This document shows positions 1-64,000 of a stretch of 64,000 nt of DNA, piece after piece (the first letter of the stretch is position 1; each line of letters opens with the position of its first letter). Under the pieces are notes generated by a model that was not told the DNA's origin, did no database searches, and saw only the letters and a list, made by a program, of their open reading frames with translations. This DNA comes from Haladaptatus cibarius D43 (GTDB lineage Archaea > Halobacteriota > Halobacteria > Halobacteriales > Haladaptataceae). The translations under genes were made by a program, and so were the position numbers. The stretch is from NCBI RefSeq assembly GCF_000710615.1, contig NZ_JDTH01000002.1, positions 1,728,082-1,792,081 of the forward strand, in the 5' to 3' direction.

Positions 1-1549
1 TTTCGAACGGTGCATCCTCTGCGTCCGGCGAGATGTACCGCAGGAAGTACCACGAGGAGTCAACGAAGGTGTCCATCGTGTCCGTCTCGCGGACGGCGTC
101 CGCGCCACATTCGGGACACTCGACGTGTTTCCACTCTTCTGCGGCGTCAAGCGGGTTCCCCGTCGTGTTGATGAACTCCGGCAGTTCGACCGGCAGGTCT
201 TCCTCGGGAACCATGACCGGGCCACAGTCGTCGCAGTGAATCGCGGGAATCGGCGTTCCCCAGTATCGCTGTCGGGAGATGAGCCAATCGCGCAGGCGGT
301 ACTGCGTGTGGAATCGTGCGGAGTCGATGTCCGCGGTCAGCAATTCGCGGGCCTCCTCGCTTTTCAGTCCGGAATAGTCCCCGCTGTTCACCAAGACGCC
401 GTCCTCGGTGTACGCACCCTCGCTCACATCGGGTGCTTCGGGGTCGGATTCGCCGTTTTTCGACTTGCCTTCCTCCGGTTCGGGGGCAATGACGGGCGTA
501 ATTTCGACGCCCATCTTCGAGGCGAATACGTGGTCGCGGTCGTCGTGTCCGGGGACGCCCATCAGCGCGCCCGTCCCGACATCCGAGAGGACGAAGTCCG
601 CGACGAACACCGGGATTTCGTCGCCGTTTGCGGGATTCGTCGCGGTCAGACCGGTTTCGACGCCGTTCGGTTCGTCTCCGTCCGGGTCGGCCTCTTCCTC
701 GATGAATCGGCGAACGCTCTCGTCGTCCTCGGCCACCGCCTGCGAGATTGGATGGTCGGGAGCCAGCGCGAAGAACGCCGCGCCAAAAATCGTGTCCACG
801 CGGGTCGTAAACGCTTCCACGGGGCCGTGATCTTCAATGGAGAACTCCAGCGTGGTTCCTTCCTGTCGGCCAATCCAATTGCGTTGCATCTGGCGAACGC
901 TGTTCGGCCAGCCCTTTAACTCGTCTATCGCTTCGAGCAGTTCGTCTGCGTACTCCGTGATGGCTAGCGTCCACTGGTCTAACTCGCGTTGCTCGACTAT
1001 CGTCCCGCAACGCCAGCAGTGTTCGTCCTCGCCTTCGACCTGTTCGTCCGCCAGCACGGTTTCACAGGAAGGACACCAGTTCACTTCGGCGGCGCGTCGG
1101 TCTACGAGACCTTCGTCGTGGAACTGCTGGAACAACCATTGGTTCCACTGGTAGTATTCCGGCGTGCAGGTCGTCACCTCGCGCTCCCAGTCGTAGCCGA
1201 ACCCCATCGACTTCATCTGGTCGCGCATCGTGTCGATGCAGTCCATCGTCCACTCACGGGGGTCGGTGTCGCGCTCCTTCGCGGCGTTTTCTGCGGGAAG
1301 GCCAAAGGAGTCCCACCCCATCGGATGCAGTACGTCGTCCCCCTGCATCCGGCGGTATCGGGCGTAGGAATCAGTTATCGTGTAGTTTCGGACGTGGCCC
1401 ATGTGGAGCTTTCCGGACGGGTACGGAAACATTCCCAAGACATAGGTAGGGTGCTCCGCGTCGTCCGGCGTCCGATAGGCATCCTCCTCGGCCCACGCCG
1501 TTTGCCAGCGCTGTTCGATAGTCGCATGGTCGTATCCCTCCTCAGACAT
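1..1549 (-). CDS. leuS: leucyl-tRNA synthetase, N-terminal part (gene runs off the left edge)
   Basis: Charges tRNA-Leu with leucine in the cytosol. The visible 516 codons start at ATG 1549 and are open to the window edge, so about the last 40% of the enzyme, including the KMSKS loop, lies outside. The class I signature HMGH is at residues 49-52 after FPYPSGKL. It is followed by a zinc-binding stretch with CPSC and CWRC pairs (around residues 155-182) and the CP1 editing domain with [10 protein letters not shown] and [10 protein letters not shown]. Catalytic-core text such as [16 protein letters not shown] and [19 protein letters not shown] follows. Nothing suggests disruption. Confidence 0.97.
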
Positions 1550-1734
1550 GTGTTCGTCTACTTGATATAGCGTTCAGTGTCTTCTAAGTGTTGCTATCAA
1601 ACTCATGGACGTGCGGGCGTTATTCGGCAGAGAAGCGTCTCCTACGGCACGTTGCGGACAGAACCGGAAACAACACGAAACGCCGGACGTTTTTGACACT
1701 GCTCCGTGACGGTGGACGTAACGGATTCCGTATC

Positions 1735-2745
1735 ATGGACGATTCGACACACACCACTGATTATTTCCTCGGACTCATCGAGCAGAACAGCCACGACGAG
1801 GCGAGAGAGTATGTACAACGAGTCGAAACGGCACCGACCGAGGAGCGAAAAGCGACGGTACAGGCGCTCCGTTCGCTCGCGGACGACGACCCATCCGCAT
1901 TGAAACCGCTCGTCCCGACGCTTTCAGAGTTTCTCACTGACGACGAGCGGTCGGTTCGCCTGACCACGGCGAAACTGCTCGTCGCTATCGCCGAAACCGA
2001 ACCGGACGCTGTCGTTCCGGTGGTGTCTACACTCGGTGAACGGCTTGCCGACGACGAGGAGTTCTACTACGTTCGCGCTCGCTCCGCGGAGGCGCTCGGC
2101 TACGTCGCACGCGAGCATCCCGAGACAGTTGCATCCCCAGCAGTCGTGGCGGACTTGCACGTCGGACTGTCGTTCGACGAATCGGCGGTAAAGAAGAAGT
2201 TGGCGAAAGCACTCGAACACATCGCGCTGGGCGACCCGACTCGGCTGAAACATCAGGTATCGACCCTCGCAACCCACCTCGATGACGAAAGCGAACTCGT
2301 TCGGTATCACCTCTGTACGGTGGTCGTGGTCGTCGGGTGCGAGTCTCCCGAATCAGTCGCTGACGCGACTGATTCGCTCGTGGCGCAATTGGACGACGAA
2401 AGCGCCCACGTCCGCGGACGGGCCGTCGAAGCACTCGGCGTACTCGCCCGTGCAGATACCGAAAAAGATTCGCTTCCAGCGTCGTTTTTCGAGGAGTTCG
2501 AAGAACGGCAGGAAGATGACGAACCGTTCACCCGTCACCGAGAGCGGTTCGCCCTCGGAGCGATCAACGAGGTGGCTACGGCCGATGAAAAAGGAGACGG
2601 GATAGGAACGGTCGAAGGAGTTCGTGCGACGACCAGCGACGCGGTTGCCGAAATCACCGCGTCGGACGACGAGTGTCCCCACTGCGGACTTGCACTTCCG
2701 GAACAGTCCCCGCCGATGTGTCCACGTTGCGGCGGGCCGCACTGA
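1735..2745 (+). CDS. HEAT-repeat protein with C-terminal zinc ribbon
   Basis: A 336-residue protein made of HEAT-like helical repeats, each carrying a D-DES-VR-core (for example LDDESELVRYHLC and LDDESAHVRGRAVEALG). It ends in a two-knuckle zinc ribbon with CPHC and CPRC. Such proteins act as scaffolds for protein-protein contacts; no catalytic motif is visible. The reading frame is open upstream to 1588, but ATG 1735 starts the acidic haloarchaeal-type sequence MDDSTHTTDYF, and the upstream part reads as non-coding. It is divergent from leuS and followed by the iron-regulated promoter of the next gene. The binding partner is unknown. Confidence 0.85.
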   Translation: MDDSTHTTDYFLGLIEQNSHDEAREYVQRVETAPTEERKATVQALRSLADDDPSALKPLVPTLSEFLTDDERSVRLTTAKLLVAIAETEPDAVVPVVSTLGERLADDEEFYYVRARSAEALGYVAREHPETVASPAVVADLHVGLSFDESAVKKKLAKALEHIALGDPTRLKHQVSTLATHLDDESELVRYHLCTVVVVVGCESPESVADATDSLVAQLDDESAHVRGRAVEALGVLARADTEKDSLPASFFEEFEERQEDDEPFTRHRERFALGAINEVATADEKGDGIGTVEGVRATTSDAVAEITASDDECPHCGLALPEQSPPMCPRCGGPH

Positions 2746-2753
2746 GCGATTTG

Positions 2754-2773
2754 TTTTTAGGCAAGCCTAAAAA
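2754..2773. promoter_or_regulatory. putative DtxR/Idr-type iron operator, upstream copy
   Basis: The sequence TTTTTAGGCAAGCCTAAAAA is a perfect 9-bp inverted repeat around a 2-nt centre, and its core TTAGGCnnGCCTAA resembles the operator of DtxR-family iron regulators. It lies 39-58 nt before the start codon of an iron-siderophore binding protein, just upstream of the TATA-like box. Regulation by an Idr/SirR-like protein is inferred from the match and the target gene. Confidence 0.8.
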
Positions 2774-2782
2774 TCGAAGCAG

Positions 2783-2789
2783 TTATTAT
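2783..2789 (+). promoter_or_regulatory. TATA-like box of the iron-binding-protein gene
   Basis: TTATTAT sits 23-29 nt before ATG 2812, the spacing expected for a leaderless haloarchaeal transcript starting at or next to the ATG. The two palindromic operators flank it, one on each side. Confidence 0.55.
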
Positions 2790-2791
2790 GT

Positions 2792-2807
2792 TTTAGGCGA
2801 GCCTAAA
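2792..2807. promoter_or_regulatory. putative DtxR/Idr-type iron operator, downstream copy
   Basis: TTTAGGCGAGCCTAAA is a perfect 7-bp inverted repeat with a 2-nt centre and the same core as the copy at 2754-2773. It sits between the TATA-like box and ATG 2812, so a bound repressor would block polymerase entry or start-site melting. Centre-to-centre distance between the two copies is about 36 bp, between three and four helical turns. Confidence 0.8.
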
Positions 2808-2811
2808 TCAC

Positions 2812-4011
2812 ATGGTCAGAGACACCATAAACCACGAAGCGCCGACACGCAGGGAGTACGTCAAGTACGGCGGTGCGGTACTCGGCGGAAGTTTTCTTGC
2901 CGGGTGTACGAGCGACTCAGGGACGGAGGCAACATCGGCGACAACCGACACGGCGGCCTCGAACGACCAATCTGAAACTGGTCGGGACGCTTCTCACGCG
3001 GTTTCCATGGAACCAGTCGGCCGGGTCACGTTCGATTCGGTTCCCAAACAGTGGGTCGCATACGGCGGCGGCTACGCCGACATGGGCGTCGCGCTCGGCA
3101 AAGCGGACGGTATGACCGGCATCGGCGGCGTAGACCGCTATTACACCGCCGTGTACGACGAACTTCCCGGTGTGAGCGTCAACCGCCAGACGCTCGAAAA
3201 CAACGACTTGGGCGAGGCTGGCATGTCCAAGGAGATGTTCTACGAACTCGACAACGACGTCCACGTCATGGATCCGCAGATGCTCGTCAACTGGTTCGAT
3301 TGGAGCGAAACGGACGTCGAAGAAATCACGACGAACGTCGGCCCGTTCGTCGGCAACCTAATTTTCCGACGGGAAGACGACTGGCACGATTACCGATACT
3401 ACACCCTCTACGAAGCATTCGAGAAAATCGCACAACTGTTCGGAGAAGGGGGACGGTATCGAGCGTTCAAAACGCTTCACGACGAGTTCATTGCAGACAT
3501 CCAAAGCCAACTTCCGCCAAAAGACGACCGACCAAACGTCTTGCTCGTCTACGAAGGAAGCAATGAACCGGAGAAGTTCTCGCCGTATCGCCTCAACGAC
3601 AAGGGAACGAGCAAGAAACAGTGGCGCGACCTCGGCGTCACCGACGCGCTCGGAAGCACCGGTATCGATGGTATCAGCACCACAGACCGCGGGCGAATCG
3701 ATTACGAGACGATGCTGGAAATCGACCCCGACGTGATACTCCTGCGCGCCCACGAGCGACAGTCCGCCACCGAGTTCCGAAACACGGTTCTCGAATTTAT
3801 GCGAAACCATCCGGTTGCGAGTCGGTTGACAGCCGTGAAAAACGGCCGCGTCTACCGCGGCGGCTCCCTCTATCAAGGGCCGATTCACAACCTCTTTCTG
3901 ACCGAACGGGGAGCAAAGCAGTTGTATCCCGAGGTTTTCGGGGAAGTGACGGAAGACAACCAGCTATTCGACCGCCAACGGGTTGCAGACATCGTGAACG
4001 GGGAGTTCTGA
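2812..4011 (+). CDS. iron-siderophore ABC transporter substrate-binding lipoprotein
   Basis: Binds a ferric siderophore or similar iron chelate outside the cell and delivers it to an ABC permease. The 399-residue product starts with a Tat-type signal (RREYVKYGG) ending in the lipobox LAGC, so it is probably lipid-anchored. A Ser/Thr-rich linker follows, then a periplasmic-binding-protein (PF01497-like) fold with GRVTFDSVPKQWV, the long connecting helix near residues 200-240, and the C-terminal text DPDVILLRAH and VKNGRVYRGG. No permease or ATPase gene is adjacent, so partners must be encoded elsewhere. Two palindromic operators and a TATA box directly precede it, indicating repression by iron. 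A hairpin terminator follows. Confidence 0.9.
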   Translation: MVRDTINHEAPTRREYVKYGGAVLGGSFLAGCTSDSGTEATSATTDTAASNDQSETGRDASHAVSMEPVGRVTFDSVPKQWVAYGGGYADMGVALGKADGMTGIGGVDRYYTAVYDELPGVSVNRQTLENNDLGEAGMSKEMFYELDNDVHVMDPQMLVNWFDWSETDVEEITTNVGPFVGNLIFRREDDWHDYRYYTLYEAFEKIAQLFGEGGRYRAFKTLHDEFIADIQSQLPPKDDRPNVLLVYEGSNEPEKFSPYRLNDKGTSKKQWRDLGVTDALGSTGIDGISTTDRGRIDYETMLEIDPDVILLRAHERQSATEFRNTVLEFMRNHPVASRLTAVKNGRVYRGGSLYQGPIHNLFLTERGAKQLYPEVFGEVTEDNQLFDRQRVADIVNGEF

Positions 4012-4034
4012 GAAGAGACAGCAGGTACGGTCGC

Positions 4035-4069
4035 GGGTCGATTCCAGGGCGGAATCGACCCTCGTTTTT
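4035..4069 (+). terminator. hairpin terminator after the iron-binding-protein gene
   Basis: An 11-bp perfect stem (GGGTCGATTCC pairing with GGAATCGACCC, loop AGGGC) is followed four bases later by a run of five T. It lies 24 nt after the stop codon at 4011, as expected for termination of that transcript. Confidence 0.6.
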
Positions 4070-4144
4070 CCATCATGCGTTTGTAGACAATATTCTCGAA
4101 TCGGTGGACAGCATCCTGTTGCTCACGAATGTAGTTCGGTAGAA

Positions 4145-4159
4145 ATGGGCCCTATCGGA
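4145..4159. repeat. direct repeat, distal attachment-site copy
   Basis: ATGGGCCCTATCGGA is identical to 6456-6470, which is the 3' end of a tRNA with anticodon CAU plus its discriminator base. The copy here stands alone with no tRNA around it. A tRNA 3'-end duplication bounding a foreign-looking segment is the classic footprint of tyrosine-recombinase integration. Confidence 0.75.
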
Positions 4160-4375
4160 GCGTATTCAAAATATTCGGGATTTGCAGATATCTGTTTATA
4201 GGTACATAGGTATCTGAAACGGGCTATATAAAGAAGTGGGATTCATATTAAATATCATAGATCACATATTACCTACTAGAGAATATAATCATCGAGTATA
4301 TGAATATTGATGTGGATATTTACGATATAATATTATTATGGCAAAAGACATCGGAGATGGAGTTTTCAGCACCAC
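4160..4375. other. AT-rich non-coding stretch inside the element
   Basis: Very AT-rich sequence with many TATA-like words (for example around 4190-4210, 4250-4290 and 4320-4337). No credible ORF, tRNA or long inverted repeat was seen. It may hold promoters or an inactive replication or recombination region, but nothing specific can be supported. Confidence 0.5.
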
Positions 4376-4771
4376 CTATGGTGCAACGAATGCATCTCCA
4401 TAAAGTGGAATCATGGAGAGAAGAACCAGGATTGCACCGATAAGTGCAACTGCACCGGCTGCACGTCGGAGTCTGGACAGAGGAGTGGATAGGGACGTAA
4501 CGATGACGTATCCAGCAAGGACGATTACGATGGCTTGTAGGGTAAATTCAGCGTACGATGCGTAGAGTCCGAATTCTCCGGAACTAAAGATTAACACCAC
4601 TAGAGCACCCGAGAGGAATGTCGCTGTCCCTGCTACTGCGGTGGTCACGGTTCTGAAACCAACAGCCCTCGCGACAGTCACAGTCAAAATCACGTTGAGA
4701 GTGATTCTCACAGCGATAAGTGCAGCAAGGCCTAAAGGATTTGACACAGTTGGGAAGAGCCACTCCAACAT
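4376..4771 (-). CDS. small multi-pass membrane protein, unknown function
   Basis: A 131-residue protein from ATG 4771 with about four hydrophobic segments: ALIAVRITLNVILTVTVA near residues 17-34, TVTTAVAGTATFLSGALVVLIF at 41-62, FTLQAIVIVLAGYVIVTSL at about 76-94 and AAGAVALIGAILVLLSMIPL at about 104-123. A basic loop RLRRAA precedes the last segment, and there are few charged residues. I do not recognise a family. It lies inside the tRNA-bounded element, where small membrane proteins are common cargo. Intact reading frame and membrane topology support it as a real gene. Confidence 0.6.
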   Translation of the reverse strand: MLEWLFPTVSNPLGLAALIAVRITLNVILTVTVARAVGFRTVTTAVAGTATFLSGALVVLIFSSGEFGLYASYAEFTLQAIVIVLAGYVIVTSLSTPLSRLRRAAGAVALIGAILVLLSMIPLYGDAFVAP

Positions 4772-4885
4772 CTATGCGTATACTCCTTTGGAAGTACCTG
4801 TAGGCATCTTATTCTGCAATTTAGTCTCTCCTTTGGTGAATTTTACGTTATTCATATACTATACTTCTTAGTTTAGACTTTCCAT

Positions 4886-5831
4886 TCAAAATATGACTCC
4901 AAGCTTTCCGTTCGAAGATGGGTATGTCCCACCATTCCCGACATCTCGGTTCAGTGATGGACAAGCGATATCTTCCCATGTGCTGACGACTTCGCGGCGA
5001 GAATCTGCGAATCGCCACTGTTCATTACCGGGTACCCAACCGTGATCAGCAGGATCTCGGTGGAAAGCTCCGACTACCTCATAACCACCATAATAGTCGC
5101 TAGGGATATTATACAGTCGACCGTGCCACTGTTCCCCAACAACTAGACCACCCTCTTTCTTGCCATGTTTGTCTTCCTCCTTCGTTACGTAGCCATTGCT
5201 CGTATCGTACCCGATGTGTTTTGAGGTAGAGAGCCAGTAAATACTTCCCCAACCATTATTATTCATTTGCTGCTTGATATCCTTAGCATCCTTACCCAAA
5301 TTATACCACGCGACGTTGATTGGTGCAGTTCTCTCGTTAATCGACCCCGATTTGTATGTATAGAGAGGCCATTGTAAGTTCCTGGCCCATCAGGGTCAAT
5401 GATGCCCTGAGATGTCACGCCATCCTTCGACATCTGTTCTTTTTCCTGCTTTTCAGCACGCATATGTTGCTCAACAGTACCAAGTACCGCATCATCAGCG
5501 TATTCAACTGTAAATGCTCGATCTGGATTTCGGTACTGTTCTGGGATCGATTCACGAGGGAGAACTTCAGTTTCGAAACTAACCTTGCGACTGCCACCGT
5601 TTCGAGATTTTATATCAGAAGTATTAAATGCTCTCTACGCACAAACCCGTTGCTTTCTGAGTCCGGTGTGAAGTGGTATTTTCGCGTTCCGGACACATGT
5701 GCGGGGAGTTCCGATTTTGTATTGGTTCCCTTTTTACCAAGAACCGTCCCAGAGGCCATTGTCACTCCAATACCAGTAGCCACTGTTTTCATCGCACTTC
5801 TTCTAGTCATATCTTCTGGATTTTCATCCAT
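4886..5831 (-). pseudogene. Tat-exported protein broken by two frameshifts
   Basis: Read from ATG 5831, the frame begins with a Tat signal (MTRRSAMKTVATG, then a hydrophobic stretch and GTVLGKK). It is lost near 5631-5636, resumes in another frame (NTSDIKSRNGGSRKVSFETE onward), is lost again near 5362-5367, and resumes in a third frame that runs to 4886 (ERTAPINVAWYNLG and GWGSIYWLSTSKH). Joined, these parts give a protein of roughly 310 residues with a coherent composition. Both breaks fall at a six-base AGAGAG/CTCTCT tract, and removing two bases at each restores the frame. No family is recognised. The gene is probably inactive cargo of the element; sequencing error cannot be excluded. Confidence 0.65.
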
Positions 5832-5940
5832 ACATGATTTCCAGAACGTAACTAACTTATATATTTTTTATACTATTGTTTTAAATATAATGCGAAATGA
5901 GAAGTACCGGTTCGGGTCGTTCATGACGTACCTCGAATCG

Positions 5941-5997
5941 ATTGAGACGGTTGAACTCAAGTCTCAATGGTAAAGTCACGCCGCTGAACTTTACCAT
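5941..5997. repeat. two adjacent perfect inverted repeats
   Basis: ATTGAGAC (5941-5948) pairs with GTCTCAAT (5961-5968), and the inner TTGA-AC-TCAA is itself palindromic. The next repeat, ATGGTAAAGT (5967-5976) with ACTTTACCAT (5988-5997), shares two bases with the first, so the two stems are partly mutually exclusive. The position is in the non-coding part of the element, about 60 nt before a short ORF. This could be an operator, an attenuator-like RNA or a recombinase site. Confidence 0.6.
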
Positions 5998-6056
5998 CGG
6001 GTGGTAGATTTGGTGTCAGAAGTTCGAATACCCGTGATATCGTTGAGCGGCGGTTC

Positions 6057-6353
6057 GTGAAGACGACAAAAGCATCATCGATATTGGTAAAGAATCGTCA
6101 AATACAAGCAGAGACAACCCCCGGGAAGGAATCACGAACCGATGCGGTCACTCGGCGAGATTGGTGTACTCTCATCTTCGGCAGCCAACAGATGACGCAA
6201 AGTATTCGATTCCAGAATGTTGTCTTGCATAAGTATGGCCGAATCATCGATTACGACACTATTTACAATGCGTTGAAAAATATCGAGCGCTACCAGACGT
6301 TCGTCGTTGAAATGCGTGACTATCTCGATTCCATAGGAGCGTTCAACAATTGA
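6057..6353 (+). CDS. doubtful short ORF in the element, unknown function
   Basis: A 98-codon frame from GTG 6057. The frame is open upstream to about 5988 (SGGRFGVRSSNTRDIVERRF), so the gene may have been longer and lost its start: a stop codon lies just before, at 5985. The C-terminal half (YDTIYNALKNIERYQTFVVEMRDYL) looks like helical protein. No family is recognised; a truncated DNA-binding protein is possible. It lies next to the attachment site in the tRNA. Low confidence that it is expressed. Confidence 0.3.
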   Translation: MKTTKASSILVKNRQIQAETTPGKESRTDAVTRRDWCTLIFGSQQMTQSIRFQNVVLHKYGRIIDYDTIYNALKNIERYQTFVVEMRDYLDSIGAFNN

Positions 6354-6455
6354 GAGCACCGACACACTAACTGTATCAATCATCCAAGAGTGAAAATAAC
6401 CGCTACAGACGCTTACGGACGCGAAGCCGTTGGCTCAGAATCAACCAAAATCTGG

Positions 6456-6470
6456 ATGGGCCCTATCGGA
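6456..6470. repeat. direct repeat, attachment-site copy within the tRNA 3' end
   Basis: ATGGGCCCTATCGGA covers the discriminator base, the 3' half of the acceptor stem and part of the T stem of the minus-strand tRNA. It is identical to 4145-4159. Because it restores the tRNA 3' end, integration leaves the tRNA functional. Confidence 0.75.
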
Positions 6471-6531
6471 TTCGAACCAATGACCACCCGGTTATGAGCC
6501 GAGCGCTCTAACCAGACTGAGCTAAGGGCCC
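6457..6531 (-). tRNA. tRNA with anticodon CAU (elongator Met or Ile2)
   Basis: The full cloverleaf folds: acceptor GGGCCCT/AGGGCCC, D stem GCTC/GAGC, anticodon stem CTCGG/CCGGG with loop CTCATAA (anticodon CAT at 6496-6494), T arm ATTGG-TTCGAAT-CCGAT, and discriminator A at 6457. The G1-C72 pair excludes the usual archaeal initiator (A1-U72). Whether it is elongator Met or Ile2, whose C34 is modified to agmatidine by TiaS, cannot be settled from the sequence alone. Its 3' end is used as the integration site of the adjacent element. Confidence 0.92.
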
Positions 6532-6635
6532 TGTCGGCTATCGGTAATCTGTGACGCCTCTTTAACGTACCGGGTTTTGTGCGGATACCGGCAGAGAACA
6601 CAGCAACCACTCACCAAACAGTGAATCGAGAGAAG

Positions 6636-6708
6636 CGCCGCCGCCAGGGCTCGAACCTGGGACAACCTGGGTAACAACCAGGTGCTCTACCAACTGAGCT
6701 ACGGCGGC
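6636..6708 (-). tRNA. tRNA-Asn (GUU)
   Basis: The cloverleaf is complete: acceptor GCCGCCG/CGGCGGC, D stem GCTC/GAGC, anticodon stem CCTGG/CCAGG with loop TTGTTAC giving anticodon GTT, T arm CCAGG-TTCGAGC-CCTGG, and discriminator G at 6636. It lies about 105 nt upstream of the CAU tRNA on the same strand and is divergent from the CCA enzyme gene. The CCA end is not encoded. Confidence 0.95.
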
Positions 6709-6810
6709 TTCCGACTGCATTTCCACATAGACGGAGTTCTTTGATAGGGCTTTCGTTTTCGGCCAGTAGCATCGATACGCTTTCACGCATTCGTGGAAAA
6801 CCATCCCACG

Positions 6811-8160
6811 ATGGAACGCTTCGAGCAGGTCGTCGCGGAAGTCCGCAAGCAAGTCGAGCCGGACGGCGACGAGCGCGAACGGCTTCAGCAGGTCGCCCGG
6901 TCGTTGGCCGAACGAGCGGAAAACGCGATCGCCGACCTGCCGGTCGAGGCCGACGTGATACAGGTGGGAAGCACCGCCCGCGGAACGTGGACGAGCGGCG
7001 ACCGAGATATCGACCTGTTCGTTCGATTTCCGCCGGAACTCGACCGCGAGACGCTGGAATCGTACGGACTGCAAATCGGCCACGAAGTCCTGCCGGGGGG
7101 TCACGAGGAGTTCGCGGAACATCCCTACGTCAAGGGTGAATTCGAGGGGTTCGACGTTGACCTCGTTCCCTGCTATCGCGTCGAATCGGCGACGAAAATC
7201 CAGTCGGCGGTTGACCGCACGCCGTTTCACACCCAATACCTCGAAGCGCGATTGGACGACGAACTGGCGGGCGAAGTCCTGCTGTTCAAGCAGTTTTTGA
7301 AAGGAATCGGGGCATACGGAAGCGACCTCCGCACGGAGGGGTTTTCAGGCTATCTGGCAGAACTGCTCGTCCTCGAATACGGCGGTTTTCGGGCATTGCT
7401 CGAAGCGGTCGCGGACTGGCACCCGCCAGTTCGCTTCGACCCGGAAGACCACGGCACGGAAACGTTCGGCGACCCGCTGGTGGTCATCGACCCGACTGAC
7501 CCGGAGCGTAACGTCGCCGCGGTTCTCTCGCCGGAGAATTTCGCCCGACTCCAGCATTATGCACGCGACTTGCTCGCCAATCCGCGCGAATCGCTCTTTT
7601 TCGCCGATTCTCCCGACCCACTCACGTCCAGCGAGGTGAGCGAGTTCGTTGCTGATCGCGGAACCACACCGGTTGCGATTCGATTCGATGCGCCGGACGT
7701 AGTCGAAGACCAACTGTATCCGCAACTACAGAAATCGCTTTCCGGGGTTGCTGACGCGCTTTCCCGCCGTGGATTCGAACTCCTTCGAGCGGACTTGTTC
7801 GCGGACGAAACCGCGGTGCTGTTTTTCGAACTGTCCGTGCCCGAGCGTCCGGCAATCGAGCGTCACGACGGCCCGCCGGTTCACGTCCGCGCGCACGCGA
7901 CCGGATTTTACGAGAAGTACGACGCCGACGATTCGTATGGCCCGTTCATCGACGGCGACCGCTACGCGGTCGAGCGAAAGCGGGAGTTCACGACGGCAAT
8001 CGGGTTTCTGGAGAGTGATTCGGTCTTCGACGCCGCACTCGGCGTCCACGTCGAGAAGACGATGCGACGCGGATACGAGGTGCTTTCCGGCGGCGAAATC
8101 GGAGAACTCGCCGAGGAGTTCGGACGTGAACTCGCGCGGTATTTCGCCCCGAAACCGTAA
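6811..8160 (+). CDS. cca: archaeal CCA-adding enzyme (tRNA nucleotidyltransferase, class I)
   Basis: Adds or repairs the CCA end of tRNAs using CTP and ATP. From ATG 6811 the product has 449 residues, the usual length for class I archaeal enzymes. The nucleotidyltransferase signature GSTARGTW followed by DRDIDLF is at about residues 53-70, with a third carboxylate in VDLVPCY near residue 115. The tRNA-binding middle domain (LLFKQFLKGIGAYGSDLRTEGFSG) and a C-terminal region with HVRAHATGFYEKY follow. A GTG at 6793 is in frame, but the ATG begins the typical sequence MERFEQVVAEVRKQV. It is divergent from two tRNA genes that need its activity. Confidence 0.95.
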   Translation: MERFEQVVAEVRKQVEPDGDERERLQQVARSLAERAENAIADLPVEADVIQVGSTARGTWTSGDRDIDLFVRFPPELDRETLESYGLQIGHEVLPGGHEEFAEHPYVKGEFEGFDVDLVPCYRVESATKIQSAVDRTPFHTQYLEARLDDELAGEVLLFKQFLKGIGAYGSDLRTEGFSGYLAELLVLEYGGFRALLEAVADWHPPVRFDPEDHGTETFGDPLVVIDPTDPERNVAAVLSPENFARLQHYARDLLANPRESLFFADSPDPLTSSEVSEFVADRGTTPVAIRFDAPDVVEDQLYPQLQKSLSGVADALSRRGFELLRADLFADETAVLFFELSVPERPAIERHDGPPVHVRAHATGFYEKYDADDSYGPFIDGDRYAVERKREFTTAIGFLESDSVFDAALGVHVEKTMRRGYEVLSGGEIGELAEEFGRELARYFAPKP

Positions 8161-8268
8161 TTGTGCGGAACGAGCCGGGAAACTTTCTACAATTTTCGAA
8201 GTTCAGACCAGTTTGGCATCTGTTTGACCATCAGGATTATATGGATGGTGTGCATTAGCATAGCATGT

Positions 8269-8448
8269 ATGGCTTCCGCACCGACCGGCAACGACGAGTC
8301 CGTGTTCGACCAGTTTCTCACCGACCGTGGTCACGAGACAGAACGAGTAGACTGGGAGCAGGAGTATAACAAAAAGCAGTGCCCGGAGTGCGGCGGACTC
8401 CACGAAATGGCCGCAACTGAATGCACAGTTTGCGGGTGGAATTCGTAG
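8269..8448 (+). CDS. small zinc-ribbon protein
   Basis: A 59-residue protein ending in a paired zinc ribbon, CPECGGLHEMAATECTVCGW, preceded by a short acidic helix (DESVFDQFLTDRGHETERVDWE). This layout matches small haloarchaeal zinc-finger proteins, whose functions are mostly regulatory or unknown. The frame is open to 8161, but ATG 8269 begins the conserved-looking MASAPTGNDE. It follows cca by 108 nt on the same strand and converges on the EamA transporter gene. Confidence 0.75.
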   Translation: MASAPTGNDESVFDQFLTDRGHETERVDWEQEYNKKQCPECGGLHEMAATECTVCGWNS

Positions 8449-8484
8449 ACAGTAGAAACAGGAGACAGCAAACGGAAACCGCGC

Positions 8485-9381
8485 TCACAGCGCGGTGATG
8501 ATTCCAGCACCGACAACGACCAACAATGCGCCCGCAACGATTCCGCGGGTCACTCGTTCTACGTCCCTGAGCAGAAAGTACGCAAAGAGCGTCGTGAACA
8601 GCGGCGCGGTTCCAGTTAGGGGGTCAACGATGGCGGCCCGGCCTTCAGGGAGCGCCAACGCGGAAAACAGCGACAGCAGTGCGACCGCGGTGAGCAGACC
8701 GCTCACCGCGAACAGCCAGTACGTTCGCTTCGGTGCGGAGAGCACGCCACGACGATTTCTGGCGATAGCATAGCCCCCTAATGCGACCAGTGCCGCGGTT
8801 TCGTTCAGTGTAACCGCTTCGAGAGCGGTTGCCTGCGTCGTCTCCAGTCCGAATCGTCGAACCACGTTTCCGATCGCGAACGCCGCCGCGGCGACGAGTG
8901 GAAACGATAGCTCGTAGGGTTCCCACCCGGCAAGGTCGCCACCTTTGGCTAGCGCGAGAACTGCAAGTCCCGCGACGAGCACGAGAATCCCAACAGCGGT
9001 TGCGAGCGAAAGCGGTTCGTCGAGAGCGAACACGGCCAGCGTCGCCGAAAAGAGCGGTCGTGCACTGACTCCGGCGTTGTTGACGCTCGCGCCGACGCGC
9101 CGGACACCACCGAATGCGGCCAGTCGGCCAACCGCAGTTCCGACGAATTCCGCGAAGAGGAAGATGCCGATGGTCGAGTGGGAGAGGTCGGAAAGCGGGT
9201 TTCCGCCTTCCAGTACGACGAGCGCAAGCCAGAAAACGGCGGTGTCAACGATGACGACGACCAGTGACGCTTGGAGTGAGTCGCCACCCTCGGCCATCGC
9301 TCGCTTGGAGACGATAGGTTCGAATCCCCAGAGAAGGGCCGGGACGAGCGAAAGGAGGTACACCTCGACGGGAATCGCCAT
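8485..9381 (-). CDS. EamA/DMT-family transporter
   Basis: A member of the drug/metabolite transporter superfamily: 298 residues with ten predicted membrane helices arranged as two EamA repeats. The first begins LLSLVPALLWGFEPIVSKRAM; the second begins PLVAAAAFAIGNVVRRFGLE. The substrate is unknown; relatives export amino acids, nucleosides or other metabolites. ATG 9381 (MAIPVEVYLL) is chosen because it directly precedes the first helix; an in-frame ATG at 9423 would add 14 residues. It shares the 9382-9477 intergenic region, with TATA-like ATATACTATCATA near 9440, with the divergent zinc-finger gene. Confidence 0.85.
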   Translation of the reverse strand: MAIPVEVYLLSLVPALLWGFEPIVSKRAMAEGGDSLQASLVVVIVDTAVFWLALVVLEGGNPLSDLSHSTIGIFLFAEFVGTAVGRLAAFGGVRRVGASVNNAGVSARPLFSATLAVFALDEPLSLATAVGILVLVAGLAVLALAKGGDLAGWEPYELSFPLVAAAAFAIGNVVRRFGLETTQATALEAVTLNETAALVALGGYAIARNRRGVLSAPKRTYWLFAVSGLLTAVALLSLFSALALPEGRAAIVDPLTGTAPLFTTLFAYFLLRDVERVTRGIVAGALLVVVGAGIITAL

Positions 9382-9477
9382 TATAGAAACGTTTCCACTC
9401 GTCGGCATAACTGCCGCGCTCATCCAGATGTCGTCAGAAATATACTATCATATTCCACATTCATAATCGAGGAGAAA

Positions 9478-9636
9478 ATGCCAGAGTGTCAGAACTGCGA
9501 TTCGTTCGTGACGGCGACGTATGCACGAGTGTTCACGCCACCGGGGGTCGAAAATCCGCGCGTCTGCCCGAACTGCGAGGACAAAATCCGGGACGGTTCC
9601 GAGGTACGCAAGGCGCGTTCGACGCGCAGCGCCTGA
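9478..9636 (+). CDS. 52-residue zinc-finger protein (DUF7563-like)
   Basis: Starts at ATG 9478 behind a purine-rich Shine-Dalgarno stretch (GAGGAGAAA) and ends at TGA 9634-9636. The product has two CxxC knuckles, CQNC at residues 4-7 and CPNC at 30-33, around the core VTATYARVFTPPGVENP, with a basic tail. The pattern fits the haloarchaeal DUF7563 family as I know it; the function is unknown, probably nucleic-acid binding or regulatory. It lies 63 nt upstream of the helicase gene on the same strand. Confidence 0.75.
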   Translation: MPECQNCDSFVTATYARVFTPPGVENPRVCPNCEDKIRDGSEVRKARSTRSA

Positions 9637-9699
9637 GACGAAACAGCCGTCAGTCCGATTCACGTCGTTTTATACGTCCCCATCACCTGTGGTGGTGTA

Positions 9700-11541
9700 A
9701 TGACTATGCCAACGGCAGAGACTGACGCGAAAGTAACTCGGTTGTTCGGTGGACCGGGAAGCGGTAAAACCACCGAACTCCTCGACCGAGTCGAGGACAT
9801 CCTTTCGAAGGACGAGGTCACGGTAAACGACCTTCTCGTCGTCTCCTACACCCGTGCGGCGGCAAACGAGGTTCGAGAGCGACTCGCGGAACGACTGGAC
9901 GTAGACCCTCGCTCGCTCCAAGGAAACGTCTGTACGATGCACGCGAAAGCCTACGAACTGCTCAATCTCTCTCGCGGCGACGTCGTCGGCGAGAAACAGA
10001 AAAAGGAATTTTGCGAGGATTTTGGGCTGGAGTACGAAGACGAGTACAGCGGCAAGGGTCGCAGGACGGCACGCTCCACGACGCTCGGAAACAAGATTAT
10101 CGCAACTTCTCAGTGGCTTCAGCGAACCCGCCGCGACGTTGCCGACTGGTACGACGTTCCGTTTCAGTGGGACGTCGAGACGGTTCGACTGCCACCCGAA
10201 ATCGACCCAAACTCGCAGGAAGGAAACAAATACACCCCGACATGGCCGAGCAGTGACGACCGATTCGACGTTCCAGAGGCCATTCGAGGCTGGCGGAAGT
10301 ACAAAGGTGACGAAGGACTCGTCGGCTTCGCCGACATGCTCGAACGCGTCAAACAGCGTTCGCTTCTCCCCAGCGTCGATTATCTCGTTATCGACGAGTT
10401 TCAGGACATCACCCGACTCCAGTTCGACATCTACGAGGAGTGGAAACCCCACATGGAGAACGTCCTCATCGCGGGCGACGACGACCAGGTCGTCTACGCA
10501 TGGCAGGGCGCAGACCCGAAACTGCTCCTGCAAGAGGGCGGCGAAGACGTTATTCTCGACACCTCCTACCGTCTCCCCTCCCGCGTTCTCAAAGTCGTCC
10601 AGCAGGAGGTAGACCACATCGACGAGCGACAGGAGAAAAACCTCAAACCACGGAAAGAGGGCGGCACCGTCGAGGCAGTCGAGAGTCCGTCGATGTTAGA
10701 CCTCGTGCGAAACGTTCGGTACACGATAAGCGAGTTCGACGGCACCGCAATGGTGCTGTTCCGCGCCCGCTACCAGATGTTCCGGTTCATCGACGAGTTC
10801 ATCGACGAGGGAATGCCGTTCCGCACCCTCACCGACCAGCGGATGTGGACGGATAGGCTGAACCAGTACGTCGATGCAGTCGAACAAATCGAGGAAGACG
10901 AACCAATCGACGGTCTGCAAGCGCGCAGACTCGCGGACATGCTCGCGGATTCCACGTTCGGTTCGAACGACCGCGACGAGATGTTCGACGCCATCGACGA
11001 GCGCAAGGAAGAGAAAGACGTGGACGACCTCACCGAACTGGAGTTCGACGGGGATTTCGTCCGGGACTTCGCGCCGTTCATGCCCGGCCCGGAATCGGCG
11101 TCCGACATGGTTCGGAAAGTAACTAGCTATCAGAAACGGTCGATGAACGCCTACTTCATGGGCAAATATCAAGGGATGGAGCGCGACCGCATCCGTATCG
11201 GTACCATCCACAGCGCGAAAGGTCGTGAAGCAGACCACGTGTTCGTCGCCACCGACTTGACCGAAAAAGTGGTCGAGCAGATGGCTGCGACCGTGGAAAA
11301 CGACGGTATCGACCTTCCCGGCGTGGACGAATTTACGGCGAGTACTGACCCGGTTCCAGTCCTCACCGACAACGAACGCCGCGTCTTCTACGTCGGCATG
11401 AGTCGCGCCCGCGAGCGCCTTGTTCTTATGGAAAACCTCGTCAGCGGCGCGCCGACGCTCGAACTAGACGTGCTGTTGTTCAACGAACCGAACGAGCAGT
11501 CGGTTGACGACATCCTCGACCAAGAACTCGAAGCGCAGTAG
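9700..11541 (+). CDS. UvrD/Rep-family superfamily I DNA helicase
   Basis: ATP-dependent 3'-5' DNA helicase of the UvrD/PcrA type, expected in DNA repair or replication restart. The 613-residue product shows motif I GGPGSGKT (residues 17-24), motif Ia SYTRAAANEVRERL, motif II VIDEFQD, motif III AGDDDQVVYAWQGA, motif IV YRLPSRVL, motif V TIHSAKGREADHVF and motif VI FYVGMSRARERL. It is shorter than bacterial UvrD (about 720 residues), as is common in haloarchaea. ATG 9700 or 9706 may be used. A short hairpin with a T-rich tail follows the stop. Confidence 0.93.
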   Translation: MTMPTAETDAKVTRLFGGPGSGKTTELLDRVEDILSKDEVTVNDLLVVSYTRAAANEVRERLAERLDVDPRSLQGNVCTMHAKAYELLNLSRGDVVGEKQKKEFCEDFGLEYEDEYSGKGRRTARSTTLGNKIIATSQWLQRTRRDVADWYDVPFQWDVETVRLPPEIDPNSQEGNKYTPTWPSSDDRFDVPEAIRGWRKYKGDEGLVGFADMLERVKQRSLLPSVDYLVIDEFQDITRLQFDIYEEWKPHMENVLIAGDDDQVVYAWQGADPKLLLQEGGEDVILDTSYRLPSRVLKVVQQEVDHIDERQEKNLKPRKEGGTVEAVESPSMLDLVRNVRYTISEFDGTAMVLFRARYQMFRFIDEFIDEGMPFRTLTDQRMWTDRLNQYVDAVEQIEEDEPIDGLQARRLADMLADSTFGSNDRDEMFDAIDERKEEKDVDDLTELEFDGDFVRDFAPFMPGPESASDMVRKVTSYQKRSMNAYFMGKYQGMERDRIRIGTIHSAKGREADHVFVATDLTEKVVEQMAATVENDGIDLPGVDEFTASTDPVPVLTDNERRVFYVGMSRARERLVLMENLVSGAPTLELDVLLFNEPNEQSVDDILDQELEAQ

Positions 11542-11543
11542 GC

Positions 11544-11572
11544 GAGAACACAGAGTTCTCATTTCGTCTTTT
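11544..11572 (+). terminator. weak hairpin terminator after the helicase gene
   Basis: GAGAAC and GTTCTC form a 6-bp stem around ACAGA, followed by the T-rich ATTTCGTCTTTT. It sits 3 nt after the helicase stop codon and before the next gene on the same strand, so it may only partly terminate. Confidence 0.45.
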
Positions 11573-11616
11573 CCGATACCCGTGCATTGATACCGTCAGC
11601 CGGTGGAATAGATTTG

Positions 11617-13128
11617 ATGGCAACTTCCGAACAAGAAGCTCACTCCACTTACGACGAACTCGAAACCAGAATCAAGCGAATTGCCAACATCGGAAACGCG
11701 ACGGGAATTCTCTACTGGGACCAGCAGACAAAGATGCCCGAAGAGGGTACACCAGCGCGCGCAAAACAACTTTCGGCGCTCCAGTCGATTACGCACGAAC
11801 TGCTGACCGAGGAGCGAACCGGCGAGTTGTTAGACGAACTCGAAAGCGAAGAACTGGACGACGAGCAGTCGGCGGTCGTCCGCGAAATCCGGCGACAGTA
11901 CGACCGGGCAATCGACGTTCCCAGCGACCTCGTCACGGAAATCGCCGAGACGAGTAGCGAGGCCCAACCGGCGTGGCAGGAAGCGAAAGCGGAAGACGAG
12001 TTCGAGACGTTCGAACCGTATCTCGACCGACTGCGCGAACTCCAAATCGAGCGAGCGGAGCACATCGACGCCAACAAAGACCCATACGAGGTCATGTTCG
12101 AGGACGGCGAACCGTACCTCCAACTGTCTACCGTCGAGCGAATTTTCGACGAACTCCGCGACGGATTGGTTCCGCTCATCGAAGACATTCAAGAGAACGG
12201 CGCGGACATCGCGGACGATGCTTTTTCGGGACGCTACGACACAGACACGCAGGAGGAAGTCGCGCGAGCGGCGCTCGACACACTCGACTACGACTGGAAT
12301 CGCGGTCGTCTCGACACCGCGCCCCACCCGTTCATGTCGGGCACGCAGTTCGACGCTCGGGTGACGACGCGATACAACGAAAACGACCCAATCGGGTCGC
12401 TTACGGCGACGATTCACGAGTTCGGTCACGCGAGTTACCAACTCGGCCTGCGGGACGACGAGTACGGAACGCCGCTCGGCGATTCGCGGAGTTCGGGCAT
12501 CCACGAATCCCAATCCCGGTTCTGGGAGAACCACGTCGGTCGGACGAAGGCGTTCTGGGAACTGTTCCTCCCGACGTTCAAAGACCACTTCCCGCAGGCT
12601 GACGACGTGACCGTGGCGGAGGCCTACGAAGCCGTCAATCAGGTATTCACGGACAACATGATTCGCGTGGAGGCCGACGAACTCACCTACCACATGCACA
12701 TCATTCTGCGATCGGAAATCGAACAGGAGTTCGTCGGTGGCGAGTTGGACGTAGAGGAGATTCCGGCCCGCTGGAACGAACTCATGGACGACTACCTCGG
12801 CGTCGTCCCGGAAACCGACTCGGAAGGCTGTTTGCAGGACATTCACTGGACGAGTCGATTCGGCGGCTTCCAGAATTACACGGTCGGCAGTGTCTTCGCG
12901 GCCCAACTCTGGGCGACCATCGAAGAAGAAATCGACGACCCGATGGAGCGCATTCGAGAGGGCGACTTCGCCCCAATCCGCGACTGGTTGACCGAGAACA
13001 TCCACCAGCAGGGGCAGACGTACACGACGGACGACCTCATCGAGGAAGCAACCGGCGAACCGCTCACCGCCGACTACTTCTTGGAGTACGTTGAGGAGAA
13101 GTACAGCGACATCTACGATTTGGACTAA
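11617..13128 (+). CDS. M32-family metallo-carboxypeptidase (copy 1)
   Basis: Thermostable-carboxypeptidase-like enzyme that removes C-terminal residues from peptides in the cytoplasm. The 503-residue product from ATG 11617 carries the zinc motif HEFGH (in TIHEFGHASYQLG), the family motif HPFMSGTQFDARVTTRY before it, HESQSRFWENHVGR after it and the C-terminal GCLQDIHW. No signal peptide. The in-frame TTG at 11587 is unlikely to be the start. A closely similar paralogue with the same length lies at 33763-35274 on the other strand. Confidence 0.95.
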   Translation: MATSEQEAHSTYDELETRIKRIANIGNATGILYWDQQTKMPEEGTPARAKQLSALQSITHELLTEERTGELLDELESEELDDEQSAVVREIRRQYDRAIDVPSDLVTEIAETSSEAQPAWQEAKAEDEFETFEPYLDRLRELQIERAEHIDANKDPYEVMFEDGEPYLQLSTVERIFDELRDGLVPLIEDIQENGADIADDAFSGRYDTDTQEEVARAALDTLDYDWNRGRLDTAPHPFMSGTQFDARVTTRYNENDPIGSLTATIHEFGHASYQLGLRDDEYGTPLGDSRSSGIHESQSRFWENHVGRTKAFWELFLPTFKDHFPQADDVTVAEAYEAVNQVFTDNMIRVEADELTYHMHIILRSEIEQEFVGGELDVEEIPARWNELMDDYLGVVPETDSEGCLQDIHWTSRFGGFQNYTVGSVFAAQLWATIEEEIDDPMERIREGDFAPIRDWLTENIHQQGQTYTTDDLIEEATGEPLTADYFLEYVEEKYSDIYDLD

Positions 13129-13216
13129 GACGGCGTTTTGGCTGTAACTTCGATTGAGCGTTTGGATGTCCGTTTTTCGGAATCCGGCGAACGGATGTGT
13201 TCGGGGATTTCTCCGC

Positions 13217-13828
13217 TTAGGATTCGGTTGAGCGCAGTCGTTCCCGAAAAAATCCGACGAGACTACCGACGTACCCGGTTCCCCAAATTGCCACGATGAG
13301 CGCACCGACCGTATTGAATATCATGTCGGTAACGATGTCATCAACGCCATAAACAGTAATTAGCCCGCCAAGAGCGAACTCCAAAATCTCCCAAAAGATA
13401 CCCATCGCGAGGACGAAAACGACGATGAATATCGTTCGAAACTCCGATGGAACGTCGATAGCATCGGAATGAAGTTCTAACGCGCGGAAAGACGCATAGC
13501 CAATTCCTGCGACAATCGTCGCCGAAACGGTGTGTGTCACCTCGTCGTACCACTGATATTGTGAATACAGGCTCAGTGAGCCAGCGGTGTGGAGAATCAT
13601 CGCGATGGTAATCCAGAGAACGAGTCCTGCATCCATCGCATAGCCATACTCCCGGCGGAGGATTGCCGGAAAGAGTGTTACGCCAAGCGCAATACCCGAG
13701 GTTATGGTCATCGACAGTTGTCCCGTCGTCAATCCGAAGACGAGGAACCCAAACAACACTCCTTGCAGAACGCGTACGATGACTCGTTCCTGCGAATCCG
13801 ACAGTCCCAGCGTGTCGGCTATCGTCAT
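13217..13828 (-). CDS. multi-pass membrane protein, DUF2238/YjdF-like
   Basis: A 203-residue protein from ATG 13828 with about six hydrophobic helices. It has a DEVTHTVSATIVAGIGY segment and FWEILEFALGG, a combination typical of the YjdF/DUF2238 membrane family of unknown function. The polar residues inside the helices (D, H, T, E) are the likely conserved positions. It overlaps the stop of the upstream gene by four bases (ATGA), which indicates translational coupling in a two-gene operon. Family assignment is moderately sure. Confidence 0.7.
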   Translation of the reverse strand: MTIADTLGLSDSQERVIVRVLQGVLFGFLVFGLTTGQLSMTITSGIALGVTLFPAILRREYGYAMDAGLVLWITIAMILHTAGSLSLYSQYQWYDEVTHTVSATIVAGIGYASFRALELHSDAIDVPSEFRTIFIVVFVLAMGIFWEILEFALGGLITVYGVDDIVTDMIFNTVGALIVAIWGTGYVGSLVGFFRERLRSTES

Positions 13829-14412
13829 TCTGTTTCCGTATTCGATGAGTGGTTGACGGCTCCCACGGGTTCGAATCTCCCGAAGAACCAACAAAAGAAT
13901 CCGCCGACTACGAATCCGACGACGGTGACGTGAACCATCTCGTTTTGCAGTTCGGTTTGCGAACGAAGAAACATCGTCTCAAACCACGAATCGGAAACGA
14001 ACTGGGCGATAATCCAGAGTGCCTCTATCGCCATCGTAGTCAAAACTCCAAAGCCGACAACGAACCAACTACTCAGTTCGACGGCTGTAAACACGTCGAT
14101 CTCGACGACGATAACGAATGCGAGCGCCGCGATTGCAAAATAACCTGCAATTTCAGGGTGTAATCCAGTCGCTAGAGCAACCACAGCGATAGCAGCGACG
14201 GACAGGACTGGCCACGAAATCAGTGCCGTCCAGTCGCGGGCTACCAGTGGTGGTAACGATGCCACGATGACGACGAATAGCGCGAAGCAGCCCCAAAGCA
14301 TAACGTTCGTGAGGAAACTCGTGATTGCCCCGAGAATGACTGTTCCTATCATCGTCCACCCCACGATAGCATTCACTCGTTTGCTGGTAACGAGTCGGTC
14401 GAGCGCCATCAT
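13825..14412 (-). CDS. multi-pass membrane protein coupled to the YjdF-like gene
   Basis: A 195-residue protein starting at tandem ATG codons (14412 or 14409), with about six hydrophobic segments. These include GWTMIGTVILGAITSFLTNVM, LISWPVLSVAAIAVVALATGL and a C-terminal VTVVGFVVGGFFCWFFG. A short acidic loop EIDVFTAVE lies mid-protein. Similar size and topology to its downstream neighbour suggest a heteromeric membrane complex or an old duplication; that is inference. I recognise no named family. Its stop codon overlaps the next start. Confidence 0.65.
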   Translation of the reverse strand: MMALDRLVTSKRVNAIVGWTMIGTVILGAITSFLTNVMLWGCFALFVVIVASLPPLVARDWTALISWPVLSVAAIAVVALATGLHPEIAGYFAIAALAFVIVVEIDVFTAVELSSWFVVGFGVLTTMAIEALWIIAQFVSDSWFETMFLRSQTELQNEMVHVTVVGFVVGGFFCWFFGRFEPVGAVNHSSNTETE

Positions 14413-14544
14413 CCGTCCGTTTGAGGCAGTAGCAGTTAAAACTGTTATCTACCTGTAGCGGTTCAAGGGTAGAACGTCCGCACTGGTCTGCATTTTAGCC
14501 TCCAAAACGGGGGCGAGTATCGTCCTCTCAGTGAATCTACCGCG

Positions 14545-14790
14545 TCACTCTTTTTCGTCGTCGTCGGTTTTAGCAACGGTTCCGACCACTTTTTTCGCCG
14601 CACTGGCCGGAATGTCTTCGGGGGTCGTCAACCATTCGCGGAGGAACACCATCAGCACGGCGATGGCGACGAACGCCCCGCCGAGAAGCGTCTGTCCGGC
14701 GATGAGGCGTTCGATACCGAGGAGTCCGATGGGGAGCGCGAACACCAGCGTCGCCGCCAGACTCACGGTGTCGAGAATACCGAGTTTCAT
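14545..14790 (-). CDS. small two-helix membrane protein (DUF7533-like)
   Basis: An 81-residue protein from ATG 14790 (MKLGILDTVSL). It has two membrane helices, roughly residues 8-29 and 37-54, then a cytoplasmic tail with REWLTTPEDIPASAAKKVV and an acidic-lysine end. This architecture is frequent in haloarchaea and fits DUF7533 as I remember it; the function is unknown. It is divergent from riboflavin synthase, with 123 nt between the start codons. Confidence 0.65.
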   Translation of the reverse strand: MKLGILDTVSLAATLVFALPIGLLGIERLIAGQTLLGGAFVAIAVLMVFLREWLTTPEDIPASAAKKVVGTVAKTDDDEKE

Positions 14791-14913
14791 ACCGCTTCTA
14801 TCCAACGACCGATTAAAAGTGCGACGCCACGGCGCTGGGTCGGTACCACGACAACCCCGCACCGACACCGCGTTCCGGAACGGTTTTCAACCGTCCGGCG
14901 TCACAGTTCTGTT

Positions 14914-15501
14914 ATGTTTACCGGAATCGTTGCGGAGGCTGGCGAGGTTCGTCGCGTCGAGGACGCGGAGGGCGGGCGACGACTGACAATTGCGGGGGAC
15001 GAAGCCCTCGCGGATGTCGAACACGGCGCGAGTATCAGCGTAAACGGCGCGTGCCTGACCGTCGAGGAGTTCGACGCCGAAACGTTCGAGGTGTTTCTGG
15101 CCGAGGAAACACTTTCGAAAACGTATCTCGGTGAGGTACGAGAGGGCGACGTCGTCAATCTAGAGCGGGCACTGCGGGCGGACGCGCGACTGGATGGCCA
15201 TTTCGTCCAAGGGCACGTCGATACGACGACAGAGGTCGTTGACGTTCGACAAGTCGGCGAGGATTGGGAGTACGAGTTTGTGATTCCGGACGGTTTCGGT
15301 CAGTACATCGTGAACAAGGGGTCGGTCGCGCTGGACGGCATCAGTCTCACAGTGGCCGAAAAAGGCGAGGACACGTTCACAGTGGCCATCATCCCGACGA
15401 CGCGCGACGTGACGAACCTCTCCGACAAAGGCTCCGGCGACCCGGTTCACCTCGAAGTAGACGTGCTGGCGAAGTATGCAGAACAACTGCTGGCCGAATA
15501 G
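14914..15501 (+). CDS. ribE: riboflavin synthase, alpha-chain (bacterial trimeric) type
   Basis: Converts two 6,7-dimethyl-8-ribityllumazine molecules to riboflavin plus a pyrimidine, the last step of riboflavin synthesis. The 195-residue product has the two lumazine-binding repeats: MFTGIVAEAGEV with SINGACLTVE-like text (here SVNGACLTVEEF) near residues 48-59, then QGHVD near residue 101 and the second-repeat GSVALDGISLTV. Many archaea use an unrelated pentameric enzyme, while haloarchaea carry this bacterial kind. No other rib gene is adjacent. Confidence 0.95.
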   Translation: MFTGIVAEAGEVRRVEDAEGGRRLTIAGDEALADVEHGASISVNGACLTVEEFDAETFEVFLAEETLSKTYLGEVREGDVVNLERALRADARLDGHFVQGHVDTTTEVVDVRQVGEDWEYEFVIPDGFGQYIVNKGSVALDGISLTVAEKGEDTFTVAIIPTTRDVTNLSDKGSGDPVHLEVDVLAKYAEQLLAE

Positions 15502-15526
15502 GGCTGGCGGAATAGGGCAGACGGAG

Positions 15527-16687
15527 CTACTTTCGGTCGTATCCGAACGGATCGTCGTCCCAAATCGAGTCGGTCTCGTCCGCTGAATCGTTCGAATCGT
15601 CGGTTTCGGCGGTGTTTAGTTCGCTGACCTCTGCACCGTCAACCATTTTCCTCTTTTCGCCCGTTCGTCCAGTTTCTGCGACTTGACTGCCCTCACCGAC
15701 GCCGAAGGTTACCGAATCGTGGTGGCCCGTTTGTTCGTACAGGTCGCGGTAGCGGTCGAGTTTCCGATAGAGTAGATAGCCGAAAAAGCCGTCGTAGATG
15801 AAGACGAAGACGATGTAGGCCATCACGGGCGTGACTGATGGATACACTAACGACGCCAGACCGGGGACGAACCCGACCAACGTGTTGTACGTGGCGTGGA
15901 TGACCGCCGCGATGAACAGACCCTTGACGACGATTGGCCCGGCGTTTTCGCGATTGAACTTCGCCAGTCCGAGGTAGTAGCCCGCGAAGGCAGAGTAGAT
16001 GACGTGGCCCGGCCCGGCAAACAACCGAAAAACGGCGGTCTGCCCGGCTTGCAAGAGTGGGTCGGTGCCCGAGGAGTCAAGCACCCCCTGACTGATGTAG
16101 AGGGCGTTCTCGATGGTTGCAAAGCCTAGTCCGGCCATCGCGCCGTACACCGCACCGTCAATGACGGCGTCGAATCGGTCGCTCCGAAAGGCGAACAGGC
16201 GTACCGCGAGCAACTTCACGGTTTCCTCGATTGGCCCGACGACGATGTAGAAAAACAGCGCCGACCCGACGAGCGGAATCCACGAGAACAGCGGTTGCGT
16301 GTAGGAGTTGAAAATCGCCGCGAATCCGGCGAACAGCACGCCGAGGAGGAACGTTCCAACGAGGAGCGGGAGCGGTTCGGACATCGTCACGTCGGCGTGC
16401 CAGATGTAGGCCGCGAGGGCGAACGCGGGGACGACCGAAAGGAGAACGAACACTGCGACCCATGGGTTGGATGGGTCGGTTATCGCCGCGAGCCCTCCGA
16501 GTGCGAACTGCACGAGGAGAATCGCAATTGCGAGGAGAATAATGAATGCCCGCGCCGAGGCGACGAGTAGTCCGTAGAATTTCGTGGCGAACCAGTCCAA
16601 ACGCGACCGTTCTTCCCACGTCGCAATGTCGTACAAATCGACCGAGTCGTCGGTTCCGCGAGCGACAGGGTCACGATTCTCGTCCAT
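15527..16687 (-). CDS. PrsW-family intramembrane metalloprotease
   Basis: A 386-residue membrane protein related to PrsW (PF13367), the protease that cuts anti-sigma factors in bacteria; the archaeal substrates are unknown. The core has the glutamate pair in GPIEETVKLLAVR, the histidine in GHVIYSAFAGYYLG, and HATYNTLVGFVPG. About eight membrane helices lie between residues 45 and 300. A long hydrophilic acidic tail (about 75 residues, ending DDDPFGYDRK) follows. ATG 16687 (MDENRDPVAR) is preferred over the in-frame GTG at 16702. It converges on riboflavin synthase with 25 nt between. Confidence 0.85.
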   Translation of the reverse strand: MDENRDPVARGTDDSVDLYDIATWEERSRLDWFATKFYGLLVASARAFIILLAIAILLVQFALGGLAAITDPSNPWVAVFVLLSVVPAFALAAYIWHADVTMSEPLPLLVGTFLLGVLFAGFAAIFNSYTQPLFSWIPLVGSALFFYIVVGPIEETVKLLAVRLFAFRSDRFDAVIDGAVYGAMAGLGFATIENALYISQGVLDSSGTDPLLQAGQTAVFRLFAGPGHVIYSAFAGYYLGLAKFNRENAGPIVVKGLFIAAVIHATYNTLVGFVPGLASLVYPSVTPVMAYIVFVFIYDGFFGYLLYRKLDRYRDLYEQTGHHDSVTFGVGEGSQVAETGRTGEKRKMVDGAEVSELNTAETDDSNDSADETDSIWDDDPFGYDRK

Positions 16688-16817
16688 GGCGGGAGTTCGC
16701 ACGGGCAGAGAGTAAATCGTTCGGCAAGTAAACCTTAAACACCTTATATGAAATTATATACCATAAACAAATGTAGGGTTGCGTTTATTAGGGAGGACTG
16801 TCGATTCGTGACACACG

Positions 16818-17015
16818 ATGACACCCACGAGTCACAGCCGAGGAATTATGTACTCGGCACCGCCGAAAGAATCGACACGGAAAGACACACGAGAAGAGAA
16901 TAGCGAGGCAGTAGATGCCGAAGAAGTAGAGGTCGAGGACGACAGATGGGTGGATGAACAAATCACACCCGGCACCGACACGAACTGGACGGGTGCCATC
17001 CCCGCAGACGACTGA
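16818..17015 (+). CDS. possible small acidic protein
   Basis: A 65-codon frame from ATG 16818 (a second ATG at 16848 would give 55 residues), rich in Glu and Asp: AVDAEEVEVEDDRWVDE. TATA-like sequence is seen near 16745-16760 and a GGGAGG lies at 16789-16794. The composition fits haloarchaeal protein and not random frame, but no family is recognised. It precedes a structured intergenic element and fau-1 on the same strand. Confidence 0.4.
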   Translation: MTPTSHSRGIMYSAPPKESTRKDTREENSEAVDAEEVEVEDDRWVDEQITPGTDTNWTGAIPADD

Positions 17016-17072
17016 AGCAGACGGTTCCAGACCGACGACTGCGACACCGCCGACATCACGACGACCGACCTC

Positions 17073-17164
17073 GTCACGCTGAAAACCCCTGCACACCAAC
17101 CGGGAGGTATGACTCCCCAGCGCGACACGCTCGCCTCCCGCGCGACACTCGCTTTCAGCGTGAC
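17073..17164 (+). ncRNA. nested inverted repeat, possible structured RNA before fau-1
   Basis: GTCACGCTGAAA (17073-17084) pairs perfectly with TTTCAGCGTGAC (17153-17164). Inside it CGGGAGG (17101-17107) pairs with CCTCCCG (17134-17140), giving a closing 12-bp stem, internal loops, a 7-bp inner stem and a 26-nt apical loop. The imperfect repeat GCGCGACACgCTCGC / GCGCGACACTCGC lies within. It ends 60 nt before the FAU-1 start codon. It could be a small RNA, a 5'-UTR element read by FAU-1 itself or a relic of a small mobile repeat. Known families were not recognised. Confidence 0.45.
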
Positions 17165-17224
17165 AACCATCCGAACGCAGACCGCCCGAACACCAACCAC
17201 CCCCCGTTTTTCCGAACACCACCG

Positions 17225-18655
17225 ATGAGTTTCGACAGTCGAATCCGCGTTCGCGGTATCTACACCACCGCACTCACACACCTGCTCGTCGACGATTTCG
17301 ACGTAGTGCAAGCTTCGCCACCAATCCAGCGACGGTTCGATTCCAAGTTCGAAACCGGCGAATACGACGCGACGGTCGAAACGACCGACGACCGGCAGGG
17401 AATCGGTCTGTTCGGCGATCAGGATACAGTGAAAACAGTGGGCGATCGACTGGCGGAAATCGGCATCGACACCTTCCACTGGGACGACCCGACCCCCCGC
17501 GGCGCGCTGTTCGACGGCGTCGTCAGCGAAACCCTCGGAAGCGGTGCGGTCGTGAGCCTCGGCAAACGAGACGGCTTTCTTCCCTTCCGGAAAATCGACC
17601 GCAGAATCGACGAAGGCGATCACGTTCGCGTGCAGGTTCACACCCCTGCACCGCCGTGGTCGCGCGACAGACCCCTGCTCGGAACCGACGTACAGGTGTT
17701 CGGCGGCGTGGCAAGTCTCTCGAAAGGCGTGAACCGCGTCGTCGCCAGCGCGCCCGACGACGCCAGCAGGCGCGAACTCGCGCGAACGACCGAGATGCTC
17801 CCGACCGACGTACCCGATGAATGGGGCGTTCGATGGGAGTACGGCGCGAACGAGGCCGAAATCGGGGAGATGGATGCCGCGCTTTCCGATGCGGTCGAAC
17901 GCGCCGAAGACATCGACGGCGCGCTCAGAGAATCCGCGGATTCTTCGAGCGACACAGACGTGCCTCAGACGATTGCGGAACCCGATTCTACTGCATGGCT
18001 CTGGTTCGGCCGAGAATCCCGGTTCGAACTGGACGAGTTCCGACGGGAAGTCACGACGACCTTGCCCGGCCACCACCGAATCAAGGCCGCGGACGATGCC
18101 GCGAGCGGGGCGGTCGATTTCGCGGAAGACCTCTACGAACCCGGCGACGAGGTTCCCATCGGGGCGACCCTCCGGCAGTTCGGCCCGGAAGAGGACGGCG
18201 AAGTCTTCATCGACCACGGGAAGCCGGACGGCCGGTGTTTCTCGCTCGGGAAGGGCGACGTGGCGGAGCGCGACCCAGAGTCCGGCAAGTATACCATTCG
18301 CCGGAAGATGCAGGGGTCGGGAACCTACGACGCCATCGGCACCGACCGCGAGGCGGGCGACGTGGCAATCACCAAATTCCGCGAAGGTCGTTGGTGGTAC
18401 CCCACGGCCTACCGGAGCGAGGACGGCGAGTCGAAAGGTACCTACGTCAACGTCTGCACGCCCGTCGAACTGTTCCCGCGTTCCGTGCGCTACGTGGATT
18501 TACACGTCGATGTCGTAAAGCGCCCCGACGGAAGCGTAGAGCGAGTCGATGACGACGAACTGGATTCGGCGGTCGAAGCGGGCCATATTTCGGCGAACCT
18601 GGCCGACAAAGCGCGGAGCGTTGCGGCGAGCGTGGAGAAAGTACTCGGAAAATAG
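17225..18655 (+). CDS. ribonuclease FAU-1 family (S1-like and DUF402 domains)
   Basis: Archaeal homologue of the RNA-binding core of RNase E/G, reported to act in rRNA maturation. The 476-residue product has an S1-like segment at about residues 90-150 (GALFDGVVSETLGSGAVVSLGKRDGF and later HVRVQVHTP). It also has a C-terminal DUF402-type domain at about 320-430, with DHGKPDGRCFSLGKGDV, then VAITKFREGRWWYPTAYRSE. ATG 17225 (MSFDSRIRVRGIY) is the family-like start. The gene stands alone on its strand after the nested inverted repeat; this neighbourhood makes autoregulation through RNA binding worth considering. Confidence 0.88.
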   Translation: MSFDSRIRVRGIYTTALTHLLVDDFDVVQASPPIQRRFDSKFETGEYDATVETTDDRQGIGLFGDQDTVKTVGDRLAEIGIDTFHWDDPTPRGALFDGVVSETLGSGAVVSLGKRDGFLPFRKIDRRIDEGDHVRVQVHTPAPPWSRDRPLLGTDVQVFGGVASLSKGVNRVVASAPDDASRRELARTTEMLPTDVPDEWGVRWEYGANEAEIGEMDAALSDAVERAEDIDGALRESADSSSDTDVPQTIAEPDSTAWLWFGRESRFELDEFRREVTTTLPGHHRIKAADDAASGAVDFAEDLYEPGDEVPIGATLRQFGPEEDGEVFIDHGKPDGRCFSLGKGDVAERDPESGKYTIRRKMQGSGTYDAIGTDREAGDVAITKFREGRWWYPTAYRSEDGESKGTYVNVCTPVELFPRSVRYVDLHVDVVKRPDGSVERVDDDELDSAVEAGHISANLADKARSVAASVEKVLGK

Positions 18656-18832
18656 CGACGGGAACAAATCACAGTAATCGGTATTCGACATGGCTACGGA
18701 GCACACTCTCCGCGAGTGAAGAACGCAGTGACGAACGAGCGGGCCAAGCGACGACCATCGGGAGGAGCGCAGTGTTTTTGGTTCAGATTTTTCCAGAGAG
18801 CGCGGCGTCGCCGCGCGAACGCAGAAGATGGG
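18656..18832. terminator. convergent intergenic region with hairpin and T tracts
   Basis: Between the convergent fau-1 and NifU-like genes. It contains GCGCGGCG-T-CGCCGCGC (18800-18816), a strong perfect palindrome, next to TTTTTGGTTCAGATTTTT (18775-18792). The words GCGAGTGAAGAACGCAGTGACGAACGAGC resemble the interspersed intergenic sequence often seen in haloarchaea. Probably a bidirectional terminator; no gene is visible. Confidence 0.45.
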
Positions 18833-19213
18833 TCAGAAGTGTTCTTGGTCGGACGGCGTGTTTAGCTTTCCACCGCGGCCCCCCTCGCTTCGGTCGATTC
18901 CCATGACGCTCTCGGCTTGGTCGTTTTTCCACTGACTGGTTCCGTCGTCGGCGATTCGAACAGTTACGTCGTTCACTTCCTCGAACTCTTTGAGAAGTTC
19001 GACTTCGATGTTCTGGGACGTGATGGGTGTGATGGAACAGCCGCTACAGGCCCCGCCGAGTTCGATGACGACCTCGCCGTCGTCCGGGTCGGCTTTTCGA
19101 ACTGCGCTCGTTCCGCCGTGCATTTGGATAATGGGCATTTGGGCGGTCAGCCAGCGTTCGACCCGCGATTTGAGGTTTGACTTCGTGGCTTCCGTCTCGC
19201 TGGACTTGCTCAT
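18833..19213 (-). CDS. NifU C-terminal-domain iron-sulfur scaffold protein
   Basis: A 126-residue protein with the NifU-like (Nfu) domain, which carries or transfers Fe-S clusters. The signature is HGGTSAVRKADPDDGEVVIELGGACSGCSIT, with the cluster-binding Cys pair CSGC at about residues 57-60, followed by ELLKEFEEVNDVTVRI. The C-terminal 30 residues are a polar extension. ATG 19213 starts MSKSSETEATKSN. It is monocistronic, with the preceding LVIVD gene ending about 70 nt upstream on the same strand. Confidence 0.88.
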   Translation of the reverse strand: MSKSSETEATKSNLKSRVERWLTAQMPIIQMHGGTSAVRKADPDDGEVVIELGGACSGCSITPITSQNIEVELLKEFEEVNDVTVRIADDGTSQWKNDQAESVMGIDRSEGGRGGKLNTPSDQEHF

Positions 19214-19282
19214 TGGATATTCTTTGGTGCTGGAGGTACGGTAAACTTGGGGTTCTCGTTCGGGGCGCGAAAGGGGTAAAAC

Positions 19283-20788
19283 TCACTCCCGATTTCGAAG
19301 CCGTTTCCACGCCGCCAGTCCGAGCACCGAAACCCCGGCGACCCCGAAGCCGAATCCGGGTTGCTCCGAGGTCGTCCGCGACTCGTCTTTGGCCGTGCCA
19401 CCGCCACCGGAAGTCAGGCTTGGCGGATTCTCCTGTTGTCCGGCACGGTTCGGGAATGTGTAGAGCGCCCCCTTTCCGTTGCCGTCCATACCCATGCTTC
19501 CGCCGATGAAAAAGTCATCCGAGACGTGCTGACTCGTCCAGAACGCCGTTTGTTCGGGGTCGCGCCACCAAACCAGTTCCTCGGGATTCGCGGGGTCGCT
19601 GATGTCGAACAGTTTCACGCCGCCCTGATACCACGAGGTGTAGAGTCGGTCGCCGACGATGTCGAAGTTGTGCGAGGTCGTCCACTGGCCCGAAATCGCA
19701 CTGCCCCCGGTGCAATCGTGGCATTTTCCGTGGGCCGAGGCGGTTCCGACCGGGGAGAGCGAGGACAGTTGCGGCAGTGAGAACTGCTGGAACAAGGATG
19801 GCCCTTGCAAATCGTAGGTCGGGTCGGCCGATTCCGGTGCCGAAATTTCGGCCAACTGCTCGGGATTTTGAGAGTTGGACAGATCCCACAGGGAAATTCC
19901 ACCGGGGCCGCCCGAACTACCGTCGCCCGTCGCCCACGCTTCCTTGTTGACGACGACCAGCGACCCGTCCTCGTTGGCCGCGACGTAGTGGTCGTTTCCG
20001 GGCAGGCCGATGATGGCGTCGTTTTCCTCCCCGTCGGGAATCGAAGCGAGGTCGTCCAGCGGTTCGCCGCCGAAATGCGCGATGTGGGAGGGCTGGTTCG
20101 GATTCGACACGTCCACGAGCCACGTTCCGGCGTCCCACTGCGCGAGGTACGCCGTACCGTCCTGCACCCACACGTCGTGGAGCGACCGAACCCACGAATC
20201 GACCTTCGACCAATCAGAGTTGTAGTCGAGCATCGACCAGCGACCGACTTCCGTCGGCGAGTCGTTCGACGTATCGACCATGACGAGCGGATTTCCATCC
20301 CCGTCGTTGGCCGTGAGATACGCGACTCCGTCCACGTACATCGCGTTGTGAATCGGATAGTCGGTTTCGTGGAAAGCCACTCGATTTGGATTCGCGGGGT
20401 CACTCACGTCGAACAGGAGGACTCCGTGAACGACATCGCTGGCGGGATTCGCTGGCCCAACGACGAGCAGACGGTCGCCGTCGATTTTCGCGTCCCAGAT
20501 TTCGGACATCGGGCCGTCGTCCCTCTCTTCGAGCAAACCACGTCGCTCCGCCAGCACCGTCGGATTCGCGGGGTCACTAATGTCCACCGTGGCGAAGCCG
20601 TCCGTCGCGGCGACGAACGCGGTCTTGCCGTCGTCCGAAACGACTGCTTCTTTTGCTTGTTCGACGGCCACGGTGCCAAGCGGCCGGTACGGGTCTTGTG
20701 AGTCTTGTGCAGTGACGCCCCCGGACGCGAGCAAAGCCGCGGTTCCGCCCCCCATGGCGGCAGTACGGAGGAACTCTCGCCGTCGCAT
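19283..20788 (-). CDS. exported LVIVD-repeat protein with PGF-CTERM-like anchor
   Basis: A 501-residue surface protein. It begins with a Tat signal peptide (MRRREFLRTAAMGGGTAALL, then TAQD). The body has repeats of DISDPANPTVLAER, FDVSDPANPNRVAF, VDVSNPNQPSHIAHF and FDISDPANPEELVW, typical of the LVIVD beta-propeller family. An inserted CHDCTGG pair could bind metal. The end is a Ser/Thr-rich linker, PGFGFGVAGVSVLGLAAW and RNRE, matching the PGF-CTERM signal processed by archaeosortase. The ligand is unknown; relatives are annotated from selenium-binding-like or choice-of-anchor proteins. Confidence 0.85.
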   Translation of the reverse strand: MRRREFLRTAAMGGGTAALLASGGVTAQDSQDPYRPLGTVAVEQAKEAVVSDDGKTAFVAATDGFATVDISDPANPTVLAERRGLLEERDDGPMSEIWDAKIDGDRLLVVGPANPASDVVHGVLLFDVSDPANPNRVAFHETDYPIHNAMYVDGVAYLTANDGDGNPLVMVDTSNDSPTEVGRWSMLDYNSDWSKVDSWVRSLHDVWVQDGTAYLAQWDAGTWLVDVSNPNQPSHIAHFGGEPLDDLASIPDGEENDAIIGLPGNDHYVAANEDGSLVVVNKEAWATGDGSSGGPGGISLWDLSNSQNPEQLAEISAPESADPTYDLQGPSLFQQFSLPQLSSLSPVGTASAHGKCHDCTGGSAISGQWTTSHNFDIVGDRLYTSWYQGGVKLFDISDPANPEELVWWRDPEQTAFWTSQHVSDDFFIGGSMGMDGNGKGALYTFPNRAGQQENPPSLTSGGGGTAKDESRTTSEQPGFGFGVAGVSVLGLAAWKRLRNRE

Positions 20789-20855
20789 AACCGACTAATC
20801 GGGTGCGAGAGAAATAAAAGCGCGGGTGACGGAGCTGGATCGAAAATGAACCGAT

Positions 20856-21833
20856 TCAGTTCGGTGCCAGTGACTCGTCGCCGGTTCCCTCGGTCAGCGC
20901 GCTCGCAACCGCGCCTTTCAGCACGATTTCGTCGCCGAGCGTGGTCAACTGCACGTCCGGCACGTTGTTGAGCAGTCCGTCTTCGATTCGCTTACGAATC
21001 GGGTCGAGAACCAGTTCTTCGTTGTTGAGCGCGACTGCACCGCCGAGGTAGACGACGATTGGCGCATACGCCTGCACGACGTTGGTCACGCCGACCGTGT
21101 TCCAGTGTGCAACCTGTTCGATGACGTGGTCTGCGAAGGCGTCCAGTCCGGCGTTCTCGAACACGTCCTTGGCCGAGAAATCCGGGTCTTCGAGAGGAAG
21201 GGACGTTTCGACGCCACCGTCCTCTTCTGCCAACATTCGGGCGAACTTCGGAATGTTGTTCCCAGAACAGTAGGCTTCCCAGTGGCCGTCGTGGCCACAG
21301 CCACAGGTTCGTCTTCCCTGCGGGTCAACGACCATGTGACCGACTTCGCCCGCGTTGCCGTCCCATCCCGTGAGGACGTTGCCGTCAACCGTGACGCCAG
21401 CGCCGATACCGCTCGAAATCGTGATGTACACCATGTCGTCGGGGTTGCGGTCGCTGTAAAACCGCTGTCCGATGACGCCCGCGTTGGTGTCGTTGTGGAG
21501 GAACACTCGGTCGCTGTGGATGAGATTGCCGACCGGCCCGGTCAACGGGATTCGGTCGATGGTGTCCGGTAAGTTTGCCGGATTCGTCACCGCACCCTCC
21601 GCGAGGTCGAGTGGGCCGATACTGCCGATGCCCGCCGCGCGAATCTCGGCAGGGTCGATACTCGCATCGGCACACGCTTCACGCAAACATTCGAGTACCG
21701 CTTCGGTGACCGCGATGCCAGTTGAACCCCCCGGCGTGCCGCGGTCGTACACGCTGATGACGTTGCCATCTTCGTCCGCGACCGCTGCTCTGACGTTCGT
21801 CGCCCCGAGGTCTACACCCGCGTAGTAGGCCAT
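20856..21833 (-). CDS. ROK-family sugar kinase (probable glucokinase)
   Basis: Phosphorylates a hexose, probably glucose, with ATP. The 325-residue product has the phosphate-binding loop DLGATNVRAAV near residues 8-18, the sugar-binding HNDTNAGVIGQR, the strand ISSGIGAGVTVDG, and the ROK zinc motif CGCGHDGHWEAYCSG with GHMVVD before it. The second ATP segment is PIVVYLGGAVALN. It is a single gene, divergent from the helical protein at 21941. Substrate specificity is inferred from family resemblance only. Confidence 0.9.
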   Translation of the reverse strand: MAYYAGVDLGATNVRAAVADEDGNVISVYDRGTPGGSTGIAVTEAVLECLREACADASIDPAEIRAAGIGSIGPLDLAEGAVTNPANLPDTIDRIPLTGPVGNLIHSDRVFLHNDTNAGVIGQRFYSDRNPDDMVYITISSGIGAGVTVDGNVLTGWDGNAGEVGHMVVDPQGRRTCGCGHDGHWEAYCSGNNIPKFARMLAEEDGGVETSLPLEDPDFSAKDVFENAGLDAFADHVIEQVAHWNTVGVTNVVQAYAPIVVYLGGAVALNNEELVLDPIRKRIEDGLLNNVPDVQLTTLGDEIVLKGAVASALTEGTGDESLAPN

Positions 21834-21940
21834 TCAGATGAACAGAAGACGTCCGACCCATTTAACTACAGGCATTTACTCGCGGGTGAGTTTCATCCGA
21901 CCGACTAACACTAACCCCGTTGAGAACGTTATGTGATGTC

Positions 21941-22333
21941 ATGGCTAGTGACATTCCCGAACTCACCGACGACGAAGAAACTGCGTTGCACGAACTCGAA
22001 CTGGGTATCGAAGGGCTACGAAAGGCACACGGCTATCTCGTCCACTTTCATCACGCGACGGGTCGGGCGATGAACCACCTCCAGGCCGCCGAGTCGAACC
22101 TCCGCGAGGCGGGCCACGACGAATTTGCCGACCACATCCGGGACGAAATCCTTCCCAGTGGCGTCCTCGGTGATGACAGATGGACGTACGAACTGCTCGA
22201 AACGTTCGAAGAAGAGTTTTTCGAGGACGTGTTAGCGTTCGAGCAGGCGGTCTGCGAGAGCGTCGCGGAGGGCGAACGCCACGTCAAAGAGCGCCGACAA
22301 CAGCGCAGATGGCGAAAACGGGCGAGGGACTGA
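21941..22333 (+). CDS. helical protein of unknown function, haloarchaeal type
   Basis: A 130-residue acidic protein from ATG 21941 (the in-frame TTG at 21920 is not preferred). It is predicted all-helical: ETALHELELGIEGLRKAHGYLVHFHHATGRAMNHLQ, then FADHIRDEILPSGVLGDDRWTYELLETFEEEF, with a strongly basic tail KERRQQRRWRKRARD. His/Asp/Glu spacing in YLVHFHHATG might suggest metal binding, but no motif is established. It converges on the UspA gene with 16 nt between stops. Confidence 0.7.
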   Translation: MASDIPELTDDEETALHELELGIEGLRKAHGYLVHFHHATGRAMNHLQAAESNLREAGHDEFADHIRDEILPSGVLGDDRWTYELLETFEEEFFEDVLAFEQAVCESVAEGERHVKERRQQRRWRKRARD

Positions 22334-22349
22334 TTCGGTACTTCGATAC

Positions 22350-22799
22350 TCAGTCGTCTCGCACGAACGTCACGGGGCACGGTGCCGACAGCATCACTTC
22401 CTGTGCGGTGCTTCCGAACACCGCTTTTCCGGTCGGCGAGCGTTTTCGTCCACCGACGAAAACGCCGTCCGCGTTCACGTCCTCTGCGAGTTTCACGATG
22501 GTTTCGCCGTGTTCGCCGATTGCGCCGCGAACGGAGTAGCCGATGTCTTCTCTGTCCAGCGCGGACGAAAGCGAGCGAATCGTCGCGTGGCGCGCCGCCA
22601 CCTCGTCCGAGTTCGGTTGCCCGGACGGGTCGTAGTCGAGTTGGTCGATTACGTCGTCGAACTCGTCGTCGGTGAATACGTGTGCGAGGACAACCGTCGC
22701 GCCTGTTGGCCCTGCCACGTCAGCCACGGCGGATGCGAGTTTTCCTGTCCGGTCTGCGTCGCCCGGCCCAACGGCGAGCAGAATCGTCTCAATTGCCAT
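22350..22799 (-). CDS. universal stress protein UspA-family
   Basis: A 149-residue single UspA domain. The N-terminal strand is TILLAVGPGDADRTGKLASAVAD and the C-terminal nucleotide-binding pattern is GVFVGGRKRSPTGKAVFGSTAQEVMLSAPCPV, which fits the G-2x-G-9x-G(S/T) loop of ATP-binding members. The role is stress adaptation of unknown mechanism. It is divergent from the SDR gene at 22903. Confidence 0.92.
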   Translation of the reverse strand: MAIETILLAVGPGDADRTGKLASAVADVAGPTGATVVLAHVFTDDEFDDVIDQLDYDPSGQPNSDEVAARHATIRSLSSALDREDIGYSVRGAIGEHGETIVKLAEDVNADGVFVGGRKRSPTGKAVFGSTAQEVMLSAPCPVTFVRDD

Positions 22800-22902
22800 G
22801 GTATTAGCTCTTCGTGCAGAATCTTAAAACTGCGGGGGTTAACTCGGAATCGAAGAAACTGAGACGCCAAGATAGTTGCTTCTCCTCCACGAAGAAGCCA
22901 CC

Positions 22903-23640
22903 ATGATTTCACCGGAGTTGGACGGCAGAGTCACACTGGTCACTGGAAGTTCGAAGGGCGTCGGAAAGGAACTCCTGCTGTCGCTTGCTGACTGCGGGGC
23001 CGACGTGGCGGTTCACTACCGCTCCAGCGAGGAAGAAGCACGCGAAGTCGCCGAGGAAGCCCGAAATCGCGGTTGCACCGCGATTTCGGTGCAGGGAGAC
23101 GTGACCGACCCGGACAGCGTGGACGAACTGTTTGCGACCATCGAAGACGAACTCGGAGCCGTTGACGTACTGGTGAACAACGTCGGCCCGTTCGCACCCG
23201 ACCACTGGGAAGACATCTCGTTTGAAACGTGGAATCTGGTGTTGCAGGGGAACGTCAACGGCACCTACCTTTGCTCGAAGCGAGCGCTCCCGGGCATGCG
23301 CGACAATGAATTCGGACGAATCGTCAACGTGGGCTACGCCAGTTCGGAGAAGGGCCTCATCAGTCCGAAAAACGCGCCGTACTTCATGGCCAAGGCTGGC
23401 GTCCTGATGTTCACCCGCATGCTCGCGGCAGACACGCAAGACGATGGTATCACCGTCAACGCCGTGTCACCCTACGTCGTAGAGAACTCGGACGTGTTTC
23501 CCGACGACTTGCCTCGTGGCCGCCCCGCGAAATTCGAGGATATGGCTCAAGCAGTGCGATTCTTTCTGGACGAGGACAGCGACTACTTGAGCGGCGTGAA
23601 CGTGGAAGTCGATGGCGGCTGGTTGCCGGAAACAGTCTAA
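22903..23640 (+). CDS. short-chain dehydrogenase/reductase
   Basis: A 245-residue classical SDR oxidoreductase from ATG 22903. Cofactor motif TGSSKGVGKE is near residues 12-21, followed by NNVGP, then the catalytic Ser in NVGYASSEKG and YFMAK (Tyr-x-x-x-Lys), and VNAVSPYVVE. An Arg after the second beta-strand (HYRSSEEEA) suggests NADP(H). The C-terminal LSGVNVEVDGGWLPE is typical of 3-oxoacyl-ACP-reductase-like members. The substrate is unknown; no pathway neighbours are present. Confidence 0.9.
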   Translation: MISPELDGRVTLVTGSSKGVGKELLLSLADCGADVAVHYRSSEEEAREVAEEARNRGCTAISVQGDVTDPDSVDELFATIEDELGAVDVLVNNVGPFAPDHWEDISFETWNLVLQGNVNGTYLCSKRALPGMRDNEFGRIVNVGYASSEKGLISPKNAPYFMAKAGVLMFTRMLAADTQDDGITVNAVSPYVVENSDVFPDDLPRGRPAKFEDMAQAVRFFLDEDSDYLSGVNVEVDGGWLPETV

Positions 23641-23672
23641 CACTGATTCCACTTCGCTCTATCTGATTTCGT

Positions 23673-24254
23673 CTAATTCCCTTCCAACGCGTCGATGGCG
23701 ATTGCCCCGGCGACGAGCGCAGTTTTCGGCACCGAACCCGTATCGTGGATTCGAATGTCGTACCGATCGCGGAGCGAAAAGTGCCCCTCGATTTCGCCTA
23801 TCGAATCGCCATCGGGAGACGTAATCGAGTATTTGTGCGGGAGGAACGAGAGGAAATCGATGAGCGAGCGCAGTGCTTCGAGAACCGCACTGCGGGAGTC
23901 GACTTCCGCGATTTCGGTTCCGTTGGGTTGCTTGATTGTCCAACGGTGGTGGAAGAACGTGAAGTTCTTGTTGAGGATTAAGAGCGGTTCGTCCGAACCC
24001 TCCTCGGTCAAGACGTAATCGCCCGCCACGTCGAGGATGTTCTTCGCTTTTACGCGGAAGACGACGTTCCCGTCGGCGTCGTAAAACGGGAACTCCTCTT
24101 TCATCTTGAACATCTTCTGTTTCGACTTCAGGACGAGGTCACCGGCGGAATCGTACACCTTGTACTTGTTCCGGAAGTAGCTCTGTTCGACCGTGTACTC
24201 GTCGTCATCGAGGACGACGCCGCCGATGCTTCGCTCCTGAAATGGGTCTTCCAT
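23673..24254 (-). CDS. LURP-one-related (Tubby-like) protein
   Basis: A 193-residue protein from ATG 24254 with the LOR beta-barrel pattern: EYTVEQSYFRNKYKVYDSAGDLVLKSKQ, FPFYDADGNVVFRVKAKNIL, then WTIKQPNGTEIAEVDS and YSITSPDGDSIGEIEGHFS. The short hydrophobic end TALVAGAIAIDALE could bury in the barrel as in Tubby-like folds. The biochemical role of archaeal members is unknown. It lies between an SDR (convergent) and an ABC exporter (same strand, ending 65 nt upstream). Confidence 0.82.
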   Translation of the reverse strand: MEDPFQERSIGGVVLDDDEYTVEQSYFRNKYKVYDSAGDLVLKSKQKMFKMKEEFPFYDADGNVVFRVKAKNILDVAGDYVLTEEGSDEPLLILNKNFTFFHHRWTIKQPNGTEIAEVDSRSAVLEALRSLIDFLSFLPHKYSITSPDGDSIGEIEGHFSLRDRYDIRIHDTGSVPKTALVAGAIAIDALEGN

Positions 24255-24319
24255 TGTCAATCGGTTGTAACTGTCTGCTATTTAAATTTGAGGTTGAACG
24301 TTCGATTACAGTTCGAGAA

Positions 24320-26281
24320 TTACTTGCCGCCGTCTGCCTGTGCATCTGCGCTTTCGGGGCCTTCACCAGCATCTTCGACTCCTTCGACCTCGGCACGTCG
24401 CCGAATCGCACGCTCGATGAACTCCTGCGGGAGCGATTCGATTTCCCCGGCCTGCACCCGCCAGAGGTTGGCGTACAGTCCGTCGAGGGCAAGTAGGTCG
24501 TCGTGGGTGCCGCGCTCGACAATCTCACCATCGTCCAACACTGCGATTTCGTCGGCATCCTTGATGGTCGAAAGTCGGTGGGCGATTGCAAAGGTCGTCT
24601 TTTCCCGGACGAGTCGGCCCAAACTGCGCTGGATGAGCGCCTCGGTTTCGGTATCGACGTGGCTCGTGGCTTCATCGAGGACGAGGATAGCGGGGTTCTT
24701 GAGAATCGTCCGCGCGATGGAGAGGCGCTGGCGCTGGCCGCCCGAGAGTTTCATGCCGCGCTCGCCGACCATCGTGTCGTAGCCCTCCGGAAGATTGACG
24801 ATGAACTCGTGTGCCTCTGCGGATTTTGCGGCGGAGATGATTTCCTCCTCGCTCGCGTCGAACGTACCGTAAGCGATGTTCTCCTTTACCGACCCGTAGA
24901 ACAGGAAGGGCTCTTGGCTGACGTAGCCGATGGACCGACGAAGGCTTCGCAGGTTCACGTCACGAATATCCGTGCCGTCAATTCTGATTTCCCCGTTATC
25001 AACGTCGTACATCCGGAGGAAGAGTTTCAGAACGGTGGATTTCCCCGCTCCAGTCGGCCCGACGAGCGCAATCGTGTCGCCACGTTCAGCCCGCAAATCG
25101 ACGTTCGAAATGACGGTTTCGTCGTCGTAGCCAAAGCTCACATCGTCGTACTCCACCGCTCCGTCAGGCACGTCTAAATCCGGTGCATCCGCGCTCTCGT
25201 CCAGCGTGCCGCGTTCGTTCATCAGGTCGAAAACGCGGACGCTCGACGCCTTCGCGCGCTGGTAGATGTTGATGATTTGGCCGAATTGGGCCATCGGCCA
25301 GATGAACTGCTGACTTAGCACGATGAAGGTGACGAACTCGCCGGGTTCGAGGGTTCCCGAAAACGGGCCGGGCGGCCCGGAGAGAAGCCAAAACCCGCCG
25401 ACGGAGAACGTGATTGCGAAGCCGATTCCGGTGAGGAGGCTCAGTCCGGGGAAGAACGTAATCCGCGTTCTGATGGCGTCCCAGTTGGCGTCGTAGTAGT
25501 CCCGCGAGGCGTCCTCGACGCGGTCGGATTCGTACTCCTCCGCCGTCTCGGTTTTGATAACGCGAACCCCGCCGAGGTTGTTTTCCAGTCGTGAATTGAG
25601 CGCGCCGACGCTGGCCCGCATGACGGCGTATTTCGGCTGGATGATTCTGACGAACAGATAGGTAAACAGCGCCAACAGCGGCACCGGCAGGAGCGCGACC
25701 AGCGCGAGTGCCGGATTCAGCCAAAACAGGAGGAACCCGATTCCGGCCACCATCACGACGATTCGGAGCGCCGAACTCATTCCGTCGTTCAGGAACGTCT
25801 CCAACTGGTTCACGTCGTTGTTCAGAATCGACATCAACTCGCCCGTTTGCTTGTCGTCGAAAAAGCCCATATCGAGCAACTGCATCCTGTCGTAGGTGTC
25901 CACCCGAAGCGCGTGCTGGACGCCCTGCGCGAAGCGATTCCAGCCCCAGCCTTCCAGCCACGAGAAGGTTGCACCGATGAAGAACGACAGCGCGATGATG
26001 GCGATGGAGAGCCACAACTGCCCGGTCGAAGTTTGCGGAATCCACTCTGCGGGGAACAGGGGAAGGTGAAACTCACGCTGATTCAGGAATATCGCGTCGA
26101 TGGCGAGGCCGAGGATGAACGGCGGGAGCAGGCCGGACAAACGCGAGAGCATCGTGGCGACGATGCCGAGAGCGAACTCGTGGACGTGGCCTTTGCCGTA
26201 CTCGGCGTACAGTCGCCACATGGCGTTTTGGGTTGGTTTGCGAGGATTAGGGAGTTTGCTGGAGAGGCTGAATGGAATCAC
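24320..26281 (-). CDS. ABC exporter, fused membrane and ATPase domains
   Basis: A 653-residue half-transporter of the MsbA/LmrA type that acts as a homodimer. It has six helices between about residues 35 and 340, and a nucleotide-binding domain with Walker A GPTGAGKST, Q-loop SQEPFLF, signature LSGGQRQRLS, Walker B ILVLDEATS and H-loop AHRLSTI. The substrate is unknown. The GTG at 26281 is used here; ATG 26221 (MWRLYAEYG) is the alternative. A 6-bp inverted repeat, CACCTA/TAGGTG (26279-26302), overlaps the GTG and could be an operator if the later start is right. An AT-rich insertion lies directly upstream. Confidence 0.9.
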   Translation of the reverse strand: MIPFSLSSKLPNPRKPTQNAMWRLYAEYGKGHVHEFALGIVATMLSRLSGLLPPFILGLAIDAIFLNQREFHLPLFPAEWIPQTSTGQLWLSIAIIALSFFIGATFSWLEGWGWNRFAQGVQHALRVDTYDRMQLLDMGFFDDKQTGELMSILNNDVNQLETFLNDGMSSALRIVVMVAGIGFLLFWLNPALALVALLPVPLLALFTYLFVRIIQPKYAVMRASVGALNSRLENNLGGVRVIKTETAEEYESDRVEDASRDYYDANWDAIRTRITFFPGLSLLTGIGFAITFSVGGFWLLSGPPGPFSGTLEPGEFVTFIVLSQQFIWPMAQFGQIINIYQRAKASSVRVFDLMNERGTLDESADAPDLDVPDGAVEYDDVSFGYDDETVISNVDLRAERGDTIALVGPTGAGKSTVLKLFLRMYDVDNGEIRIDGTDIRDVNLRSLRRSIGYVSQEPFLFYGSVKENIAYGTFDASEEEIISAAKSAEAHEFIVNLPEGYDTMVGERGMKLSGGQRQRLSIARTILKNPAILVLDEATSHVDTETEALIQRSLGRLVREKTTFAIAHRLSTIKDADEIAVLDDGEIVERGTHDDLLALDGLYANLWRVQAGEIESLPQEFIERAIRRRAEVEGVEDAGEGPESADAQADGGK

Positions 26282-26386
26282 CTAAGTCGAAGATTCTAGG
26301 TGCTCAGTGGGTTTGTGTGTTTCAGTAGGTAGTATCTTATGAAACAGTTGGAAGAGCGAGTAATTTTGGATGCCTACTCCGAACAA

Positions 26387-27064
26387 TCACTGATCTAATA
26401 ATTTTAACAGAAGGTTGACAGTATGTAGTACTGAGTAGGCGTAGCTCTCATCTATTTCATCAATGAATCTGTGGCTCACTGGATTTCTTAATGCCTGAAA
26501 TGCCCCTCGATATAAGAACATTATCCCTTCTTTCTCGCCCTCCGTTTGACCAATTGTAATGTCTCCGTTTTTGGGATGGAAAGCCTCGGTAGCCAACTTT
26601 GAGCCAATTATGTCTTGGTTGAGGTTCCCTTCTTGTCGTATCCTTTCTTCAAGAATTATAAATGCCTCCCGGACAGTACCTTGATAATGTCCATTTTCGT
26701 ACTGAAGAAGACACTTCTCTACCAGTTCAGCGTCTAAGCTTTGTTCATTAACTGGTGGAAAGATGGATATATCAATGGAGGATGGTTCAAGATTACACAC
26801 TTCCATTAATAGACTATCTAATTCATAATATTTCTCGCTTCTACCGTCCTTATATTCCATAAGCCAGCACGTATTATTTGCTTTTCCCTTGTGAGAGTGA
26901 AAAATATCATCAGCAGGGATATCCGAATCACATCGTCGAACTTCAAAATCATCTGTACCAAGATTTTTAAAAGATTTTTCAATTACTAATAATTTCACAG
27001 AATCGTACTGAATCGTGAAGCTATCTCCTGTTTCAGAGTAGAGTGTGAGAGTGACCTGTTCCAT
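26387..27064 (-). CDS. TIGR02391 (Ymh) family protein, Abi-like, in an AT-rich insertion
   Basis: A 225-residue protein whose C-terminal half matches the Ymh/TIGR02391 pattern: REAFIILEERIRQEG, GSKLATEAFHPKNGDI, then EGIMFLYRGAFQALRNPVSHR, ending in a helix with LHTVNLLLKLL. The arginine-asparagine-proline-His cluster (RNPVSH) recalls HEPN-like RNase sites, and members are often found near defence loci; both points are inference. The N-terminal half is a separate beta-rich domain. Codon use is AT-rich, unlike uvrA and the ABC exporter on either side, which points to acquisition. No partner gene is adjacent. Confidence 0.75.
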   Translation of the reverse strand: MEQVTLTLYSETGDSFTIQYDSVKLLVIEKSFKNLGTDDFEVRRCDSDIPADDIFHSHKGKANNTCWLMEYKDGRSEKYYELDSLLMEVCNLEPSSIDISIFPPVNEQSLDAELVEKCLLQYENGHYQGTVREAFIILEERIRQEGNLNQDIIGSKLATEAFHPKNGDITIGQTEGEKEGIMFLYRGAFQALRNPVSHRFIDEIDESYAYSVLHTVNLLLKLLDQ

Positions 27065-27248
27065 TTATACAACCATTTCTTACTTCACTCATATATGCGT
27101 TCGTGGTTTATAATATTGTGAACTAGAGCTATAATCAAGTTTGGCGGATATATTGCAGTTCTATGCAAGTATTATCCATTTTCACTTTCACTCCGCTTTC
27201 ATCTGCAACCGACAGGCATACCCTCATTCAGTCGCTGTCTGAGGATAG

Positions 27249-30191
27249 ATGAGCAAGGACTACATCGAAGTGCGGGGGGCCGAGGAGCACAACCTCAAAG
27301 ACCTCGACGTACGGATTCCGCGCGAGGAGTTCAACGTCGTCACCGGCCTATCTGGGTCGGGCAAGTCCTCGCTCGCCTTCGAGACGGTGTACGCTGAGGG
27401 ACAGCGACGATACATCGAGAGCCTGTCGGCCTACGCCCGGAACTTCCTCGGACAGATGGACAAACCGCAGGTCGAGAACGTCGAAGGCTTGTCGCCCGCC
27501 ATCTCAATCGACCAGAAGAACGCGGCGAACAACCCGCGTTCGACGGTCGGAACCGTGACCGAACTGCACGACTACCTGCGACTACTCTACGCCCGCGTAG
27601 GGACGCCCCACTGCCCGCAGTGTGGGCAGGAAGTCGGCGAGCAGAGCGCCCAGAACATGGTTCGGCGGGTGCTAGACTTGCCGGAGGGCACGAAGGCGAA
27701 AATCGCCGCGCCGGTCGTCCGCGACCAAAAAGGCGCGTTCGCGGACTTGTTCGACGACCTCGTTTCGGACGGCTACTCCCGCGTCGAAGTGGACGGCGAG
27801 GAGTTCGACCTGACGCTCGACAAACCCGAACTCGACAAAAACTACGATCACACAATCGACGTTATCGTGGACAGGGTGAAAGTCAGCGAGGAAGCGCGCT
27901 CGCGCATCACCGACAGCGTGGAAACCGCGCTGGAGGAAGCCGAGGGCATGATGAAACTCATCGTGCCGAATCCACCGGAAGACGTGGATTTGGGTTCGGA
28001 GTCACGCTCGACTGGCGATCTGGCTGGTGAGGGCGATTCTCGACTCGCGGTGGAGTTCTCCGAAGACCTCGCCTGCACGAACTGCGGCATCGACTTCCGC
28101 GAAATCGAGACGCGCAGTTTTTCGTTCAACAGTCCACATGGCGCGTGTCCCGAGTGTGAGGGAATCGGCGAGACGAAAGAAGTTGACGAGGGCCTCGTCG
28201 TCCAAGACCCGAGCAAGCAGTTGAAACACGTCTTCGAACCGTGGGGCTACCAGCGGACGTACTATCGACGACAACTGGATTCCGTGGCCCGGCACTTCGA
28301 CGTGAAGTTGACGACACCGTTCGAAGAGTTGGACGAGGACATTCAGGACGCCTTCCTCTACGGAACTAACGAGGACGTGCTGTTCAAATGGGACACGAAA
28401 AACGGCACTCGCCGGAAAGAAGAACCGTTCGAGGGCGTGATGAACAACCTCGAACGTCGCTACGTCGAAACCGACAGCGACCGGGCGCGAAAGCACATCG
28501 AGGACTACATGGCGGTGACGGAGTGTCCCGCCTGTGACGGCACGCGACTGCGACCACAGAGTCGGTCGGTGTACGTCAATGGCACGTCGATTTCACAGGT
28601 CAACCGGATGTCCATCGGGGACGCACTGGTTCACTTCGAGAATCTCGAAGCGAATCTAACAGACCGCCAGAACCGCATCGCCGAGGAGATTTTGAAGGAG
28701 ATTCGCGCCCGTCTGGGGTTCATGGAGGAAGTCGGCCTGCAGTACCTCACGCTCGACCGTGAAGCCTCAACGCTTTCGGGCGGGGAAAGCCAGCGGATTC
28801 GGCTTGCGACACAAATCGGCTCCGGACTAGTCGGCGTGCTGTACGTGCTTGACGAACCGTCGATTGGACTCCACCAGCGCGACAACGACCGCCTGCTGAA
28901 CACGCTCTGTGAACTCCGTGATTTGGGCAACACCCTCATCGTGGTGGAACACGACGAGGAGACGATGCGCCGCGCGGACAACGTCATCGACATGGGGCCC
29001 GGCCCGGGAAGACGCGGCGGCGAAGTCGTCGTTCAGGGCGACGTGGACGAGGTGATGGCCCACGACGAGAGCATCACGGGCGACTATCTTGCCGGACGCG
29101 AAGAGATACCAGTGCCTGACGAGCGTCGAGAACACGACACGCACGTCACGATTCGCGGTGCCCGCCAACACAACCTGAAAAACCTCGACGTGGACATTCC
29201 GGTCGGGACGTTTACGGCCATCACGGGCGTTTCGGGGTCTGGTAAGTCCACACTGATGCACGACATCCTGTACAAGGGATTGGCCCGCGAGATGAACGAC
29301 AACACGTCCGTCGACCCCGGCGAACACGACGCCATCGATGGGATGGACGATATCGAGAAAGTGCGACTCATCGACCAGTCGCCAATCGGCAGAACCCCGC
29401 GGTCGAATCCAGCGACCTACACCGGCGTCTTCGACTACGTCCGCGAAGCGTTCGCGGAGACGAAACTCGCCAAACAGCGCGGCTACGAGAAGGGTCGCTT
29501 CTCGTTCAACGTGAAAGGCGGACGCTGTGAGGAGTGTGGCGGACAGGGAACCGTGAAAATCGAGATGAACTTCCTGTCGGACGTGTACGTCCCGTGTGAG
29601 GAGTGCGAAGGCGCACGCTACAACGACGAAACGCTGGACGTGACCTATCGCGGCAAGACGATTGCCGAAGTCCTCGACATGTCCGTCGAGGATGCCCACG
29701 ACTTCTTCGAACACGATTCGCGGGTTCGGCGCAGGCTGAAACTGCTGAAGGATGTGGGACTCGACTACATGAAACTCGGTCAACCGTCCACGACGCTGTC
29801 GGGCGGCGAAGCCCAACGCGTCAAACTCGCCGAGGAACTCGGCAAGAAATCGACCGGTGACACGCTCTATCTGCTCGACGAACCGACGACTGGCCTCCAC
29901 CACGAAGACGAGCGAAAACTCATCTCGGTGCTCCAGCGACTCACCGAGAAGGGCAACAGCATCGTCGTCATCGAACACGAATTAGACCTCGTAAAGAACG
30001 CAGACCACGTCATCGACCTCGGCCCGGAAGGTGGCGAGAAGGGCGGCGAAATCGTCGCCACGGGAACGCCCGAAGAAGTTGCGCGAAACGACGATTCGTA
30101 CACCGGGCAGTATCTCCGCGATAAACTCCCCGCCGTCGAACTCGATGGTCCGCGTGCCGACAGACCTGCACCTGCCGCGATGGACGATTGA
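27249..30191 (+). CDS. uvrA: excinuclease ABC subunit A
   Basis: Damage-recognition ATPase of bacterial-type nucleotide excision repair, acquired by haloarchaea. The 980-residue product has the usual layout: first Walker A GLSGSGKSSLAFE (about residue 31), a zinc pair CPQC followed later by CTNCG and CPEC, signature LSGGESQR, second Walker A GVSGSGKSTLMHD, the C-terminal zinc module CEECGGQG with CEECEGARYN, the second LSGGEAQR and DEPTTGLHHED. A Pro/Ala-rich acidic tail ends the protein. The start at ATG 27249 gives the standard MSKDYIEVRGAEEHNL. uvrB and uvrC are not adjacent. Confidence 0.98.
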   Translation: MSKDYIEVRGAEEHNLKDLDVRIPREEFNVVTGLSGSGKSSLAFETVYAEGQRRYIESLSAYARNFLGQMDKPQVENVEGLSPAISIDQKNAANNPRSTVGTVTELHDYLRLLYARVGTPHCPQCGQEVGEQSAQNMVRRVLDLPEGTKAKIAAPVVRDQKGAFADLFDDLVSDGYSRVEVDGEEFDLTLDKPELDKNYDHTIDVIVDRVKVSEEARSRITDSVETALEEAEGMMKLIVPNPPEDVDLGSESRSTGDLAGEGDSRLAVEFSEDLACTNCGIDFREIETRSFSFNSPHGACPECEGIGETKEVDEGLVVQDPSKQLKHVFEPWGYQRTYYRRQLDSVARHFDVKLTTPFEELDEDIQDAFLYGTNEDVLFKWDTKNGTRRKEEPFEGVMNNLERRYVETDSDRARKHIEDYMAVTECPACDGTRLRPQSRSVYVNGTSISQVNRMSIGDALVHFENLEANLTDRQNRIAEEILKEIRARLGFMEEVGLQYLTLDREASTLSGGESQRIRLATQIGSGLVGVLYVLDEPSIGLHQRDNDRLLNTLCELRDLGNTLIVVEHDEETMRRADNVIDMGPGPGRRGGEVVVQGDVDEVMAHDESITGDYLAGREEIPVPDERREHDTHVTIRGARQHNLKNLDVDIPVGTFTAITGVSGSGKSTLMHDILYKGLAREMNDNTSVDPGEHDAIDGMDDIEKVRLIDQSPIGRTPRSNPATYTGVFDYVREAFAETKLAKQRGYEKGRFSFNVKGGRCEECGGQGTVKIEMNFLSDVYVPCEECEGARYNDETLDVTYRGKTIAEVLDMSVEDAHDFFEHDSRVRRRLKLLKDVGLDYMKLGQPSTTLSGGEAQRVKLAEELGKKSTGDTLYLLDEPTTGLHHEDERKLISVLQRLTEKGNSIVVIEHELDLVKNADHVIDLGPEGGEKGGEIVATGTPEEVARNDDSYTGQYLRDKLPAVELDGPRADRPAPAAMDD

Positions 30192-30396
30192 GAACCGTTG
30201 GAGAGGCGTTCTCTCCGGTGGAACGCCGGGCTTACCGCGAAGAATCGCATGCCTAAACCCAGTTATTCTAATTAATTTGAAAATTACCACCAGCTAAGCA
30301 CTGGATAACAAAGTGTCGTCCGCGGTAATCTCGCACCTGTGTTACGTCCGGGTGGCAATGGTATAACGAAACAACGGATTGCGGGTCACTGGTGGC

Positions 30397-30942
30397 ATGA
30401 GTTCGACTGATGGAACCCCACAAGAACTGTCCGAAGACCTCATCTTCGACGTTCTGAAAAATCGACGGCGACGGTACACGCTTCACTACCTCAAGCAGCA
30501 GGGCCGCCCGGTGGAACTCAGCGAGCTCGCCGAACAGGTGGCGGCGTGGGAGAACGACACAACCGTCGAGGGGCTTTCGGCGAACGAACGAAAATCAGTG
30601 TACACTTCGCTCTACCAGACCCATCTGCCAAAGCTCTCGGACGCGGGAATCGTGGAGTACAACCAGAGCAGGGGCGTCGTCGAACTGTCGGCCAACGCCG
30701 CCCAGTTGGAAGGCTATCTCCGCCCGCAGGACGAATTTCCGTGGATTCGGTACTACCTCGGACTCGCAATCGTCAGCGCAGTTCTCGTCCTCGCAGACTT
30801 TCTCGGTATTCCGCCGTTTACCGCCATTCCGGACGAAATCTGGGGCGTCATCATCGTCGCCGCGTTCGCGCTCTCGGCACTGGTTCATTATTTGCGGCGG
30901 CGGCAACTCGGAACCGGGGAACGGCCGCCCTCTGCCCGGTAA
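30397..30942 (+). CDS. DUF7344-type winged-helix protein with two membrane helices
   Basis: A 181-residue protein. The N-terminal winged helix, DLIFDVLKNRRRRYTLHYLKQQGRPVELSELAEQVAAWEN and YTSLYQTHLPKLSDAGIVEYNQSRGVVELS, is the haloarchaeal DUF7344 pattern. Two hydrophobic segments follow (YYLGLAIVSAVLVLADFLGI and IWGVIIVAAFALSALVHYL), so it is probably a membrane-tethered regulator. ATG 30397 (MSSTDGTPQ) is preferred over the in-frame upstream start. The signal sensed is unknown. It follows uvrA by 205 nt on the same strand. Confidence 0.8.
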   Translation: MSSTDGTPQELSEDLIFDVLKNRRRRYTLHYLKQQGRPVELSELAEQVAAWENDTTVEGLSANERKSVYTSLYQTHLPKLSDAGIVEYNQSRGVVELSANAAQLEGYLRPQDEFPWIRYYLGLAIVSAVLVLADFLGIPPFTAIPDEIWGVIIVAAFALSALVHYLRRRQLGTGERPPSAR

Positions 30943-31031
30943 CGATGGCCGTACCGATGCTTGCCGACTGCATCGCTACTGCCTGAAACGAGAAAGAAGG
31001 TATTTGAATCGGCGGACAGTAGGCGGGTATA

Positions 31032-32123
31032 ATGTACGATTTCGTGGTGGTCGGTGCAGGTCCCGCCGGGTCGCGATTCGCGCGACAGGCAGTCCGTGCG
31101 GGGCACGATGTCCTCGTCCTCGAACGAGGACAGGTGGGGACGCCACTCGCCTGCTCCGGCCACGTGAGCACCGACATCTGGGAGTTTACCCCGGACGGTG
31201 CGCGTGACCACCTCCTCCAGAACGAAGTTTACGGCGCGCGATTCCACGTCGATGGCCCTCGTTCTCCGGAACATCCGTTTTACAAAGACGAAGTCATCTC
31301 GAACGTTATCGACCGCGTCGGACTCGATAAGACCCTCGCCCGCGCCGCGGAGGATGCGGGTGCCGACCTGCGCGAAAATCATAGCGTCACCGACGTGGAC
31401 GAACACGGAAAGCACGTGGACGTGACGGCGAACACCCCCGACGGAGCCGAAACCTTCCGCGGAAAGATGGTCGTTGGCTGTGACGGCCCGGTTTCACGAG
31501 TTCGACGGGAACTCGGCCTCCCGGAACCGAAAGAGAAGCTACAGGGCGTCCTCGGATTCGCGCCGAAAGCCCACAGCGGCAATTTCGTGGACGTGCATCT
31601 CACCGCGCCGAAATTCTTCGCGTGGCGCATCCCCCGCGGCGATGCTGGCGTGGAGTTCGGACTGGCCGCCCCGCCGGGTTCGACCCCCAGCGCCCGCGCC
31701 CTGTTCGACCGGTTCACCGCCGAATACAGCGCCGAAACAGACGAGTTCTGCGCCGGAATGATTCCTATCGGCCCGCCAGCGAGGGTTTCGGCCCATCGCG
31801 GATTCCTCATCGGCGACGCCGCCGCGCAGACGAAACCGTTCACCGGGGGTGGCATCCTCTACGGGATGACTTCCGCAGACCACGCCGTTCGAACCATCGA
31901 CCCCGACGACCCCGGAACGCTTTCCCACTACGAGCGCGCGTGGCGCAACGAGTTGAAAAACGAGATTCGACTGGGTCACTGGGTTCGTCGGGCGTACTCC
32001 CTACCGAAGTCGGTGCAGACCGCCGGACTCAGGTCGATGGCTGGCGAAATCGGGGTTCACATGGACAGACCGAGTTCCTTCTTCTCGGCTGAAAATCTCA
32101 AGACGCTCCTCAAAAAAACGTAG
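31032..32123 (+). CDS. geranylgeranyl-reductase-family flavoprotein
   Basis: FAD-dependent reductase of the family that saturates geranylgeranyl chains of archaeal lipids or related isoprenoids. The 363-residue product starts with the dinucleotide fold YDFVVVGAGPAGSRFA, has CSGHVS near residues 42-47 (the Cys characteristic of the family), GCDGPVSRVRRELG, and the FAD end motif GFLIGDAAAQTKPFTGGGILYG. Exact substrate is uncertain: digeranylgeranylglycerophospholipid or menaquinone side chains are both plausible. It stands alone between a regulator and a convergent chitinase-like gene. Confidence 0.88.
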   Translation: MYDFVVVGAGPAGSRFARQAVRAGHDVLVLERGQVGTPLACSGHVSTDIWEFTPDGARDHLLQNEVYGARFHVDGPRSPEHPFYKDEVISNVIDRVGLDKTLARAAEDAGADLRENHSVTDVDEHGKHVDVTANTPDGAETFRGKMVVGCDGPVSRVRRELGLPEPKEKLQGVLGFAPKAHSGNFVDVHLTAPKFFAWRIPRGDAGVEFGLAAPPGSTPSARALFDRFTAEYSAETDEFCAGMIPIGPPARVSAHRGFLIGDAAAQTKPFTGGGILYGMTSADHAVRTIDPDDPGTLSHYERAWRNELKNEIRLGHWVRRAYSLPKSVQTAGLRSMAGEIGVHMDRPSSFFSAENLKTLLKKT

Positions 32124-32141
32124 TGTCAAAAGCCGGTTGAA

Positions 32142-33314
32142 TCAGGAGTGGAGCGCACTGTGCATCTCCTCGATGAGGGTGTTGCTGGGGTCTTGGGAGA
32201 GTTCCCAACACATCGCCCCGCCGAAGCCGTTGTTCTTGACGTAGTTCGACTTGTTCGAGATGGAGCGAACGTTATCGTACGAGATGAACGTGTTTTCGAC
32301 TGTGGAGTACAGCCATGGAACTTTCGCATCCGGGTGCCAGTGGTACTCGTAATCCGACTGTGGTTTGATATTCTGTACGATATTGTAGTACGTCTCCGAC
32401 GTTGACGAGGTGAACGAGTTGAACAACCCGTCGTTAGTTGGTGCGACGCCCGAGTACGAACGCCCGTAGAACGGCATTCCCATGACGAGTTTGTCCTTCG
32501 CTATCGATTTGCTGGCCCAGTGCTCCATGTGGTTGGTGGTGTTCCAGCTCTGCTGTCCATCAGGGTCTTCCGGCGGGGAATCGAACGGCGCGTTGAAATT
32601 CGTGTCGTTACTCCAATCACCGTGGTAGTCGTAGGTCATTACGTTGACGTGGTCGAGATAGTTGCTGATGGTTCCGACCTCGTAAGCATCGTCCACGATG
32701 TTAGGATTCGGAGAGCCAGCCATCGTTAGGTGAGTCCACGAACCGAATCGCGAATCGAGTTCCTTTCGACACTCCTCCAAGAGAAGCGTGAAGTTGTGTG
32801 GATCGCTGGCTCGAATCGTCCCATCAGGGTACTCCCAGTCCAAATCCAGTCCGTCGAAGCCGTACCGTTCCATTATATCAACCGCCGTCTTGGCGAATCG
32901 CTGGCGTCGCGTCGCCGTCGATGCGGCGTCCGAGAATTTCCCCGAATACCACCCGGAACTGATGGAGAGGATGAACACCGTGTCCGTGTCGTCATAGTTC
33001 GATAAGTCGCTGAGTAGACTCTTTTCGGACGAATCGCCCACGACGACCGTTCCGTCGGACCGCGGTTCGAGGAATGCGTAATTTAAGTGGGTGATTTTGT
33101 CGTAGGGGACGTCCCCGGGCGAGTAATTCCCCGCCCAAGCAGGGTAGTAGCCGACGACGCGATTGCCGTAGTCGCCGTGTGCTTTCGCGTTGCGAGTTCC
33201 GAGCGTTCCCGTCACAGCCACTGCGCCTGTTCCAAGGAGGAATTTCCGCCGTGATGCCGAGGGAGTCAGTTTCCGTCCGGTGAACTTCTGTGTTGGATTT
33301 CCATGGTTTGACAT
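32142..33314 (-). CDS. Tat-exported GH18 chitinase-like glycosidase
   Basis: A 390-residue glycoside hydrolase family 18 enzyme predicted to cut chitin or related beta-1,4-GlcNAc polymers outside the cell. It starts with a Tat signal (SRRKFLLGTGAVAVTG, cleaved near NAKA). The GH18 motif DGLDLDWE spans residues 154-161 with the catalytic Glu at 161. VVGYYPAW, LSISSG, MTYDYHG, MPFYGRSY and GGAMCWELS mark further barrel strands. No chitin-binding domain is present. ATG 33314 is used; the upstream in-frame TTG would precede the signal peptide awkwardly. Transcript start region 33315-33474 is AT-rich. Confidence 0.9.
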   Translation of the reverse strand: MSNHGNPTQKFTGRKLTPSASRRKFLLGTGAVAVTGTLGTRNAKAHGDYGNRVVGYYPAWAGNYSPGDVPYDKITHLNYAFLEPRSDGTVVVGDSSEKSLLSDLSNYDDTDTVFILSISSGWYSGKFSDAASTATRRQRFAKTAVDIMERYGFDGLDLDWEYPDGTIRASDPHNFTLLLEECRKELDSRFGSWTHLTMAGSPNPNIVDDAYEVGTISNYLDHVNVMTYDYHGDWSNDTNFNAPFDSPPEDPDGQQSWNTTNHMEHWASKSIAKDKLVMGMPFYGRSYSGVAPTNDGLFNSFTSSTSETYYNIVQNIKPQSDYEYHWHPDAKVPWLYSTVENTFISYDNVRSISNKSNYVKNNGFGGAMCWELSQDPSNTLIEEMHSALHS

Positions 33315-33474
33315 AGCTACACAGTAACAAGGATAATAGAACAAAATAAATTTTTTGAGAAATAATAGGAAATTAATATGCTCGAATTGTCACCTTTGGA
33401 CATCCGATATTTCGGTAAAATATCGTTACGTCAGTGCTGCTTGGCTGTTTAGAAGTAGAAACTCAAACCGTTCC

Positions 33475-33660
33475 TCATGCGTCCGTGCTCGTGGTTCGGG
33501 TACCGGAATACGCCCCGAGTAGTAAACCAGTGACACTCCAGACGATGCCCGGGCCAACTGGAAGTTCTGCACTTCCTAGCAGTATCCATAGCAACCCGCC
33601 AGTGAATCCGCCGAACAGACCACAGCCAATCGTGAAAACATCACGAGAATTAAACATCAT
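33475..33660 (-). CDS. possible small glycine-rich membrane protein
   Basis: A 61-codon frame from tandem ATG at 33660. Two hydrophobic helices are evident (FTIGCGLFGGFTGGLLWILLG and GIVWSVTGLLLGAYSG) with glycine spacing typical of close helix packing. No family is recognised and the composition is somewhat AT-richer than neighbours. It lies between the chitinase-like gene and the second M32 carboxypeptidase, all on the same strand. Confidence 0.4.
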   Translation of the reverse strand: MMFNSRDVFTIGCGLFGGFTGGLLWILLGSAELPVGPGIVWSVTGLLLGAYSGTRTTSTDA

Positions 33661-33762
33661 GGTGATAAAAATGGCTCAGAAGACTTGTCTTTTATCTACA
33701 TGGTTCTCAGGCTCAGTTCATAGTTCGAGCAGTACGATAAATGCGAAAATCGAATCACCCTA

Positions 33763-35274
33763 CTACTCTAAATCGTACAGTTCGGCGTACTTCTCGTCCG
33801 CGTACTCTAAGAAGTAGTCCGCGGTGAACTCCTCGCCGGTCGCCTCTTCGATGAGTTCGTCGGTGGTGTACAGACAACCATGCTGGTGGACGTTGCTGGT
33901 CAGCCAGTCGTGGAACTCGTCGAACTCCCCGTTTCGAATCTGGTCGTCCAAGTCCGGAATATCTTCTTCCGCTTTCGCGTACAGCTGCGCCGCGAGGACG
34001 CTTCCGAGCGAGTAGGTCGGGAAGTAGCCGAAACTGCCGTGGCTCCAGTGGATGTCTTGGAGACAGCCTTCCGAATCGGTGTCGGGGCGGATGCCGAGGT
34101 ACTCCTCGTACTTGTCGTTCCAGAGTTCCGGCACGTCCTCGACTTCGATTTGGCCGCGGATGAGCGCTTTCTCGATTTCGAACCGAACCACGATGTGCAT
34201 GTGGTAGGTGAGTTCGTCCGCTTCGACGCGGATCAAGTTATCCTCGTAAACTTGGTTGACTGCTTCGTAGATGTCCTCGACGGAGGCGTCTTCCACGTCC
34301 GGGAATCGCTCTTTCAAGGCGGGTAGGAACCGTTCCCAGAAGGCGCGCGACCGGCCGACGTGATTCTCCCAGATTCGGGACTGGGATTCGTGGGCGGTCA
34401 GGTCACGGGACTGACCGAGCGGCGTTCCGTACTCCTCGTCCGGGAGGCCCTGCGTGTACGTCGCGTGGCCAAACTCGTGGATGGTGCTCATCATCGCGCC
34501 GAGCGGGTCGCTCTCGTCGAATCGCGTCGTCACGCGGGCGTCGAACTGCGTCCCGCTGGAGAAGGGGTGCGGTGCGGTGTCGAGGCGGCCGCGGTTCCAG
34601 TCGTAGCCGAGCGTGTCGAGAATATCGCGCGAAAGCTGTTCCTGCGTGTCCGTGTCGTAGGTGCCGTCGAACGGTGCGGCGAGTTCCACGTCGCTCTCCC
34701 GAATCGAGTCGATGAGGGGAACCAGTTCGTCGCGGAGTCGCGTCAGCATCTCCTCCGCGGTTTCGATGCCGAGATAGGGTTCGTAATCCGCGAACAGCAC
34801 CTCGTAGGGGTCTTTGTCGGGGTCGATATGCTCTGCGTACTCGCGTTTCTGCTCGACCAGTTTTTCGAGCGTCGGCGCGAAAATCGAGAAGTCGTCCTCG
34901 GCTTTCGCCTCCTTCCACTGCGGAAGGGCTTCGGACGTGGTTCGTGAAATCTCCTCGACCAGTTCGCCCGGAACTCGGGTTGCTCGCTCGTACTCGCGTC
35001 GAACTTCGCGCACGACGGCGGCCTGCTCGTCGTCCAACTCCTGTGATTCGAGTTCGTCCAACAACTCGCCTATCTCGTCGTCGGTGAGCAGTTCGTGGGC
35101 GATTGCGGAGAGGGCGGAACGCTGTTGTGACCGGGCGGGCGTGCCGCCTTCGGGCATCACGACCTCTTGGTCCCAGCCGAGGATTCCGGCGGCGTTTTTG
35201 ACGTTGGAGATTCGTTTTACGTTGTCGAGAAGCTCCTGATACGCGGCGTTTTCTGCGGCGGCTTCGGTTGCCAT
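33763..35274 (-). CDS. M32-family metallo-carboxypeptidase (copy 2)
   Basis: Second M32 enzyme in the window, again 503 residues from ATG 35274. Zinc motif HEFGH occurs in TIHEFGHATYTQG. The same flanking motifs appear (HPFSSGTQFDARVTTRF, HESQSRIWENHVGR and GCLQDIHW), and it aligns end to end with the copy at 11617-13128, so the two are paralogues on opposite strands about 22 kb apart. A start at 35304 is possible but adds ten residues not seen in copy 1. The M20 peptidase gene lies directly upstream on the same strand, so both may serve peptide turnover. Confidence 0.95.
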   Translation of the reverse strand: MATEAAAENAAYQELLDNVKRISNVKNAAGILGWDQEVVMPEGGTPARSQQRSALSAIAHELLTDDEIGELLDELESQELDDEQAAVVREVRREYERATRVPGELVEEISRTTSEALPQWKEAKAEDDFSIFAPTLEKLVEQKREYAEHIDPDKDPYEVLFADYEPYLGIETAEEMLTRLRDELVPLIDSIRESDVELAAPFDGTYDTDTQEQLSRDILDTLGYDWNRGRLDTAPHPFSSGTQFDARVTTRFDESDPLGAMMSTIHEFGHATYTQGLPDEEYGTPLGQSRDLTAHESQSRIWENHVGRSRAFWERFLPALKERFPDVEDASVEDIYEAVNQVYEDNLIRVEADELTYHMHIVVRFEIEKALIRGQIEVEDVPELWNDKYEEYLGIRPDTDSEGCLQDIHWSHGSFGYFPTYSLGSVLAAQLYAKAEEDIPDLDDQIRNGEFDEFHDWLTSNVHQHGCLYTTDELIEEATGEEFTADYFLEYADEKYAELYDLE

Positions 35275-35328
35275 CACCGAGTGTTTGCTGTCACCGATTA
35301 TCAAAGACTGGGTTTCGGAACGAAACCC

Positions 35329-36408
35329 TCAGAGTCGTTCCGCCGTGTTCCGATAAATCCGATAACAGCGTTCAAGCACGTCGATTCCGACGCTTTCGTT
35401 TTTCGTGTGCGCCTCGCCGGGTTCGGAAGCGCCACAGACCACACACGTAACTCCGGCCTGCGAGAGCCATCCCGCGTCGGTCGCGTGCGGTTTCGTGACG
35501 TGTTTCGGTTCGCTCTCCTGTGCATCGCGCGCGGATTCCAGCACTGCATCCGCGAACTCGGCGTCGTCGCACTCCATCGGCGGCAAATCCTGTTCGACAG
35601 TCCACGTCACTCCCTCGATGTCTTCGACCGCTTCGAGGTCGGCGCGTTCGCCGGGGACGGTTCGCTCGTCTATCGTGATTTCACAGCCCGCAGGAATCAC
35701 GTTCCACGCGCTTCCGCCCTCGATTTCGGTGGCGACGACGCTTCCCGAAATCTCGTGGCCGAGGACGGAAACCGTCGGCACCGAACAATCGCGCACGATG
35801 TCCACCGCGTCGCAGGCGCGGTAAATTGCGTTCTCGCCTGCTTCTGGTTCGCTGGCGTGGGCGGCGGAGCCACTGGCCGTGATGGTACTCGCGCGTCGGC
35901 CTCGGTGCGCGATGACCACATCCGTGACGCCGTCTTTCGAGTAGTTCGTGGAACCCTCGGCGACGATGGCATAGTCAGGTGAAAAGCCGTTTTCGACGGC
36001 GTGGCGCGCGCCGTCGCCGCCCAATTCCTCCGCGACGAAACTGGCGAAGACGAGTTCGCAGGTCGGGTTTGCATCGCGGAACGCGAGCATCGACGCAACC
36101 ACGGAGCCTTTCATGTCCGCGGTTCCGCGCCCGTAGAGTCGGCCGTCGCGTTCTTCGACGACGTACTCGCCGTTTTCGACCTGCGATTCGTCCGGGGGAA
36201 CGACGTCGTGGTGGCCGACGAGCGCCAGTTCGGTGTCGGTTTCGACTCCCGTTCCTTTGCGGGCAATCACGTTGCCGATTTCGTCTCTCGTTACCTCCGC
36301 GTCGGTTTCGGTGCGAAGCCATCCTTCGATGAAATCGCCCGCCTTCGTCTCGTCCTCGTGGCTCGAAATCGACACGAGGTCACGGGTTATCTCGACCAGT
36401 TCGTCCAT
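35329..36408 (-). CDS. M20-family metallopeptidase (ArgE/DapE/CPG2 type)
   Basis: A 359-residue zinc hydrolase of the M20 family, which includes acetylornithine deacetylase, succinyl-diaminopimelate desuccinylase and carboxypeptidase G2. Metal ligands are seen in ALVGHHDVV (His), GRGTADMKGSV (Asp), FVAEELGGDGA (Glu pair) and AIVAEGSTN. The dimerisation or lid domain occupies roughly residues 170-280. The substrate is uncertain, so no gene name is given. It lies upstream of the M32 peptidase on the same strand with 54 nt between them. Confidence 0.85.
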   Translation of the reverse strand: MDELVEITRDLVSISSHEDETKAGDFIEGWLRTETDAEVTRDEIGNVIARKGTGVETDTELALVGHHDVVPPDESQVENGEYVVEERDGRLYGRGTADMKGSVVASMLAFRDANPTCELVFASFVAEELGGDGARHAVENGFSPDYAIVAEGSTNYSKDGVTDVVIAHRGRRASTITASGSAAHASEPEAGENAIYRACDAVDIVRDCSVPTVSVLGHEISGSVVATEIEGGSAWNVIPAGCEITIDERTVPGERADLEAVEDIEGVTWTVEQDLPPMECDDAEFADAVLESARDAQESEPKHVTKPHATDAGWLSQAGVTCVVCGASEPGEAHTKNESVGIDVLERCYRIYRNTAERL

Positions 36409-36851
<443 letters not shown>

Positions 36852-37940
36852 ATGAGTAGAGAATTAATAGGAAGTCGACGTAACGTAATGAAGAAAATGG
36901 GGGCTGGTGCACTCTTCCCTATCGGAAGCTTTGCCAGTCAACAGGGTAGTACAGAAAAACTCCCTGAGTTGCGAAATCAAGATGGTGTGGTAAAGTGGTT
37001 GGAAGTTCCACAATCTTGGGCTGCTCAAAAACGACGAGCTGAGAAAGTTTCTAATGCACTGAAAAATAGATATGCGAACGATGAGGGTGTTGTTGAAGTT
37101 GGTATCGTTGCCAGCCCGGAAAAATTCGGTGATAAACGAGGGCTTCAGGTTGAGGTCGGAATAGACAAGAGTAAAATCAAAACTGAAATCGAAGACCATG
37201 TGGACAATGTTCCTGTCCAAACTACCGAGAAGCCAGAGGCTCCCGTTGACCTTTGTCTCAACACAAATTATAGTGGACTTCCAGGTGGAGTGAAGATTTA
37301 CGACAGTGATACTTCGCCGTATTCGATCGGTACCACTGCTTGGAAGGTAGACTGGTATGGTGATTGTATATTGACCGCGGCACACACTGTTGAGGATACT
37401 TATGACGTCTACGGTGATCCCACTCTGTCCCCTCAGAAGGTCGGAGGGGTGGCTCTCACCGAATCAGCTTCAGCGACCGACGTGGCTGTGTTGAGCTCTA
37501 ACCGTAACATCCCAAACAAAATTATCGGAGATGGATCTACATACCAAATTGGTGGATGGGTAACCGAGAGTGGAATTTCAAGTCGGGTTTCGGACTTCTT
37601 CGATGGTTACAGACAAATGGGCATTACCACCGGAGAAACCGAAGGTGGGCTTGGTAAATACCATATCGGAGACAGTTACCACTCAGGTACACCGTCCTAC
37701 GACGGGCATGGTGTCAGAGGTAGTGCAGACGTTGCTAAGGGTGATTCTGGAGGCCCTGCCTTTTCACTCCACAATGGTGACGCTTACGTCACTCATATAG
37801 TCACACAGGGAGATCCGAAAGGCGGCCGATACACATCTAACTCCAATTGTTACGATACAGATCCATTCAAAAAGAGTATTGGTACTGCAGCGTACTATCT
37901 CAATAACGAGTACCCGATTCAAGGTTCTTCACACAGTTAG
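36852..37940 (+). CDS. Tat-exported trypsin-like serine protease
   Basis: A 362-residue secreted protease of the chymotrypsin (S1) fold. The N-terminus has a twin-arginine signal (SRRNVMKKMGAGALFPIGSFA). The catalytic triad is His178 in CILTAAHTVED, Asp210 in ATDVAVLSS and Ser299 in KGDSGGPAF, all present. A region of about 130 residues between the signal and the protease domain may be a propeptide. ATG 36852 is used. The gene is AT-rich, as is the whole island, and reads as horizontally acquired. The target protein is unknown. Confidence 0.85.
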   Translation: MSRELIGSRRNVMKKMGAGALFPIGSFASQQGSTEKLPELRNQDGVVKWLEVPQSWAAQKRRAEKVSNALKNRYANDEGVVEVGIVASPEKFGDKRGLQVEVGIDKSKIKTEIEDHVDNVPVQTTEKPEAPVDLCLNTNYSGLPGGVKIYDSDTSPYSIGTTAWKVDWYGDCILTAAHTVEDTYDVYGDPTLSPQKVGGVALTESASATDVAVLSSNRNIPNKIIGDGSTYQIGGWVTESGISSRVSDFFDGYRQMGITTGETEGGLGKYHIGDSYHSGTPSYDGHGVRGSADVAKGDSGGPAFSLHNGDAYVTHIVTQGDPKGGRYTSNSNCYDTDPFKKSIGTAAYYLNNEYPIQGSSHS

Positions 37941-38137
37941 AGCCAACACGAAAGCAGAAATGTGAGTTTTTAAATATTATAAATAGAAACGCATTTTTAT
38001 ACTGAGACGAACGAGAGGGCTTGAAATGGGCTGATTAACATCTTCAAAGAAGGAGACACTTGCCGGTTAGGTGCCTGGACGGAACAAATTATTTTTCTTA
38101 TATATTTATAATATTATTATTTTATCAATTCCCGCGA

Positions 38138-38761
38138 TTAAGATCTTGATTGTAACGAAGAATGGGTGTGACATCGCCAAATAAACACAAGTAAAATGGT
38201 GAAAAGGCCGATGGTGAAGAACAATTCACCTAGCGAAAGCTGAATTAGCTGGTCGGTGGCACCACTAGTCGGGGAAGGAGTATCATAAGAAACGGAAAAG
38301 TTTTGATCTCGCGGTTCGCGGAAGAACTGCATCAACAAGTCGATTAGCTGACTTACGAGACCCAAGGCGATAATCGAACCAAGAAGGCGAGAGAGCGAAT
38401 TTCGAAGTGTTTTTTCGTTGTTGCTCTTTGTAGCGAAGAGAACGAGTGATTCGTTCGTCGGTGCGTACACCTTCATTTCGCTACCTGAGTTGGAGTACCA
38501 TGTGTCAGTAACCTCAATAAGGTTTGCTTCCTCCAACTTCTTGAGATGGTATTTGATATTTTGAAGGGAGCTATCCATTTCGTCAGAAAGACTCGATGCT
38601 GTCGCTGGTGTAGTATAAAGAGAAGCAAGAACATCACGAGTTGTAGCCGAACTGAGGACAGAGAATACCTCTTCGGCCTCCTCATCATTGATACTCAGTA
38701 AATAGCTCTGATTGGTAGGTTTGTGCGTACTCGTTGACTGATGGGGGAATAGACTACTCAT
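38138..38761 (-). CDS. ArsR-like winged-helix regulator with C-terminal membrane helices
   Basis: A 207-residue protein. Its N-terminal helix-turn-helix reads EEVFSVLSSATTRDVLASLYTTPATASSLSDEMDSSLQNIKYHLKKLEEANLIEV, the ArsR-type haloarchaeal pattern. Two hydrophobic segments follow (SLSRLLGSIIALGLVSQLIDLLMQF and LGELFFTIGLFTILLVFIW), so it is probably membrane-anchored. Divergent from the lipoprotein gene at 38873 with a shared 111-nt promoter region; this suggests it regulates that gene or itself. It is AT-rich like the rest of the island. Confidence 0.8.
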   Translation of the reverse strand: MSSLFPHQSTSTHKPTNQSYLLSINDEEAEEVFSVLSSATTRDVLASLYTTPATASSLSDEMDSSLQNIKYHLKKLEEANLIEVTDTWYSNSGSEMKVYAPTNESLVLFATKSNNEKTLRNSLSRLLGSIIALGLVSQLIDLLMQFFREPRDQNFSVSYDTPSPTSGATDQLIQLSLGELFFTIGLFTILLVFIWRCHTHSSLQSRS

Positions 38762-38872
38762 AGATGTTAGTTAGTCATTTAGCCTTACGGATAAAAGAGA
38801 TTACCCCCAACTAAAATCGCTGTTTTAGTTCACAGAAGGTATTTACTGGAACAACAGTGAATATGATTTACA

Positions 38873-39445
38873 ATGGAACGACGTACCTACCTAACAGGGG
38901 CGGCAACAGTTCTCGCAACATTGGCGGGCTGCACAGCAAACGGAATCAAAAACATCGGAACTTCACAGATGAGACAAATAACAGACGTTTCCGTATCCGG
39001 TTTAGAATCGACTGACCTCTCCGTTGAAGCGTCGGTCAAGCAAGCAAAAATTACATCAAATCATACCGGCGAAATTTCGCTCACCATCTCTTGGAACGGT
39101 GATGAAAAACGGACTCTCTCATTCGGAAGTTCGATACCGTACTCGTCGCCGAAAAAGAGTACGAAACAGGAGGGAGTTCTGCTGGTAGATAAGGAGTCTA
39201 ATTTCGAACGGCGAAACACCGATACCTGGATTCCAAAAAGGGACAACTTGGAGACCGGTGACCTCACTTTGATGGGGGCAACACTTGAACCAGGACAAAG
39301 CGTCTCTCATACTTGGGAGGTTTGGGCACATCCTGGCAAAGCGTCGCGAATCGAATCTGGAACATACACGTTTACTGACTCGATTCGCATGGGTGACTCT
39401 GAATCAGTGGACTGGTCTCTGACTGTCGAGATCGGTGGAGAATAA
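38873..39445 (+). CDS. Tat-dependent lipoprotein of unknown function
   Basis: A 190-residue protein with a Tat signal (MERRTYLTGAATVLATLAGC) ending in a lipobox cysteine at residue 20. The mature part is beta-rich, with alternating EISLTISWNGDEKRTLSFGSS and QSVSHTWEVWAHPGK, resembling an Ig-like or cupredoxin-like fold without visible metal ligands. No family is recognised. The divergent membrane-bound HTH protein is the obvious candidate regulator. The 3' end of the gene is followed by the short DUF7344 gene on the other strand. Confidence 0.7.
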   Translation: MERRTYLTGAATVLATLAGCTANGIKNIGTSQMRQITDVSVSGLESTDLSVEASVKQAKITSNHTGEISLTISWNGDEKRTLSFGSSIPYSSPKKSTKQEGVLLVDKESNFERRNTDTWIPKRDNLETGDLTLMGATLEPGQSVSHTWEVWAHPGKASRIESGTYTFTDSIRMGDSESVDWSLTVEIGGE

Positions 39446-39552
39446 TTCACAAAATACAACAGCTAGCCGAGTCCGGTCTCGAAGAATTTGCCAAATGGTT
39501 ACCCACTAGACTCTTTTTATGGCTTGGGCGAGCGTTGTTAGTCGAGAGTCTG

Positions 39553-39846
39553 TTATCTATTTCTGCAACATTCAGTTAGAATTTTTTCAATTGCGTTGTT
39601 TTCATGATATAGGACTGTTTCGCTTCGCTCGTCGTATTCGATGAATTTTGCCGCATCGAGACGCGGGAGGTGGATGTGGCGGAGACGAACCTCACTCCCG
39701 GCAGAGTCGTCGCCGAGGGTCGCAAGTTCTTCGAGTGTCGCAGTTCCGTCTGATGCGTTCGTGAGATGATGCATCACGCGACGACGCTCCCCATCCGAAA
39801 GTACGTTGAACACTGCGTCGAGTCTTGTAGACTCAGATTGTACCAT
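39553..39846 (-). CDS. small DUF7344-type winged-helix protein
   Basis: A 97-residue protein consisting of the haloarchaeal DUF7344 winged helix: RLDAVFNVLSDGERRRVMHHLTNASDG, then RLRHIHLPRLDAAKFIEYDERSETVLY. These proteins are presumed transcription regulators; no effector domain is present. It ends with a helix and CCRNR. Nothing on the flanks identifies a target. Confidence 0.75.
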   Translation of the reverse strand: MVQSESTRLDAVFNVLSDGERRRVMHHLTNASDGTATLEELATLGDDSAGSEVRLRHIHLPRLDAAKFIEYDERSETVLYHENNAIEKILTECCRNR

Positions 39847-39903
39847 CGGCCTCCGATTTCTTCGTCATCCTTCTAACAATGACGCTTGCAGTAGCAAGTA
39901 TGG

Positions 39904-40065
39904 TTATATCGAACAATCATCAACAAACTCGTACCCCTCATAGCGGTCGAGTTTGCGGTCGATGGCGTCCAACAACCACTCGTCGATGGTTTCGTCGCTA
40001 CAGTCCGCTTCGATTCGTTCGCGCGTTTCGGTGTCGATGGTGAGAACGAGATGATTGTGTCGCAT
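39904..40065 (-). CDS. 53-residue protein, antitoxin-like or regulatory
   Basis: Starts at ATG 40065 and ends at TAA 39906-39904. The product has a short beta-strand (HLVLTIDTETRERIEADC) followed by a helix (ETIDEWLLDAIDRKLDRYEG), the ribbon-helix arrangement seen in small haloarchaeal antitoxin-like proteins. I recognise the general type (DUF7557-like) but not a function. It is divergent from the PIN-domain ATPase gene with 82 nt between start codons. Confidence 0.5.
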   Translation of the reverse strand: MRHNHLVLTIDTETRERIEADCSDETIDEWLLDAIDRKLDRYEGYEFVDDCSI

Positions 40066-40147
40066 CGACCGTGGTACGCCATGGAATGCCAAAAGCGTGA
40101 CTCCGGACGCTGAAACCCTTATGAATCCCCCACACGAATTTGTAGGC

Positions 40148-41986
40148 ATGAACGTAGTGCCGGATACGAGCGCCGTCGTCGATGGTCGCATCTCCGCAAA
40201 AATCGATGACGGCGAGTTTGCAGGGGCGACGGTACTCATCCCCGAGGCCGTCGTCAGCGAACTGGAATCGCAGGCGAACAACGGCGAGGAAAACGGCTGG
40301 GACGGGCTGTCGGAACTCCAGCGACTCGCAGATCTCGCGGATGAGGGGAACATCGAACTCGAATACGTCGGCGTCCGACCAGAACCCGAACAGCAGGGAT
40401 ACGCCCACCGGGGCGAAATCGACGCGCTGATTCGGGAACTCGCGGACGAACACGACGCCACCTTCGTCACCAGCGACCTCGTCCAGAGCGAGGTTGCGCA
40501 GGCGAAAGGATTGGATGTCGAGTACATTTCACCGAAAGTCCGCGATGTGGGGCGACTCAGCATCGAGGATTATTTCGATGAACAGACGATGAGCGTCCAC
40601 CTCCGCGTCGATGTCGCGCCGATGGCGAAACGCGGAGAGATCGGCGAAATGCATTACCAGCAAATTCGTGACGACGTTTCGACCGAAGAAGACCTCAAGG
40701 AGTACACGCAGGAAATCGTCGAGAGCGCGAAACAGAGTACCGAGGGGTTCATCGAAATCGACGAACCCGGTATGACAATCGTCCAGTTCCGCGACTACCG
40801 AATCGCAATCGCGGAACCGCCGTTTGCCGATGCGTGGGAAATCACCGCGGTTCGGCCAATCGTCAAAACCTCGATGGAAGATTACGAGCACGCCGATGAA
40901 CTCAAAGGCCGACTGCTTGAACGCCAGCGTGGCGTCCTGATTTCCGGCGCGCCGGGTGCCGGGAAATCGACCTTCGCGCAGGCTGTGGCGGAGTTCCTCG
41001 CAAACAACGATTTCGCAGTCAAGACGATGGAGAAACCGCGCGACTTGCAGGTCGGGCCGGAGATTACGCAGTACACCGAACTCGCCGGGCAGATGGAGAA
41101 GACCGCGGACTCCCTGTTGATGGTACGTCCCGACTACACCATCTACGACGAGGTGCGGAAGACGAACGACTTCGAGGTCTTCGCGGACATGCGCCTCGCG
41201 GGCGTCGGCATGGTCGGGGTCGTTCACGCGACTCGGCCAATCGACGCGCTTCAGCGACTCATCGGACGGGTCGAACTCGGCATGATTCCGCAAATCGTGG
41301 ACACCGTCGTCTACATCGAGGCCGGACAAATCGAGAAAGTGTACGACGTGACGACGCAGGTCAAAGTGCCCGAGGGAATGATGGAAGAAGACCTTGCCCG
41401 TCCCGTCATCGTGGTCGAAGAGTTCGAAACCGGCACGCCAGAGTACGAAATCTACACCTTCAACCGACAGGTCGTCACGGTTCCACTGCAAGAGGGTGAC
41501 CGCGACGAGGGCGGCGTCTCCCAACTCGCCAAACAGGAAATCGAACGCGAAATCCAATCCGTCACGCGCGGTCGGGTTGACGTGGAAATCCAAGGCCAGA
41601 ACAACGCCGTGGTCTACGTAGACGAAAACGACATCTCCTACGTCATCGGCAAGGGCGGCGGTCGAATCGACGACATCGAAAACCGACTGGGAATGAGCAT
41701 CGACGTTCGCACCCACGAAGAGAAACCGTCGTCGGCTGGCGGCGGTTCGGCACAGGCCGAACCGCGTGGCGACGTCGTGATTCCGGAAATCACCTCGCGG
41801 CACGTCATCATCCCGTTGGACGGCCACGCAGGGGAAACCGTCGAAGTGCAGGCTGACGGCGAGTACCTGTTCACCGCGACGGTCGGACGCGGCGGCGACA
41901 TTCAGGTTTCCCGCGGAAGCGCGATTGCGGAGGAGTTAGAGCGCGCGATCGACCGAGAGCGCCAGATTACGGTCGTGACTGCCTGA
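40148..41986 (+). CDS. PIN-domain, AAA-type ATPase and KH-domain protein
   Basis: A 612-residue archaeal protein with three parts. The N-terminal PIN-like nuclease domain has Asp residues in VPDTSAVVDGR and DATFVTSDLVQ. The central secretion-type ATPase has Walker A SGAPGAGKSTFAQAV, then VRPDYTIYDEVRK and VGMVGVVHATRPIDALQRLIG. The C-terminal KH-type RNA-binding domain includes YVIGKGGGRIDDIENRLG, with a final beta-rich segment after it. Together these suggest an RNA-processing machine powered by ATP. ATG 40148 (MNVVPDTSAVV) is chosen; ATG 40121 is possible. The PIN aspartates appear intact. Confidence 0.88.
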   Translation: MNVVPDTSAVVDGRISAKIDDGEFAGATVLIPEAVVSELESQANNGEENGWDGLSELQRLADLADEGNIELEYVGVRPEPEQQGYAHRGEIDALIRELADEHDATFVTSDLVQSEVAQAKGLDVEYISPKVRDVGRLSIEDYFDEQTMSVHLRVDVAPMAKRGEIGEMHYQQIRDDVSTEEDLKEYTQEIVESAKQSTEGFIEIDEPGMTIVQFRDYRIAIAEPPFADAWEITAVRPIVKTSMEDYEHADELKGRLLERQRGVLISGAPGAGKSTFAQAVAEFLANNDFAVKTMEKPRDLQVGPEITQYTELAGQMEKTADSLLMVRPDYTIYDEVRKTNDFEVFADMRLAGVGMVGVVHATRPIDALQRLIGRVELGMIPQIVDTVVYIEAGQIEKVYDVTTQVKVPEGMMEEDLARPVIVVEEFETGTPEYEIYTFNRQVVTVPLQEGDRDEGGVSQLAKQEIEREIQSVTRGRVDVEIQGQNNAVVYVDENDISYVIGKGGGRIDDIENRLGMSIDVRTHEEKPSSAGGGSAQAEPRGDVVIPEITSRHVIIPLDGHAGETVEVQADGEYLFTATVGRGGDIQVSRGSAIAEELERAIDRERQITVVTA

Positions 41987-42039
41987 GGCGGTGAGAGCGG
42001 GAACGGGGAAGAAGGGAAGAAAAGCGAAACGAAATTCAG

Positions 42040-42321
42040 CTATTCAGCGCACTGGGCGTCGGCGGACTGTTCCGTGTCCGTTTCGGTTGGGAAGTCGATG
42101 TCGTAGAGATTCTGTCGGGCGTCGGCAAAGTAGATGTCTTCCGTGACCACGCCGATGTCTTCGAGTCGTTCGAGAGCGTAGCGAACCGTCCGCGCGGACA
42201 GCATCGACTCATCGACGATCTGTTTCTGTGTGAGCGACCCCTGATATTCGAGAACCTTGAACACGAGTTTTGCACTCGGTGGCAGGTCATCGATTTGCTC
42301 CCGTTCTGTCTGGCTCATCAT
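42040..42321 (-). CDS. MarR/TrmB-like winged-helix regulator
   Basis: A 93-residue protein from tandem ATG 42321/42318, with a compact winged helix: PPSAKLVFKVLEYQGSLTQKQIVDESMLSARTVRYALERLEDIGVV. It ends with DARQNLYDIDFPTE and an acidic tail with a final Cys. The HTH order fits MarR/TrmB-like haloarchaeal regulators. It converges on the PIN-ATPase gene. The target is unknown. Confidence 0.78.
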   Translation of the reverse strand: MMSQTEREQIDDLPPSAKLVFKVLEYQGSLTQKQIVDESMLSARTVRYALERLEDIGVVTEDIYFADARQNLYDIDFPTETDTEQSADAQCAE

Positions 42322-42745
42322 CGTTACGAATCGAAACACCCCATCGGCATAAAACTATTGAGACACGGTGACATGGGAAACGGCTAGTGGTGACTCATCG
42401 AACGCGATTGTGGGAGTTACGTTCCGAGAACGACCCGTGCTAACCGTCCGCCTGCCAACCGCGTGTTGGCGACGCAGTTTTGTGTTACCAATGGGCATGT
42501 AAATACACACTCCCGTCTCTATTCGGTTCGCGCGAAATCGTCGTGATTGCTTGGCAAAATAGTCACAACAACAGCAGTGACAGCAAACTAGTCCCAAATG
42601 CACAAACAACTCACAGAAGATGCGGAAGCGACGAGTTCAAACGAACACTCATCGCACACCGACCATCAAACACCCACCCCAAAGAGCGCGAACGGAGATA
42701 CACGCAAACGAACACCTTTTGAGGCCGGGTACCCGATTGCCACAC
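42322..42745 (+). other. intergenic region before the EMC6-like gene
   Basis: 424 nt without a confident gene. A small hairpin GCCAAC-CGCGT-GTTGGC lies at 42454-42470. A 52-codon frame at 42598-42756 overlaps the next start and looks fortuitous. The segment 42560-42720 is rich in A and C on this strand and unlike neighbouring genes. It could hold a promoter or leader for the downstream translation genes. Confidence 0.4.
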
Positions 42746-43057
42746 ATGGCGACTGAACAGGCAACAGAGCGACGGGCGGCCCATCTACGGAGTATCACCG
42801 TCACGGCGCTCGCTTCGCTGGCCGGAATTGCCGCCGGGTTCGCCTCTGCCATGGTGGTAGGGACGAGCGGCCAGGCGGCGACAGATCAGTTAGGGCTGGC
42901 CATCATGCTCGGATTCGTCGTGGTACAACTACCACTGCTCCGCGTGATTGGCTACGAACTCAATGGAATCAAAGACCATCTCTTCGTGGCGTTCATGACG
43001 TTTTCTCTCTGGTTCATCACGTGGGGAATCCTGCTCACGAATCAGGTGCAGTTGTAA
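42746..43057 (+). CDS. EMC6-like small membrane protein
   Basis: A 103-residue protein from ATG 42746 with three predicted membrane helices: ITVTALASLAGIAAGFASAMVVG, LGLAIMLGFVVVQLPLLRVIG and HLFVAFMTFSLWFITWGILL. Size and topology fit archaeal EMC6-like proteins, relatives of a subunit of the eukaryotic ER membrane-protein insertase. Only 3 nt separate it from RLI, so the two are probably co-transcribed and perhaps linked by ribosome-coupled insertion. Assignment rests on topology and context more than on a motif. Confidence 0.6.
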   Translation: MATEQATERRAAHLRSITVTALASLAGIAAGFASAMVVGTSGQAATDQLGLAIMLGFVVVQLPLLRVIGYELNGIKDHLFVAFMTFSLWFITWGILLTNQVQL

Positions 43058-43060
43058 ACC

Positions 43061-44872
43061 ATGGCGGAAGACAGCATTGCCGTCGTTGATTTGGAGCGCT
43101 GTTCGCCCGACAGGTGCAACTACGAGTGTAAAAACTACTGCCCACCGAACCGAACCGGAAAGGAGTGCATCACGCTCCGCGGCGAGGACACGGAGGAAGG
43201 TCAACCCGACCAAATTCACATCAGCGAGGAAATCTGCCTCGGCGAAACGTGTGGTATCTGTGTCGAAAAGTGTCCCTTCGACGCAATCGAGATTATCAAC
43301 CTACCCCAAGAGCTACAGGACGACCCGACTCACCGCTACGGCGAAAACGCGTTTTCGCTGTACGGCCTGCCGGTTCCACAGGAAGGCCAAGTGACGGGGA
43401 TCCTCGGCCCGAACGGGAGCGGGAAAACGACCGCGGTGAAAATTTTGGCTGGCGAACTCGCGCCGAACCTCGGCCAGTTCGAAGAGCCACCGGGATGGGA
43501 CGCGGTGCTCGACCGCTACCGCGGGACGGAACTCCAGAACTACCTCGAAGACGTGCGAGACGGCGACGTGACGGTTGCGCGAAAACCGCAGTACGTCGAT
43601 AAGATTCCGAACCGATTCGACGGCAGTACGGCCGACCTGCTTTCCCGAACCGACGAGCGTGGGGTTTTGGACGACCTGCTGGAACGCCTCGAAATCGAGC
43701 ACGTGATGGAACAGGACATCGACAGCCTCTCTGGCGGGGAACTTCAGCGCGTCGCGCTGGTGGCCGCACTCGCTCGTGACGCCGATTTCTACTTCCTCGA
43801 CGAAATCACGCCGTACCTCGACATCAGCCAGCGCGTCAAAGTCGCGCGCCTGATTCAGGAGATGGCGAACGAGCAGGGACGCTCCATGCTCGTGGTCGAA
43901 CACGACCTCGCTATTCTCGACTTGGTCGCGGACAATCTTCACGTAGCATACGGTGAACCCGGTGCCTACGGTGTCATCACGACGCCGAAATCGGTGCGCA
44001 ACGGCATCAACGAGTATCTCGCTGGGTACCTCAATAACGAGAACATGCGGATTCGTCCGAACGCCATCGAGTTCGACGAGCACGCACCGCGAGAGACGAC
44101 GACCGCGGACGCACTCGTGGAGTATCCCAGCCTCTCGAAATCCTATGGCGAAGGCGAATTCTCGCTCGACGTTGAGAGCGGAACAATTTACGAGAACGAA
44201 GTTCTCGGCATCGTCGGCCCGAACGGAATCGGGAAATCGACGTTCGCCAAACTGCTCGCTGGGCGACTGCAACCTGACGAGGGCGACGTTGACCTCAATC
44301 TCGAAATCTCCTACAAGCCGCAGTACATCGAAATCGACCAACCGATGCGAGTGGACGTGTTTCTCTCGTCGCTGTCGGACGATTTCGGTTCTTCCTACTG
44401 GAACACCGAAATCGCACAACCGCTCCTGCTCGACCGAATCATGGAGCAGAACCTGACCGACCTCTCCGGCGGCGAGCGCCAGCGAGTCGCCATCGCGGCC
44501 TGTCTGTCGAAGAGCGCAGACCTCTACCTGCTGGACGAACCCTCGGCGTACCTCGACGTGGAACAGCGCGTCCGGGCGACGCGCGCGATTCGACGCTACG
44601 CCGAGATGCAGGACGCAACGGTGTTGGTCATCGACCACGACACGTACATGGTCGACCTTCTCTCCGACCGACTGATGGTGTTCGACGGCGAACCCGCAGA
44701 ACACGGTCACGCCGGACGCCCGAAGGGAATGCGCGAGGGCATGAACGACTTCCTCGCCAACCTCGACATCACCTTCCGCAGGGACGAGAACGTGGGTCGC
44801 CCGCGCATCAACAAGCCCGGTAGTCAACTCGACCGGCGACAGAAAAGCGAAGGCGAGTACTACTACAGCTAA
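43061..44872 (+). CDS. ribosome recycling and biogenesis ATPase RLI/ABCE1
   Basis: Splits ribosomes after termination. The 603-residue product begins with two 4Fe-4S cluster motifs: the N-terminal CSPDRCNYECKNYCP, then the ferredoxin-like CLGETCGICVEKCPFDAIEI. Two ABC ATPase domains follow with Walker A GPNGSGKTTAV and GPNGIGKSTFAK, signatures SGGELQRVAL and SGGERQRVAI, and DEPSAYLDVEQRV. The first domain has the usual degenerate DEITPYLDISQRV. The order and length match the archaeal family. It follows the EMC6-like gene after 3 nt. Confidence 0.97.
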   Translation: MAEDSIAVVDLERCSPDRCNYECKNYCPPNRTGKECITLRGEDTEEGQPDQIHISEEICLGETCGICVEKCPFDAIEIINLPQELQDDPTHRYGENAFSLYGLPVPQEGQVTGILGPNGSGKTTAVKILAGELAPNLGQFEEPPGWDAVLDRYRGTELQNYLEDVRDGDVTVARKPQYVDKIPNRFDGSTADLLSRTDERGVLDDLLERLEIEHVMEQDIDSLSGGELQRVALVAALARDADFYFLDEITPYLDISQRVKVARLIQEMANEQGRSMLVVEHDLAILDLVADNLHVAYGEPGAYGVITTPKSVRNGINEYLAGYLNNENMRIRPNAIEFDEHAPRETTTADALVEYPSLSKSYGEGEFSLDVESGTIYENEVLGIVGPNGIGKSTFAKLLAGRLQPDEGDVDLNLEISYKPQYIEIDQPMRVDVFLSSLSDDFGSSYWNTEIAQPLLLDRIMEQNLTDLSGGERQRVAIAACLSKSADLYLLDEPSAYLDVEQRVRATRAIRRYAEMQDATVLVIDHDTYMVDLLSDRLMVFDGEPAEHGHAGRPKGMREGMNDFLANLDITFRRDENVGRPRINKPGSQLDRRQKSEGEYYYS

Positions 44873-44984
44873 TCGGTTGATTTTCAGGCAGTTCGAAGAC
44901 ATCCTCGGAATTCGGCGAGAGAAAAAGTCAATCCCGGAACGGAACCGAACCACCTTTTTTCCGACCCGACAAAACTCCCGAACA

Positions 44985-46295
44985 GTGATTTCGACGCTCA
45001 CCGCGTGGCTCTCCCGCTCCGACAACCGCGCGAACCTGTTCGCTCTCCTCGCAGTCGTCCTGTTCGCCACTGCTGGCGTCGGCGCGTTCACCGCACCCGA
45101 CGAACCCCATCTCACGGAAGACGAAGAGCGTCCCGCGAACAACACGCTCATCGCGCTTCAGGGGTACGACGACGAGGGGCGTGCCATCGAGGTGAATCCC
45201 GCGGGCGAAATCGTCTGGGAGTACGACCGAGCACACGACGTGTTCGACGTGGAAGCCCTCGGCCCGAACCGAGTCCAAATCGCCGTCGCCGACGAAATCA
45301 GCGATGAGGAATGCCCGGCACAGTTCCGCGACGACGGCCACGAAAACTGCGTTCGCAACTCGCTCAGGATAGTCGAGAAAGACACGAACGAGACGACGTG
45401 GGAGTATTCGTGGTTCGACGCGAAACTCCACGCGCACGAACTGCACGACGCAGACCACTACACGGTAAACGGGAAAGACCGCTGGGTACTCGTGGATATG
45501 GGCAACGACCGCGTGTTTGCGGTGAACCGCGACAAGGAAATCGTCTGGAAGTGGAACGCGACCGACCGCTACGAACGCCCGGACGAAATGGGGCCGGAAG
45601 GCGACTGGACGCACGCAAACGACGTTGACAGGGTCGAAAACGGGGTTTTCCGTGTGAGCATCCGCAACTTCGATACGATAGTCGATTTGCACGTCAACGA
45701 TTCGGCCGGGGAGCAAAACGACTCGAACCGAGGCGAGCGTAACGCGAATCGAGTCAGTGACTCGATTCGCGTCGAACCCGTGGTCGGGCCGGATTCGTTT
45801 TCGGAGCGAGGTGACATCCTCCACGAACAGCACAACCCCGACACGCTCGGCGACACCCTACTCGTGGCGGACAGCGAAAACGACCGCGTGCTGGAAATCG
45901 AGGACGGCGAAATCGTCTGGGAGTACGGCGGAAGTGCGGTGTTCGACTGGCCGCGGGACGCAGACCGCCAGCAGAACGGCCACACGCTCGTCACGGATTC
46001 GTACAACGACCGCGTCGTGGAAGTGAACGAGAACGGCGAGATAGTCTGGGCAGTCGAAACCGGGTCGCTCCCCTACGAGGCGGACAGACTGCCCGGCGAA
46101 GGGAGCGATGGCCCGACAGCAAGCGGAGAAGGAATCCCATCCGAAACCGAGGATGCTTTGGTCGTCCGCGAACGCGGGTCGTGGGCGATTTCGATGGTGA
46201 AGTACGTCGCGCCGGAGCGACTGGCGGAACAGGCCTTTTTCGTCCTGTTCGGTCTGCTTGCGCTGGTCGGCACGGGAATCGAGCGGCGACGTTAG
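44985..46295 (+). CDS. arylsulfotransferase-like membrane-anchored protein
   Basis: A 436-residue protein from GTG 44985 with an N-terminal helix (NLFALLAVVLFATAGVGAF) and a C-terminal helix (AEQAFFVLFGLLALVGTG). Between them are beta-propeller repeats typical of the ASST family: EVNPAGEIVWEYDRAHDVFDVEALGPN, then VNRDKEIVWKWNATDRY, then EIEDGEIVWEYGGSAVFDWPRDADRQQNGHTLVTDSYNDRVVEVNENGEIVW. Catalytic histidines of true sulfotransferases are not clearly identifiable. Its stop codon overlaps that of the convergent P450 gene by two bases, so the convergent pair has no spacer. Confidence 0.75.
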   Translation: MISTLTAWLSRSDNRANLFALLAVVLFATAGVGAFTAPDEPHLTEDEERPANNTLIALQGYDDEGRAIEVNPAGEIVWEYDRAHDVFDVEALGPNRVQIAVADEISDEECPAQFRDDGHENCVRNSLRIVEKDTNETTWEYSWFDAKLHAHELHDADHYTVNGKDRWVLVDMGNDRVFAVNRDKEIVWKWNATDRYERPDEMGPEGDWTHANDVDRVENGVFRVSIRNFDTIVDLHVNDSAGEQNDSNRGERNANRVSDSIRVEPVVGPDSFSERGDILHEQHNPDTLGDTLLVADSENDRVLEIEDGEIVWEYGGSAVFDWPRDADRQQNGHTLVTDSYNDRVVEVNENGEIVWAVETGSLPYEADRLPGEGSDGPTASGEGIPSETEDALVVRERGSWAISMVKYVAPERLAEQAFFVLFGLLALVGTGIERRR

Positions 46296-47650
46296 CGTTT
46301 TTTCACGGTCATCTCGATGGCGTTCGTCGGTTCGAGCGTCGTTCCCATTCGTAAATCGAGGTCGGAAGTGTGGCAGTCGAACTCGATCTGCTGTGCAATC
46401 GTCGCCAGCACGAGACGGATTTCGGCGTTGGCAAACCGCATTCCAATACAGTGGCGCGGGCCGCCACCAAATGGGAAGTAGACGTAATCGGGACGGGAGT
46501 TCTCAAACTCGGGCGTCCAGCGTTCCGGTCGGAACTGCTCGGCGTCGTCGTACCAGCGGTCGTCCGTGTGAACCACGAACAGCGGGAGCGTCACCGTCGT
46601 TCCGGCGGGAACTCTGTAGCCACCGATTTCCACGTCCTCCTTCGTTTGGCGAAAGACGACGTAGGCGGGCGGGTACAGACGGAGTGCTTCCCTGACGACT
46701 TTGTCCGTGTATTCCAATTTCTCGATGTCGGCCATCGTGGGCGTTTCTCCGTCCAGCACGGAATCGAGTTCGCGGTTCAGTTTCTCCCGAACGCGCGGAT
46801 TTTCCGAGAGCAGATACCAGCAGTAGGTGAGTGCGAGGGCAGTCGTTTCGTGTCCCGCGAACAGAAACGTAGCCATCTCGTCGCGGAGCGCCTCGTCCGA
46901 CATTCCCTCGCCGTGTTCGTCCGTGGCGTGCATGAGAATCGAGAGGAAATCGTCGCCCGGCGGTTCGCCGCGGCGTTTCTCGATAAGGTTCCAGATGGCC
47001 TCGTCGAACTGGTCAGTTGCATGCCGAAACCGCCGGTTGGTCGCCGTTGGCACCCAGTCGGGGAGAAACGCATCGACTGAACTTGCGTCGCCCTTGTCGT
47101 TGATCGCCTGCACGGCGTCACGAATCGCGGACTGTTGGTTTCGAATGTCGAGGTCGAACAGCGCTTTCGAGAGAATTCGGAGGGTAAGTCGTTTCATCCT
47201 CTCGTCTATCCGAATCCTCTCGCCGTCGTCCCACGATTTCGCGGCAGAGGCCGCGAAATCGACCATCGGTTCCGTGTAGGATGCGATTCGCTCGCGGTAG
47301 AACGCTGGCTGAATAAGGGTTCGCTGGCGTCGCCAGAACTCGCCTTCACTTGCGAACAGTCCGTTGCCGATGAATCGCTCGCCAGCGTCCTGCACGAACT
47401 CGCTCTTGCCGAATTTGGATTCCTCCGTGACCAGTACCTGTTCGACGTGGTCGGGGTGCAAAAGCGTACAAAAATCCTCGCCAGCGACGGAGTACGACAC
47501 CACATCCCCGTACTCGCCCAGTTCGTCGTAAAATTCGAACGGATCACGCAGAAAGCCGAGCGTGTTTCCGACGACGGGGTACGAGTTCGGGCCCGGCGGA
47601 AGCGGGAGGTCGTCCAATCGGTCACTCGCGGTGGCTTCGGACGTGGTCAT
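46292..47650 (-). CDS. cytochrome P450
   Basis: A 452-residue soluble haem monooxygenase. The I-helix oxygen-binding motif is FLFAGHETTALALTYC, the K-helix ExxR is KVVREALRLYPP, and the haem-thiolate loop is FPFGGGPRHCIGMRFA with the ligating Cys. Members of this type in haloarchaea are sometimes tied to terpenoid or carotenoid modification; the substrate here is unknown. ATG 47650 (MTTSEATASDRLDDL) is preferred to the longer frame. No N-terminal membrane anchor is present. A Bat-type regulator gene lies divergently. Confidence 0.93.
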   Translation of the reverse strand: MTTSEATASDRLDDLPLPPGPNSYPVVGNTLGFLRDPFEFYDELGEYGDVVSYSVAGEDFCTLLHPDHVEQVLVTEESKFGKSEFVQDAGERFIGNGLFASEGEFWRRQRTLIQPAFYRERIASYTEPMVDFAASAAKSWDDGERIRIDERMKRLTLRILSKALFDLDIRNQQSAIRDAVQAINDKGDASSVDAFLPDWVPTATNRRFRHATDQFDEAIWNLIEKRRGEPPGDDFLSILMHATDEHGEGMSDEALRDEMATFLFAGHETTALALTYCWYLLSENPRVREKLNRELDSVLDGETPTMADIEKLEYTDKVVREALRLYPPAYVVFRQTKEDVEIGGYRVPAGTTVTLPLFVVHTDDRWYDDAEQFRPERWTPEFENSRPDYVYFPFGGGPRHCIGMRFANAEIRLVLATIAQQIEFDCHTSDLDLRMGTTLEPTNAIEMTVKKR

Positions 47651-47705
47651 ACACGAACATGGGCGCGTGAGTCGGAAGCCACTTCCCACGAATCCACTAG
47701 AGCAT

Positions 47706-47711
47706 TTATAA
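47706..47711. promoter_or_regulatory. palindromic TATA box between P450 and Bat-type regulator
   Basis: TTATAA, within ATTTATAAG, sits 21-26 nt before ATG 47732, right for a leaderless transcript of the regulator gene. On the other strand it is about 56 nt from the P450 start codon. It could serve both directions, which would link their expression. Confidence 0.5.
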
Positions 47712-47731
47712 GCGAAGCCGTATGTTCGCGT

Positions 47732-48391
47732 ATGAAATACGTTCGGCTCACGCTTCGTCATCCGGCCGAGATGCGCAATCCGATGCGGACGTTCATCATG
47801 GAACACGAACAGATGGAGCGTGCGGAACTGTTAAACTGGAACCTCTCGCATGAAGACCGCGACTACGTTCTCTTTCGAATCGTCGGCGACGAAGAGGCGT
47901 ACGAGGATGCAGTTTCGGGGCAACCGTTGATTCTCGATTACGAACTCACGCCGCTTTCCGACGGTTCGTTTTACGCCTACATCGAACACGCGAAACGCGA
48001 CGTGGACGACGAGTTCAGAACCGCGTTCGAGGGAACGAGCATCCTCGTCGTGCCGCCCATCACCTACACCAGCGACGGCGCGATGCGGATGGAACTTGTT
48101 GGGAAGGCAGCGGACATGAACGACGTAATGGAGGGACTCGACACCGACATCGACGTGGTGGTCGAGCAAATCGGCGAGTACGACACGCCGCAGGCGCAAC
48201 TCTGGTCTAGATTGACGGAGCGCCAGCAAGAGACGTTGGAAATCGCTGTTGCGGTCGGCTACTACGAAGTGCCGCGGGAGTCGGGAGTCGAAGCCATCGC
48301 CGAAAAGCTGAACTGTGCCGCAAGTACGGCCTCAACGCACCTTAGAAACGCGGAGTCGAGAATCGTTCGGGAACTGGTTTACAACACCTGA
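47732..48391 (+). CDS. Bat-type HTH-10 transcription regulator
   Basis: A 219-residue regulator of the haloarchaeal Bat family. The N-terminal two-thirds (MKYVRLTLRHPAEMRN onward) is the Bat-associated sensor-like domain. The C-terminal HTH-10 domain reads LTERQQETLEIAVAVGYYEVPRESGVEAIAEKLNCAASTASTHLRNAESR. It has no PAS or GAF extension. ATG 47732 is supported by the TATA box at the leaderless distance. The divergent P450 gene is the likeliest target. Its 3' end overlaps the archaemetzincin gene by 13 nt on the other strand. Confidence 0.88.
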   Translation: MKYVRLTLRHPAEMRNPMRTFIMEHEQMERAELLNWNLSHEDRDYVLFRIVGDEEAYEDAVSGQPLILDYELTPLSDGSFYAYIEHAKRDVDDEFRTAFEGTSILVVPPITYTSDGAMRMELVGKAADMNDVMEGLDTDIDVVVEQIGEYDTPQAQLWSRLTERQQETLEIAVAVGYYEVPRESGVEAIAEKLNCAASTASTHLRNAESRIVRELVYNT

Positions 48392-48915
48392 CGCTGGCAG
48401 GTGCCGCAGAGGTTCTCCTCTTTCACGTCAACTTCGCGGACGGTCGGAGAAAAGTTCATCACACAGCGACTGTTGTCGCAATGTTCGAGTCCCATCGTGT
48501 GGCCGATTTCGTGGACGACTTCCTTTCGAACGCGGTCTGAAAACACCTCGTCCGCGGGTTTCGTCGTGATGCCGCCGTCGGAAGAAAAGCCGTCGGAGGC
48601 GGGTTGCAGTCGATAGGTAGAGATGACGCTTCCCCGGCCGTCGAGATAGGCGAGTCCGAAAACGTAGTTCCGCCTGCGGTAGAAGAGGTCTTGAGGCGTG
48701 ATGGCGATGTTTTTCTCCCCCGTGCCGATGCGACTCGCCAGTTCGATGAAATCCTCCGCACGGTGTTGGTTTCGGTTCGGGTCGTGTGACCCAGAGGGAA
48801 TCTCCTGTCGCTCGTGAACCATCACGTCGCAGTCATAAATCCGCCGCAGTGCCGAAGAGGCCTCCCGTTTGACCCGTCCCGTCACGTCCCCCACGGGGAC
48901 GATGTCAATCAACAT
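48379..48915 (-). CDS. amzA: archaemetzincin
   Basis: A 178-residue zinc metalloprotease of the archaemetzincin family (M54). The zinc motif HEIGHTMGLEHC with a nearby Cys (in NSRCVMNF) and the Met-turn are present, and the C-terminal CGTCQRQV supplies extra Cys residues that bind a structural zinc in this family. ATG 48915 (MLIDIVPVGDV) is the family start; the open frame upstream to 49212 is not coding. It is convergent with the Bat-type gene and divergent, at 39 nt, from the UPF0146 gene. Confidence 0.92.
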   Translation of the reverse strand: MLIDIVPVGDVTGRVKREASSALRRIYDCDVMVHERQEIPSGSHDPNRNQHRAEDFIELASRIGTGEKNIAITPQDLFYRRRNYVFGLAYLDGRGSVISTYRLQPASDGFSSDGGITTKPADEVFSDRVRKEVVHEIGHTMGLEHCDNSRCVMNFSPTVREVDVKEENLCGTCQRQVL

Positions 48916-48924
48916 AGCAACCCC

Positions 48925-48943
48925 TATGGGGGGACGCCCCATA
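48925..48943. promoter_or_regulatory. inverted repeat between archaemetzincin and UPF0146 starts
   Basis: TATGGGG-GGACG-CCCCATA is a perfect 7-bp inverted repeat filling nearly half of the 39-nt gap between two divergent start codons. CCCCTATGGGG also overlaps it as a second palindrome. It may be a shared operator, or a structure in a leader. No regulator is known. Confidence 0.45.
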
Positions 48944-48954
48944 AACATCCCGCC

Positions 48955-49344
48955 GTGAACCCGGAAACCCGCGACGAAATGGTTGCCCGCCTCGCCGACT
49001 ATCAGTCCGCCGTCGAAATCGGAATCGGCAATCGTCCGGACGTTGCGGGTGCGCTCGCCGACGCGGGAATCGTCGTTACCGCGACTGACATCCGACCGCG
49101 AGAGGTTCCTTCGAACGTCCAGTTCGTGCTGGACGACGTGACGAATCCAGACTCTAGCGTGTACGAAAATTCTGATGTGCTGTACGCGCTGAACATTCCG
49201 CCGGAACTCCACCGCCCGGCGCTTGTTGTAGCCAAGAAGTGTGATTCAGTCTTCGTGTTTACCACTTTGGGCGGTGACCAGCCGTCGGTTCCGGTTCGTC
49301 GGGAGACGATTTCGGGGGAGACGCTGTTTTGGGCGCGGGAGTGA
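48955..49344 (+). CDS. UPF0146 family protein
   Basis: A 129-residue protein from GTG 48955 (MNPETRDEM by convention). It has a Rossmann-like methyltransferase-type opening, SAVEIGIGNRPDVAGALADAGIVVTATDIRPREV, then FVLDDVTNPDSSVYENSDVLYALNIPPELHRPAL, which is the UPF0146 pattern. The function is unknown; it lacks a recognisable catalytic NPPY-like motif. An in-frame ATG 48979 is an alternative start. It is divergent from archaemetzincin. Confidence 0.8.
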   Translation: MNPETRDEMVARLADYQSAVEIGIGNRPDVAGALADAGIVVTATDIRPREVPSNVQFVLDDVTNPDSSVYENSDVLYALNIPPELHRPALVVAKKCDSVFVFTTLGGDQPSVPVRRETISGETLFWARE

Positions 49345-49457
49345 TACTGCGACTATCGCGGAGTTGAGGTGACAATGTTGAACGAGTTGTCGGCGGAAAA
49401 AGGCCTGTGGAGGGGTAAAAATCGTGTCCTCGGTGTTTCGCTGAAGCCTGTTTCGGC

Positions 49458-49661
49458 TTACGCCTCGTAGCCGAGTTCGGTTATCGCTTGGCGAACTCGG
49501 TCGTCGGTTCCGGCCTCACCCCGGACGGTGACCTCGCCGGATTGGGCGTCAGAGTCTACGCTACTGACGCCGCGGAGGGCGGTCACCGCGTCTCGAACCA
49601 TACTTTCACAGCTTTTGCAACTCATGCCGGTGACTTGGACGGTGTACTCTTCCATCTGCAT
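49458..49661 (-). CDS. HMA-domain metal chaperone
   Basis: A 67-residue single heavy-metal-associated domain. The metal-binding motif GMSCKSC is at about residues 12-18 in a beta-alpha-beta-beta-alpha-beta fold: EYTVQVTGMSCKSCESMVRDAVTALRGVSSVDSDAQSGEVTVRG, ending ITELGYEA. Such proteins carry copper or zinc to P-type ATPases. No ATPase gene is adjacent. An ATG two codons later (49655) may be the true start. Confidence 0.9.
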   Translation of the reverse strand: MQMEEYTVQVTGMSCKSCESMVRDAVTALRGVSSVDSDAQSGEVTVRGEAGTDDRVRQAITELGYEA

Positions 49662-49757
49662 TCGAACAGAGGGCCGCTATTCAGTTAATACCACAATATT
49701 GGACAGATTGTTTGACTATTGCTCCGATATGAACAGCACCGAGAATCTGGTGGAAGT

Positions 49758-50369
49758 CTACGCTTCCGGTTTCCGGGCGACCAGCGTTTCCGCCGCGTGC
49801 TGGTGCGGTTCGCCGCCGGAATCGTCGTCGAAGACGAACTCGTCTTCTTCCACGACCTCCCAATCGTCGTAATACTCCCGGAGTTCGCCCGGTTCGTAGA
49901 AATATTCGTTGTCGCTCCAGTCGGGCGCGGTTGGGACATCGGGATGGTTCACGAACGCAAAGAGGACGTGAATCCCGCCGTCAGTCGTCGAGGTTTTGAA
50001 CTGCTCGAACTGCTCGGTTCGGTTCTCCGGGCGGAGATACTGAAGCACGCCACAGGAGTACACCACGTCCATCGCCGGGAAGTCGAGGTCGTTTACGTCC
50101 GCTTCCCGCGTTTGGATGACGACGTCGTGTTTTTCCGCGAGTTGTTCGGCCTTTTTCAAACCGTTGTGAATCGGATCGACGGCGAGGACGCCGTAGCCGT
50201 GTTCGGCGAGATAGATGGCGTCTCGACCTTCTCCAGCACCGATGTCAACTGCGGCAGGGGCCGTCCGTTCCGGTGCGAACTCCAGTATCGTCTCTGCCAA
50301 CCCGTTCGGCTCCGTGCCCCAGTAATATTCGTCGTGGCCGTAGAGTTGCTGGAGTTCCTCGTGCTGCAT
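49758..50369 (-). CDS. SAM-dependent methyltransferase (TehB-like)
   Basis: A 203-residue class I methyltransferase. Motif I VDIGAGEGRDAIYLAEHG binds SAM, followed by VLAVDPIHNGLKKAEQLAE, DVVYSCGVLQYL and GIHVLFAFVNHPD. Layout matches TehB/UbiE-type enzymes; the substrate is unknown. The C-terminal YYDDWEVVEEDEFVFDDDSGG is acidic. It is divergent from the HAD hydrolase gene. Confidence 0.85.
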   Translation of the reverse strand: MQHEELQQLYGHDEYYWGTEPNGLAETILEFAPERTAPAAVDIGAGEGRDAIYLAEHGYGVLAVDPIHNGLKKAEQLAEKHDVVIQTREADVNDLDFPAMDVVYSCGVLQYLRPENRTEQFEQFKTSTTDGGIHVLFAFVNHPDVPTAPDWSDNEYFYEPGELREYYDDWEVVEEDEFVFDDDSGGEPHQHAAETLVARKPEA

Positions 50370-50440
50370 GGACTAACCATCACGCGCGATGACCATAGTC
50401 GATTCGGTAGACCCATGGTTCCGGAAACGAAGCCGAGAAC

Positions 50441-51313
50441 ATGAATGCGGACGCTGTCGTGCTAGACATCGACGGGGTACTGGTAGACGTGGCAGACTCC
50501 TACCGGAGAGCGATTATCGAATCCGTCTCGCACGTCTACGACGACACTATTCCGAAAGCCGACATACAGGCGTTCAAAGACGCCGGTGGGTTCAACAACG
50601 ACTGGGAACTCACCTACGCCGTGGCACTGTACGTCCTCGCTTCCCGCGAGGAACTCGACCACTCAATCGCGGAGTTCACCGACCAAATCGCGGAGGCAGG
50701 CGGTGGACTCGACGCCGCGGAGCAAGTCGTGGCCGACGCTCTGCCGGAAGACGCAAGAACGCGGGTTTTCGAAAACTGGAACCGAGAAGAACTGCATGCG
50801 GTGTTCCAGCAACTCTATCTCGGGTCGGAACTGTACGCCGAACTCGAAGGCGGGGAACCGACCCTTGCCACGAGAGGCTACATCAACGACGAACCCGTGC
50901 TGGTCGAACCGGAAACGATTGTGACCCTCACGGAAAACTACCCGGTGGGAATCGTGACTGGCAGACCGTCCGCAGAGGCCGACATCGCGCTCTCCCGCGC
51001 CGAACTCGACGTGGCGGACGACCACCGCTTTACGATGGACGACTGGGAGCAGGGCAAACCGCACCCACACGCCCTGCTGACGCTCGCGGAGCGATTCGAC
51101 GCGGAGCGAGTCGTCTTCGTCGGCGACACGCTAGACGACGTTCGAACCGCGACGAATGCGGCGGACGCCGATTCGTCGCGGGAGTATTTCGGAATCGGTG
51201 TTTTGACCGGCGGTTTGACCGGGGAAGAAGGGAGGCGAAAATACGAAGAGAACGGTGCGGAGGCGGTCATCGACTCGATTAACGATTTGCCCGAACTGCT
51301 CGCGGAACGCTGA
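50441..51313 (+). CDS. HAD-superfamily hydrolase, TIGR01548 type
   Basis: A 290-residue phosphatase-like protein. HAD motif I is [19 protein letters not shown] (nucleophile Asp). Motif II is in [10 protein letters not shown], and motifs III and IV are KPHPHALL and [16 protein letters not shown] large cap domain of about 120 residues sits between motifs I and II. This matches the haloarchaeal TIGR01548 group; the substrate is unknown. Confidence 0.88.
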
Positions 51314-51378
51314 TTAACGCGAAATAGTAGAGAGGTTATTTTCGGAAGAATGATATTTTCCGGGCAGGATTGGCAGGT

Positions 51379-51744
51379 ATGGTTGCCACAGAACGCGCCG
51401 TTTCGGCGCTCAAATACGGGACGGTTCTGGCGTTCGTTTTTGGTGGAATATTCGGACCGCCCGACCCCTTCACGCAGGTGGTTTTTACGCCAATTCTACT
51501 CGTTATCTGTGTCCCGCTCGTCTACTTCGTTCTGGAGCGACAGCCCCAACGAAATCAGCACGTCGCGTTCGGTTTCGGCTTGGGACTCGTGATATTCGGT
51601 GGCTTGCAGGTGGCGAACCTGCTAACCAGTGGAATCATCGACTTCCGCGTTCGTCTCGCGTGGGTTACCACCATGCTCCCGATTATCGCGTGGGTCGTGT
51701 ACTTTCGTGAATCGGGCCGTGCGCTCGAAGAAAGCGGTGCCTGA
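51379..51744 (+). CDS. small membrane protein, four helices
   Basis: A 121-residue protein from ATG 51379 with about four hydrophobic segments: ALKYGTVLAFVFGGIFG, VVFTPILLVICVPLVYFVLE, HVAFGFGLGLVIFGGLQVANLL and LAWVTTMLPIIAWVVYF. The C-terminus is charged. No family recognised; it lies between the HAD hydrolase and the PKD protein on the same strand. Confidence 0.65.
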   Translation: MVATERAVSALKYGTVLAFVFGGIFGPPDPFTQVVFTPILLVICVPLVYFVLERQPQRNQHVAFGFGLGLVIFGGLQVANLLTSGIIDFRVRLAWVTTMLPIIAWVVYFRESGRALEESGA

Positions 51745-51805
51745 AAGGAGAGCGAAAAACCACAGGCGGGCCATAACAAAGGTTCAAGCGAACGCTTGCA
51801 GAACG

Positions 51806-52999
51806 ATGAGTAATCGTACTGCACTGACCGCCCTCCTCGCTACGCTCGTCGTTTCCACGTTCGGTATCGCCACCGCAGTTCCGCCGCCCGGACTGCCCGG
51901 TGACACACTTCCAGACACGCCTGCGTCGGAACACGACACCTATTCCGTCCAACAAGGCGACACCTGTGTCGCGGTGAATCCAATTCAGGGCGACGAAAAC
52001 GTGGTTGCGTTCTACGATTACCGGAATCCCTACACCGAACCGAGCGACTGGTCGTACAGTTCCTTCGCACCCGATTCGCTCACCCGGGAGAACGGAAGTA
52101 CGATGTTTCTGTACGAAGCCCCGAGCGGGGTGGTCAGCCTCGTCGTGCTCCACGACCAACTGCGAAAGGAGCGAACTGGGGATAAACTCCCGATGAGCGC
52201 CGCATCGTTCGGGTTCGACGGCCTACCCGAATCGGGAGCGTGGATACTGATGGACGACACCTACGATGGCCGCGACGACCAGTGGTCGCGCAGCCAAATC
52301 GACTGGACGTGGACGGGGTCGCGCGTTGACGGGGCCGTCTTCCGCGGACTGTCCGGCGAGTACGGACTGACTGTCTCCCCGTCGTGGAACGAGGGAGCAA
52401 CGCTCTACGATTCGAGGTTCGAATCCGAACCAGTCACCTCGTGGGCGTTTCTGTCGGGGGGCGTGAGCAACCCGAACGAAACGCAACTCGACATGGGCCA
52501 ATCCGTGACCATTCGTCCCGGCGGATGCGGGTCGCCGCCAGCGGCGACCCTCACCGCGAGCGATTCGGTGCAAACGGGCCAGCAAGTGACCTTCGACGCG
52601 AGCGAATCGAGCGACCCCGACGGTGATATTTCCGAATATCGCTGGGATTTCGACGGCGACGGTGAGATTGACGAAACGACCACGAAACCGACCGCGACGC
52701 ACACCTACGAAAGTGTTGGAAAACAGACGGCGAACGTGACGGTCGTGGATAGCGAAAACGTCACCGACAGTGCAACTGTGACGGTGCAGGTGGCGGATTC
52801 GTCTCAGGATGGCGAAAACGGTTCGTCGCCCAATGAAGGCCCATCGGGTGAGGGGACACAGAACCAGCAATCCGGAGAATCGAACAGTAGCGAGTCGAAC
52901 ACGCTACCGGGGGCTGATACGCCATTTGGAACCTATGGACTGGGCGTCGTGGCGCTTGCGGCCATTCTGCTCGTGGGCGGAGCGGTAGCCAAGCGATGA
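51806..52999 (+). CDS. secreted PKD-domain surface protein
   Basis: A 397-residue exported protein from ATG 51806 with a Sec-type signal (ALTALLATLVVSTFGIATA). The first 240 residues form a haloarchaeal domain with FYDYRNPYTEPSDWSYSSF and VLHDQLRKERTGDKLPMSAASFGFDGLP. A PKD domain covers about residues 250-335 (DSVQTGQQVTFDASESSDPDGDI and YRWDFDGDGEIDE). A Ser/Asn/Gly-rich linker leads to a C-terminal helix (TYGLGVVALAAILLVGGAVAKR) that resembles the PGF-CTERM class but has PFG in place of PGF. Probably surface-anchored; the ligand is unknown. Confidence 0.82.
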   Translation: MSNRTALTALLATLVVSTFGIATAVPPPGLPGDTLPDTPASEHDTYSVQQGDTCVAVNPIQGDENVVAFYDYRNPYTEPSDWSYSSFAPDSLTRENGSTMFLYEAPSGVVSLVVLHDQLRKERTGDKLPMSAASFGFDGLPESGAWILMDDTYDGRDDQWSRSQIDWTWTGSRVDGAVFRGLSGEYGLTVSPSWNEGATLYDSRFESEPVTSWAFLSGGVSNPNETQLDMGQSVTIRPGGCGSPPAATLTASDSVQTGQQVTFDASESSDPDGDISEYRWDFDGDGEIDETTTKPTATHTYESVGKQTANVTVVDSENVTDSATVTVQVADSSQDGENGSSPNEGPSGEGTQNQQSGESNSSESNTLPGADTPFGTYGLGVVALAAILLVGGAVAKR

Positions 53000-53089
53000 G
53001 GTGAGAAACGGTTAGCTGGTAGAACACTCCGTGGCAAAAACACGGCGGTGACGAGGCGCTTTTATTCGTGCCCTCCATATCGCCCGCCA

Positions 53090-53638
53090 ATGACGAAAAT
53101 ATTCGTCGTGGACAACCACGGCCAGTTCACCCACCTCGAACACCGCGCGCTTCGGGACATGGGCATCGAAACCGACCTCATCGACAACGACACGCCGCCC
53201 GAAGAAATCGACGCCGACGGACTCGTGCTTTCGGGCGGCCCGTCGATGGACGACATCGGAAACTGTGCGGAGTACCTCGACCTCGATATTCCGGTTCTCG
53301 GCATCTGCCTCGGCATGCAGGTGATGGCGCACGTCTTGGACGGCGAAGTCGGCGGCGGCGAATACGGCGGCTACGCGGACGTGACGGTCGAAGTGACGGA
53401 AGATGACGATCCGCTCATCGGTTCGCTCTCCCCCGAAACACGCGTCTGGGCGAGTCACGCCGACGAGGTGAAGCAAGTTCCGTCCGGTTTCGAACGAACC
53501 GGGACGAGCGACGTGTGTGGCATCGAAGCGATGAGCGACACCGACCGCGACCTATACGGCGTCCAGTGGCATCCGGAAGTCGCCCACACCGCGAAGGGCG
53601 AGGAAGTGTTCGAAAACTTCCGAGAAATCTGCGAGTAG
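53090..53638 (+). CDS. guaAA: GMP synthase glutaminase subunit A
   Basis: Glutamine amidotransferase subunit that feeds ammonia to the separate ATP-pyrophosphatase subunit of archaeal GMP synthase. The 182-residue product has the oxyanion motif LSGGPSMDD, the nucleophile loop PVLGICLGMQVM with catalytic Cys, and the His-Glu pair in QWHPEVAHT, complete for a class I glutaminase. ATG 53090 follows a TTTTATT box near 53060. Its synthetase partner (guaAB) is not in the window. Confidence 0.93.
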   Translation: MTKIFVVDNHGQFTHLEHRALRDMGIETDLIDNDTPPEEIDADGLVLSGGPSMDDIGNCAEYLDLDIPVLGICLGMQVMAHVLDGEVGGGEYGGYADVTVEVTEDDDPLIGSLSPETRVWASHADEVKQVPSGFERTGTSDVCGIEAMSDTDRDLYGVQWHPEVAHTAKGEEVFENFREICE

Positions 53639-53674
53639 TATCTTTTAACTCTTCGCGGCGTAGCTTTTCTGCCA

Positions 53675-55525
53675 ATGACAGCGACCCAGAGCGACCTGGC
53701 GAGCCTGTCCCGCTACATCTTCCGCGCGCCGCAGTGGTACGCGAGCGTCACGTTCGCTCTGCTTATCGCGGCCCTCGCGGGTATCGGGGCGTTCGACTCC
53801 GAATACATCCTTCAGGACGCGTGGGAAGGTATGTTTTTCATCGGGGTTCCGACGGTCGTGGCGAGCGTGCTGACGACGCCGGTTGACCGCCGTCTCGGCG
53901 GCCAGTTGACCTACAACCGGTCGTCGCTGCTCGCGCTGGCGTGCGAGGCAATCGTCGTCACGGTGATGACGATTGCCGGAATCTTCGCCGCGTTCACGGG
54001 AATCGGCCAGCAGTTTGTCTTCGACGTGCTGCTCGTCAGCCTCGCGGCTATCTTTGCTCTGCGACTGTTCGTCGTGATGGCAGTTTCGCGCACCTCGTTT
54101 CTCGTTTCGTCCGTCTCCGCAGGCATTCAGACCGGAACCGCCGCGCTCCTGTTTTTCATCTACAGCGAGACGATTCGCGTCCTCGAAGTCGGCGGCCCGC
54201 TCGTGCAGAACGTTCTTGCGCGAGGGAGCCAAGCACCGTCGGAACTGGGCGTCATCGAGCCGCGAGATTTTATCCTGCTTGCCCTCGTCTGCGGCGTGTA
54301 CGCGCTCGGCGTGTACGTCTTCCTCGTCGTCATCGACCGTCCGTGGCGGCGCAGTCTCGGCGTCAGTGTCCTCGATTTCGTCCGCGGATTCATCGGCCAC
54401 ATCGCGGAGGGCACCCGCGAGTTGGAGGACTTTTTCGAAAAGATGGGACAGAAAGCGGTCGTTCCCGTCACCGTCCTCTCGTTTCGAACCGATGAGGGCG
54501 AGAAAGCCCGATTCGTCCTGCCGATGATTCATCCCGGCCCGATGGGTGAAATCGGCGGTGGCAACCTCCCGCGGCGCGTGGCCAGTCAGGCCGACGGCCT
54601 CGCGTTCCCGCCGCACGCAACCGCCGGACACGATTTTAACCTCGTCACCGAGCGCGAAGTGGATACCATCCTCAAAACTGCGGAAACAGCGTTCCAGCGA
54701 ATCGAATACAGCGACACCGCAACCCAGAGCGTTCGTGCGCAAAATGGGGACGCGAAAATCATCGGACAGGGCTTCGGCGACGACGCACTCCTCGCCGCGA
54801 CCTACTCCCCCGAATTTGCCGACGACGTGGAATACTCGGTCGGCCTCGCTACCGCCGCGGAAGCGCGGTCGAACGGACTGGACGACGTGATGCTCGTGGA
54901 CGCTCACAACTGCAACAACGGACTCCAAGGCGAAGACCTCGGTCACGTCTATCCCGGGAGCGAACGCTCGTTCCAGATGATTCAGGCCGCAAAGGCAGTC
55001 TCGAAAGACCTCGAAAGCGCGGAACGCGGCGCGCCGAAACTCGGCGTCGCGTGGGACGAAACGGAGTGGACGCCAGCCGAGGGAATCGGCCCCCTCGGCA
55101 TCCGAGTGTCCGTCTTCGAAGTCGAAGGTCAGCGCACGACCTACGTTCTCGTAGACGGGAACAACATGGAACCCGGACTGCGGGACAGAATCGTCTCGGC
55201 GGTCGATGCCGACGAAGTCGAGGTGATGACCACCGACACGCATATCGTGAACATGGTCGAATCCTCGAATCAAGTCGGCGGAGCCATCGACCACGACGAA
55301 CTCATCTCGCTCGTGAATCGACTGGTCGAGGAGGCGACAGCCGACCTCGAACCAGTCGAAGGCGGCATGGCCAGTGAGTACGCCGAAGTGACCGTCTTCG
55401 GCAACGACCGCACCGAAACGCTTGCGAGTCACGCGAACGCGGTTATCGCAATGGGCGGCGCGTTGGCGGGGGCGGTCATTCTCGCCGTGATGTCCATCAG
55501 CGTCCTCATCTTTTTCCTCGCCTGA
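53675..55525 (+). CDS. DUF2070 multi-pass membrane protein
   Basis: A 616-residue protein with six or seven N-terminal membrane helices up to about residue 240, then a soluble region of about 340 residues and a final helix (AVIAMGGALAGAVILAVMSISVLIFFL). The soluble part contains HPGPMGEIGGGNLPRRVAS, ATAGHDFNLVTEREVD and DAHNCNNGL, the conserved stretches of DUF2070. Archaeal members are universal in many lineages but have no known function. It lies 36 nt after guaAA and is probably co-transcribed with it. Confidence 0.88.
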   Translation: MTATQSDLASLSRYIFRAPQWYASVTFALLIAALAGIGAFDSEYILQDAWEGMFFIGVPTVVASVLTTPVDRRLGGQLTYNRSSLLALACEAIVVTVMTIAGIFAAFTGIGQQFVFDVLLVSLAAIFALRLFVVMAVSRTSFLVSSVSAGIQTGTAALLFFIYSETIRVLEVGGPLVQNVLARGSQAPSELGVIEPRDFILLALVCGVYALGVYVFLVVIDRPWRRSLGVSVLDFVRGFIGHIAEGTRELEDFFEKMGQKAVVPVTVLSFRTDEGEKARFVLPMIHPGPMGEIGGGNLPRRVASQADGLAFPPHATAGHDFNLVTEREVDTILKTAETAFQRIEYSDTATQSVRAQNGDAKIIGQGFGDDALLAATYSPEFADDVEYSVGLATAAEARSNGLDDVMLVDAHNCNNGLQGEDLGHVYPGSERSFQMIQAAKAVSKDLESAERGAPKLGVAWDETEWTPAEGIGPLGIRVSVFEVEGQRTTYVLVDGNNMEPGLRDRIVSAVDADEVEVMTTDTHIVNMVESSNQVGGAIDHDELISLVNRLVEEATADLEPVEGGMASEYAEVTVFGNDRTETLASHANAVIAMGGALAGAVILAVMSISVLIFFLA

Positions 55526-55591
55526 ACCTGTCCGCCGATTTTACAACCCTGTTTATCGACTCACACGACTAACGTTCTTCTGGTGGGGGAA

Positions 55592-56986
55592 ATGGCAATA
55601 GAGACAGTAGACTCGACAGTCGAGACACTCGAATCCGAACTGAACGGCGACCTCATCACGCCGGAAGACGAGGAGAGATACGACGAGGCGCGCCGGGTCT
55701 GGAACGGAATGATAAACCGGCGACCCGCGCTGGTCGCTCGGTGCGAGGGCGTCGCCGACGTGCAGGCCGCATTGCGCTACGCCCGCGAACACGACTTGCC
55801 AATCGCGGTGCGGGGCGGCGGCCACGGCGCTGCGGGGCGGGCAACCGTGGACGACGGACTAGTTATCGACCTCGAACCGATGCACTGGGTGCAGGTAGAC
55901 CCCGATTCTCGCCGCACCCGGGTCGGTGCTGGCGCGACGTGGGGCGACGTAGACCGCGAGACACAGCAGTTCGGACTGGCGGTTCCCGGCGGCGTCGTTT
56001 CCGTCACCGGCATCGCGGGACTCACACTCGGTGGCGGCATGGGACACGTCCGCCGGAAGTACGGCCTCTCCTGTGACAATCTCGTTTCGGCGGACGTGGT
56101 AACCGCCGACGGCGAGTTCATCAGGGCGAGCGAGGACGACCACGAAGACCTGTTCTGGGCGCTCCGCGGCGGCGGCGGCAACTTCGGTATCGTCACCGCA
56201 TTCGAATACGACTGCCATCCGGTCGGGCCGGAGGTGGCCATGTGTTTCGTCTGGTACGACGGGAAACAGGCAGAGGACGCCCTCACGTTCTTCAGGGAGT
56301 ACACCGAGGATACGCCGGACGAGGTGAGTCTCCTACCGTTCTACGCGTGGGTGCCGGAACTGGCGGAGTTTCCCGAATCGTCGTGGGGGGACTCGGCCAT
56401 CGCCTTCCTCGGGTGCTACGCGGGCGACCCGGAGGAAGGCGAGGAGGCACTGCGCCCGGTTCGGGAGTTCGCCGACCCTGTCGTGGATTTCAGCGGTACG
56501 ATGTTATACGTCGAACTCCAGTCGATGCTGGACGAGGACTACCCGGACGGGCGATACTACTACTGGAAATCGCTCTATCTGGACGAGTTGAACGACGAGG
56601 TCATCGACAGCATCGTCGCCTGCTCGGAACGCTGTCCGGTGCCGCTTTCGACCGTAGACGTGTGGCAGGGTGGCGGTGAAATCGCCCGCGTCGATGCCGA
56701 CGAAACCGCGTTCCCGTACCGGAACGTCCCCTACGGACTCAACTTCGAGGCGAACTGGGACGACCCCAGAGAAACCGACGCCGCGGTGGAGTGGGTGCGA
56801 GAAAGCATCGCCGAAATGCGTGCGCATTCGGAAGCGCGCGGCCAGTACGTCAACTTCCCCGGGCTCGAAGAGGACTCTTCGGAGATCCCGTTCGGCGACC
56901 ACGCAGAACGACTTGCCGAAGTCAAAGCGAAATACGACCCGGAGGGCGTGTTCCGGGCGCACGGAAATCTGAAAGCGGAGGAGTAG
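55592..56986 (+). CDS. FAD-linked oxidase, berberine-bridge type
   Basis: A 464-residue flavoprotein with a PCMH-type FAD domain (IAVRGGGHGAAGRATVDDGLVIDL, VGAGATWGDVDRETQQFGLAVPGG and GLTLGGGMGHVRRKYGLSCDNL). A substrate domain follows, and the C-terminal BBE segment is QYVNFPGLEE and AKYDPEGVFRAHGNL. The histidine and cysteine that covalently hold FAD are partly visible: GGGHGA has the His. Substrate unknown, often sugars or aromatic alcohols. ATG 55592 follows GTG 55583 by three codons. A strong terminator follows. Confidence 0.88.
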   Translation: MAIETVDSTVETLESELNGDLITPEDEERYDEARRVWNGMINRRPALVARCEGVADVQAALRYAREHDLPIAVRGGGHGAAGRATVDDGLVIDLEPMHWVQVDPDSRRTRVGAGATWGDVDRETQQFGLAVPGGVVSVTGIAGLTLGGGMGHVRRKYGLSCDNLVSADVVTADGEFIRASEDDHEDLFWALRGGGGNFGIVTAFEYDCHPVGPEVAMCFVWYDGKQAEDALTFFREYTEDTPDEVSLLPFYAWVPELAEFPESSWGDSAIAFLGCYAGDPEEGEEALRPVREFADPVVDFSGTMLYVELQSMLDEDYPDGRYYYWKSLYLDELNDEVIDSIVACSERCPVPLSTVDVWQGGGEIARVDADETAFPYRNVPYGLNFEANWDDPRETDAAVEWVRESIAEMRAHSEARGQYVNFPGLEEDSSEIPFGDHAERLAEVKAKYDPEGVFRAHGNLKAEE

Positions 56987-57007
56987 GAACCGACGGGTGA
57001 TTTCGAA

Positions 57008-57049
57008 CCGAGGTGACACAGCGTGCCACCTCGGAGTCGTTTTTTTTTT
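57008..57049 (+). terminator. strong hairpin terminator after the flavoprotein gene
   Basis: CCGAGGTG (57008-57015) pairs with CACCTCGG (57027-57034), with an inner CAC/GTG extension separated by single-base mismatches. A run of ten T (57040-57049) follows. It lies 22 nt after the stop codon. This is among the most convincing intrinsic-type terminators in the window. Confidence 0.7.
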
Positions 57050-57524
57050 CGTCACAATCGTCTCCGCCACGATGAAAACAGCATAAATTCAGACCCGTCC
57101 TGAAACCCACCGGAAACCCCCGTTTCCCCCGAACCTATCCAAACCCTGACCGCCCCGGAAACCGTTTGCCCAGATGTGACAGACCAGCGGACGGATGTAC
57201 GCCCGCTCACAGACCTACTCTCCCCCGATGTCTTCAGAGAGGGTTTTCGGGCCATCATGTTCGGCGTTTCACCGCTCGGTGCGTTCCGGTTCGCCCGTGG
57301 AAAGAACCCGGCCATCGGTTGTCCGATGGGTATCGGGTGGGCGGGTCAACCAGTGGGACGCTGTCTCACGGCGCGAGGAAAGCGCGCCGAGTCCGCCGTT
57401 TGGCGGTCGTCCCCCGAGCGGGCCAGTGACTGATGGCACGTCACAATTAAATTAAAACGACTAAACGAAGGTAGTGTTTGTCCTTGCTCATTCAAGGACG
57501 GGATGAAAAAGGCACGGACGGCGG
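57050..57524. other. non-coding or doubtful stretch before DUF3194
   Basis: 475 nt without a supported gene. A plus frame from GTG 57176 to 57433 has GC-rich third positions but no recognisable family, and the opposite strand is also open at 57052-57315, so neither is convincing. I checked for RNase P or SRP RNA motifs and saw none that hold. The 3' third (57440-57520) is AT-rich and probably carries the downstream terminator of the DUF3194 gene. Confidence 0.4.
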
Positions 57525-57770
57525 TTACGCCGATTCCTCGGCGAACAACTCGTCTACCGCCGCTCGGGCCGCCAGCGCCGCATCATTTGCGATTTTCTCC
57601 TCGTCCCGTTCCGAGTTCGGGGCGTTGACGTACACGTCAACGTCGAGGACGCCCTCCTCGAACGTGACCGTCACGTCGAAGTCCTTCACTTGGGACTGCT
57701 TGATGCGCGAGAAAATCACGTCCTCGGCCGCTTCCGCGGCAGTCTGGACGACTTCTTCGTCGCTGACCAT
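57525..57770 (-). CDS. DUF3194 protein, prefoldin-linked
   Basis: An 81-residue acidic protein matching DUF3194, which in archaea is regularly encoded next to prefoldin beta. The pattern is ETAAEAAEDVIFSRIKQSQVKDFDVTVTFEEGVLDVDVYVNAP-like (here VVQTAAEAAEDVIF). It starts 3 nt after the pfdB stop codon, so the two form an operon. Function unknown; a role with the chaperone is inferred from the conserved neighbourhood. Confidence 0.88.
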   Translation of the reverse strand: MVSDEEVVQTAAEAAEDVIFSRIKQSQVKDFDVTVTFEEGVLDVDVYVNAPNSERDEEKIANDAALAARAAVDELFAEESA

Positions 57771-57773
57771 CGC

Positions 57774-58169
57774 TTACGCGCCGCCAGCGCCGCCGGGGCC
57801 GGTCGGGCCGGACGGGCCGCCGCCAGCGCCGCCGAGCATGTTCTGCAGTTCGGTCTGGAGCGATTCGAACTGTTCCTGCACTCGGCTCTCCTGTTTTTCG
57901 AGCGTCTCGACGCGGATTTCGAGCGTGTCAACCTTGTCGTCGAGGTTTTCCTGTGCGTCGTCGAAGTTCGTCTTGACGAACAGTTCGCCGACTTCGCGGA
58001 ACATCGTCGCGTCCTCGTCGATGTCCTCCAGTTCGTCGAGCGCGTTCTGCGCTTCGGTCAGCTCCGTTTCGGCCTGATTCTTCTGGACGGCGACCTGCTG
58101 TGCCGTGTCCTGAAGGTCTTGCAGTTGTTCGAGCTTCTCCTGTGCTTCTGGTGGAAGATTACCCTGCAT
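57774..58169 (-). CDS. pfdB: prefoldin beta subunit
   Basis: Subunit of the hexameric jellyfish-shaped chaperone that holds unfolded proteins for the thermosome. The 131-residue product is two coiled-coil helices, roughly residues 5-45 and 70-118 ([19 protein letters not shown], then [20 protein letters not shown]), around the beta turn [17 protein letters not shown], ending in a Gly-rich tail. ATG 58169 is used; the frame upstream to 58235 is not conserved-looking. Co-transcribed with DUF3194. Confidence 0.95.
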
Positions 58170-58247
58170 AGTGAGAACGTCGTGGTCGGGACGGAAAAAG
58201 CCACTCTTTGCGACTCGTGAGAGGGCACGCGACACACCGATGGATTT

Positions 58248-58895
58248 TCACCGGAAGGAGGCCGTGAACACCTTCGATTCCGCCTTTCGGAGATGTTCTG
58301 CGGCAGTACTGGGTGCACAGTCCAGCGCATCTGCAACGTCCTCGTGGCTCGCTCGTCGCGGCACGTCGTAGTAGCCAAGTTCGACTGCGATTTCCGCGGC
58401 CGCTCGCTGGCGCTCGCTCAGCCCTGCGGTGACGGTGCGCTGGAGCGCACCGTCACCGATTCGTTCGACGCGGAGGTCGATTCCGGAGGGTGCGTCGGCC
58501 ATCGCGTCTTGGAGTTCAGCGGGCGGGCCGACGACCGCAAACGTGGCTCGTCCGTCGTCGTGATATTCGACGGGCGAGATTTGCACCACGCTTTCGCGCG
58601 TGAACGCGGCGAACAGCGCGCCATCCACGGCGGTCGTCTCGTTGTAGATGTAGCAGTAGAACTCGTCGTTGGAAAGGCGCGTTATGTCGTATTCGAGTAC
58701 TTTTTCGATGTCGTCGAGAATCGCGGTAAATCGCCCCATATCTCCTCGAATGTGAAACAAGAGCGTGGCAATGTCTCCGGAAACGTTTCCGTGAAGACCG
58801 CGCGCTTGTTCGACGCAGTCCCCGCGAGTCAGAACGTCGTATACCGGATGTATCGTCGTTTGGCCGGAGTCGAGCGAGAGTCGGAGATATTTCAT
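58248..58895 (-). CDS. Bat-type HTH-10 transcription regulator (second copy)
   Basis: A 215-residue regulator with the N-terminal Bat-associated domain (MKYLRLSLDSGQTTIHPVYDVL) and a C-terminal HTH-10 domain reading LSERQRAAAEIAVELGYYDVPRRASHEDVADALDCAPSTAAEHLRKAESK. It is a paralogue of 47732-48391. ATG 58895 is supported by a TATA box about 26-31 nt upstream. It is divergent from an SDR-like gene, which is the likely target. Confidence 0.88.
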   Translation of the reverse strand: MKYLRLSLDSGQTTIHPVYDVLTRGDCVEQARGLHGNVSGDIATLLFHIRGDMGRFTAILDDIEKVLEYDITRLSNDEFYCYIYNETTAVDGALFAAFTRESVVQISPVEYHDDGRATFAVVGPPAELQDAMADAPSGIDLRVERIGDGALQRTVTAGLSERQRAAAEIAVELGYYDVPRRASHEDVADALDCAPSTAAEHLRKAESKVFTASFR

Positions 58896-58920
58896 GCCCG
58901 ATTGTCGAGTTTCAGACCTC

Positions 58921-58926
58921 TTATAA
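58921..58926. promoter_or_regulatory. palindromic TATA box between Bat-type regulator and SDR
   Basis: TTATAA in CTTATAAATC lies 26-31 nt before the regulator start on the minus strand (leaderless spacing) and about 57 nt before ATG 58983 on the plus strand. Same arrangement as at 47706. Confidence 0.5.
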
Positions 58927-58982
58927 ATCATCCAGAGAACTGCGGCAGAACAGCTATCGCCAATTCTGACAAACAAAGAGAC

Positions 58983-59969
58983 ATGAACGTTTTCGTCGCT
59001 GGCGCGACCGGCGTCCTTGGACGCCGACTCGTCGGGCACCTCACGGAGCGAAATCACGAGGTCATCGGCCTCACGCGCGATGCGCGAGGCGACGAACTCG
59101 TCGCCGAGTGCGGCGGTGAACCTCGCCGTGGCGACATCCTTGACCGCGAATCACTCGCCGAGACAGCGGAAGGCTGTGCCGTGCTCATTCACGCCGCAAC
59201 TGCGATTCCTACCAGTACGAAACCGGCGGACAGCGAGTGGACGCTGAACGACCGAGTGCGTGCGGAAGGAGCACGAAATCTCGTCTCTGTCGCCGACGAA
59301 GTCGGAGCAGACCGCCTGCTTCAACAAAGCATTACGTGGCTCGCTCGCAGACCGAATGGTTCTCCCTTCGCCGAAGAGGCGCCGCCGAACCCGAACCGGG
59401 TGACTCGGTCTGCACTCGACGCGGAACGAATCGTCCGACAAGGAGGCGAAGAATACGGCTTCGAAGTTGGCATCCTTCGCTGTGGCTGGTTCTACGCACC
59501 AGAAACGGCACACACCCGTCAGATTGGTGCCGAACTACTGTCTGGCAAATTCCCGATTCTCGGTGGTGGCATCCTCGGCAGAAAGGATGCGACGCTCTCG
59601 ATAGTTCACGTCGAAGACGCCGCACGAGCGTTCGCGGCGGCGGCCGAATCGAGCGCAACCGGACTGTGGCACGTCACCGACAACCGACCGGTGACGCTTT
59701 TCGAGTTTCTACGAACCTTCGCTGACCGACTCGACGCTCCCGAACCGCGACGGATTCCGGGATGGCTCGCACGGCCACTCGTCGGCAAATCGTCGGTGCG
59801 TCTGCTGACGAACTCGGCCCCGACCTCGAACGCGAAATTCCGCGAAACGTTCGACTGGGAGCCTGCGTATCCGACCTACCGGGAAGGCCTTCAGGATGTA
59901 GTCGAAGCGTGGCGCGAAGCGGGGACGCTCGTCAAGCGTCCGGACGGCTACGAATGGCGTGAAAACTGA
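58983..59969 (+). CDS. extended SDR / NAD-dependent epimerase-like protein without YxxxK
   Basis: A 328-residue extended short-chain dehydrogenase from ATG 58983. The cofactor loop GATGVLGRRLVGHL is intact, and the fold continues with ILDRESLAETAEGCAVLIHAAT and VEDAARAFAAAAES. The region where YxxxK should be reads TRSALDAER, so the catalytic Tyr and Lys are absent. This places it with atypical SDRs that bind NAD(P) but may not be epimerases. It is controlled from the shared promoter with the Bat-type regulator. Confidence 0.78.
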   Translation: MNVFVAGATGVLGRRLVGHLTERNHEVIGLTRDARGDELVAECGGEPRRGDILDRESLAETAEGCAVLIHAATAIPTSTKPADSEWTLNDRVRAEGARNLVSVADEVGADRLLQQSITWLARRPNGSPFAEEAPPNPNRVTRSALDAERIVRQGGEEYGFEVGILRCGWFYAPETAHTRQIGAELLSGKFPILGGGILGRKDATLSIVHVEDAARAFAAAAESSATGLWHVTDNRPVTLFEFLRTFADRLDAPEPRRIPGWLARPLVGKSSVRLLTNSAPTSNAKFRETFDWEPAYPTYREGLQDVVEAWREAGTLVKRPDGYEWREN

Positions 59970-60013
59970 TACTCGTTGGCGTCGGATGTGGCGCGTGCAG
60001 AAAGTCGGCTTCG

Positions 60014-60280
60014 TCACCGACCGAGAGACGGTGAAGACTCGTCGAACCCGGAAACCCGCTCCGCAACCCCCACTAATGTCTGCCACGTATTCATCGCGGC
60101 ACGGAGCGCCACGAGGTCGTCCGCGGAGACACGAATGACGACACAGTTTTCCTCTCGTTCGACGGTCGTCTGCGAGCGGTCGTCGTCTATTTCGCCGATT
60201 TCCTGTTCAATGCTTCTGAAAACCAGCAGTGCACGCTCGTCGGATTCGTACTCGAATTGGAAAAGCGCGTCGTGAGACAC
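60014..60280 (-). CDS. pcc1: KEOPS complex subunit Pcc1
   Basis: An 88-residue subunit of the KEOPS complex, which makes the t6A modification on tRNAs that read ANN codons. The fold is ALFQFEYESDERALLVFRSIEQEI, then TTVEREENCVVIRVSADDLVALRAAMNTWQTLV, matching Pcc1. It starts at GTG 60280, 5 nt after the rpoP stop, so it is the third gene of an operon with RPL37Ae and RpoP. Other KEOPS genes are not in the window. Confidence 0.9.
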   Translation of the reverse strand: MSHDALFQFEYESDERALLVFRSIEQEIGEIDDDRSQTTVEREENCVVIRVSADDLVALRAAMNTWQTLVGVAERVSGFDESSPSLGR

Positions 60281-60285
60281 GGGCG

Positions 60286-60420
60286 CTATCGGACGTGTAC
60301 TTCCTTTATGTCCCTGCTCCGCTCTTTGAGCAAGACGCGGTGGCCACAGTACGGACAGCGGACGCCGCCGTACTCGTCCAGTTCGACGTCTCGCTTACAA
60401 CGCGAGCATTTGTAGCTCAT
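60286..60420 (-). CDS. rpoP: RNA polymerase subunit P (Rpo12)
   Basis: A 44-residue zinc-ribbon subunit of archaeal RNA polymerase. The Cys pairs CSRC at residues 5-8 and CPYC at 22-25 are exactly placed. The sequence [19 protein letters not shown] and the basic tail complete the family. Its ATG overlaps the RPL37Ae stop by four bases (ATGA), so the two are translationally coupled. The gene falls below typical ORF length cutoffs. Confidence 0.95.
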
Positions 60421-60695
60421 TCTTCGTCAGCGAGCGCGGCGCGGATGGAACGTTTGACAGTCTCTCCGGCGGGCGTCTCTGGTCGGTAGGTTCCGCCAGC
60501 GAACGTGTAGTCACAGCGACCGCACGCCCAGATGCCCGTCCCCTTTCGGTCAACGGAACTGCTTCCGCAGTCCGGGCAGGTGTGGTTCTCGTTCATGTCC
60601 GCTTCGATTTCGGAGACGCGTTTGCGGGCGACGCGACCGTATCGCGCGCCGAACCGACCGGCACTGCCGGTTCGTGATTTAGAGTCTTCGGCCAT
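60417..60695 (-). CDS. rpl37ae: 50S ribosomal protein L37Ae
   Basis: A 92-residue ribosomal protein with a zinc finger. The N-terminus is basic ([17 protein letters not shown]), the first Cys pair is CPDC and the second CGRC with the aromatic segment [24 protein letters not shown]. First gene of the operon rpl37ae-rpoP-pcc1 with a 4-nt overlap to rpoP. Start at ATG 60695. Confidence 0.96.
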
Positions 60696-60737
60696 AGTAC
60701 CGGAGATTTACCCGAGAGGACAGATAAAGCCTTTGAG

Positions 60738-60893
60738 TCAGACCGGCGGGCGAGCCAGCGCATATCCGATGACCAGCACCGCTCCGAGCAGTCCGAGCAC
60801 CGTCAGCGGAAACGCCGTAAACTGCCCTGCCATGTATCCACCGCCCGATAGCGTCGGAATCGCTGCGAGCACCGCGTCGTAGCGAGAGGCCAT
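60738..60893 (-). CDS. 51-residue membrane protein upstream of RPL37Ae
   Basis: Starts at ATG 60893 and ends at TGA 60740-60738. Two hydrophobic segments, VLAAIPTLSGGGYMAG and FPLTVLGLLGAVLVIGYALA, give a small two-helix membrane protein. It is 42 nt before RPL37Ae on the same strand. No family name is known to me; the codon use supports a real gene. Confidence 0.55.
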   Translation of the reverse strand: MASRYDAVLAAIPTLSGGGYMAGQFTAFPLTVLGLLGAVLVIGYALARPPV

Positions 60894-60980
60894 GTAATTA
60901 CATCTAATTACGGAGCATGAAAAGCGCTGGGGCGGCTACTAAGTGGGGGGCGAGAATGGTAGACTGGATTCAAAATCGAT

Positions 60981-61697
60981 CTACCGAAATCCGGTTTCCG
61001 CTAGCGCTTCGTTCAAATCCTCGCGGATTCGCTCGCCGAGTTCCCTGTCCATTGCGGTGGTGACGACGCGATTTTCTTGAACGCTCGACCCATCGCGCAA
61101 CAGCAGTCGGACGTTTCCGTTTTCGTCCGCGCGAGTAGCTTTGGCGCGGACACCCGAATCCGAACTCGCGCCGCCCGCGCTGATTGGGCCGGGAATGATT
61201 TTCTTGACGTGGGGGTGACCCGCGATTTCCCGAATCACGCGCATCCCGTCGCGGTTTCCGATGAGCGTGGTGTGCGACCCGCCGAGTTTGTCCGCGGGAG
61301 CGGTTTCCACGACTTCGAGCGAACGCTCACCCCTGCGAGAAAGAACGTCCTCGACTGGATTTTCCTTTCCGACGCGATAGAAATCGTAGTGGAGATGCGC
61401 GCGAACAGCGCGAACCACGTCCCGGTCGCCCGCGGCAAATACCTCCTCGGGGCGTTTTCGCTGTACGTCGTCCGCGATTCGTCCCGCGAAGTTTCGGAGT
61501 TCGACCACCTCCGCATCGCCGTCTTCTGGCGTCGTGCGCACGTCGGTTTTCCCGACGACTGCATCCTCCCCCAGCATCGTCAGTTCGGCGTGGTCGCGGT
61601 CGAGGGAGAGAACCACGGCGTCGGCGTTGTGCGTCCGGCAGACGAGGCAGTAGTCGCCGGGGCGTTCGAGCGGGGACGCACACTGCCGACAGTCCAT
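60981..61697 (-). CDS. DUF2103 predicted metal-binding protein
   Basis: A 238-residue protein. The N-terminal zinc knuckle pair is CRQC and CLVC (residues 3-6 and 17-20). The C-terminal half matches DUF2103: ADKLGGSHTTLIGNRDGMRVIREIAGHPHVKKIIPGPIS. The last segment before the end is ENRVVTTAMDRELGERI. Function unknown; archaeal and some bacterial members exist. It is divergent from the membrane protein gene at 61788. Confidence 0.82.
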   Translation of the reverse strand: MDCRQCASPLERPGDYCLVCRTHNADAVVLSLDRDHAELTMLGEDAVVGKTDVRTTPEDGDAEVVELRNFAGRIADDVQRKRPEEVFAAGDRDVVRAVRAHLHYDFYRVGKENPVEDVLSRRGERSLEVVETAPADKLGGSHTTLIGNRDGMRVIREIAGHPHVKKIIPGPISAGGASSDSGVRAKATRADENGNVRLLLRDGSSVQENRVVTTAMDRELGERIREDLNEALAETGFR

Positions 61698-61787
61698 GTC
61701 GTTCCTTGCGAATCGTGGCGTTTAATCTCGGCGTTTCGCAGTCGTGATACAGTGAAATCCGAGGGCAAGAAACATATCTGATTAGAA

Positions 61788-63161
61788 ATGATTTGGAATA
61801 TGGAGCGTTTCCGTCTCCGGACGATTTCCCTCCTCATTCTCGTCTTTCTCGTGGCGACGCCAACAATAGCGGCACCCCCTCCACAGTCCGTCTGCGAACC
61901 GTGTGGAGAGGGATTCAGTGAGGCCGCGACGTGGTACGGCCAGGATACCAACCTCGTAAACGAGACGGCGACGGGCGTCGAACACAGCACCGTCACTGTT
62001 CGCGTCTACGAGAACGAAACCGCCATCTGGACGGTGAGAAATCAGCTCATGAGCGAGCGTGCGGTTCGATACTTCCGAAACAACCACGACGCCTTCACCG
62101 AAATCACCGAAAGTGCCGAAGGCTACAGCGATATACACTTTTTCTCTGCGAAAATCGTCGGCAGTGACACGGCCGTCCTCCGCTACCGGAGCGACGAGCA
62201 GGTCGTCCGAACGCGTGGCGACACCCTCCGATTCGATGGCTTCCGCGAGATAGGGACGAGAAGGATTTCCGACTTAGGTGCCGACGAAATGACCGTTATC
62301 GGGCCGTCAGGAACTCACATCACGCGCGCACCGAGCGACGCGACGGTGCGCGGGAACGAACTGGAACTCACCGAATACGACGGCGGGAGGGGCAACGGCC
62401 CGTTCGTCACCTTCACGCAGTCCGGCGGCGTGGCCGGAGAATTTTGGAGTTTCGTCTCGGTTTCGGAAACACTCGCTGACAACGTGATTCGAAACCTGCT
62501 CCTCAACGTTCTCTTGCCCGCTGTTTCCTTACTGGCGTTTCTCGTGGGATTCGTGTGGCTCAGCGAAAAAACCGTGAAGCGCGACGAGCGGACGGCAAAA
62601 TGTCTCGCGGGAATCGTCATGGCACTCGGTGTCCTGACGCTTTTCTTCGGATTACTCGGAATCGCGGACGGCGGTAGCTTCGCCTCAGGAATCGTCATCG
62701 CAGGCAGTGCGTACACCGTGCTGGCACTCCTGACCTTCGCGGACGTTCGTCCGACGCTCCCCCGCGTTGCAGGTGGCGTCCTCCTCGCGTGGGGAGCAGG
62801 CATAGCGATACTGTTTGCCAGCGCCATCGCCGTCGATAGTTACGTCGTGTCGGGACTGCTCGCGCTTGATTACTACGCCGTCAACAACTTCATGTTCGCC
62901 GCGTTTTCCAGCCTCTTTCTGCTCTCGATGGCCGTCGTGGGTTATGCGGTCAGCGACCCGCGATACCGGCGGGTTGCAATTGCCCTCCCACCGACGATGC
63001 TGGCGGTTTCGCTTGCGATGGCTAGACCGATCACGTACGTCGGAACGTCGCTTTATACCCTCTATTCGCTCCTGTTCGTCGGCGTAATTCTGGTCGCTGT
63101 CACCTTCGTCGGGATTCCGGCATTTCTACTCGGCAGGATGATTCCGGCGGAAAAATCGTAG
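61788..63161 (+). CDS. exported-domain membrane protein, unknown function
   Basis: A 457-residue protein with a Sec-type signal (ISLLILVFLVATPTIAA), an extracellular domain of about 220 residues with CEPCGEGF near the start and TVTVRVYENETAIWTVRNQ, then seven or eight membrane helices from residue 240 to the end. The external domain resembles haloarchaeal surface proteins that carry a Cys pair. ATG 61788 or 61800 may be the start. It converges on truD with 15 nt between. Confidence 0.7.
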   Translation: MIWNMERFRLRTISLLILVFLVATPTIAAPPPQSVCEPCGEGFSEAATWYGQDTNLVNETATGVEHSTVTVRVYENETAIWTVRNQLMSERAVRYFRNNHDAFTEITESAEGYSDIHFFSAKIVGSDTAVLRYRSDEQVVRTRGDTLRFDGFREIGTRRISDLGADEMTVIGPSGTHITRAPSDATVRGNELELTEYDGGRGNGPFVTFTQSGGVAGEFWSFVSVSETLADNVIRNLLLNVLLPAVSLLAFLVGFVWLSEKTVKRDERTAKCLAGIVMALGVLTLFFGLLGIADGGSFASGIVIAGSAYTVLALLTFADVRPTLPRVAGGVLLAWGAGIAILFASAIAVDSYVVSGLLALDYYAVNNFMFAAFSSLFLLSMAVVGYAVSDPRYRRVAIALPPTMLAVSLAMARPITYVGTSLYTLYSLLFVGVILVAVTFVGIPAFLLGRMIPAEKS

Positions 63162-63176
63162 TCACGATGAGTCACT

Positions 63177-64000
63177 TTACCCCATATCGAGCGGGTCGGA
63201 TTTCAGAAACTCCCGCAGGAAGACGGTCGCATACGACCCCGAGGGAAGCGAAAATTCGAACGACAGCGGGTCGTGTCCCACAGTGCAGTCGGTTCGAACC
63301 AGAATCGCCCGGCGGGTGCCGGTTGAATGAAATTCTCCCGGCGAGTTGAAATCGGTCGGTTCGAGGGCTACGTCGGCAAGAATTTCGCGTTCGATTTCGC
63401 CTTGTTCACCCTCCGCGAGTTCGGTTTCCGTGCCGACGAGTGGCGCGGTGACGAACGCTCGACCGCGCTTGCAGTGGCGTTCGATGGTTTTTACGCGGTT
63501 TTCGGTTACCTTCTGTTCTCTGCTCATATCCGGCATGAACAGGCCGTCAACCTCCTCGGCGAAACAGACAACGTCGCCAGCGACCGGTTTGTCGAATGGA
63601 AGCCCGCGTTCCAGTCGCTCGCTCAGGATTCGGTTGAAGATGTACGACTGGGCCGCGTTCACGAGCAATCGCTGGAGATTCGTCGGGAGCGATTCCAGCG
63701 CATCGCGGAAATCCTCCGGTTCGGTACCGCCGTTTTCCACGAGTCGGTGAGCCATCGAGCGTTCGAATCCGAGTCGTCTCGGAAGCGCGTCGAGGACGGC
63801 GTCCCAATCAGGTGCGACTTCTTCGACGCGCTTTCGGGCGGTTTGCGTGTCTTCCGGTTCCGTTTCGAACGGATTGCCCACGTAGGCCATCACGGCGTCT
63901 TCCCACTCGCCGCGAACGATGTGTAGGCCGACTTCGTGCGTGATGGGCCGCAAACTGCCGAACCGTTGCTGACCGAAGAAGTTCGGCACCGCGACGCCGT
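63177..64000 (-). CDS. truD: tRNA pseudouridine synthase D, C-terminal part (runs off the right edge)
   Basis: Makes pseudouridine 13 in tRNA (TruD/Pus7 family). The frame is open to the window edge, so the N-terminal part with the catalytic Asp lies outside. The visible part has [18 protein letters not shown] (the family's NxxG-QRFG motif), then the long TruD insertion and [18 protein letters not shown], and the C-terminal [25 protein letters not shown]. The GTG at 63989 is an internal Val codon and not the start. Confidence 0.94.

What the first reader, a model, noticed from the sequence alone, without database searches (positions are those of the whole stretch)
4145..6470. Tiny AT-rich element integrated at a CAU tRNA with a perfect 15-bp duplication
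The 15 bases ATGGGCCCTATCGGA at the tRNA 3' end recur 2.3 kb away, and the interval between them is AT-rich with unrecognised genes and no integrase. Established: archaeal tyrosine recombinases use tRNA 3' ends and leave such repeats. Inference: the element is a non-autonomous satellite or a decayed remnant. It is small, and its cargo (membrane protein plus Tat-exported protein) is unnamed.
Basis: partly seen in the sequence, partly recalled or inferred. Interest (0 to 1): 0.78.

Follow-up and report, generated by a model that had tools for sequence, protein, structure and literature searches.

The report
Decayed mini-element at a methionine tRNA
A 2.3-kb AT-rich DNA segment has inserted into the end of a methionine tRNA gene of a salt-loving archaeon (Haladaptatus), most likely as the worn-down remains of an integrating virus or plasmid of the known SNJ2 type; it is real but fairly ordinary.

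Summary
The 15-mer occurs exactly twice in the whole genome: at the 3' end of a tRNA-Met(CAU) gene and 2,311 bp away. The interval is 45% GC against about 59% around it. A sister species (G003) has the empty site: its two colinear flanks overlap by exactly these 15 bases.

The site can be named. SNJ2 and six integrated elements in other haloarchaea use the same tRNA end and a 13-14 bp core. All six carry one family of tyrosine integrase (69% identical to SNJ2's in the one compared) just inside the outer core. The window segment has that att site but no integrase.

Two of its three genes are broken: a Tat-exported protein (three frames) and a HepT toxin gene. Only a 131-aa membrane protein is open. 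The same genome holds a parallel case at tRNA-Ile: 2.2 kb, AT-rich, with an integrase fragment.

Best reading: a decayed SNJ2-type integrative element, not a proven satellite. A more unusual side finding is a recurrent hairpin 'echo' of the tRNA-Met 3' end about 100-142 bp downstream of the gene in several haloarchaeal families.

The parts
6457..6531 (-). tRNA-Met(CAU), elongator type, restored target gene
   Evidence: ARAGORN, Rfam RF00005 67.6 bits; intron-bearing orthologues
6456..6470 (.). inner att core (attR), within the tRNA 3' end
   Evidence: exact 15-mer; empty-site overlap in G003
4145..4159 (.). outer att core (attL), displaced copy of the tRNA 3' end
   Evidence: exact 15-mer; only other copy in the genome
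4160..6455 (.). inserted AT-rich segment, absent from G003 and G004
   Evidence: GC 45%; colinear flanks without it in G003; different content at this place in G004
4376..4771 (-). 131-aa membrane protein, four hydrophobic peaks, the only intact gene of the segment
   Evidence: open frame; 54% identical homologue in G017, found in 34 of 391 genomes; hydropathy and third-position excess
4886..5831 (-). broken gene for a Tat-signal exported protein (about 310-360 aa in relatives), in three frames
   Evidence: intact relatives in other haloarchaea
6024..6353 (+). decayed HepT (DUF86) toxin gene: start and MNT partner missing, two frameshifts
   Evidence: plasmid DUF86 genes 67-69% DNA identity; 81% to G007; frame changes by tblastx against the intact MNT-HepT pair of G007; Pfam HepT-like E 0.012, below cut-off
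6380..6455 (.). tRNA-proximal arm ('A' type), shared with the tRNA-Met flank of G001, G006 and G008
   Evidence: 22/30 to the outer flank in G069 and 19/30 to the inner arm of the SNJ2-type element in G046

Best explanation
The segment 4145-6470 is the remains of an integrative element (virus or plasmid) that entered the tRNA-Met(CAU) gene by site-specific recombination between a 14-bp core in its attP and the tRNA 3' end, catalysed by an SNJ2-type tyrosine integrase. The element's own copy of the tRNA end restored the gene, and the original end was displaced to 4145. Shown: the core pair, the restored tRNA, the empty site in a sister species, the identical target and core boundary of SNJ2-type elements elsewhere, the broken genes. 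Inferred: that an SNJ2-type integrase did it, and that the integrase and replication genes were later lost by deletion. What is left is a membrane-protein gene, a broken exported-protein gene and a broken HepT gene. It is probably no longer mobile.
For: Empty site with 15-base overlap in G003, with an 18-kb colinear left flank at 92%. All six long core-bounded elements found at this tRNA in the order (G046, G065, G271, G257, G032, G069) carry an integrase of one family about 50-160 bp inside the outer core; the one compared with phages is 69% identical to the SNJ2 and 68% to the HHPV4 integrase. SNJ2 attP holds TGGGCCCTGACGG next to its integrase, in line with the 13-bp att and tRNA-Met target in the literature (PMC8371274, PMC5867852). 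In G046 and G065 the outer core ends at the same base as here. A-arm resemblance. Broken Tat and HepT genes. Parallel 2.2-kb relic at tRNA-Ile in the same genome with an integrase fragment, and an intact-looking 6-kb SNJ2-type element at tRNA-Ala.
Against: No integrase or integrase trace in the segment itself. No full-length element with related content was found at this tRNA in Haladaptatus (no integrase within 20 kb of it in G001-G008). The A-arm also occurs beside the tRNA in relatives without the segment (G001, G006), so it could be an old chromosomal flank rather than an attP arm, which leaves the loss-in-G003 reading open. No strain-level empty site was available.
Confidence: 0.75

Rival explanations
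1. A non-autonomous satellite: the element never had an integrase and is moved in trans by an SNJ2-type integrase of a co-resident virus or plasmid.
For: It keeps both cores and has no integrase. The genome holds three intact SNJ2-type integrases elsewhere. A second mini-element of 2.2 kb with similar cargo logic (Tat protein plus small membrane protein) sits at tRNA-Ile.
Against: Two of its three genes are broken, which fits decay. The tRNA-Ile mini-element has an integrase fragment, so it did have an integrase once. The resident integrases belong to elements with other cores: no further copy of this core exists in the genome. No second copy of the element was found anywhere.
Confidence: 0.12
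2. The segment is ancestral, and G003 and G004 lost it by deletion between the 15-base repeats; the A-arm is the native flank of the tRNA.
For: The A-type flank adjoins the tRNA in G001 and G006 and the outer copy in G008, so it may predate the G000/G003/G004 split. A precise deletion between the cores gives the same empty site.
Against: By identity G000 and G003 are sisters and G004 is more distant, so loss needs two events and gain needs one. It does not explain where the outer core came from. The flank types A, B and C occur in different orders relative to one another in different genomes, as expected of arms that arrive with insertions.
Confidence: 0.08
3. No element: the second 15-mer is a shortened form of the hairpin 'echo' of the tRNA end seen in relatives, and unrelated AT-rich DNA accumulated between.
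For: Second tRNA 3' ends 120-142 bp downstream occur in G004, G005, G007 and G008 and at about 101-113 bp in other families.
Against: All echoes compared run on into TTCGAA and can pair with an upstream GGATTCGAA-like arm; the outer copy here stops after 14 tRNA bases, as in G046 and G065. G003 shows the exact joined site with no echo.
Confidence: 0.04

Closest known systems
SNJ2 (Betapleolipovirus SNJ2) and SNJ2-type integrative elements of haloarchaea
   Same: Target tRNA-Met, core at the tRNA 3' end (SNJ2 attP TGGGCCCTGACGG), tRNA restored, element on the 3' side (PMC8371274, PMC5867852)
   Different: No integrase, no pleolipovirus genes, 2.3 kb instead of 17 kb for SNJ2 and 6.5-56 kb for the other elements
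tRNA-gene genomic islands in general (Islander type, PMC4383910)
   Same: Restored target gene and displaced fragment mark the ends
   Different: No integrase gene inside
2.2-kb tRNA-Ile mini-element of the same genome (L217 9649-11825)
   Same: Size, AT-richness, tRNA 3' repeat, cargo of a Tat-signal protein followed by a small membrane protein
   Different: Unrelated sequence; 21-bp repeat; keeps an integrase fragment; its Tat protein is intact
MNT-HepT toxin-antitoxin modules
   Same: HepT C-terminal part, 81% DNA identity to the G007 pair
   Different: Antitoxin gene and HepT start missing, frameshifts: not functional

Membership tests
SNJ2-type integrative element | integration at the 3' end of a tRNA gene with a short core (13-14 bp or longer) and restored tRNA | tested here: met
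   SNJ2 attP core
SNJ2-type integrative element | SNJ2-family tyrosine integrase gene just inside the outer core | tested here: not met
   no PF00589 match in the region; no match of the A1 integrase model there
SNJ2-type integrative element | precise insertion shown by an empty site | tested here: met
   G003
Pleolipovirus provirus | pleolipovirus core genes (spike, VP3-like, NTPase) | tested here: not met
   no blastn match in 50,697 phage records; no PHROG match of the two cargo proteins searched
Satellite element | intact element mobilised by a helper integrase | not testable with these tools
   needs an excision assay; broken genes speak against it
MNT-HepT toxin-antitoxin system | intact HepT with adjacent MNT antitoxin | tested here: not met
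   truncated, frameshifted HepT, no MNT gene

The most novel reading that the evidence does not exclude
The segment and the tRNA-Ile mini-element of the same genome belong to a class of about 2.2-kb mini-elements that carry an exported protein plus a small membrane protein (possibly a secreted antimicrobial protein and its immunity protein) and are spread in trans by SNJ2-type integrases.
Probability: 0.07. Interest if true: 0.6.

Novelty: new member of a known kind. Interest (0 to 1): 0.3.

Why it matters
It ties an anonymous AT-rich patch to a named integrase family and site, and suggests how such elements wear down: an intact-looking 6-kb element, a relic with an integrase fragment and an integrase-free relic are all present in one genome. 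It also marks the haloarchaeal tRNA-Met 3' end as a repeatedly used insertion site with a fast-changing flank.

Tried and rejected
Phage records (blastn) and viral contigs gave no relative of the segment; a wider tRNA-end pattern in viral contigs returned 44 contigs that were not pursued. Plasmid blastn with the A-arm gave only chance hits, and the phage search with the tRNA gave mainly phage tRNA genes. A full-length element of the same content at the same tRNA in Haladaptatus was sought and not found. The idea that the A-arm is unique to the element was dropped: it is also beside the tRNA in G001 and G006. Cargo function: no family above its cut-off in Pfam, PHROGs or NCBIfam for the membrane or exported protein; the exported family reminded me of LssY-C-like domains, from memory and untested. 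The exported/membrane pair is adjacent in a few other haloarchaea at places without tRNA genes, so it is not a mobile-element hallmark. The SNJ2 integrase paper (PMC5861418) is not held.

Full report
Observation. The 15-mer is exact at 4145-4159 and 6456-6470 and has no third copy in the genome with up to one mismatch. It covers the last 14 bases of tRNA-Met(CAU), minus strand 6457-6531, plus one neighbouring A. The interval is 45% GC in a 55-62% GC neighbourhood. Orthologous genes with an intron mark it as the elongator Met tRNA (general knowledge of haloarchaeal tRNA introns). Two genomes with the same tRNA flank could be named as Haladaptatus, and the held relatives of the same genus include contigs of the same lengths, so the genus is Haladaptatus.

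Empty site. In the sister genome G003, window 2812-4159 aligns at 89% and window 6456-8160 at 93%, and the two matches overlap by exactly the 15 bases. The three junctions written out agree: G003 flank-core-tRNA; window flank-core-segment; window segment-core-tRNA. The left flank is colinear over 18 kb at 92%. G004, more distant, also lacks the segment but has a 142-bp module there. One gain in the window's lineage is the simplest history.

What uses this site. A survey of TGGGCCCTNNCGGA in 117 genomes of the order showed same-orientation pairs 6-56 kb apart at tRNA-Met in G046, G065, G271, G257 and G069; G032 has one at a tRNA with the same 3' end (its intron-bearing gene is called Gln by the program). 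In all six, an integrase of one family lies about 50-160 bp inside the outer core. Of the five whose composition was computed, the elements of G046, G271 and G257 are clearly AT-richer than the host, that of G032 slightly and that of G065 not. The integrase of G065 is 69% identical to that of SNJ2 and 68% to that of HHPV4. The SNJ2 genome has TGGGCCCTGACGG about 50 bp from its integrase, preceded by an arm nearly identical to that of G032. The literature gives tRNA-Met and a 13-bp att for SNJ2 (PMC5867852; PMC8371274). In G046 and G065 the repeat ends at the same base as in the window. The tRNA-proximal arm of the window resembles the inner arm in G046 (19/30) and the outer flank in G069 (22/30), reached by none of 20,000 shuffles, while the other arms do not stand out in this ungapped comparison.

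Content. Left to right: 216 bp without coding sense; a 131-aa membrane protein (4376-4771 minus), intact, 54% identical in G017, with more differences at third codon positions (44, 39, 70); a Tat-signal exported protein in three frames (4886-5831 minus), whose family occurs in 27 of 391 genomes, own included; and a HepT fragment (6024-6353 plus), 81% identical in DNA to the intact MNT-HepT pair of G007 but truncated and frameshifted. The exported/membrane pair is also adjacent in G017, G162 and G268 in regions without tRNA genes, so it is ordinary host-type cargo. Nothing viral was found.

Same genome, other stages. The integrase model finds three intact SNJ2-type integrases and one fragment in the window's genome. 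One intact copy ends a 6.05-kb, 46% GC element with a 28-bp tRNA-Ala repeat. The fragment lies in a 2.18-kb, 48% GC element with a 21-bp tRNA-Ile repeat that also holds a Tat-signal protein followed by a 75-aa membrane protein. This gives a plausible decay series and is the main reason to prefer 'relic' over 'satellite'. The tRNA-Ala element shares nothing with the segment beyond weak tblastx noise, and the tRNA-Ile one nothing at all.

The tRNA flank. In nine Haladaptatus genomes three flank types occur next to the tRNA end, in different orders relative to one another. Four genomes have a second tRNA end 120-142 bp away. Similar echoes at 101-113 bp occur in G029, G099, G274 and G257. All eight compared end in GTTCGAATCCG..A.GG.CCA and can fold with an upstream GGATTCGAA-like arm into a long hairpin. 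Rfam has no family for them (five loci searched). The folding is predicted on a sequence that is partly a tRNA copy, so it is a lead only.

Limits. No strain-level data; one genome per species. The integrase assignment rests on shared site and core, not on a gene in the segment. The A-arm also flanks the tRNA in relatives without the segment, so a loss history is not excluded.

Verdict. Real, well bounded, and explained as a decayed member of a known kind. Interest 0.3.

Noticed in passing
L063/L068 (G004), L064/L069 (G005), L066/L070 (G007), L067/L071 (G008), L192 (G029), L193 (G099), L194 (G274), L188 (G257): A second copy of the tRNA-Met 3' end (about 20 bases) lies 101-142 bp downstream of the gene and can pair with an upstream GGATTCGAA-like arm into a long hairpin; present in several haloarchaeal families, no Rfam family matched.
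   Followed up: partly
L217 9649-11825 (G000 C1): 2.2-kb AT-rich mini-element at tRNA-Ile(GAT) with 21-bp repeat, SNJ2-type integrase fragment, Tat-signal Cys-containing 162-aa protein and 75-aa membrane protein; the Tat protein has no relative in eight other Haladaptatus genomes or in the plasmid collection.
   Followed up: partly
L214 3795-9842 (G000 C2): Intact-looking 6.05-kb AT-rich element at tRNA-Ala with 28-bp repeat and SNJ2-type integrase.
   Followed up: partly
L056 about 12836-18226 (left of the segment): A 5.4-kb block with the FecB-like gene lies between a conserved neighbour and tRNA-Met in G000, G003 and G004 but not in G001 and G002; no core copy at its left end.
   Followed up: partly
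L035 15205-15773 (G001): About 0.5 kb of 42% GC DNA next to the A-type flank and tRNA-Met, possibly the end of another relic; no similarity to the window segment beyond the arm.
   Followed up: no
tRNA-Met orthologues in L012, L013, L019, L025, L029 and others: The tRNA-Met intron is present in some Haladaptatus and relatives and absent in others, including the window.
   Followed up: no

Follow-up and report, generated by a model that had tools for sequence, protein, structure and literature searches.

An AT-rich, lineage-specific Ymh-family HEPN gene between an ABC exporter and uvrA in Haladaptatus cibarius D43, a candidate self-contained abortive-infection effector

Between an ABC exporter and uvrA in Haladaptatus cibarius D43 lies an intact open reading frame (ORF) of 225 aa (26387-27064, minus strand; ATG start, no internal stops) whose C-terminal domain is well supported, by family membership and by predicted fold, as a HEPN domain, and whose first 105 residues have no match in Pfam, NCBIfam or PHROGs (0 PHROGs families). 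Positions here and below are those of the window, the whole stretch of 64,000 nucleotides that we analysed. The reading we favour, with moderate confidence, is that the gene encodes a horizontally acquired, self-contained effector of the abortive-infection type, in which an autoinhibited HEPN RNase would be released by an infection signal. The family assignment and the RNase idea for Ymh were already published in 2013, and to that extent our reading is largely a rediscovery; what is new is that a single gene was acquired in this lineage at a variable site, and that no relatives are known for its N-terminal part. The features on which the argument draws are as follows.

26387..27064, minus strand: Ymh/TIGR02391 HEPN protein, 225 aa (ORF; PF09509, 6.5e-25; TIGR02391, 1.4e-13)
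26396..26740, minus strand: HEPN (Ymh) domain, residues 109-223 (Pfam match; AlphaFold2 model; 12 best VIA-align rows HEPN-type)
26471..26488, minus strand: Rx4H motif R193-N-P-V-S-H198 (residue numbering; helix end in the model; 27/28 distinct domains)
26642..26650, minus strand: E139-E140-R141 of helix 127-146, with a conserved acidic/basic pair; candidate second HEPN motif (alignment)
26750..27064, minus strand: N-terminal part, residues 1-105, without a recognised domain, proposed regulatory or sensor domain (Pfam and homologue searches)
27090..27097, minus strand: TATA-like CATATATG (by eye in the upstream sequence)
26327..27174, no strand: AT-rich segment, 848 bp, 37.9% G+C (blastn against eight sister loci; composition)

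The Ymh gene has a G+C content of 38.6% (34.5% at third codon positions) against 57.7% for the whole window, the lowest among the 56 ORFs picked there. Its product has a predicted pI of 4.6, acidic proteins being usual in haloarchaea. The TATA-like element is centred about 29 bases upstream of the ATG, a distance that would fit a leaderless transcript given the usual spacing of haloarchaeal promoters. On one side the exporter occupies 24320-26281 (minus strand; the start conserved in relatives lies at about 26221), and on the other uvrA occupies 27249-30191 (plus strand). When the 55 other picked ORFs were compared with PADLOC, nearly all matches among the best 25 of 26 families were of ABC-ATPase, UvrD-helicase or mad2/mad3/mad8 type, which we read as generic, and no specific defence neighbour appeared among them; the window copy stands among housekeeping genes. 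No ORF of at least 60 aa besides the Ymh gene is listed in 26200-27300, and within its own genome the gene is the sole match to its protein. The sequence-only reading had described an orphan Ymh/TIGR02391 gene of foreign composition, standing alone between an ABC exporter and uvrA; all of this is borne out, “orphan” in the sense of a single match in the genome and only generic PADLOC matches among the listed window families. Elsewhere in the window, at 36843-39445, further ORFs of low G+C (45-49%), secreted-protein-like and regulator-like, form another possible acquired patch.

Alignment of positions 22001-29000 with the corresponding loci of eight sister Haladaptatus genomes (blastn, E 1e-5) delimits the acquired segment. 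Homology to the sisters breaks off near 26322-26326, or at 26221 in three of them, and in all eight picks up again at 27175-27183; the 848-bp segment is found at this place in one of nine Haladaptatus genomes. The gap between the homology ends is nearly empty in five sisters, at about 10-120 bp, and in the other three (about 540, 600 and 1930 bp) it is filled with other DNA; no part of the gap DNA of the eight sisters aligned to the window segment (blastn, E 1e-5). Because three sisters carry other DNA in the gap, we regard the site as variable and the Ymh segment as its lineage-specific occupant. An older filler is common to two sisters (G003 and G001), a third (G004) combines part of it with ORFs of 255 and 85 aa, and the Ymh segment probably replaced such filler in the present lineage. 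The AT-rich insertion proposed from the sequence is thereby upheld and refined, and a search of the eight sister genomes for vertical syntenic copies found none. All nine Haladaptatus genomes have uvrA, and any match to the Ymh protein is confined to two of the nine, D43 itself and one genome (G008) where the match has another architecture at another place. Sequence just upstream of the exporter and just upstream of uvrA is kept on either side of the segment.

Site-specific integration was considered and set aside, the edges of 26327-27174 showing only short, chance-like repeats and no long direct repeat; nor was an integrase or an IS-sized ORF seen inside the segment. In two sister loci (L040 in G003 and L042 in G001) the sequence just upstream of uvrA is flanked by the inverted repeat GCGGAGTGAAAGTGAA ... 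TTCACTTTCACTCCGC, which is imperfect in L042 and one arm of which also occurs in the window at about 27179-27195. In the same exporter-uvrA gap of G004 (L041), the 255-aa ORF has a secretion-signal-like start and a glycine-rich middle, and the 85-aa ORF is membrane-like.

The C-terminal domain is placed by two curated models, PF09509 over residues 109-223 (E 6.5e-25; 87.8 bits, cut-off 25) and TIGR02391 over residues 112-225 (E 1.4e-13; 51 bits, cut-off 39.45), both above threshold; weak and partial PADLOC matches fall in the same region (PD-Lambda-3_B, 4.3e-6; Aga_HEPN, 0.0021). An AlphaFold2 model built from 11 sequences gives domain helices at 112-123, 127-146, 154-161, 175-193 and 206-224, with pLDDT per ten-residue block of 63-93 over most of the domain and below 50 in the motif loop 193-201. 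Compared with known structures by VIA-align, the model returned HEPN-type entries in all of rows 1-12, the first unrelated row having a Z of 4.9. At the top stood AF0298 (Z 10.4, rmsd 2.8, 103 residues aligned) and sacsin (Z 10.2, rmsd 2.6, 98 aligned), followed by TM0613 (8.2), Csm6 (6.6 and 6.0), an LPD-3 complex (6.3), RnlA (6.0, 5.9, 5.7 and 5.7), LsoA (6.0) and AbiV (5.2); the Csm6, RnlA, LsoA and LPD-3 entries are counted as HEPN-containing on general background or on PMC3710099, not on the VIA-align table. For a helical bundle, a Z near 10 lends support without being decisive by itself. Foldseek with the full model gave 0 matches at E <=0.001 (best E 0.22), so the fold case rests on VIA-align, and a sequence search of solved structures gave 0 matches at E up to 10.

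Within this domain R193-N-P-V-S-H198 is the HEPN Rx4H motif, with the polar N194 after the arginine, and in the model R193 closes helix 175-193, the third long helix. The sequence-only reading had taken an RNPVSH-type cluster to suggest an RNase-like function; the predicted fold and the conservation agree with a putative RNase-type C-terminus. Of 28 distinct homologous domains examined for loss of the catalytic residues, 27 retain RNPxxH. The exception is a protein with FNPLKH (L016:1477-2424, minus strand, G066), in which R is lost and N, P and H are kept and whose gene adjoins a HerA-like ATPase; it is possibly a catalytically changed member, and since it lacks the arginine, not all members of the family need be active. 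E139 and R141 are invariant in 16 haloarchaeal proteins. Their spacing is Ex1R, whereas the second conserved acidic residue of HEPN proteins, in helix 2, often stands in Ex3[KR], and adding two homologues from viral contigs removes them from the invariant columns.

The N-terminal part (residues 1-105) resists assignment by every route we took. The N-terminal parts of 29 other family members, extracted and grouped by phmmer at E 1e-3, fell into seven groups, one of them merely a 30-residue stub, and that of the window protein joined none (best E 1.3), in keeping with the earlier remark that it is unlike the common form. With the limit set at E 1, PF10083 (DUF2321) does not match the window protein. 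A search of 391 class genomes with the N-terminal part gave matches in 14 at E up to 0.1, one being the query itself; of the 13 non-self matches, the nine with loci were realigned and dismissed as chance, being short and local and, in several cases, in antisense-looking frames. The best non-self match (E 5.4e-4, again at E 0.003) covers 43 residues of a 95-aa frame in G413; other leading matches lie in frames of 184 and 150 aa, and the 95- and 150-aa frames, which are alike, might conceivably be genuine. Plasmids gave no match at E up to 1, phages a single match at E 0.8 under the same limit, and viral contigs none. Structure prediction, which the sequence-only reading had suggested for both domains, succeeded in part: the C-terminal part is HEPN-like, and the N-terminal part yields no reliable fold (mean pLDDT 40.2 when modelled alone). 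A ubiquitin-like (beta-grasp) N-terminus was also considered, on the strength of a strand-strand-helix-strand order in residues 3-46 of the full model, and rejected: pLDDT per block there is 33-51, the separate model differs and is worse, and VIA-align on it reaches Z <=4.8. Exchange of N-termini on one effector domain is a usual layout in defence proteins. From its repeated occurrence in this family we infer that residues 1-105 are a swapped-in regulatory or sensing domain, perhaps a lid; as the searches gave no credible homologue and the AlphaFold model is poor, “sensor” is used by analogy.

Relatives are sporadic. PF09509 was found in 17 of 391 class genomes, and no full-length twin emerged from three overlapping genome sets: 18 of 392 order genomes matched, all C-terminally apart from the query; 7 of 146 genomes of one family matched, and 8 of 170 of another, the last with C-terminal matches and also a weak match to residues 29-70 in G413. 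Phage records searched with the whole protein gave no match; nine plasmid records matched. The four closest homologues, from Halovenus, Halorhabdus, Halorientalis and Halorubrum, are 55-58% identical in the HEPN domain. A Halosimplex aquaticum plasmid (L071, L074) carries two Ymh gene copies, one with a shorter frame of 243 aa.

That this family is often found near defence genes, as the sequence-only reading stated, is supported by a survey of 18 haloarchaeal Ymh loci, with some misfits. Within 4 kb of these genes, Ymh excluded, we picked 119 ORFs of at least 100 aa mechanically, some of them possibly false, and compared them with 129 control ORFs from 18 places in 17 genomes, chosen once by the author and mostly on large contigs, unlike several Ymh loci, which lie on plasmids or small contigs. 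At E 1e-10, PADLOC reported 118 families from the neighbours and 5 from the controls, a ratio that overstates the difference because families were counted rather than proteins and many overlap on one helicase or ATPase. Pfam found RE_AspBHI_N, McrBC, SNF2/ResIII helicases, ThsB_TIR, phage integrase and DUF4238 among the 119. Of 20 author-chosen neighbours scanned singly at E 1e-5, 12 matched, nine of them at <=1e-10 and in nine different loci of the 18: an OLD/Gabija-type ATPase (adjoining the Haladaptatus DYF46 Ymh copy), Dsr1, two BREX/DISARM-type helicases, DrmB, ThsB, PbeA, a methyltransferase and a HerA-like ATPase, the last (L063) of a type also found in controls (mad8). In the Halovenus locus (L049:8825-11630) a ThsB-type TIR gene and a small ORF resembling a membrane protein lie close to a DUF2321-Ymh gene. 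The misfits are Natrinema and Halosimplex plasmids (L106 and L107), where a conserved cluster takes the place of such genes: a sliding clamp, an AAA ATPase, two hypothetical proteins, the TIGR02391 gene, an M48 protease and a VWA protein. This cluster is a possible multi-gene system that employs a Ymh HEPN protein. Guilt by association applies to the relatives but not to the window copy, near which the PADLOC matches listed are only of generic ATPase type.

Comparison with described systems shows both likenesses and differences. RnlA and LsoA have N-terminal domains and antitoxins of their own; with these proteins (RNase LS type) and with AbiV the window protein has its predicted HEPN fold in common (VIA-align Z 5.2-6.0), although the sequences are distant, at 9-15% identity where aligned. 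Residues 107-224 match the B component of PD-Lambda-3 (PADLOC PDLC03987, E 4.3e-6) over just positions 139-261 of the 270-position profile, its C-terminal part, and the other component was not among the best 25 of 26 families for the 55 window ORFs. The DUF2321 zinc-ribbon + Ymh proteins are of similar length and share the HEPN domain at the 55-58% identity given above, but theirs is a cysteine-rich N-terminus (PF10083, 3.7e-21 in the one scanned, with which the three other closest homologues cluster by N-terminus) that has no counterpart in the window protein. Passages of the 2013 account by Anantharaman et al. place Ymh in the HEPN superfamily, with a conserved Rx4-6H, and describe it as solos, as fusions to pMORC, AbiJ-NTD1 and AbiTii, and in operons with restriction-modification genes (PMC3710099), a link that part of a 2012 paper had pointed out (PMC3506569). 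The window domain fits both curated models of that family and keeps Rx4H, but Pfam recognises none of the fusion partners so described in its N-terminus. In layout, the protein is most like a Staphylococcus aureus prophage defence protein whose mechanism has been worked out, Tha, of 301 aa, with an N-terminus that is not assignable and a C-terminal HEPN domain bearing R265NSIMH270; phage tail proteins trigger Tha and the H270A mutant is inactive (PMC11087260). The likeness is one of layout: a single protein, an unassigned N-terminal part and a C-terminal HEPN domain with RNxxxH. For Tha, RNase activity and defence are proven and a phage trigger is known, whereas for the window protein they are predicted.

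It is by this analogy that we favour an autoinhibited HEPN RNase. The C-terminal domain would be a metal-independent RNase acting in a dimer, as HEPN RNases usually do, its active site formed by R193, N194 and H198 and aided by the helix carrying the conserved E139/R141. The N-terminal ~105 residues would hold it inactive, and we assume that a lone RNase without a visible antidote must stay silent until triggered; release would follow a trigger, probably a viral product or an infection-induced change, whereupon host and viral RNA would be cut and the infected cell would stop growing. RNase activity, dimer, autoinhibition, trigger and antiviral outcome are all inferred. The gene has a promoter-like element of its own and is flanked by the preserved upstream regions of the exporter and uvrA, both conserved, so its gain or loss would, we propose, be harmless.

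Three other explanations rank below this one. The most serious of them, which we nonetheless think unlikely, is a HEPN toxin of the toxin-antitoxin or addiction type, serving in stress or in maintenance of the segment rather than against viruses, with the protein's own N-terminal part or an unlinked factor as antidote. Such toxins are well known from toxin-antitoxin pairs (PMC3710099), relatives occur on plasmids too, and the window copy has no specific defence gene nearby; yet no small partner ORF of at least 60 aa is listed beside it in 26200-27300, and the restriction, BREX/DISARM-type, Thoeris-type and OLD-type genes next to its relatives are more typical of defence. Also unlikely, and placed after the toxin, is a stranded relic: a copy brought in alongside a defence island, which has lost its partner or had its N-terminus replaced and has ceased to function. 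That the gene is alone and AT-rich would suit a relic, as would a slight difference in composition between its halves (35.9% G+C in the N-terminal part, 41.0% in the C-terminal part) and the lack of N-terminal homologues, as might result from a chance fusion or from degradation, but 225 codons remain open and stop-free in AT-rich DNA, the motif residues are all intact and the gene has its own TATA-like element.

An improbable last candidate is a strain-specific RNA-processing enzyme or signalling domain unconnected with defence. Some HEPN proteins, Las1 and Swt1 for example, do process cellular RNA (PMC3710099), and a DNA-repair gene adjoins; sisters, however, have uvrA without this gene beside it, so the adjacency belongs to the site and not to the gene, and variable N-termini and a patchy distribution (any match in 2 of 9 genus genomes, PF09509 in 17 of 391 class genomes) do not suit a housekeeping role.

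We return, then, to the autoinhibited, self-contained HEPN RNase. A literature search found no paper reporting a virus challenge of a Ymh-HEPN protein in a haloarchaeon. Both the catalytic half and its defence link have been published before, so the finding is less surprising. A bolder version, which we advance only tentatively and hold to be doubtful, is that the N-terminal 105 residues are a virus-sensing or regulatory domain of a new kind, captured by a Ymh HEPN RNase. The whole would be a one-gene haloarchaeal defence system of minimal size, and Ymh proteins would form an exchangeable series of one RNase domain with at least seven unrelated N-terminal modules. If the abortive-infection reading is true, the window protein would be a very small archaeal abortive-infection protein and a natural member of a series in which the same HEPN domain carries different N-termini, and comparing those modules could map trigger specificity.
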